A DNA stretch of 24,588 nt from a virus (IMGVR_UViG_3300020430_000088:1-24588), one strand, 5' to 3'; numbered from the stretch's first letter, positions 1 through 24,588 are shown. Notes: generated from the letters alone by a model not told the origin. Made by a program: numbers and translations.

Positions 1-35
1 CAGGAGATTGGTTCAGCAGCCCTTCTCCCTTTTAA

Positions 36-68
36 ACACACAACCCCGTAAATACGGGGCTATGTGTC
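36..68 (-). terminator. Hairpin at the end of the leftward operon
   Basis: A six-base perfect stem CCCCGT/ACGGGG around a four-base AT loop is extended by an outer ACACA/TGTGT helix. It begins about 20 bases past the stop codon of the last leftward gene. On the minus strand it is followed by a T-rich stretch. This fits an intrinsic terminator for the leftward operon. The GC core would also form on the plus strand, so it could act in both directions if rightward genes enter from the left. Bases 1-35 show nothing else I can support. Confidence 0.6.
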
Positions 69-86
69 GAATAAAGAAGGCAGATG

Positions 87-218
87 CTATTTTGAAGACT
101 GCATCTCGTCCCATAATTGTTGTCTAAACTCTTTTTCTTTTTGATTGTCCTCGTACAATAAGATACCCCACATTATTAGAAAACCTATGTTCACACTTAT
201 TAAGAACAAACTAACCAT
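87..218 (-). CDS. Small single-pass membrane protein, 43 aa
   Basis: This is a 43-residue protein starting MVSLFLISVNIGFLIMWGIL. The N-terminal 22 residues form one hydrophobic segment, followed by a charged tail rich in Glu, Lys and Gln. That predicts a small inner-membrane protein with a cytoplasmic or exposed hydrophilic tail. The start ATG shares its A with the TAA stop of the upstream gene (TAATG), so translation is probably coupled. A GGAGAGAGG purine run lies about 11 bases upstream, inside the preceding gene. It is the last gene before the terminal hairpin. I do not recognise a family. Small membrane peptides in phage early operons are often holin-like or host-interaction proteins, but no function can be assigned here. 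Confidence 0.6.
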   Translation of the reverse strand: MVSLFLISVNIGFLIMWGILLYEDNQKEKEFRQQLWDEMQSSK

Positions 219-364
219 TAAATACCTAACCTCTCTCCTATCTTGTCCATCATAATCACTTCATCTGTGTATTCGCCACTCACATTTTTACCTAATGAGT
301 CTTCAAAGTAAGATACAAATATCCTATGTAAGCAATCTAATTCTTCTTTAGTGAACTGTTCCAT
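218..364 (-). CDS. Small acidic hypothetical protein, 48 aa
   Basis: This is a 48-residue protein beginning MEQFTKEELDCLHRIF, predicted largely helical. It has an acidic middle and a C-terminal helix ending GERLGI. It overlaps the genes on both sides by one base through TAATG junctions, so it sits in a translationally coupled chain. No SD site is visible before its own start, which supports reinitiation by ribosomes that finish the upstream gene. It resembles the many short KEEL-type helical proteins of phage early operons, but I cannot name a family. Confidence 0.6.
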   Translation of the reverse strand: MEQFTKEELDCLHRIFVSYFEDSLGKNVSGEYTDEVIMMDKIGERLGI

Positions 365-492
365 TACGCACGACCAATCTGTGTTAAGTTATCGTATACT
401 TCATCATACTTAAAATTTTCGTTTAAATATGGACTATCCAACTCATAAAGAGTATTGTCTTCATCTATTACTATTACTTTATATATTTCCAT
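364..492 (-). CDS. Small acidic hypothetical protein, 42 aa
   Basis: This 42-residue protein starts MEIYKVIVIDEDNTLYELDS. It reads like a short beta-rich fold: an alternating hydrophobic strand, an acidic turn, a second strand, then a helical C-terminus. Its start is preceded by GAGGAGGAAT, an excellent SD formed by the last acidic codons of the upstream gene. The TAATG junction is preserved at both ends. The function is unknown. The gene is supported mainly by its exact head-to-tail fit with its neighbours and its strong SD. Confidence 0.6.
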   Translation of the reverse strand: MEIYKVIVIDEDNTLYELDSPYLNENFKYDEVYDNLTQIGRA

Positions 493-629
493 TATTCCTC
501 CTCATCAAACTTAATATCTATTCCGTTGAAATCACACCACTCATAAAAAGTTTCTAAAAAACCATCCTCTAAAAAATAGTCATTAAAATTTACCTCTTTA
601 TAATCTTTATAATCAAAAGATATTTTCAT
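492..629 (-). CDS. Small acidic aromatic-rich protein, 45 aa
   Basis: This 45-residue protein begins MKISFDYKDYKEVNFNDYF and ends with an acidic run. It is notably rich in Phe, Tyr, Asp and Glu and would be strongly negatively charged. It is the first gene of the four-member TAATG chain and has its own strong SD (TAGGAGGAAT before ATG). It therefore probably loads the ribosomes that translate the three genes after it. A small acidic protein can be an inhibitor or DNA mimic, but nothing here proves such a role. Confidence 0.6.
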   Translation of the reverse strand: MKISFDYKDYKEVNFNDYFLEDGFLETFYEWCDFNGIDIKFDEEE

Positions 630-1120
630 TATTCCTCCTATATTTTTTTTGTTTTGCACACTACTTAGACCTCAAAGAAAACGAAAAGGTTACAGAAGAA
701 TTAATAAATTTATTTAGTCGTAAAAGAAATAAAGTAAATGGTACAAAAGTCCACGCCAGCAGAAGAACCTTTTGACCAGATGCTCAGGATTAAAGCCAGC
801 CCCAGCAGAGTTTCGGTACACAAAGCCTATAAACAAAGGGGATATTAGCTGTGCTCAGGACGAGGTAAAAACTGCGAAAAAATAAAAGCCTATAAACATT
901 GAAGAGGAATATGCACGGTTACGACCCGAGAGGTTATGGTACAAAAATCCAGATGGTACTTCGAGTTTTTGGTTTGCTAGAAAATTAGTAGGCGAGGGGT
1001 GTCAGGTCGGGAAAAAAGGGGATTGGTATATCCGACAGGATAGACCTCTCCCAACGGTACTCTATATCCCCTAAGGGAGCAAGCCTACAAAATTATATTA
1101 TGTGTAACTAGTACACCCTA
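630..1120. other. Gene-poor stretch with a possible broken rightward ORF
   Basis: About 490 bases lack a gene with a credible start. The part from about 740 to 1075 looks richer in G+C than its surroundings. On the plus strand one frame is open from 733 to 1074 with a single TAA at 883-885. It includes the plausible stretches LWYKNPDGTSSFWFARK and CSGLKPAPAEFRYTKPIN. Another plus frame is open across 656-775 (LDLKENEKVTEELINLF). No ATG with an SD precedes either frame. The string AAGCCTATAAAC occurs twice and TGCTCAGGA twice. The stretch may be a decayed gene on the opposite strand to the operon, or a structured non-coding region. Coding status is unresolved. Confidence 0.25.
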
Positions 1121-1142
1121 CACCCCACTTTTACATGGGGTG
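1121..1142 (-). terminator. Hairpin downstream of the amidoligase cassette
   Basis: The perfect seven-base stem CACCCCA/TGGGGTG closes an eight-base loop. It lies about 20 bases past the stop of the small membrane peptide gene that ends the amidoligase block. On the minus strand it reads CCCCAT...GTGGGG, sharing the CAT...GTG core of other hairpins in this operon. The partly palindromic, CTAG-rich stretch at 1142-1160 lies between it and the gene. No long T-run follows, so attenuation or RNA end protection is as likely as termination. Confidence 0.45.
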
Positions 1143-1160
1143 CTAGCTAGACTAGTTAGC

Positions 1161-1274
1161 TTACTTAGATGCTAAGTAGTAAAGAGTAGCAAGTGCTACA
1201 GGAATACCTATAACAATTGCAAGTAAGGTATTAACAATACCTTTAAATAATGGTATGAATATTAGTTCTGTTAT
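1161..1274 (-). CDS. Small membrane peptide with proposed ATA start, 37 aa
   Basis: The translated product is (M)TELIFIPLFKGIVNTLLAIV continuing hydrophobic to a C-terminal YYLASK. That makes a single membrane-spanning helix with a short basic end. No ATG, GTG or TTG exists in this frame between the upstream TGA and the membrane segment. The proposed start is ATA at 1274, six bases after AAAGGAG, which is ideal SD spacing. The SD lies in the last codons of the second amidoligase gene, so translation is probably coupled. The coding call rests on the clean transmembrane composition and the SD. A sequencing error turning ATG into ATA cannot be excluded. Function unknown; it may anchor or accompany the enzymes encoded just upstream. 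Confidence 0.55.
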   Translation of the reverse strand: MTELIFIPLFKGIVNTLLAIVIGIPVALATLYYLASK

Positions 1275-1276
1275 AA

Positions 1277-2425
1277 CTAACTCCTTTCTCTCGTCATTGC
1301 TTCAAGCTTTTGGTCTACATCCATAGCCTCGTATGCTTCGTAATCAAACTCGTTGATTGCTTTGACATACAGATTGTCATCAAGTCTGACATCATACTTA
1401 CTAATGTATTCAGATAAGTTAGGATATCTTGTACGGTCTGACTTGACCCATTCTATCCAATCAGCAGCTGACCTTACTGCATTGATTGATTCCATGTAGT
1501 CCATATTATCTCTGTCGAGATAGGCAGTGTATTCATACAATGAATCAACAAACTCAATGTTCTTCAACACTCTGTCTGCTCTTAGGTTTGACCTAAAGAA
1601 TCTAAGTTCAATAGTTGACCTTGGCACCATGTTGATGAACTTGTATCTTTGTTCTTCTTCATCACGTCTATTCATAGCAACATGTGCCATCTTAGACTTG
1701 ACTTCTCTCGAAGTAGTTGGCATCTCAAATCTTGCCCAGTTGTTGAATCTTCTTTGTCCAATAACTGATATCAAGTTTGGATACCTTTGATGATTGACAG
1801 GAGTCAATGCAAGTGTCTCCAATAGATGCAACCATATAAACAGTTGTGTATCTTTGAATGCACCTTTAGGCATGTGAATATGCATACCTGCAGTATTGGT
1901 ATGATAACCCAATGCCTTACTTGCAATAGACTCAAGGTTCAAATCAATGTTTGACCAAGCACCAAGTGTTAGTGGCTGGCTAACAAGCTCGGTACCTCTG
2001 TTCAATGAACCATCATGCTTGTGATAGAAGAACTGAGTAACCATATCATCATTACCTTTTGTAATGTCTGAACGGCTATCGTCTCTATATCTGCTGACGT
2101 AACATCTATCCATAGACTTCTTGTTCAGTCTCCAGATATCGTCATCGATTACTACATCAGGATAATCTTCATCATAATCCTCGTCGTAGTAATCATCGTC
2201 TGAAACATATCCATCTCTGAACTCCATCTCAATCTCGATACCCATAGGGATACCTTCTTGTTTGATGAATTGACTGTCTACATGATTAGCAGATGTCCAA
2301 GCATCTATCATTCTTTCTACACCTATAAACTTGAAACCAGGTCTATAGCTGTAACTGAACTGACCAGAGTTAATCTTACGATTAATTTCACGGTCAAGTT
2401 CAGCTTTTCTTTCTTCGGATATCAT
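1277..2425 (-). CDS. Amidoligase, glutamine synthetase-like (second copy)
   Basis: This 382-residue protein is likely a COOH-NH2 ligase of the glutamine-synthetase-like amidoligase family (Amidoligase_2 type), which uses ATP to join a carboxylate to an amine. Visible motifs in order are GIEIEMEF at 62-69 (Glu residues as metal ligands), HKHDGS at 135-140, TELVSQPL at 145-152, GMHIHM at 180-185 and TIELRFFRS at 271-279. This order matches the GxExE, DGS-E, GxHxH and ExR signature of the family. A very acidic Asp/Tyr loop lies at 71-96. The start is preceded by AAAGGTGG at good spacing. The gene is in one operon with a larger amidoligase and a glutamine amidotransferase. The fold call is fairly strong, but the substrate is unknown: cell-wall peptide, protein or a DNA base are all possible. 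Confidence 0.8.
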   Translation of the reverse strand: MISEERKAELDREINRKINSGQFSYSYRPGFKFIGVERMIDAWTSANHVDSQFIKQEGIPMGIEIEMEFRDGYVSDDDYYDEDYDEDYPDVVIDDDIWRLNKKSMDRCYVSRYRDDSRSDITKGNDDMVTQFFYHKHDGSLNRGTELVSQPLTLGAWSNIDLNLESIASKALGYHTNTAGMHIHMPKGAFKDTQLFIWLHLLETLALTPVNHQRYPNLISVIGQRRFNNWARFEMPTTSREVKSKMAHVAMNRRDEEEQRYKFINMVPRSTIELRFFRSNLRADRVLKNIEFVDSLYEYTAYLDRDNMDYMESINAVRSAADWIEWVKSDRTRYPNLSEYISKYDVRLDDNLYVKAINEFDYEAYEAMDVDQKLEAMTRERS

Positions 2426-2451
2426 ATATCCACCTTTCTTTATTCGTATTT

Positions 2452-2835
2452 CTATTGTTCGTTTTCAATAGCTTCTATGATGTTATGCAAGTCTGTACCA
2501 CTCACGGTGTGCCAATCATAACCCGCATCAGTATGATGGGTAGTATCTTCCTCAACCAACTCACCATATTCAAGAGCCTCATTAACTATGTTTGCGTTGT
2601 CATAGAACCAATCCATAATTGAATCTTCATCCCATCTATCATTTACCATTTCATCAATGTTGTGTTCATCAAACACTTCATCAAGTGATAAAGTAACTCG
2701 ATATGTTCTGGTATATTGACAATGACCTTGCTCTTCAACTGATGCTTCATAAGTACCACGATTTACCAATTCCATGATTCCTTCCACACCAATAGTTTCA
2801 ACTAACTTGTTCCAATTAGGTATCTTCATAGTCAT
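2452..2835 (-). CDS. Acidic hypothetical protein in the amidoligase cassette, 127 aa
   Basis: I do not recognise this 127-residue acidic protein. It begins MTMKIPNWNKLVETIGVEGI and has a helical N-terminus, a beta-like stretch around YTRTYRVTLSL (about 42-52), then Asp/Glu/Asn-rich helices with DEDSIMDWFYDN near 70-81. No Cys cluster, membrane segment or catalytic motif is obvious. The start has AAAGGA six bases upstream; Met3 is a possible alternative start. It lies between the glutamine amidotransferase and the second amidoligase, 17 and 26 bases from them. It could be an accessory or substrate-carrier protein of that pathway, but this is inference from position only. Confidence 0.6.
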   Translation of the reverse strand: MTMKIPNWNKLVETIGVEGIMELVNRGTYEASVEEQGHCQYTRTYRVTLSLDEVFDEHNIDEMVNDRWDEDSIMDWFYDNANIVNEALEYGELVEEDTTHHTDAGYDWHTVSGTDLHNIIEAIENEQ

Positions 2836-2852
2836 TCCTTATCCTTTCTTTC

Positions 2853-3815
2853 TTATCTACTGAATTCAAGTTCAGCACCGTCACAAGTCTTTGCACAGGC
2901 TCGTTCGAGTTCAGCATCTACTTTCTTCCCACATATTTGACACTTGAATGATTTTGTCTTCTCATTGAACACGAGAGCATAATCATCCATTAGCATCTGT
3001 AGGTCTTCGTAAATGAAGCCAAGTTCAGCATGCATACTGAAAACAATGTCTTCAATTCCTTCATCATCTTGAAGCTTAGGTGGTATAACACCCTCTACGA
3101 ATTTTGCATAGTTGATGTCTCTACCGTCTGCTTCAATGTACCAATCGTCATAGTCTTCTATGACACAGTTGTCATAGGTATATGCGATTTGGTCTTGACT
3201 CCAACCTCTTTGATAGTCATAGTTACCAAAGGTAGTAACAGTCTTCTTAGGTGTTTTGTTAGGTAAGTGATGGTCATTGGAATACCATACACCCTTGTCC
3301 CATACACCTAGTCTTTCGTTGATAATGTATGACTCTTTCTTGAGCTTCTTGTTAGCTGATAAGAATACCAACTTGTTGAACCCAATCAAGTCACCCATCA
3401 TCTCAGTGAATGCAACGTCATCCAATGCTACAGGCTTCATGTGTTGCAAGAACACATTGTTGAAATGCCTTGTGTCAGATAAGTCTGACTTAGCAGGTGG
3501 ATGAAACTCATTAGGCAAAACGCCATTGTGAGCAAACACTGTCTGAGGGTCAACATGAAATGGATGGTTGTTCTCAATACATACTGAACCATGAGTTGCA
3601 ATCCTCATGTGTACAACAATGTCTGAGTTACCATATTTCTTGGTTACCTCTTTGAACTTGGTCTTGAATGCCTTGAGCTTCATAGTCTTGAAGACTTGAA
3701 TTTTGCCATCCTCAATCCAAGCAATACCACCACCATCTGGGTTTCTCTTCCACATCTGGTCAAGTGTTTTGTTTGTTATTGTCTTACCCTTAGGTAAGCT
3801 TGCGATTACACACAT
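2853..3815 (-). CDS. Class II glutamine amidotransferase (Ntn hydrolase)
   Basis: The protein of 320 residues starts MCVIASLPKG, so removal of Met exposes Cys2, the N-terminal nucleophile of class II glutamine amidotransferases. Family motifs follow: NPDGGGIAW at 25-33, VVHMRIATHGSV at 67-78, NNHPFH at 82-87, FAHNGVL at 94-100 and SDTRHF at 113-118. A C-terminal zinc-finger-like set (Cys292, 295, 307, 311) follows a divergent middle region. The longer reading from an upstream codon is rejected, because AAAGGAG stands before this ATG and Cys must be residue 2. In this family the domain releases ammonia from glutamine or acts as a peptidase. Its location between two amidoligases suggests it supplies ammonia to them or trims what they join. 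Confidence 0.85.
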   Translation of the reverse strand: MCVIASLPKGKTITNKTLDQMWKRNPDGGGIAWIEDGKIQVFKTMKLKAFKTKFKEVTKKYGNSDIVVHMRIATHGSVCIENNHPFHVDPQTVFAHNGVLPNEFHPPAKSDLSDTRHFNNVFLQHMKPVALDDVAFTEMMGDLIGFNKLVFLSANKKLKKESYIINERLGVWDKGVWYSNDHHLPNKTPKKTVTTFGNYDYQRGWSQDQIAYTYDNCVIEDYDDWYIEADGRDINYAKFVEGVIPPKLQDDEGIEDIVFSMHAELGFIYEDLQMLMDDYALVFNEKTKSFKCQICGKKVDAELERACAKTCDGAELEFSR

Positions 3816-3829
3816 ATGTAATCTCCTTT

Positions 3830-5839
3830 CTATTCTCTTTCGAGAATTCTGTATCGTTCTTCGACAACAGGATATGTTGCCAATCTTTTCAATAGATATT
3901 CTGTATCTTGATTGTGATACCTTAGTACCCATCTCATAAATACATCGTCACCATTTTCTCTTACTGCTCGTATTCTATCGAGTAACATTTCTGGAGGTGC
4001 TTGGTCCTCATCTTCATAGTCCCAACCAATATCCTCTGTCAATGATTTACTCAATGACCACAAGTTTTGTACATACTGAATCATTCCAAGTATTGAGTTT
4101 TTACCAGTATTGGATTGAAACATTCTTAGCTCCAATGTTTCTCCATGTGTGGTATTGACTGCCCAATACTTGTCATTAGCACCAGTCTGTTGTTTCTGTC
4201 TTGCAACTTCGAATGCTCTATGTCTTGCACCTCTGAATACAAGTGGTTGCCATATAGCAAATCTGTCGTTACTTCCTCTACCTGCAACTGCTCTAAGAAC
4301 ACCTTGAGGTTTCAGCATCATACTTTCAAGCAACTCAAGGAATACCCATCTGTGTGGAATATCCATTGCGTCATATCCAATATGAATATGAATACCATAG
4401 TTCTCCATAGCTCTACCCATGAAGTTGTCTCTGAAGTAATCCCAGAATCTGTCAGGTATGTGATTTATCCAATAGTCATAACTCAATGGTTGAGTTACAA
4501 ATTCTGTACTATCACTTCCAAGTGAACCATCTCTCTTGTGAATCACAAGTTGAGTCGGACCATCTTGTAGATAGTATTCTGGATAGTTGTCAGGATGAAA
4601 CATAACGATTGCTTGTTCCATAACTTTTGAAACAGTTCTCCAGTCTTTCCTATCCTCTCTTACCTTCACTTCAATCTCTACACCATAGAATGGACCATAT
4701 TCTTGTACCCAGTCTTCACGATTTTCAATGGCAGGTACATGCCTTGAATAGTAAAGATTGTCACCCATAGGTACTCGATATGCACCATTCAAGAAGATAG
4801 GTGGTCTATAGTTGTATAACTGTTGGTTGAGTAGAAACTGACTTCTACTTCCTGTCCAACTACTAGGTATCTCTATATAGAACATACCATCACCGAAGCC
4901 TTCATAGGTATCATATATCTTTCTTGCTTGTCTGTTGTGAGTTCTGTCTGCATCACTGTTGACCTCTCTGATAATGTCAGCAAGTTGCACAGTATCAAGA
5001 TTCTCAAGTCGTACTCTTCCTATATCTATAAGATAGAATCTTCCATCATCACCATAGCCAATGTTGTTATCAGCTAGTTTCAAGAGATGATAATCTCTTC
5101 CTATACCAACATCACAATCATAGATATCGTCAATATGCTCAACAGTGAGATTCTGTAAGAATCCAACACATTGTAAACAAACACTCTTTGCTCTACCATC
5201 CATATTGGATAGATACTTCAAAGGAACCATGTCTGTTCTATGTTTGTTGTATGATGAACATACAGAACATCTTTGATACTTTCTACCATGACTTTGGATA
5301 TCACCATAAGACATCCAATCTTTGTGATATCTGTTCCAATGCATTCCAGAGTGTCTTGCAACACCAATAGCTTCTCCATCACTTAGACGAAATGCTTTGG
5401 TTCTGAATGAAGAGTAATCAGCATTACCTCCCCAACCTCGTTCAATTGGTACAACAAATCCCCAATTGTCAGCTACACTCTTCCAAGCAAGGTCTACTTC
5501 TGTGTCTCCCACCAATCGTCTGTGTACCAGAGTATCTCGGTGAATATCCAACCATAAGAGATGTAACTGCCAACTCTTGATAGTTCCATCTGCCCAGTTA
5601 GTTAGAGGACGAGCTAAGAACCCATCATCCAACTCATCTGGTTGCAGTTCCCAGAATCTATCAAACTCATCGTCATAATCAAATAACTGATTGACAATTT
5701 CATAGTTTGTATCTCGTTTGTTCAATATAAATAATTCATATACTGTTACAAACAAGAAACCCTGAACCTCTTCACGGTCAGTATGACCAGCTCCGAAAGC
5801 CAACCTGATTTGTTCAGGTAATGTTTCGAATAGTCTCAT
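3830..5839 (-). CDS. Amidoligase with long N-terminal zinc-finger extension
   Basis: This 669-residue protein has a C-terminal glutamine-synthetase-like amidoligase domain (about 380-600). Motifs are GVEIEVKV at 386-393, HKRDGSL at 434-440, TEFVTQPL at 445-452, GIHIHIG at 482-488 and TLELRMF at 568-574, in the same order as in the second copy. The N-terminal 370 residues are not typical of a minimal amidoligase. They include a CSVC...CLQC four-cysteine motif (Cys191, 194, 221, 224) that probably binds zinc and could hold nucleic acid or protein. GGGAGGAAGG precedes the start. The gene ends 14 bases before the glutamine amidotransferase, so the two are likely co-expressed. The ligase fold is well supported, but the role of the extension and the substrate are unknown. 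Confidence 0.78.
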   Translation of the reverse strand: MRLFETLPEQIRLAFGAGHTDREEVQGFLFVTVYELFILNKRDTNYEIVNQLFDYDDEFDRFWELQPDELDDGFLARPLTNWADGTIKSWQLHLLWLDIHRDTLVHRRLVGDTEVDLAWKSVADNWGFVVPIERGWGGNADYSSFRTKAFRLSDGEAIGVARHSGMHWNRYHKDWMSYGDIQSHGRKYQRCSVCSSYNKHRTDMVPLKYLSNMDGRAKSVCLQCVGFLQNLTVEHIDDIYDCDVGIGRDYHLLKLADNNIGYGDDGRFYLIDIGRVRLENLDTVQLADIIREVNSDADRTHNRQARKIYDTYEGFGDGMFYIEIPSSWTGSRSQFLLNQQLYNYRPPIFLNGAYRVPMGDNLYYSRHVPAIENREDWVQEYGPFYGVEIEVKVREDRKDWRTVSKVMEQAIVMFHPDNYPEYYLQDGPTQLVIHKRDGSLGSDSTEFVTQPLSYDYWINHIPDRFWDYFRDNFMGRAMENYGIHIHIGYDAMDIPHRWVFLELLESMMLKPQGVLRAVAGRGSNDRFAIWQPLVFRGARHRAFEVARQKQQTGANDKYWAVNTTHGETLELRMFQSNTGKNSILGMIQYVQNLWSLSKSLTEDIGWDYEDEDQAPPEMLLDRIRAVRENGDDVFMRWVLRYHNQDTEYLLKRLATYPVVEERYRILERE

Positions 5840-5854
5840 ATTTCCTTCCTCCCT

Positions 5855-5932
5855 TGTATAGTCTTATTAGGTTCTATACATGTCTGTTTTAAAACCTTAC
5901 CCCTATTAGACCTTCCAACAGGGGAAAAGGTT
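5855..5932 (-). promoter_or_regulatory. Two hairpins upstream of the large amidoligase gene
   Basis: The proximal hairpin has the perfect seven-base stem TGTATAG/CTATACA (5855-5861 with 5874-5880), directly upstream of the GGGAGGAAGG ribosome site. The distal one pairs AACCTT with AAGGTT and CCCCT with AGGGG (5893-5932). On the minus strand it is followed by TTTTAAAA, so it may work as a weak terminator or attenuator after the CxxC protein gene. Both lie in the only sizeable gap inside this part of the operon, where regulated transcription or RNA processing could act. Confidence 0.5.
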
Positions 5933-5941
5933 ACATAGTTT

Positions 5942-6217
5942 CTAGGAAACCTGCAAGATTCTTGCACCTTGTCGGCTTCCTTTCTTAGGAATATTTCCTT
6001 TAGCAAGGGCTTCCATGTATATATGCACAGCATCTTGTGTCCATATAGTTGTAAGAAGTTTCCTTCTTCTAGGTCTATTCCATTTGCTTACCGTTTCAAC
6101 GGTTGATGCCATTTCACATAACAAGCTACAAGTAGCAGTCATGATTGCATTACCGTATTGGTCGTGTCCAAGTACAACAGGGTTGTATTCTCCTAGACAC
6201 CAACAGCATTCTTTCAT
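5942..6217 (-). CDS. Cysteine-containing hypothetical protein, 91 aa
   Basis: This 91-residue protein starts MKECCWCLGEYNPVVLG and has CCWC at 4-7 with two later Cys in the segment TATCSLLCEM (residues about 28-37). The pattern suggests a small zinc-binding or metal-binding head. A basic patch (RPRRRK) lies near the middle, and the C-terminus is basic. AAAGGAGACGGC precedes the ATG. The start overlaps the stop of the upstream gene as ATGA, showing coupling. It may bind nucleic acid, given the Cys pairs plus Arg-rich patch, but I recognise no family. Confidence 0.6.
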   Translation of the reverse strand: MKECCWCLGEYNPVVLGHDQYGNAIMTATCSLLCEMASTVETVSKWNRPRRRKLLTTIWTQDAVHIYMEALAKGNIPKKGSRQGARILQVS

Positions 6218-6390
6218 GCCGTCTCCTTTCTTATTAATACTTTGTCTTCATCTCTGAAGAATTTAAGTATCGTTTCTATTGCATCCATCCTCTTATATTT
6301 TAAATAAGAAGGTGGAATTGATTTATTATCACCCAAGTCATCGAGCACTACATTTAGTTCATCGATGATTGTTTGATTCACAGTAATCAT
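6214..6390 (-). CDS. Helical hypothetical protein, 58 aa
   Basis: This 58-residue protein starts MITVNQTIIDELNVVLDDLG and is predicted to form two helices separated by a Pro-containing turn (SIPPSYLKY). The start follows AGAAAGGTAATC. Its stop overlaps the next gene in an ATGA junction, and its last codons (AGA AAG GAG ACG) supply that gene's SD. Such dense packing is typical of the operon and supports the gene. Function unknown. Confidence 0.6.
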   Translation of the reverse strand: MITVNQTIIDELNVVLDDLGDNKSIPPSYLKYKRMDAIETILKFFRDEDKVLIRKETA

Positions 6391-6404
6391 GATTACCTTT
6401 CTGG

Positions 6405-6451
6405 GTTAGGACTTTCCTAACTCCCTAGAGCCCACCGTGAGTAATGGGCTC
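6405..6451 (-). promoter_or_regulatory. Double hairpin upstream of an SD site
   Basis: The proximal stem GTTAGGA/TCCTAAC (6405-6421) closes a three-base loop and abuts AGAAAGG. The distal stem GAGCCCA/TGGGCTC (6428-6451) closes a ten-base loop. Both are perfect seven-base stems packed between adjacent leftward genes. No U-run follows either, so a translational, stability or processing role is more likely than simple termination. Confidence 0.5.
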
Positions 6452-6458
6452 CGAGCAG

Positions 6459-6746
6459 TTACGCCATCTCTGGCTCAGGTAACTTTGATGCTACGAAGTC
6501 TGGCTCCATAACATTTGGGTTAACCATGATTTCGAAAAGGTCATCTACGTTTAGCTCTGGTGTGAGCTGTAGTACAACTTCTTCGCATACTGCATAGAGT
6601 TCTTCCTTATCACTGTAAGAAATACCTCTTGCTTCCAAAGAGTCATTGACTCTAGCGATTGCAAACGTAATCTCAAAAGATTCAGTAGTTTCATCTACTA
6701 AATTCTTAGTGAGTTCAGCTTGTCGCTGTTGGAATGTTGCACTCAT
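6459..6746 (-). CDS. Acidic helical hypothetical protein, 95 aa
   Basis: This 95-residue protein begins MSATFQQRQAELTKNLVDET and is almost wholly helical by composition, with an acidic C-terminal half. It ends in a Pro/Glu tail (KLPEPEMA). The start lies three bases past the preceding stop, with AAAGGATGG further upstream. A CTGAG/CTCAG inverted repeat (6764-6784) stands just before that SD. Function unknown; no catalytic motif is visible. Confidence 0.6.
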   Translation of the reverse strand: MSATFQQRQAELTKNLVDETTESFEITFAIARVNDSLEARGISYSDKEELYAVCEEVVLQLTPELNVDDLFEIMVNPNVMEPDFVASKLPEPEMA

Positions 6747-6749
6747 GAG

Positions 6750-6944
6750 TTACCATCCTTTCTCTGAGAAATAAATGTCCTCAGTCATTGGTAGTTGGAA
6801 TACTCCATCCACCAGTTCATTATGTAAGTCATAGTTGAATGACTTAAGACTCAATGGTCTATCCTCATCCATACCATCACTTGCAATAAGGGGTGTCGAT
6901 GGTGGCATTGAGCCACCACCTCCATCCATTTGTAACGTTGGCAT
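6750..6944 (-). CDS. Small hypothetical protein, 64 aa
   Basis: This 64-residue protein opens MPTLQMDGGGGSMPPSTPLI, a flexible Gly/Pro/Ser-rich start, then becomes more ordered and acidic, ending EDIYFSEKGW. AAAGGAG is placed well before the ATG. Upstream, a TCCTACT/AGTAGGA inverted repeat sits against the SD, inside the last codons of the preceding gene. A flexible N-terminus followed by a short folded part is compatible with an interaction peptide, but I recognise no family. Confidence 0.55.
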   Translation of the reverse strand: MPTLQMDGGGGSMPPSTPLIASDGMDEDRPLSLKSFNYDLHNELVDGVFQLPMTEDIYFSEKGW

Positions 6945-6947
6945 CCG

Positions 6948-7073
6948 TTACTCCTTTCTTCCTACTGTGAAGTAGGATTCATCTATTACAGAATCAAAGG
7001 TATCGTCATACCCTTTCATCTTTTCCTTATGCAGTTTTCTTTCTGCACGTATCCATCGGATAAGATATAACAT
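6948..7073 (-). CDS. Small basic hypothetical protein, 41 aa
   Basis: This 41-residue protein starts MLYLIRWIRAERKLHKEKMK. It has a short hydrophobic N-terminus, then a basic helix, then an acidic end closing with GRKE. The final codons AGA AAG GAG double as the SD of the next gene. Its ATG directly follows the TAG of the preceding gene, and AAAGGAGGATAG makes a strong ribosome site. Function unknown. It could be membrane-associated through its amphipathic N-terminus. Confidence 0.6.
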   Translation of the reverse strand: MLYLIRWIRAERKLHKEKMKGYDDTFDSVIDESYFTVGRKE

Positions 7074-7334
7074 CTATCCTCCTTTATTAACATCGAATGC
7101 ATCAGTCATTTCATTGAAGAAATCTTCATCATTCCCCAATTCATGAGCTATAGCATTACATTTTTCATCATCATCCATTTCCTTAGATGATTCAGAAGTT
7201 TCACCAATATGCCCAAGAAGTGCATTCTTGATAGCATCATGGTCAAGCACTTCACGTTTGTTACCATTTTTATCTTTGATAATCTTGGTATCAACGCCAA
7301 GCTTTGTTAAGGTAGTTTGCTCTACTTTAAACAT
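7074..7334 (-). CDS. Acidic hypothetical protein, 86 aa
   Basis: This 86-residue acidic protein starts MFKVEQTTLTKLGVDTKIIK. The ATG at 7334 is preferred over an upstream in-frame GTG because AAAGGAAG stands at proper distance. The second half is Asp/Glu-rich and helical. It ends in NKGG, which looks like a ubiquitin-type tail, but these codons are just the SD of the next gene (AAAGGAGG). Function unknown. Confidence 0.6.
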   Translation of the reverse strand: MFKVEQTTLTKLGVDTKIIKDKNGNKREVLDHDAIKNALLGHIGETSESSKEMDDDEKCNAIAHELGNDEDFFNEMTDAFDVNKGG

Positions 7335-7350
7335 GCTCAACTTCCTTTCT

Positions 7351-7395
7351 CCTATCACCATAGATAGGTCAATGCCCACAGTTTCCTATGGACAT
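7351..7395 (-). promoter_or_regulatory. Double hairpin upstream of an SD site
   Basis: The proximal stem CCTATC/GATAGG (7351-7368) abuts AGAAAGGAAG. The distal helix pairs ATGCCCACAG with CTATGGACAT (7372-7395), ten positions including two G-T wobbles, closed by a loop that reads GAAA on the minus strand. The pair fills the gap between two leftward genes, as at 6405-6451, 8124-8167 and 8476-8526. Confidence 0.5.
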
Positions 7396-7398
7396 TAT

Positions 7399-7758
7399 CT
7401 ATCCACTTAAGTCCCAGAACTGATGAATACCTTTACCATTGGTTTCATAGTCTGCATATCCTTTCTTGTTATATTCTTTAAATGTATATGTTTTAAACTT
7501 GCCGAATGAATATTCCATTTGCATAAGTTTCATATACTCATCAAGTGGCATAACAATATTGCCTGCATCTTTATGTATTCCTTCATTAGCATCTGTGACA
7601 TCAATAGCTAAATCACAACATACATCTATATTGAACGCATGTGGAGCACCATTACCACCGAACTGGCGTTTCAATCTTAGACCATGTGCAATTAGTATCT
7701 TATGTTCACTATTTAGATTTTCTAATAAATAGTTATAAGATTGACTTAAGCAATACAT
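7399..7758 (-). CDS. Hypothetical protein, 119 aa
   Basis: This 119-residue protein starts MYCLSQSYNYLLENLNSEHK with an almost ideal SD (AAAGGAGGTG). The middle section RLKRQFGGNGAPHAFNIDVC (about 28-47) contains Gly-rich turns and His/Asp residues that could be catalytic or structural. The C-terminal half is aromatic and ends QFWDLSG. I recognise no family. It is one of the larger unknown proteins in this arm and is worth a structure prediction. Confidence 0.6.
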   Translation of the reverse strand: MYCLSQSYNYLLENLNSEHKILIAHGLRLKRQFGGNGAPHAFNIDVCCDLAIDVTDANEGIHKDAGNIVMPLDEYMKLMQMEYSFGKFKTYTFKEYNKKGYADYETNGKGIHQFWDLSG

Positions 7759-7789
7759 TTTTCACCTCCTTTCAAAGGTTTTGTCTTAC

Positions 7790-7912
7790 TTATCTTTTCG
7801 GATAAACACCAGTAATATGAAAAATTCTATTACCAGCTTTTATCTCTTGAGTAAAACTCCATCTATATAGTTTTCTAGCTAGATAGAGTCTTATCTTTAG
7901 TAGATAAATCAT
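7790..7912 (-). CDS. Small basic hypothetical protein, 40 aa
   Basis: This 40-residue basic protein starts MIYLLKIRLYLARKLYRWSF, an amphipathic N-terminus rich in Leu, Tyr, Arg and Lys, and ends VYPKR. CAAAGGAGGTG lies directly before the start. Its stop codon is part of the TTATC/GATAA inverted repeat that precedes the next gene. It resembles small phage peptides that insert at membranes, but the role is unknown. Confidence 0.5.
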   Translation of the reverse strand: MIYLLKIRLYLARKLYRWSFTQEIKAGNRIFHITGVYPKR

Positions 7913-7941
7913 TTCACCTCCTTTGTGTTTAATTTATATAC

Positions 7942-8109
7942 TTACGCAGTCTTGTGCCATTTTTCGTAGTGACATCTAGGAAAGCCAGTTGAATGGTGAC
8001 AACGTACCAACACGGCTTCTTTGGGTGTGCCTATAGCTCTAACCCCAATATTATATAGAGTACCTACCTTACATTTAGGACAAGGTCTGTGTATCCAACT
8101 ACAACTCAT
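7942..8109 (-). CDS. Small zinc-ribbon-like protein, 55 aa
   Basis: This 55-residue protein starts MSCSWIHRPCPKCKVGTLYN. The CPKC pair at 10-13 is followed by Cys37 and Cys46 in VRCHHSTGFPRCHYEKW, with adjacent His residues. This is a plausible zinc ribbon of the kind used for nucleic-acid or protein binding. AGAAAGGAGACTAC stands before the ATG and two hairpins lie just upstream. The gene is short but has a good SD and a clear metal-binding pattern. The partner is unknown. Confidence 0.6.
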   Translation of the reverse strand: MSCSWIHRPCPKCKVGTLYNIGVRAIGTPKEAVLVRCHHSTGFPRCHYEKWHKTA

Positions 8110-8123
8110 GTAGTCTCCTTTCT

Positions 8124-8167
8124 CTTATCTAATAGATAAGTCCAAGCTCACCATCACGATGAGCTTG
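8124..8167 (-). promoter_or_regulatory. Double hairpin upstream of an SD site
   Basis: The proximal stem CTTATCT/AGATAAG (8124-8140) has a three-base loop and abuts AGAAAGGAG. The distal stem CAAGCTCA/TGAGCTTG (8143-8167) is a perfect eight-base helix around a nine-base loop. On the minus strand its inner edge reads CTCAT...GGTGAG, similar to the other distal hairpins. It occupies the gap between two leftward genes. Confidence 0.5.
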
Positions 8168-8176
8168 ATTTATCTA

Positions 8177-8296
8177 CTAGCTAGCTAAACTATCTAACCA
8201 GATACCGTAACAATCACAGTCATTAACTGTGCAATTACAGCTATCTGAAGTTAGGTAACCTTGCTGAGCAAGTATCAATGTGCATTTTAAGCACAT
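8177..8296 (-). CDS. Cysteine-rich microprotein, 39 aa
   Basis: This 39-residue protein starts MCLKCTLILAQQGYLTSDSC and carries six Cys: 2, 5, 20, 22, 27 and 29, grouped as CxxC, CxC and CxC. It is likely a tiny metal-binding or disulphide-linked peptide. AAAGGAGGTAGC precedes the ATG. A CTCCT/AGGAG inverted repeat overlaps that SD and could block ribosome access. Function unknown. Confidence 0.5.
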   Translation of the reverse strand: MCLKCTLILAQQGYLTSDSCNCTVNDCDCYGIWLDSLAS

Positions 8297-8322
8297 AGCT
8301 ACCTCCTTTCAGGAGTTATGTA

Positions 8323-8460
8323 TTATGTCCTTTCTTCTAACCCAACATACTCTTTCCATCTTGGAAATAGATTATTGAGTAACTGTACTATTACAAAGAT
8401 ATAGGTACCTGTTGCAATACCTGTTCCTAGTAATATTTGCCAATTAGAATAATCATCCAT
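8323..8460 (-). CDS. Small single-pass membrane protein, 45 aa
   Basis: This 45-residue protein starts MDDYSNWQILLGTGIATGTY and has one transmembrane helix (about 8-31), then a basic/aromatic segment PRWKEYVG and a charged end. It is the first gene of the leftward operon next to the divergent control region, with AGAAAGGAGCTAATT before the ATG. Its topology (short acidic N-terminus, one helix, charged tail) is holin-like or regulator-like, but size alone cannot decide. Confidence 0.6.
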   Translation of the reverse strand: MDDYSNWQILLGTGIATGTYIFVIVQLLNNLFPRWKEYVGLEERT

Positions 8461-8475
8461 AATTAGCTCCTTTCT

Positions 8476-8526
8476 GTATTCGTACTATGAATACAAGTGT
8501 GACCACCGCTGTATACATGTGGTCAC
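8476..8526 (-). promoter_or_regulatory. Double hairpin at the head of the leftward operon
   Basis: The proximal stem GTATTC/GAATAC (8476-8494) abuts AGAAAGGAG. The distal stem GTGACCAC/GTGGTCAC (8499-8526) is a perfect eight-base helix around a twelve-base loop. Both lie in the 5' leader of the first leftward gene, where they could be bound by a regulator or shape the leader RNA. Confidence 0.5.
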
Positions 8527-8837
8527 TATCTATTCATTTTGTACAAGGCTGTCATACCCAATCAGATATGACGTACTCAGTCGTTTGAAGAGATATATAT
8601 TTACTTGATTTTCGAGGGTGGTTCTCACTTACTAGAGCTTGTCATCTCTTCGCTCTAGACCTCAGTATTTAGTTGTCTTTTGTCATTCAGTTGTGATATC
8701 GTTGGTAGGATTACCTACATCAGATTTATATTTGTACCTTGTCTAGGCAGTCCTTACCCAGGGGCACTATATAAATCAAAAAATATATATAGTCTTATAT
8801 ATCAAGCTCCCCGTAAATTTTTTTCTAATTTTCACTG
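8527..8837. other. Divergent intergenic region
   Basis: About 310 A+T-rich bases separate the leftward and rightward operons and hold no gene I can support. They contain inverted repeats: GTCATA/TATGAC (8551-8572) flanked by GTAC on both sides, and CTAGAGC/GCTCTAG (8632-8658). AT-only runs lie at 8767-8806. The leftward promoter must lie here or just upstream, but I see no convincing -35/-10 pair for it. An open rightward frame from 8680 into the small-terminase start has no SD and is not called. Confidence 0.45.
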
Positions 8838-8900
8838 TAGAGGTGAGAACCTCACTCCCCTATCCCCTACTCTCCACCTCTATTGTGATATGATTACCTC
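8838..8900 (+). promoter_or_regulatory. Extended -10 promoter with flanking inverted repeat, leaderless start
   Basis: TGATATGAT (8886-8894) is an extended -10 element ending six bases before the small-terminase ATG. Transcription would then start at or next to the A of ATG, and no SD is present, so the message is probably leaderless. The perfect inverted repeat TAGAGGTG/CACCTCTA (8838-8845 and 8875-8882) spans the expected -35 zone and could be an operator. No good -35 hexamer is seen, so activation by a regulator is plausible. Confidence 0.5.
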
Positions 8901-9335
8901 ATGGCAAGACCAACTAAATTGACCCCTGATTTAATTCAAGAAGTATGTAACTGGCTTAAGCTTGGTTACTATCAAGAGGACGCTGCGACTATGGCAGGCA
9001 TCTCTTCGTCCACATTCTATGACTGGATGAGGCGTGGTGCAGAGGGTCAGAAAGCCCTAGAGTCAGGTGATTCTCCCTTACCAGACTCCCCAGACGCTGA
9101 AATTGTTGAGGTTGTTGATATGTATCTGGAGTTTTCGGAGGCAGTAAAAAAAGCAAGAGCCGAAGCTGAGGGAGCCCACATTAGAAACATAAGGAAAGCC
9201 GCCGACAATGGTACATGGCAGGCGTCCGCATGGTTTTTAGAGAGGTCATTTCCTAAAAAATGGGGAAAACGTTCTACTCTCGACATAGCAGACCCGAACG
9301 AGACTATACAGTTCCAGATAGAATACGGCGATTAG
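8901..9335 (+). CDS. terS: Terminase small subunit
   Basis: This 144-residue protein starts MARPTKLTPDLIQEVCNWLK and has an N-terminal helix-turn-helix (about 12-45, with GISSSTFYDWMRRG). A long helical middle and the C-terminal motif NGTWQASAWFLERSFPKKWG follow. That combination is the usual pattern of DNA-binding small terminase subunits, which recognise the packaging site and hand DNA to the large subunit. The ATG has no SD but lies right after an extended -10, which implies a leaderless message. Unusually, the large subunit gene is about 2.4 kb further on, with WhiB, exonuclease and small genes between them. Confidence 0.8.
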   Translation: MARPTKLTPDLIQEVCNWLKLGYYQEDAATMAGISSSTFYDWMRRGAEGQKALESGDSPLPDSPDAEIVEVVDMYLEFSEAVKKARAEAEGAHIRNIRKAADNGTWQASAWFLERSFPKKWGKRSTLDIADPNETIQFQIEYGD

Positions 9336-9401
9336 CTTAGCTCCCCCCACACATACTAGGAATTTTTACGTAATTTCGTCTATACAACCCTGTATTTAGA
9401 C

Positions 9402-9470
9402 ATGAGAAACCAGAAAAAAAATTTTTTTGACTCCGTACTAGACTCAAGATGGAAAAAAATCAAAGAATAA
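9402..9470 (+). CDS. Possible basic micro-ORF, 22 aa
   Basis: A 22-codon frame beginning MRNQKKNFFDSVLDSRWKK lies in the gap after the small-terminase gene. It has no clear SD, and the coding case rests only on its amphipathic basic composition. An A8T7 tract covers codons 5-9. The rest of 9336-9563 holds another tiny frame (MMYYLINLLNL, after AGGATGG) and nothing else I can support. Confidence 0.2.
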   Translation: MRNQKKNFFDSVLDSRWKKIKE

Positions 9471-9563
9471 AGCTTTTTAGGATGGTTATGATGTATTACT
9501 TAATAAACCTATTAAATCTATGAACCTCTATATATAGTAGATATCAGTAAAGAAGGAGCATTT

Positions 9564-9827
9564 ATAGCGACGCTTGCAGACATACTTACAGTTCCTGATT
9601 TTTATGAGAATGCTAATTGTGTTGGGGAGAATCAAGATTTATTTTTTCCAGAGCGGGGGAGTTCTACTGTAAAAGCAAAGAAAATCTGTAATGAATGCAA
9701 AGTCAAAGAACAATGTCTAGAATTTGCTGTAGAGAGAAAAGAAAGGTTTGGTATCTGGGGTGGTAAATCTGAGAGAGAACGAAGAGCCATTAGACGAGAA
9801 CGAAGATTACAAGAAAAAAAGGCGTAA
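9564..9827 (+). CDS. whiB: WhiB-family iron-sulphur regulator, proposed ATA start
   Basis: This 87-residue protein has four Cys at 19, 42, 45 and 51 (C-x22-CxxC-x5-C), DLFFP at 25-29, then GIWGG at 63-67 and an Arg/Lys-rich tail (70-86). This is the complete WhiB signature: a 4Fe-4S cluster, a sigma-factor-facing turn and a DNA-contacting basic tail. In Actinobacteria these proteins bind region 4 of the primary sigma factor and change promoter use. No ATG, GTG or TTG exists in frame upstream before the stop. AAGGAG is followed after five bases by ATA at 9564, the proposed start. The gene probably steers host or phage transcription at the early-to-late switch. Confidence 0.88.
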   Translation: MATLADILTVPDFYENANCVGENQDLFFPERGSSTVKAKKICNECKVKEQCLEFAVERKERFGIWGGKSERERRAIRRERRLQEKKA

Positions 9828-9972
9828 CTATTATTGGGAGATACAACAATCTCCTTATGATTTTCCAGACTTGATAGGTCCAATGTCCAGAGATGAGGTA
9901 TTTAAAATGCTTATTGATGAGGGATATGAGATACCATTCAAAATTACGAGGTTGAGAAATGTCAGAGAGTAA
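9748..9972 (+). CDS. Small hypothetical protein overlapping whiB
   Basis: This frame overlaps the end of whiB and runs 14 bases into the exonuclease gene. The best supported part is after 9828, with PYDFPDLIGPMSRDEVFKML and GYEIPFKITRLRNVRE, which read like real protein. The start is uncertain: TTG at 9748 lies inside whiB, and an internal ATG at 9883 would give only 30 residues. Translational coupling to whiB is likely. Function unknown; the length given is an upper bound. Confidence 0.4.
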   Translation: MVSGVVNLRENEEPLDENEDYKKKRRNYYWEIQQSPYDFPDLIGPMSRDEVFKMLIDEGYEIPFKITRLRNVRE

Positions 9973-10531
9973 ACTTGTAATACTAGATTTTGAAACTACT
10001 GGAGCAAATGTAACAAATAATCCAGATAAAAAGTGGGGATATTTCAAAGGCAAGATTTGGTACGACCCCATTGAGTTAGCAATGATTGATATATCATCTG
10101 GAAAAGAGTATCACTGGTTTATTAAACCACCTGAAATGTTTTTAAAACATCCTTGGGCTACACATGTTCATGGATATACTGCTGATAAATTTATTAAGAG
10201 AGATGATTTAGTAAAGTTTGAAGATATATATCAAGATATATCAAGAGTTCTTGTAGGTAAAACTGCAGTAGCTCACAATGCTTTAGCTTTTGACAAAGTA
10301 GTACTCGAACAAACGTGCGAACAATACAATCTTTTAGTTCCATTATGTGAATGGAGAGATACAAAACTTGAAATCAAATCTTTATACCCTGATAAATCTA
10401 ATAAGCAAGAAGATATTGCGATGTGGATGTTGGAAGAAACCTATGATGCCCACTCTGCAATTGAAGACGTACGTATGCTGAAAAAGATTGTGGAGTATAT
10501 TGATAGCAAACCTGAATGGATATTTGTTTGA
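9959..10531 (+). CDS. DnaQ-like 3'-5' exonuclease (DEDDh)
   Basis: This 190-residue protein begins MSESKLVILDFETTGANVTN. It carries exonuclease motif I DFET (Asp10, Glu12), motif II VAHNALAFD (Asp112) and motif III DAHSAIED (His165, Asp170). This is the DEDDh set of the DnaQ / epsilon family that removes nucleotides 3' to 5' with two metal ions. It is a stand-alone exonuclease without a polymerase domain. Phage versions act in DNA repair, recombination or host-DNA degradation. Its place between whiB and the packaging genes is unusual. GAGGTTGAGAA before the ATG gives a modest SD. Family confidence is high; the cellular job is not determined. Confidence 0.85.
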   Translation: MSESKLVILDFETTGANVTNNPDKKWGYFKGKIWYDPIELAMIDISSGKEYHWFIKPPEMFLKHPWATHVHGYTADKFIKRDDLVKFEDIYQDISRVLVGKTAVAHNALAFDKVVLEQTCEQYNLLVPLCEWRDTKLEIKSLYPDKSNKQEDIAMWMLEETYDAHSAIEDVRMLKKIVEYIDSKPEWIFV

Positions 10532-10557
10532 TTAGTATATAATCCAAATGTAATCAT

Positions 10558-10622
10558 CTATGGAAAAAACGCCATAGTAGAATATTTGAATTAAGCCCGT
10601 CCAGTGAGGCGGGCATTCAAAT
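10558..10622 (+). terminator. Two hairpins between exonuclease and next gene
   Basis: The first stem is CTATGG/CCATAG (10558-10577). The second is longer: ATTTGAAT pairs with ATTCAAAT and GCCCG with CGGGC, separated by a TAA bulge (10584-10622). TTGACA follows at 10625-10630. No long T-run follows, so this may be termination plus a new promoter for the small gene downstream. Confidence 0.5.
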
Positions 10623-10624
10623 GC

Positions 10625-10652
10625 TTGACACGTATGGTAATCTGTTAACACG
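10625..10652 (+). promoter_or_regulatory. Candidate promoter for the 70-aa gene
   Basis: TTGACA (10625-10630) is a perfect -35 hexamer. A TGGTAATCT extended -10-like element (10635-10643) lies nine bases before the ATG, but only seven bases from TTGACA, so they are unlikely to form one promoter. No SD precedes the ATG, hinting at a leaderless or nearly leaderless start. Which element is used is uncertain. Confidence 0.3.
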
Positions 10653-10865
10653 ATGATTCAAGATATTTTATACTCTGGCTTTAGATTCAAAATAGAAAAA
10701 TTAGAAAATGATTACCTTGTAACAATGTTCAAAGAAAATCAGATAGTTGATAAGTTTATTTCTCCTTTCTCTGATGAAAGAATATTTTTAGTAATAACTA
10801 ATTTTCTAAATAAATTTTATTCTGTGCCTATGTTAAATACCACAAGGAATATTGGTAAGAGGTAA
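10653..10865 (+). CDS. Small hypothetical protein, 70 aa
   Basis: This 70-residue basic protein starts MIQDILYSGFRFKIEKLEND. The alternating hydrophobic pattern (FRFKIEKLENDYLVTMFK) suggests beta strands, then a helix SDERIFLVITNFLNKFY and a basic tail. It lacks an SD and sits between two pairs of hairpins, so it looks like an independently transcribed unit. I do not recognise it. Confidence 0.55.
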   Translation: MIQDILYSGFRFKIEKLENDYLVTMFKENQIVDKFISPFSDERIFLVITNFLNKFYSVPMLNTTRNIGKR

Positions 10866-10874
10866 TATTAAATT

Positions 10875-10925
10875 GTCGGCATCCACACCGACCTCCTCCC
10901 ATCATCGGCTCTTCTAAGGAAGAGC
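10875..10925 (+). terminator. Two hairpins upstream of zinc-ribbon gene
   Basis: The stems are GTCGG/CCGAC (10875-10892) and GCTCTTC/GAAGAGC (10908-10925), the latter with a four-base loop. They lie just past the stop of the 70-residue gene and repeat the arrangement at 10558-10622. They may end one transcript before a new leaderless one begins. Confidence 0.45.
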
Positions 10926-10947
10926 TGTATTCAAAAGAACTTATCGT

Positions 10948-10959
10948 TATACTATTAAC
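10948..10959 (+). promoter_or_regulatory. -10 element directly before an ATG
   Basis: TATACT (10948-10953) is followed by six bases and then the ATG of the zinc-ribbon gene, the same spacing as at the small-terminase gene. No SD is present. A leaderless transcript starting at the A of ATG is the simplest reading. Confidence 0.4.
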
Positions 10960-11205
10960 ATGCCAAGATATGAACATAAATGTATAAAAGACCATTGCGA
11001 ATTTTTATTTGAGGTTACTTATGGAATAAAAGAAGAACCAAAAATAAATTGTCCTAAATGTGCAAGTCCTACACAAAGACAAATATCTAGAAACGTAATG
11101 TTTGAAACTCCTATTGATGTAGAATGGGAAAAAGACCCAAATGATTTAAGTGTTTCTTCTTATAAGAAATATACGGAGGCAAAGAAAAGAAAGTATAGGT
11201 GGTAA
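10960..11205 (+). CDS. FmdB-like zinc-ribbon protein, 81 aa
   Basis: This 81-residue protein starts MPRYEHKCIKDHCEFLFEVT. Cys8, Cys13, Cys31 and Cys34 (NCPKCASP) form a four-Cys ribbon like that of small FmdB-type zinc-ribbon proteins (MPxYEYxC...CPxC). The C-terminal half is basic and ends KKRKYRW. Such proteins are common in phage packaging regions with unknown roles. The ATG lacks an SD and follows a -10 element. It ends two bases before the next gene's ATG. Confidence 0.65.
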   Translation: MPRYEHKCIKDHCEFLFEVTYGIKEEPKINCPKCASPTQRQISRNVMFETPIDVEWEKDPNDLSVSSYKKYTEAKKRKYRW

Positions 11206-11206
11206 T

Positions 11207-11701
11207 ATGTCAGGCTTTGATATGCGTGATGATGAAACGTATTCAGAATATAAATCAAGAAAACTTAGAGAGAAAGGTCCAGGATTTAATGTAGCCATGG
11301 GACAGAAAAGATTTAATCCAGATGACCCCAAAAAAAGTGAAGCTGCACAAAGGGCAAGGCGAAATAGAAACAAAGGTCGTCGTAAACAAAACTTAGCTAG
11401 AAAAAAACTTAAGATACCTAATACTAAATTTCGTTCAATGATGGGACATGAAGAAAGTTGGTTGGGTCATGTACGTGTAGAAGTAAAAGCTGGTAAACAA
11501 GTTCAATCTTTGTGGACAAAGTTTAAAGCAGCTAAACAACAATCTGATGAAAATAATTCTGCAATAGGAAATAACAAACCTTTTATATTTGTAGCAATGC
11601 CTGATGGAACCACTGATGGTATGGTAGTCATGGAGTTGGATAAATTAGAAGAAACAGTATTTGCTTTATTAGAAACTTGGGATGAGTACGAAGGAGAATA
11701 A
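11207..11701 (+). CDS. Hypothetical protein immediately upstream of large terminase, 164 aa
   Basis: This 164-residue protein starts MSGFDMRDDETYSEYKSRKL. I take the ATG at 11207 (after AGGTGGTAAT) instead of an earlier in-frame start, which would overlap the zinc-ribbon gene. Residues about 45-75 are very rich in Lys and Arg, then a mixed domain with PFIFVAMPDGTTDGMVVMEL follows. The basic block suggests nucleic-acid binding. The stop and the terL start overlap as TAATG, so expression is coupled and a packaging-related role is possible. No family recognised. Confidence 0.6.
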   Translation: MSGFDMRDDETYSEYKSRKLREKGPGFNVAMGQKRFNPDDPKKSEAAQRARRNRNKGRRKQNLARKKLKIPNTKFRSMMGHEESWLGHVRVEVKAGKQVQSLWTKFKAAKQQSDENNSAIGNNKPFIFVAMPDGTTDGMVVMELDKLEETVFALLETWDEYEGE

Positions 11702-12918
11702 TGCCAAGCTATTCTGCAGTACTTCCGAAACTACATGAAGCTCAAGAAACTGTTGCAAATTCAGAAGCAAGATGGAAAGTACTTTGTGCAGGTAGAAGAT
11801 TTGGTAAAACCAGACTAGGTGTTCAATTATGTATTCAAGCTGCACTTGAAGGTAAGAGAGCTTGGTGGGTTGCTCCTACATTTGCTATAGCACGAGTTGG
11901 TTGGAGAGCTATTGAAGCAGCAGCTATGTCTTTTCCTCAAGAGATACGACCCAAAGTTTCTATTGCAAACATGGAAGTCTTTTTTGAAAATGGTGGATAC
12001 ATCGCTGCAAAGTCTGCAGATAATCCACAAAGACTCAGAGGTGAAGGTCTTGACTTTCTAGTAATGGACGAAGCTGCATTTATTAAACCTGAAGTATGGA
12101 GAGAAGTTTTAAGACCTACACTTACAGAAAGAAAAGGTTCTGCTTTATTTATATCTACACCAATGGGTATGAATAACTGGTTTTATGATTTATGGACAAA
12201 TGCACAAGATGATGAAAACTGGGAAACATTTAGATTTTCAACTGTAGATAATCCTGCAATTGACCCTGATGAAGTTGAAGTAGCTAAGAAAGAAGTTGGT
12301 TCAATAATATTTACTCAAGAGTATCTTGCAGAGTTTGTAGACAATGGACAATCAATAGTAAAACCTGAATGGATATCGTATTTTCAAAAAACTGAAAATG
12401 GTTTATGGCAAGCAAAAGGTATAGAGTATGACCCATTAGAACTTACACATTTCGGAGCAGCAGATATTGCAGTCACTACAGCAGAAACATCTGATTACAC
12501 TGCAATCATAGATTTTGCAAAACATAGTGATGGAACTTTATTTGTAAATGATGTAAAACAAATTAAAGTTGAGGGACCTGATTTAGTACCACAAATATCA
12601 GAGATGTACCAAAGACATGGATGGACTCATGTGATTTTAGAAAAGGTTGGACTTTCAAAAACTGTTTCACAAATGCTTCAAAGAGAGGGTTTTAGAGTAC
12701 AAGAATTTCCTGCAGATAAAGATAAAATAACAAAAGCTTTGCCATTATCGGCTAGGATGGAGGCTGGAGATGTTTTACTTAAAGCAGAAGCTCCATGGCT
12801 ACCGACCTTAGAAAGGGAACTATTGACGTTTCCATTAGGTTCGCATGATGACATGGTAGATGCTTTAGCACTAGGAGCACAAGAAATGCAAAAAAGAAGA
12901 ACATGGGAAGCTTACTAG
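11701..12918 (+). CDS. terL: Terminase large subunit
   Basis: This 405-residue ATP-driven DNA packaging motor also cuts DNA with a nuclease domain. Walker A is AGRRFGKT at 30-37 and Walker B LDFLVMDE at 117-124, with the ISTPMG coupling motif at 151-156. The RNase H-like nuclease has Asp255 in FGAADIA, Glu314 in VILEKVG and Asp383/384 in GSHDDMVDAL. It is compact but complete. The start overlaps the previous gene as TAATG, and the portal gene follows after three bases. Confidence 0.93.
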   Translation: MPSYSAVLPKLHEAQETVANSEARWKVLCAGRRFGKTRLGVQLCIQAALEGKRAWWVAPTFAIARVGWRAIEAAAMSFPQEIRPKVSIANMEVFFENGGYIAAKSADNPQRLRGEGLDFLVMDEAAFIKPEVWREVLRPTLTERKGSALFISTPMGMNNWFYDLWTNAQDDENWETFRFSTVDNPAIDPDEVEVAKKEVGSIIFTQEYLAEFVDNGQSIVKPEWISYFQKTENGLWQAKGIEYDPLELTHFGAADIAVTTAETSDYTAIIDFAKHSDGTLFVNDVKQIKVEGPDLVPQISEMYQRHGWTHVILEKVGLSKTVSQMLQREGFRVQEFPADKDKITKALPLSARMEAGDVLLKAEAPWLPTLERELLTFPLGSHDDMVDALALGAQEMQKRRTWEAY

Positions 12919-12921
12919 TAA

Positions 12922-15558
12922 ATGGCAGAAGATAGAAATAGATTTTTAAAAGCCTTTGATGTAATCAGAGGTAGAGAAGAAAAAGCTAGTTATAACCAAA
13001 TGTTTGGTAATGATGTTTCTGTATATGGATACAATACAACATCAGGTTTTTTCGAATCAGATAAGTTAGCCGAGATAGGAGATGGTTCAGCAAATTCTGC
13101 TGTTATCGCATGCCTTAATGTACTATCAACAGCTTTCTCTGAACCTACATTGAATGTATGTAAACCTGATGAGTACGGCAATATGGATAAAATTGCTCAA
13201 CATCCAGTAGCAGAATTGTATGCCAGACCTAATCCATACATGTCAGCTGGTTTATTAAGTCACTACATTGTTTTGGCAATGAATACAGTTGGTGATGCCT
13301 TCCTTTACAAAAATAAAAATGCTCAAGGTCAAGTAGTACAACTTGTTCCAATAATGCCTCATCTTGTGGAAGTAAGAGGCAATCAAGAAGAATTGATTAC
13401 ACATTATGAATATTATCAACATGGTAAAGGTGGAGAGAACATGAAGATACCTGTTGATGATATTGTACATATTCGACAAGGAATAGACCCTAATGACCAC
13501 AGAAGAGGTCATGCTCCATTAAAAGGTGTATTAAGAGAAATATTAGGAGACGAGGCTGCAGGTCAATGGTCAGCTGCTCTACTACACAATATGGCTGTAC
13601 CTGGAGTTGTTTTATCACCAAGGAATGATTCGCTTGGTGGACCAACTAGGGAAGAAGCAGAAGCTATTTCTGAATCATACAAACAAAAGTTTGGTGGTGC
13701 GAATAGAGGAGCTCCTATGGTTTTATCTGGTTCAATGAATGTTGATATAGTTTCTTTTTCACCTGACCAAATGAAGCTACAAGAATTAAGAAGATTACCT
13801 GAAGAAAGAATATCAGCAGTTCTTGGAGTTCCAGCAATCTTAGCTGGTCTAGGTGCTGGACTTGATTCAGCTACATACAATAATACAAGAGAATTGAGAG
13901 AATTTTTCACAGAGCAAAAATTAATACCTATGTGGAAGATTGTCTCAAATGAACTTACACATCAACTTCTTAAAAAAGATTTTGCAGATAATGAATTAGA
14001 ATGTAAATTCGATGTAACTTCTGTCAGAGCTTTGCAAGAAGATATGGATGATTTATATAAAAGAGTAAACACAGGTGTTCAAGGTGGTTGGATAACAATT
14101 GGTGAAGCAAGAAAAGTAGTAGGTCTTGATAATGATGAAAGACATGATGTTTACTTAAGACCATTGAATATGATTCAAATCCAAGAAGATGGTACACCAC
14201 TTCTAGAGAGAGATAGATTCTCACCTGATGAAGGTAAATCTTTATTGGGCTCAGTTGCTTTACCACCTGAATCCACAAGGCAAGATATTATCGAATCACC
14301 TCAGAGAATAGAAGAAGAAAAGTATGTAGCTCAAATGCCTAATGGTGCTTTCTGTGTTATTACTCACGAAAACAATGAAATTATAAAATGTTTTAAAACA
14401 AGAGCTGAAGCAGATAAGTTTTTAGCTGATATGAAAAAATCACAAAGACCAAATGAGAATTTTTTCTTAGAACCTGATGAAATAAAAGTATCATTTGAAG
14501 AAGCAGAGGCTTTACATAATGTAGAGTCAGATAGTTATAGAAGTGAAAAGAAAGAAAAGCCAATAAAAGATAGAACAAATTTTCCAAGTCGTGGAGATGA
14601 TTTAGCTATTAGAATTACTAACTCAAAATATAAAATGTTTCCTTATGCTTTTGCAAAAGATTTAAAAGAAAATTATCCAGAGATTTGGAGAATGGCTGGT
14701 ACAGGAGGTAATCCTCCTACTGCTTTTACAGGTAATGATGCTTTTGCTAGATGGTCTAAATATCAAAAAGGTGATAGAAGTGAATCAGTTTTAAGTTGGG
14801 TAAAAAGAAGAGAAAGATACATGAGTAGACATCAAGGTGATTCAAGATTAAATGGTGTTATAGCTGCTATCAAATGGGGTGGTGTTTTAAATATAGGCGA
14901 ATCAAAAATGAAAGAAATTATTGCTGAAAGAAAAAAACTTGTGAGAGAAAGAAGAAAAAAATCTTTATTAGTACAAGGTCAAATACTTGATGAAATATTT
15001 GCAACCAAAGTTTCAGCTAATGTTAGAAAAATTTTAACTAACAAAGTTAAAAAACATAATGAAAAAAATCCAAAGCACAGGGCAAATTTAAGAACACTTA
15101 TAGCAGTATTCCGAAGAGGTATTGGAGCTTATAGAACCTCACCAGGTTCTGTTAGGGGTAATGTTGTAAGTGCTGAACAGTGGGGAATGGGCAGGGTCAA
15201 CGGGTTTATACATGCTTTAAGAACTGGTAGATTCAAAAGAAAACCTTATGATACTGATTTGTTACCATCATCACATCCACTCTCATCTAAGAAAAGTGGT
15301 GAGAAAGCATACTCAGTTAGAGTTGGGCAATCTGTAAGCTGGTCTATAAATAAAGACCCTCAACCCCCATCAACTGTTCATGGTGTTGTAGTATCGGTAA
15401 ATGGTAAAGAAAAAACTGCGACTATGCAAGTGTGGGCTATCTTAGAAAATGGTAAACATAAGAGAACCGATAGAAGAGTAACTCAACCTATATCAAAGCT
15501 AACTGTTATAAAGGATATTACAAAAGAAAAGACACTAAATTCTGAGGTAAATGTCTAA
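12922..15558 (+). CDS. Portal protein with long C-terminal extension
   Basis: This 878-residue protein has an HK97-family portal domain in its first ~440 residues (for example VIACLNVLS, NPYMSAGLLSHYIVLAMNTVGDAF beginning at about 95, PEERISAVLGVPAILAGLG near 292-310). HK97-type portals are usually about 400-500 residues. The extra ~430 residues hold a Lys-rich domain starting FPSRGDDLAIRITNSKYKMF at 554, a segment with AEQWGMGRVNGFIHALRTGR near 752, and an SH3/Tudor-like end (VGQSVSWSINKDP near 801). The portal forms the dodecameric DNA gate. The extension may be a fused morphogenesis or injected domain. The start follows terL by three bases. Confidence 0.85.
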   Translation: MAEDRNRFLKAFDVIRGREEKASYNQMFGNDVSVYGYNTTSGFFESDKLAEIGDGSANSAVIACLNVLSTAFSEPTLNVCKPDEYGNMDKIAQHPVAELYARPNPYMSAGLLSHYIVLAMNTVGDAFLYKNKNAQGQVVQLVPIMPHLVEVRGNQEELITHYEYYQHGKGGENMKIPVDDIVHIRQGIDPNDHRRGHAPLKGVLREILGDEAAGQWSAALLHNMAVPGVVLSPRNDSLGGPTREEAEAISESYKQKFGGANRGAPMVLSGSMNVDIVSFSPDQMKLQELRRLPEERISAVLGVPAILAGLGAGLDSATYNNTRELREFFTEQKLIPMWKIVSNELTHQLLKKDFADNELECKFDVTSVRALQEDMDDLYKRVNTGVQGGWITIGEARKVVGLDNDERHDVYLRPLNMIQIQEDGTPLLERDRFSPDEGKSLLGSVALPPESTRQDIIESPQRIEEEKYVAQMPNGAFCVITHENNEIIKCFKTRAEADKFLADMKKSQRPNENFFLEPDEIKVSFEEAEALHNVESDSYRSEKKEKPIKDRTNFPSRGDDLAIRITNSKYKMFPYAFAKDLKENYPEIWRMAGTGGNPPTAFTGNDAFARWSKYQKGDRSESVLSWVKRRERYMSRHQGDSRLNGVIAAIKWGGVLNIGESKMKEIIAERKKLVRERRKKSLLVQGQILDEIFATKVSANVRKILTNKVKKHNEKNPKHRANLRTLIAVFRRGIGAYRTSPGSVRGNVVSAEQWGMGRVNGFIHALRTGRFKRKPYDTDLLPSSHPLSSKKSGEKAYSVRVGQSVSWSINKDPQPPSTVHGVVVSVNGKEKTATMQVWAILENGKHKRTDRRVTQPISKLTVIKDITKEKTLNSEVNV

Positions 15559-15596
15559 TATAAACAATAGAACAACTCTGGGAGTTTAATTTAGGC

Positions 15597-17186
15597 ATGC
15601 AAGAAAGAGAAATAAAAAACATTAACCTCGAGTTCAAAGAGGACGGCGAGGGTAAGGTATCAGCAGTCTTTTCTGTTTTTAACAATTTAGATTCAGATGG
15701 AGACGTTGTAGTACCTGGAGCTATCAAATCCAGGGCAAAATCAGGAATGGTTCCAATGGTATGGGCACACAAATGGGATATGCCCATTGGAAAAGGAATA
15801 ATCACTGAAGATGGAGATAAAGCTACATTCCAAGGTGAGTTTTTCATGGACACAGATTCTGGTCAAGAAGCTTATAAACTAGTAAAGAACATGGGTGATT
15901 TACAGCAATGGTCTTTTGGTTATAGAGTCAATGATTCAGAATATGGAAAAATGAAAAAAGATAATTCAGATGATGAACAAGATGTCAGATATCTAAAAGA
16001 CCTTACAGTCTTTGAAGTATCACCAGTATTAGTAGGTGCAAATCAAGACACTTACACAATGGCAATCAAATCTAATAAAGAACTTTTAGAAGAGATGGTC
16101 AAAGATGGTACTGACAAAAATGAAGATATCTATGAAGATAATTTTTCTGAAGAAAAAGTAGCTTTAGATAAAGATGTTTTTGATAATCCTGGCGAAGCTA
16201 TGGAAAGGTCTAAAGAACTGTCTTGTGCAGTAGGAGTGCATACACATAAAATGGATGATGGTCAAACAGTATTTATGCCATGCAAAACTCATGAAGAATA
16301 TCATGAAGCAACAGGTAATACTAATAAACCAAAAGGTCACACACCACAACATACTGTTATGCAAGCCTTAGGAACTATTGCAGAAGATATGAAAGATATT
16401 CTCAAGAATCTTCCAAAAGATGAAGATGCAGATTTACCAAGTTGGTGGGTTGATAAAGTTAAAGATTTGGCAAAAGATATTAATGATATCAGAGACCAAC
16501 TTCTTGACCCTCAACCAGAGAAAGATTTACAAACAATTTACGAAGACCCTGCTAAAGCATTAGCAGAGGCAACTGAATTAGGTAAAGTAGTGAACATCGT
16601 AGAGATTGATGGTAAGAGTTACTACAAAGTTGATTCAGAAGAAGAAGATGTTGAAGAAGATATTAAACAATCTTTTTCACAACAAGTCACTGATGTGCTT
16701 GCTGCGTTTAATGACTTGATGGCACGAGCTACCGCCATAGCGATGTTGCGTGCTAAGGATGGAAGGAGACTGGGTATGAAAGCCACTGACGCATTAAGAA
16801 GTGTGCAAGAGGATTTAACTGATGCTTGGGCAGAAGTTGATGAATTTATCACAAACTTCGGAGCAGATGAACAGGCTAACTTAGAAGAAGTCGTTGAAGA
16901 ACCAACAGAGGAACCTGTTGAAGAATCTGAAGCTGAAGTAGCTGAAGCAGAATTAGTAGAAGAACCTGCTGAGGAAGTAGAAGTTATTGAGCCAGAAGAG
17001 ACTGAAGAAGAAGAGGAAAACCAAGAGGAAGTAGAAGCAGAACCTGCAGAAGTTCCTGTTGGCGAATCTGAAGAAGAAGTCGCAGAGGCAGAAGTAGAAG
17101 AAATAGACGATGAATCTGAGGAGCTTTGGGCAGAAGGTCAAGCAATTATTGCTGACTCTTTGGAAGCCGACTTAATCGAAGAATAA
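15597..17186 (+). CDS. HK97-type prohead protease with acidic scaffold tail
   Basis: The 529-residue protein begins with a peptidase U35/S78 (HK97 prohead protease) domain. His58 in MVWAHKWDMPIGK, Ser106 in QWSFGYR and Glu140 in FEVSPV are the likely catalytic residues. After about residue 160 come a Cys/His-containing module (HTHKMDDGQTVFMPC) and helices. An extreme Glu-rich stretch then runs from about 430 to the end. This probably serves as an internal scaffold that the protease later destroys with the capsid N-terminal segments. The gene precedes the major capsid gene, as expected. Confidence 0.88.
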   Translation: MQEREIKNINLEFKEDGEGKVSAVFSVFNNLDSDGDVVVPGAIKSRAKSGMVPMVWAHKWDMPIGKGIITEDGDKATFQGEFFMDTDSGQEAYKLVKNMGDLQQWSFGYRVNDSEYGKMKKDNSDDEQDVRYLKDLTVFEVSPVLVGANQDTYTMAIKSNKELLEEMVKDGTDKNEDIYEDNFSEEKVALDKDVFDNPGEAMERSKELSCAVGVHTHKMDDGQTVFMPCKTHEEYHEATGNTNKPKGHTPQHTVMQALGTIAEDMKDILKNLPKDEDADLPSWWVDKVKDLAKDINDIRDQLLDPQPEKDLQTIYEDPAKALAEATELGKVVNIVEIDGKSYYKVDSEEEDVEEDIKQSFSQQVTDVLAAFNDLMARATAIAMLRAKDGRRLGMKATDALRSVQEDLTDAWAEVDEFITNFGADEQANLEEVVEEPTEEPVEESEAEVAEAELVEEPAEEVEVIEPEETEEEEENQEEVEAEPAEVPVGESEEEVAEAEVEEIDDESEELWAEGQAIIADSLEADLIEE

Positions 17187-17210
17187 TATAATCACAGGAG
17201 ATTAAGTTAA

Positions 17211-18437
17211 ATGAGTAAATTAACAGAACTCAAAGACCAAATAGCAAAATCTCGTGAGGAACTAAAAGCTGCTTTCGATTCACAAGAAGACGGTAAGTAC
17301 ACACCTGAGGCAAAAGAGAAAATCAAAGGTCTCAACACAGAACTTGCTGGACTTGTTGATGATGTAAAAATCGAAGAAGCAAAAGTTCAAAACGAAAAAG
17401 CTATGGAAGTCGACGAAACACCTGTTAATGCTATTCCTAATGCAGAAGAAGTACAATCACCAAAAACAATTGGTGAAATGTTCACAGGAACAAAAGCTTA
17501 TGAAGCATACAATGAGAATGGTGTTAAAGGTGTAGATTCAGGTGTTGAATTTAAAACAACTTTGAATACAACTGGTTATGCTCCAGAGAGCCTAAGAGCT
17601 CCTGGAATTCTTGAGACAGCTCTTCGTAATCCAGACAGCGTTATTGGATTGTTTGACCAAATTCAAACTAACCAAAATGCATATGTCTATCTCGAAGAGA
17701 CAACATTCACCAACAATGCTGGTGCAGTTGCTGAATCTACTGACATTAGTTCCGCTAATGAAGGTGCTTTAGCATTTACAGAAAGAACAGAATCCATCAG
17801 AAAGATGGCTACTTTCTTACCTGTAACTGACGAATTGTTAGCTGATGTTGCTGGAATTCAAGGATATGTAAACTCAAGATTATCAACAATGATGAAATTG
17901 AACTTGGATAACCAACTTATAAATGGTGACGGAAGTGCTCCTAACTTAACTGGTGTATTAAACAAATCAGGTATTAATACCTTTGCATTTGGTTCTTACA
18001 CAGGTAAGTTAAGAAAAATCGGTCAAGTTTACCAAGCAATCACAGAAATCAGAAAAGATGCATTCGTAGAACCAGATTCTATTGTTATGCACCCATCTGA
18101 TTGGTACGACATTGTTACAGAAGAAAGCTCTGTAGAAACAAGCGGTTCAAGAAACCCATTGTTTGTCGTTGCCGGTGGTTTCGGTGCAGACGTTGCTCCA
18201 AGACTTTGGGGTCTAAACGTAGTACCTTCAACAGTTATTGCTGAAGGAACAATGCTAGTCGGTAAGTTTGGCGGTGGTGACGCTGCTCAAGTAATTATGA
18301 GAGAAGGCGTTGACCTAGCTGTTTCCGACAGCCACAGCGATTTCTTTGCAAAGAATCAATTGGCAATCAGATTGACAATGAGATTAGGATTTGCAATTTA
18401 TCGTCCAACTGCATTCTGTACTATTACAGCAATGTAA
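17211..18437 (+). CDS. Major capsid protein, HK97 fold
   Basis: This 408-residue protein starts MSKLTELKDQIAKSREELKA. Residues 1-85 form a charged helical delta domain expected to be cut off by the protease encoded upstream. The body has capsid signatures such as TTLNTTGYAPESLRAPGILE beginning at about 115, LPVTDELLAD, NQLINGDGSAPNLTGVL and MHPSDWYDI, and a C-terminal LAIRLTMRLGFAIYRPTAF. CACAGGAG before the start is a strong SD. A good hairpin follows the stop. It forms the icosahedral shell. Length and order match the HK97 group. Confidence 0.93.
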   Translation: MSKLTELKDQIAKSREELKAAFDSQEDGKYTPEAKEKIKGLNTELAGLVDDVKIEEAKVQNEKAMEVDETPVNAIPNAEEVQSPKTIGEMFTGTKAYEAYNENGVKGVDSGVEFKTTLNTTGYAPESLRAPGILETALRNPDSVIGLFDQIQTNQNAYVYLEETTFTNNAGAVAESTDISSANEGALAFTERTESIRKMATFLPVTDELLADVAGIQGYVNSRLSTMMKLNLDNQLINGDGSAPNLTGVLNKSGINTFAFGSYTGKLRKIGQVYQAITEIRKDAFVEPDSIVMHPSDWYDIVTEESSVETSGSRNPLFVVAGGFGADVAPRLWGLNVVPSTVIAEGTMLVGKFGGGDAAQVIMREGVDLAVSDSHSDFFAKNQLAIRLTMRLGFAIYRPTAFCTITAM

Positions 18438-18447
18438 TTAGACATTT

Positions 18448-18485
18448 GGTTTACAAAGGGCGGATTTGTATTCGCCCTTTAAACC
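18448..18485 (+). terminator. Strong hairpin after the capsid gene
   Basis: The eight-base stem AAAGGGCG/CGCCCTTT with an outer GGTTT/AAACC helix (AC bulge) closes a ten-base loop, about 10 bases past the capsid stop. It lacks a T-run, so it is likely a partial terminator or a 3' block that raises capsid mRNA relative to the genes after it. Confidence 0.6.
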
Positions 18486-18498
18486 ATTAGGAGAATTT

Positions 18499-18681
18499 AT
18501 GAAATACGTAAACAAACAAGATACAAAAGACCAAGTAGAAAGATTTGGTATGATTGTAAGAAATGAAGATTTTTTTAAAAATTCAGAGGCAAAGTTAGAA
18601 GAATTTTTAATTGATGAGAAAGAAGAAGTTTCTGATGAGGAGAAGGTTGAGGATAGTACTGACGAAGTAACAGAAGAATAA
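18499..18681 (+). CDS. Acidic small protein, 60 aa
   Basis: This 60-residue protein starts MKYVNKQDTKDQVERFGMIV and becomes an almost continuous Glu/Asp run in its last 22 residues. AGGAGAATTT before ATG fixes the start; an upstream in-frame codon lies within the hairpin and is rejected. The order capsid, small acidic, small basic resembles accessory head genes. The role is unknown but could be head decoration or assembly. Confidence 0.6.
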   Translation: MKYVNKQDTKDQVERFGMIVRNEDFFKNSEAKLEEFLIDEKEEVSDEEKVEDSTDEVTEE

Positions 18682-18698
18682 TCACAGGAGAGTGAACT

Positions 18699-18758
18699 AT
18701 GGGCTACGGAATGTACAAACCCAAGAAAAAGAAAAAACCTAAAAAGCGTAAGAAGTAA
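18699..18758 (+). CDS. Tiny poly-basic peptide, 19 aa
   Basis: The 19-residue peptide MGYGMYKPKKKKKPKKRKK is fixed by CACAGGAG, the same SD used by the capsid gene, and by its fit between two neighbours. Twelve of nineteen residues are Lys or Arg. Such a peptide could bind packaged DNA or the acidic neighbour encoded just upstream. Small Lys-rich peptides near head genes are easily missed, so coding status rests on the SD and context. Confidence 0.55.
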   Translation: MGYGMYKPKKKKKPKKRKK

Positions 18759-18773
18759 GGTAGGATAATTATT

Positions 18774-19022
18774 ATGTATACAATACCAGAAAAAAATATT
18801 TGGAAACTTCCTGATGGAAAGATTTGGGAAGGTGTTCAAGCAGACTTACCTAGTAGTCAAGCTGATTTAATTGCAAAAGCTGGAAAAGAGTATCCAACTG
18901 ATTGGCTCAAAGAGCAAGGTTGGGGAAAGAAAGCTGCTCCTAAGAAAGCAGAACCAGCAAAAGCAAAAGCTGAAAAGCCTGCTGAAAACAAAGCTGCCAA
19001 AGTCGAAAAAGAAGATAAATAA
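18774..19022 (+). CDS. Small protein with Ala/Lys/Pro-rich tail, 82 aa
   Basis: This 82-residue protein starts MYTIPEKNIWKLPDGKIWEG. The first 50 residues look folded (WKLPDGKIWEGVQADLPSSQ, then a helix). The last 30 are low-complexity Lys/Ala/Pro/Glu repeats, a histone-H1-like tail. AGGTAGGAT is the probable SD. It may be a head accessory protein; tails of this type often contact DNA or capsid. Function not established. Confidence 0.6.
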   Translation: MYTIPEKNIWKLPDGKIWEGVQADLPSSQADLIAKAGKEYPTDWLKEQGWGKKAAPKKAEPAKAKAEKPAENKAAKVEKEDK

Positions 19023-19038
19023 AACAGGAGGCTAACTT

Positions 19039-19695
19039 ATGGCTTTCTGTACAGCCTCTGATGTAGAAAACTATGTACAGTTTGCTCTATCCTCCGATTT
19101 AGAGACACACCTAACTAATAATATAATTCCATTAGTTGAAGCTGCTGTCAAAGAATATGTCGGATATGACGTAGAACAAGCTACACAAACTGAGACATTC
19201 ACAGGCGACCAAACAAAAGATATATTTTTAACACACTTACCTGTCAATTCAATTACATCAATTGTTGAAGATGGTATAACTCTTACTCAAGGAAATGAAA
19301 ATGATTATGTTTCATATAGTAATGGAAGGGTTACAAGAATAGGAGGAAGATGGTCTTATCTTAAACCTTTGAATATTGTTGTAACTTATAATGCAGGATA
19401 TTATGCAAGAAGTGGTTCAGATACTCCAAAACTTCCGATACAGTTCAAGGCTGTTGCTGAAAGAGCATCTGCAAGAATACTTGAATCAACATTAGTTATA
19501 GCATCACAACAAGAAGCTGCAGAAATCAAAGGACAAACATCATCTGAAGTATCAAATTTTACAATGGCAGATAGTCAAAGAGTAGGAGACTATTCAATAA
19601 GTTATCCTGGTGGTTTAGCTTTAAATGCTGCAACAGTATTAACTGCAAGTGACTTAACATTACTTGCTCCATTTAGAAGACAATTTTTCGTGTGA
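19039..19695 (+). CDS. Head-tail connector (adaptor) protein, 218 aa
   Basis: This 218-residue protein starts MAFCTASDVENYVQFALSSD, with helices NIIPLVEAAVKEYVGYDVEQ, then beta strands IFLTHLPVNSITSIVEDGIT. The long helix-plus-beta layout after the capsid gene matches gp6-like adaptor proteins of HK97/SPP1-type phages, which bind the portal ring. CAGGAGG precedes the start. The assignment rests on layout and position. Confidence 0.7.
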   Translation: MAFCTASDVENYVQFALSSDLETHLTNNIIPLVEAAVKEYVGYDVEQATQTETFTGDQTKDIFLTHLPVNSITSIVEDGITLTQGNENDYVSYSNGRVTRIGGRWSYLKPLNIVVTYNAGYYARSGSDTPKLPIQFKAVAERASARILESTLVIASQQEAAEIKGQTSSEVSNFTMADSQRVGDYSISYPGGLALNAATVLTASDLTLLAPFRRQFFV

Positions 19696-19696
19696 T

Positions 19697-20044
19697 ATGG
19701 CAGCAAGATTTCCAAGAAGACTTTTAATTGATACAGTAAACATTCAAAGAAGCTCTGGTAGCTCTGTAGATGAAAGAGGTAATCCAACAGATAACTGGGC
19801 TAACTCTACAACAGGAGTAAAAGGACGTTTAACTTTTCTTGCTGAATCAGAAGATAGAGATGGTAGGAATACCATTGTCAGAAACTTTTCTTTAGATATT
19901 CCAGGTGAAATAGATGTTAAAGCTTCTGACAGAATATTCGAACCAAGCTCTGGTAAATACTATGAGATAAATTCTATATCTCAATCAAGAATGAAAGATG
20001 GAAGGGTATATTACAAAACCTTAAGCTTATTATATAGGGAATAA
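19697..20044 (+). CDS. Head closure (head-tail stopper) protein, 115 aa
   Basis: This 115-residue protein starts MAARFPRRLLIDTVNIQRSS. I use the ATG at 19697, two bases past the previous stop, not an upstream codon inside that gene. The sequence DTVNIQRSSGSSVDERGNPT and later strands (GRLTFLAESEDRDG, SGKYYEINSISQS) match small beta-barrel head-closure proteins of the SPP1 gp16 / lambda FII sort. These seal the connector and hold the tail. Confidence 0.7.
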   Translation: MAARFPRRLLIDTVNIQRSSGSSVDERGNPTDNWANSTTGVKGRLTFLAESEDRDGRNTIVRNFSLDIPGEIDVKASDRIFEPSSGKYYEINSISQSRMKDGRVYYKTLSLLYRE

Positions 20045-20045
20045 T

Positions 20046-23000
20046 ATGGGATATATGGGAAGCCTTTTCGAGAGGGCAACCAGTGGAAAGATATATAAAA
20101 ATCTTAGGGAGACAAGAAATTTCGAAGAAGCAGGTTATGCATTTCTTTACAACCTTGGACAAATGGGTTCCATCATTCCTATAGTTGGACCAAGTTTCAA
20201 AAACATGGGTTATGAAGCTTTACAAAGATATAATGACTTTCAAGCTTTTCAAAAAACTGGAAGATTTAGAAATGTAACTTCTCGTACTTTAGTTTATAAA
20301 GTTGGTGGTCGTTTGTTATCAAGAAGTTTTGATGCTGCTTTACCACAAATAAGTGGACCTATGGGTAGGGCTTTAAGAGTTGGTACTGGTCGTGTTTCTG
20401 CAAAATTATTATCAGATGCAGATAGAAAAGTAAGAAACTTTATAGAAGGTAACTTTTATATGGATGCAGATAAAGTTACAAAAAAAGTAACAAGAGGGGC
20501 TATGAGAGATGAATTCAATATTAGAAAAATACAAAATTCAATAGTTGCTATAGCTTCAGCTAATGCTCCTGATTACTATGCAATCAATCGAAGAAATGTA
20601 TTAAACAGAGATTCACAAAGTGATGAATATATAACTGGTATGACTTTTGATGGTTATTCAAAAAATGAAATAGAAAGTATGGTTTCAAGGATGGATATGT
20701 CCCGATATGTTAGAGAAAAAGAATTACCTAGAGTAAATGATATTAGTGATTACATTCAAGAACATAGACCTTTCACAGTTGATTTTCAAGGTGCTTCAAA
20801 AGTAATAGACCCAGGACCAAATGCAAGATTTTCTGTTCAAACACTTAAACATGAAGAGGATGGTGTTTCTGTTATGAGTCTTGAAACATTTTCAAGAAAA
20901 AGAGATGCTGAGAACTTTATCAGAAGGAATCCAGACAAAATTCATACAGCAGCAAATATGGCAACTGGTAGAAGAGAACTAGATATGTATTCAAAAAATT
21001 TGACTGGATATGGACCAACTTATGATTTTTCTGGTGGAGGTAAAACTAATGATGAATTAATTTCAGATGCTGCAGCAATAGTGGAACTTGCTTATTTAGA
21101 AAAAGCAGGTGAAATAGATGCTGGTTCTATTAATAACATAACCTTAGCTATTTATGACCAACTAATAGATTTAGCTGCTCAAAATGTAGATTTAACTTCT
21201 TTAGGAATTGCATCTGAATTAAGAAATCTGAGAGGAGATGTTGCTGAGCTTTATGGTAAAGAATTAACAAAAGCGTTACATGATGACGGTTTAGAACCAA
21301 TTAAAACAGGAAGAGCAAGAGATAAATTTGATAGAGAGCCAGGTGGTAGAAGAGTAACCACTAGAGGTTCTTATACAGCTACTTTTCATGACAATCCAAG
21401 GAGACATAATTTTGTTCCTAATAGACAACAAATTCAAAAAGCGATTCATGCTTTAGAACCCGTGCTTGGTAGAAAAAATGAAATAGCAACATACTATGTT
21501 ACTTTTGGTGGTAAATCATCAAAAAGTAGGGATGCTGATTTTTTAAGAGATGCTTTTCAAATAGAGTTAGGTGGACCTGCAACTGATAGACAAGGAGGTT
21601 TATTTAATAGAACAGATGCTTATGTGTATACACCAACACTTCTTATGTATAAAGCTTTACATAATACAGCTATGGCTTTTGGTCTTAATAAAGCTACTTC
21701 AAAGCCAACCATGGAAGGTATTGTTGCAAACAAAATAACAACCACTACAAAGTCTGGTGGAGATTCCTCTTCATTAGTTTTAAGAAAATCACAAATTAGA
21801 GCAAAAGGGATGAGTAAACCAAATAGAGAAACTCGTGCAGTTATGGAACAACTTTATATGTTTTCCAAAAAAAATAGTGATGGAAATATTATGACAGATA
21901 ATAATGGAAGATTTATATTGTCTAAAAGTAGATTGGTTGATAAACATAAAAAAGCTACTTTGGAATTAGTTGACGATGTTTTAAATGATGTTTTATTTGG
22001 TGGAGGATTTATAAAAGGTTCGAAGGCTTTAGATTTAGGATTATTTTCACAAAAACCAGAAAGAGTACCTTTTGATAAAACTTATAGAGGCGTTCCAACA
22101 TCACCTCAACAAATTGCAGATGAGATGAGCTTTCTTGGTTTTGAAGAGCAGAGAAGAATGTCTGCTGCCTCAAAAATTGGTGGTTCTATAAATGATGAAG
22201 ATTTTAAATTTGTAGGACAGATTGTAGATAGTAGACCTGATAGTTCAAAATTTATTTTCGAATCAATAGATGACGGATTTGGAAAAGAAATGTTTCTTAT
22301 TAAAGCAGTAAAAATGGAAGGAAGACCTGTAAATTATAAATCAACTAAAGGTCTTGGAGGTTCAAAGTCTGCATCGCAAGGATTAGCAAGTTCACAAACT
22401 TTAGGCACCGATGCAGGTATGCAATTATCAAATCAATTAGATGGGATTTCACCTGATGATTTGTTAAGTTTTACTGGTTCTGTTAGTGGTCTTAATCAAG
22501 TTAATAGAAAGCTTCTTATTCAACCTATGAAAGCGGAAATCGAAGGAAAGATAATTGTAATTCTAAACAAAGGCAACGTACTCACTCCACAAGAAAGGGT
22601 TATGTTAGCAAGAAGGTTTGTGCAAAAATTAGAAAATGATTTTATCAGTATGTCAAATGATTTAAGTCCTGTTGAATTAGCAAGAAAAAATATTAGAAAC
22701 TTAAGAAGAAATAATCTTACTTTAAGGGAAGCTGGTATAAGACTTTCAAGAGCAGATATGGAAGCTTTTGCTTTAGCAGCAGAAACTGGTTTACAGCAAT
22801 TATCTTTACAAGTAACAAAAGTTAGAAAAGGGGCAAAAACAAGTATAGATGATAGAGCAAGACCATTTGGTCCAGCTGAAGTTGTTGATGCGTCTAAAGT
22901 AAGAAGAGATGCTGATTTTACAGCAGGGCAACAATTTGCAGTATTTGCGGGTGGTGATATTGACTCTATTATTCCAAACATAGGAACAGGTACTTTGTTT

Positions 23001-23648
23001 GAAGAGTTTAGAAACGTTCTTGCTGCAGCTTTAGCTAGAAATGCTTCAACTGGTGAGATAGAGAGAATCAAAAACAAATACAGAACTCTAGCAAGACAAG
23101 CACAAAAGGAGAAAGCTAGACAAGCAGGTGTTGGTCTTAGTGACCCTGATTCATCGATAGTAGGTGGTAGTAAGAGTGCTAGAGATATACCTAATACTGG
23201 TTATGCGAGTTACGGAAGAACTGGTGAAAAACCATCTGGTGGACAAGTTGGTAATATTACTGGACAAGCTGGTTCAGGAATGAATAAAAGATATGCACTG
23301 GTGTTAGCTAGAAGTGTCCAGCAAGATATACAAACTTATAACTTAGATAGAGGTGATGACAATCTAAATGCTAGAAGAAATGCTTATGTTGCAGAACAGC
23401 TTAAAACAGTAAGGGACAATCCTAGTTACATGAAAAAATTAACAGAAAAATTAATTGCAAATCCTAATATTAGAGCTGCATTTTCGGTTGTTATAAACTC
23501 ACAACAAGGTAGAAAAGGTAACAGAAGTGTAGAAGATATTAGAATTTTCATTACTGAACAAGCAAGAAGTGCGTTTGAAGCTGAGGCAGCATTGTTTGAA
23601 GAATCACAAAATGTTGATTTTGAAAGTGATGATTTATTTGAAGATTAA
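20046..23648 (+). CDS. Very large unknown protein in the neck region, 1200 aa
   Basis: The 1200-residue protein starts MGYMGSLFERATSGKIYKNL. It lies exactly where a short (about 100-150 aa) neck or HK97 gp10-like gene is expected. The N-terminal ~150 residues have a hydrophobic GSIIPIVGPSF patch and basic helices. The middle has no motif I know. The region near residues 1020-1090 is Gly/Ser/Arg/Lys-rich and looks disordered, and the end is acidic (FESDDLFED). No transmembrane or enzyme motif is clear. Candidates are a fused neck protein, a large internal virion protein injected with DNA, or a head decoration. TAATATG at 20042-20048 couples it to the closure gene. Confidence 0.6.
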   Translation: MGYMGSLFERATSGKIYKNLRETRNFEEAGYAFLYNLGQMGSIIPIVGPSFKNMGYEALQRYNDFQAFQKTGRFRNVTSRTLVYKVGGRLLSRSFDAALPQISGPMGRALRVGTGRVSAKLLSDADRKVRNFIEGNFYMDADKVTKKVTRGAMRDEFNIRKIQNSIVAIASANAPDYYAINRRNVLNRDSQSDEYITGMTFDGYSKNEIESMVSRMDMSRYVREKELPRVNDISDYIQEHRPFTVDFQGASKVIDPGPNARFSVQTLKHEEDGVSVMSLETFSRKRDAENFIRRNPDKIHTAANMATGRRELDMYSKNLTGYGPTYDFSGGGKTNDELISDAAAIVELAYLEKAGEIDAGSINNITLAIYDQLIDLAAQNVDLTSLGIASELRNLRGDVAELYGKELTKALHDDGLEPIKTGRARDKFDREPGGRRVTTRGSYTATFHDNPRRHNFVPNRQQIQKAIHALEPVLGRKNEIATYYVTFGGKSSKSRDADFLRDAFQIELGGPATDRQGGLFNRTDAYVYTPTLLMYKALHNTAMAFGLNKATSKPTMEGIVANKITTTTKSGGDSSSLVLRKSQIRAKGMSKPNRETRAVMEQLYMFSKKNSDGNIMTDNNGRFILSKSRLVDKHKKATLELVDDVLNDVLFGGGFIKGSKALDLGLFSQKPERVPFDKTYRGVPTSPQQIADEMSFLGFEEQRRMSAASKIGGSINDEDFKFVGQIVDSRPDSSKFIFESIDDGFGKEMFLIKAVKMEGRPVNYKSTKGLGGSKSASQGLASSQTLGTDAGMQLSNQLDGISPDDLLSFTGSVSGLNQVNRKLLIQPMKAEIEGKIIVILNKGNVLTPQERVMLARRFVQKLENDFISMSNDLSPVELARKNIRNLRRNNLTLREAGIRLSRADMEAFALAAETGLQQLSLQVTKVRKGAKTSIDDRARPFGPAEVVDASKVRRDADFTAGQQFAVFAGGDIDSIIPNIGTGTLFEEFRNVLAAALARNASTGEIERIKNKYRTLARQAQKEKARQAGVGLSDPDSSIVGGSKSARDIPNTGYASYGRTGEKPSGGQVGNITGQAGSGMNKRYALVLARSVQQDIQTYNLDRGDDNLNARRNAYVAEQLKTVRDNPSYMKKLTEKLIANPNIRAAFSVVINSQQGRKGNRSVEDIRIFITEQARSAFEAEAALFEESQNVDFESDDLFED

Positions 23649-23686
23649 AGAAACTTAGTTTTTGAATATTAAAGTAGTATGATTTT

Positions 23687-24169
23687 ATGACTGGAATGAG
23701 AGACCAAACTCAAAAAGTACCACCTGACGCAGAGATTATTGCCAGACAGTGGGCTTTATCACAAACTTTGATAACAGATATTTGTTCAACAAACATAGCA
23801 ACAAGATTACCAAGAAATGCGGATTTGCCATTTTTAGTTATGTTTAGAAGTGGTGGTGCTTTAATGAATCCAAGAAGCGATGCTCATATACAAAATGCAT
23901 TACTACCTATGGAATGTTATGCAGGAAGATGGGGTGGCACTGGAAATGACAAACCTTTTGCAGATTACAGCACTGCAATGTCTCTCGCAAATGCTGTGAT
24001 TCAGGCTGCTTTCAACTATAGTAATGGGTATATAACTACAAGCGATAGTAATACTAGAGCCAAGATATATAGCTTTGATATCGTTCAAATGCCTACAAGG
24101 GTAGAAGAAGTATCAACAGGCTTAGGCAGGTATTCAATTGCTTTAGCTATGACGTATAGAGCAGTATAA
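23687..24169 (+). CDS. Tail completion/terminator-like protein, 160 aa
   Basis: This 160-residue protein starts MTGMRDQTQKVPPDAEIIAR. The helix-sheet layout (DLPFLVMFRSGG, then MSLANAVIQAAF and SFDIVQMPTRV) and the position before the tail-tube gene fit a tail completion protein that caps the tube. No strong SD is visible. Met4 is an alternative start. The call rests mainly on position and size. Confidence 0.55.
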   Translation: MTGMRDQTQKVPPDAEIIARQWALSQTLITDICSTNIATRLPRNADLPFLVMFRSGGALMNPRSDAHIQNALLPMECYAGRWGGTGNDKPFADYSTAMSLANAVIQAAFNYSNGYITTSDSNTRAKIYSFDIVQMPTRVEEVSTGLGRYSIALAMTYRAV

Positions 24170-24179
24170 GGAAATTTAT

Positions 24180-24488
24180 ATGGCAAAAAAGAATAAAAAG
24201 TTTTTGGTTAAGCTAAATGCTTTGTTTATGCAATCTCAAGCTAGAGATGTCGTATCAGGTATTATGTTTAATCAGAATGATGCGGTTGAGATTGGCGAGT
24301 CTGATTGGAAAAGACTAAAGGAAAAAACTTGGACTTTAGACGGTAAAAGTTATCCTTTACTCATTGAAGCAGATTCAGAATCCGCAGTGGAAGACAATGA
24401 AGCTGAGGATGCTCCGTGGGAAGCTGACGTAGAAGAGATTGCCAAAAATGGCAGTGTCTTGCAAGATACTGAAGTAGAAGAAGAATAA
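24180..24488 (+). CDS. Acidic small virion-region protein, 102 aa
   Basis: This 102-residue protein starts MAKKNKKFLVKLNALFMQSQ. It has a basic N-terminus, a beta-like middle (GIMFNQNDAVEIGESDWKRL) and an acidic C-terminal half. AAGGAAATTTAT precedes ATG. It lies between the tail-completion-like gene and the major tail gene and is probably a tail or head-tail accessory. No family recognised. Confidence 0.55.
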   Translation: MAKKNKKFLVKLNALFMQSQARDVVSGIMFNQNDAVEIGESDWKRLKEKTWTLDGKSYPLLIEADSESAVEDNEAEDAPWEADVEEIAKNGSVLQDTEVEEE

Positions 24489-24500
24489 CAGGAGATAAAT

Positions 24501-24588
24501 AATGCCAAATACAACAAATGGTACAATATCTGAGGTTATTGTCGGAACTGGTGTACTTTACGTTGCTGCTATCAGCAACGATGGTAAC
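24501..24588 (+). CDS. Major tail (tube) protein, 5' fragment
   Basis: Only the first 29 codons are present, cut by the window edge. The peptide starts MPNTTNGTISEVIVGTGVLY and continues to VAAISNDG. The VGTGVLYVA pattern is common near the start of siphovirus major tail proteins. ACAGGAGATAAATA supplies the SD. The place right after the tail-completion-like genes supports it. Confidence 0.6.

Follow-up and report, generated by a model that had tools for sequence, protein, structure and literature searches.

What could two amidoligases and one glutamine amidotransferase be doing side by side in a virus? The question is raised by four genes in the virus record IMGVR_UViG_3300020430_000088, the 24,588 bases of which constitute the stretch analysed here (the window); coordinates count from its first letter.

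Genes of the cassette and their setting

Four open reading frames follow one another on the minus strand, in the order amidoligase A (ligA), class II glutamine amidotransferase (GATase), a small protein of 127 amino acids and amidoligase B (ligB). Because the gaps between them measure only 14, 17 and 26 bases, we consider them to be arranged as a single operon, as the original prediction of one leftward operon with a 127-residue partner had it. The roughly 600 bases downstream of the cassette (660-1260) contain no convincing gene. Rfam and tRNA searches of the window gave no match, and promoter and terminator scans of the window scored no better than scans of shuffled sequence. PADLOC detected no defence family in the cassette, and neither a DNA search with the whole cassette nor a tblastn search with ligA returned a match in the phage collection.

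The first cassette gene, ligA (3830..5839, minus strand, 669 amino acids), and the last, ligB (1277..2425, minus strand, 382 amino acids), are paralogues (26% identity over 345 amino acids, E 1e-18), and both match phrog_16683 (1.7e-15 for ligB). The Pfam family Amidoligase_2 (PF12224, cut-off 22 bits) is matched by ligB over the cut-off (26.9 bits) and by ligA under it (16.8 bits), and the ligA relatives in loci L007 and L012 exceed it. PF12224 is the only family matched by 27 of 44 related ligases; the 44-row ligase alignment (A3) is too diverse for use as a scanning profile. ligA is counted as a member of Amidoligase_2 on account of its paralogue ligB, the relatives that exceed the cut-off and its own fold.

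This fold is that of the glutamine-synthetase (GS)-like domain of ligA (approximately residues 376-669; 3833..4714, minus strand), recognized by conservation and modelled with a pLDDT of about 90 across most of residues 381-669. Every Foldseek match to the domain with E < 0.001 belongs to the GS superfamily (YbdK, GS, Dop and PafA), and VIA-align aligned 250 residues with the GS structure 3o6x (Z 10.5, rmsd 5.2 Å). In a viral structure library, the nearest models are phage amidoligases, including a protein of mycobacteriophage Tesla. The predicted structure of the ligA domain is a glutamine-synthetase fold, and ligB, by homology, is expected to share it. Residues E388, E390, D437, E446, H484, R521, E570 and R572 of the ligA domain are invariant in the alignment of relatives; H486 and N562 are kept in most relatives and replaced only in some distant members. 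All positions of the active-site order ExE, D, E, G-x-H-x-H, R, N, ExR are present in the window's ligA and ligB, the latter keeping the N562 position that is replaced in 3 of 14 B ligases. The original prediction, which had seen a GS-like amidoligase motif order in both proteins, holds up in these complete active sites, in the profile matches of ligB, of ligA relatives and of the GATase (below), and in the modelled GS barrel of ligA.

Upstream of its domain, ligA carries a Cys4 zinc-finger-like segment (C191, C194, C221 and C224; 5168..5278, minus strand), invariant in alignment A6 and modelled with a pLDDT of about 75, which ligB lacks. The N-terminal part of ligA (residues 1-170, low pLDDT) gave no fold match, which is no proof of a new fold.

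The GATase gene (2853..3815, minus strand) encodes 320 amino acids from a corrected start. The start at 3932 given in the ORF listing was rejected, as the protein that aligns with relatives starts MCVIAS at the ATG at 3815, which is preceded by the ribosome site GAAAGGAG; with this start, the catalytic (nucleophilic) cysteine is residue 2. The protein matches Pfam GATase_4 (1.6e-10) and aligns with the GlmS glutaminase domain in both the PDB and NCBIfam; within NCBIfam, the match to GlmS reaches 2.5e-10 and that to EgtC is weak (0.008). C2, R71, N97, G98 and D114 are invariant in 86 viral relatives. Alignment to the GlmS domain 1xff covers R71 and N97-G98, which we take to be equivalent to GlmS R73 and N98-G99, and D114 presumably corresponds to GlmS D123. 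Profiles and invariant catalytic set together identify the protein, at the level of sequence, as a class II (Ntn-type) GATase, in agreement with the Cys2 class II amidotransferase first predicted between the ligases. A single-query GATase search of viral contigs gave no confirmed match, and a search with alignment A1 succeeded. Matches L102-L111 in the genome collection, which are GlmS-like proteins of approximately 580-620 amino acids, were put aside.

Outside the enzyme system, and as context only, the translation of a gene at 9606..9791 (plus strand) belongs to the WhiB family (PF02467, E 1e-23), a marker of actinobacterial hosts. WhiB is also present in 11 of 11 records with two ligases, and among 14 control genomes the family was detected in Corynebacterium only. 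As WhiB-like proteins are reported to occur in Actinobacteria only (PMC8612146), assignment of the window to an actinophage is well supported. The original prediction of a small actinophage was right about the host and not about the size, since the 24.6-kb record is probably a fragment and relatives reach 65 kb. Elsewhere on the plus strand, the window encodes an 878-amino-acid portal protein (12922-15558), the C-terminal third of which lies outside the portal profile matches, and a 1200-amino-acid protein (20046-23648) that is situated among head and connector genes and has no PHROGs match.

The ligase-GATase pair and its doubled form

Scanning viral contigs with a profile detected 472 relatives of the GATase; the analysis covered the top 80, those most like the window's GATase. 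In this set, a ligase gene adjoins the GATase in 75 of 77 distinct viral loci, a co-occurrence beyond chance, and for 58 of the 81 GATase genes the ligase ends at most 20 bases upstream of the GATase or overlaps it. To judge from the gene arrangement, such adjacency and overlap suits two subunits of one enzyme. The two exceptions are L072, a truncated locus, and L052. The latter carries four class II GATase genes in tandem (L052:4630-8852), with no detectable amidoligase, directly behind an adenylosuccinate-synthetase-like ORF that we take, from its N-terminal motif, to be possibly of the PurZ type.

About 20 single-ligase loci also carry an ATP-grasp gene of the RimK/R2K type, and more than one ligase is also present in the unrelated loci L062, L088 and L090. 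Ligase-GATase pairs were observed in bacterial contigs as well (L087-L101), mostly from Actinomycetota (Mycolicibacterium, Nocardia with two pairs, Labedaea and Coriobacteriia). In an Atopobiaceae contig (L095:5173-7218), ligase and GATase lie in one frame of 681 amino acids with an internal Met-Cys at the expected GATase start, which could represent a gene fusion or two adjacent genes sharing a frame. The pair is a widespread and already published phage cassette (Marvin, MEP401/402). The enzyme identities, operon and actinophage host first proposed stand. Amidoligase-GATase pairs as such are common in phages; what is unusual is only the doubled form with a small protein.

Two ligases with one GATase were found in the window and in loci L006-L012 and L014-L022, some of which overlap or repeat one another. 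In a ligase tree, the domains of ligases A and B, 29 in all, group together to the exclusion of 77 single ligases (support 100/97), the placement of four long-branched A domains (L016 and L018-L020) being unsure. With A and B in one clade, the duplication is therefore most simply placed inside this lineage. At least two CxxC motifs precede the domain in 15 of 15 A ligases and in 67 of 77 single ligases, as against 0 of 14 B ligases. Since the Cys4 segment is found in A and most single ligases and is absent in B, A retains the ancestral form and B is a trimmed copy. The active site has nevertheless been preserved in the B ligases. Comparison of four close pairs gave dN/dS values under 1 throughout for ligA, the GATase and ligB (0.13-0.71), clearly in some comparisons and weakly in others, and sequence evidence suggests that ligB is probably a second, non-redundant ligase. 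An ATP-grasp gene was not found in 11 two-ligase records, which are perhaps incomplete, using profile A5, which detected both positive controls; PF14243, a weak test, found none in the window. We found no description, in the literature searched, of two unequal paralogous ligases that share one GATase and are accompanied by an exchangeable family of small acidic proteins. A clade in which one ligase copy keeps the zinc finger and the other lacks it, next to a swappable acidic partner, offers a natural comparison for the role of each part.

The acidic small protein and the predicted chemistry

The 127-amino-acid protein (2452..2835, minus strand) is strongly acidic, with a net charge of -24 and two lysines. 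It belongs to a family that starts M-x-(I/V)-P-x-W-N (IPxWN), being detected at E 1.7e-6 by a profile of same-place relatives built without the window (jackknife), and it has no match in Pfam, PHROGs, NCBIfam or PADLOC. Family proteins measure 110-138 amino acids, and the ten members examined carry net charges between -22 and -26, with 0-3 lysines each. In L006, L007, L010 and L011, one to three copies per locus occupy the GATase-ligB interval and the place behind ligB, and L012 has one copy, behind ligB; the family was undetected in the two-ligase loci L014, L017, L021 and L022 and is marginal in L018 and L020 (E 0.14-0.84). L006 and L010 are 90-96% identical in their ligase and GATase proteins but 48% identical in the first small protein, and dS is 1.7 for the small protein versus 0.16-0.21 in neighbouring genes. 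The fall in DNA identity within the cassette is limited to the small-protein gene, and we read this, in one pair of viruses, as an allele swap of that gene alone. The same-place protein of L018 and L020, of marginal family membership, likewise changes fastest (81% versus 94-96%). The structural model of the small protein (mean pLDDT 50, 11 sequences) is of too low quality to be used.

From the established chemistry of the two enzyme classes, a class II GATase paired with a GS-fold ligase would be expected to amidate a carboxylate, using ATP and glutamine-derived ammonia. The cassette is probably a glutamine-dependent amide-forming system in which the GATase feeds ligA, ligB is a second ligase and peptide carboxylates are the likeliest target. 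The GATase would split glutamine by its N-terminal cysteine and pass the ammonia to ligA, its likely partner because of the ancestral zinc finger and the gene position, and ligA would activate a carboxylate with ATP and convert it to a carboxamide. ligB may act on a second carboxylate or attach a further amine to the substrate of ligA, drawing either on the same ammonia or on free ammonia. The targets could be peptide carboxylates of the infected actinobacterium, in the peptidoglycan stem peptide or in a protein, and their change might exclude competing phages or redirect the host's programme, with the small acidic protein as a specificity factor, regulator or substrate. We infer the ammonia transfer between subunits, the two-step action and everything on the substrate. 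Two points count against this amide-forming system: proteins with GATase-like domains include hydrolases of the EgtC type, and the four GATases of L052 have no detectable ligase.

Among the targets, the cell wall is a tentative candidate, and a protein and a metabolite are each only slightly less likely. DNA is hardly credible: nothing was found in favour of the DNA modification offered in the original prediction, and no known base-modification pathway gene was seen in the window. In actinobacterial walls, glutamine-dependent amidation of D-Glu and DAP is established (PMC10484409 and PMC7920481), which makes it plausible that a phage alters wall amidation. That wall modification blocks superinfection has been put forward in the literature as a speculation (by Iyer et al. 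2009, according to PMC10580990 and PMC11318856), and PMC10580990 discusses the phage pair as a system that may concern superinfection or a metabolite. In the literature searched, we found no substrate reported for phage amidoligase-GATase pairs and no biochemical characterization of any member of this phage family.

A gamma-glutamyl metabolite cycle with a stress or auxiliary metabolic function would assign the enzymes differently, the ligases making gamma-glutamyl amides (compare YbdK/GCS-type enzymes and EgtA) and the Ntn protein being an EgtC-like hydrolase that removes gamma-glutamyl groups, not an ammonia donor. The top PDB folds for the ligA domain do include YbdK, glutamate-cysteine ligase and gamma-glutamylmethylamide synthetase. 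A gene for gamma-glutamylamine cyclotransferase (GGACT) is present in 2 of 12 two-ligase records and occurs together with amidoligases in LUZ24-like phages (PMC3890496), and such genes have been treated as auxiliary nitrogen metabolism (PMC10945688). However, the GATase is far closer to GlmS than to EgtC. Neither the window nor the majority of the two-ligase records, some of them fragmentary, yielded a GGACT gene, and we regard such a cycle as unlikely. The same grade applies to the proposal of a small acidic protein that is carried along without a link to the enzymes, for example a DNA-mimic anti-defence protein, next to two ligases duplicated for dosage. Strong acidity and fast, swap-like evolution are typical of conflict proteins, but copies of the small protein recur within the cassette, both in the GATase-ligB interval and past ligB, and the consistent difference in architecture between A and B (zinc finger in 15 of 15 versus 0 of 14) argues against plain dosage.

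The best structural matches of the ligA domain include Dop and PafA, and two GS-fold paralogues stand beside a small acidic protein in an actinophage, which brings pupylation to mind. The two paralogues might amidate the small protein or conjugate it to targets while the GATase adjusts its amide or acid state, which we judge improbable. That both ligases and their shared GATase conjugate or amidate the hypervariable, lysine-poor family of 110-138 amino acids as the carrier of target specificity is no more probable. The charge and lysine scarcity of the family, its paralogous copies within loci and the exchange of its gene alone between two close viruses would suit such tagging. Against it, the family is undetected or marginal in the six two-ligase loci named above, its members have no conserved C-terminal tag, the GS fold is common to many unrelated activities, and the small-protein model cannot be used.

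Comparison with known systems

Unlike the Pup of the PafA/Dop system, none of the small proteins ends in GGQ or GGE. MurT/GatD and LtsA/AsnB, which use glutamine to amidate the carboxylates of wall peptides in actinobacteria, may be functional analogues; they belong to other enzyme families (a Mur ligase with a class I-like GATase, and the asparagine-synthetase/PurF type), so this is analogy and not membership.

Both the pair and phage sets with more than one ligase are known (PMC3890496 and PMC11318856). Like the window, prophage phi13alpha of Clostridium clostridioforme LM41 has two genes annotated as amidoligases; unlike it, a gamma-glutamyl cyclotransferase is present, and the portion of the table considered lists no GATase (PMC11318856). 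In LUZ24/phiEco32-like phages, too, two or more ligases accompany a class II GATase (UFV-P2 table in PMC3890496; see also Iyer et al. 2009). There, the ligases come from different families (PF14395, PF12224 and ATP-grasp) and are accompanied by GGCT, whereas the window has two paralogues of one family, with no ATP-grasp found in the records examined. The phages MEP401 and MEP402 of OM43 (Methylophilales) carry a homologous, overlapping amidoligase-GATase pair, published as PF12224 plus GATase with the superinfection suggestion quoted (PMC10580990), but with a single ligase of 546-548 amino acids and a non-actinobacterial host.

Finally, mycobacteriophage Marvin (gp105/gp106) and its cluster S relatives share with the window the gene order, homologous proteins and an actinobacterial host. 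The GATases are 31% identical over 201 amino acids, ligB and gp105 28% over 199, and in both a ligase with a Cys-rich N-terminus lies directly upstream of the GATase. Marvin differs in having one ligase, and no IPxWN small protein was seen beside its pair. A laboratory host allows deletion of this single-ligase pair, which makes the old superinfection proposal testable.
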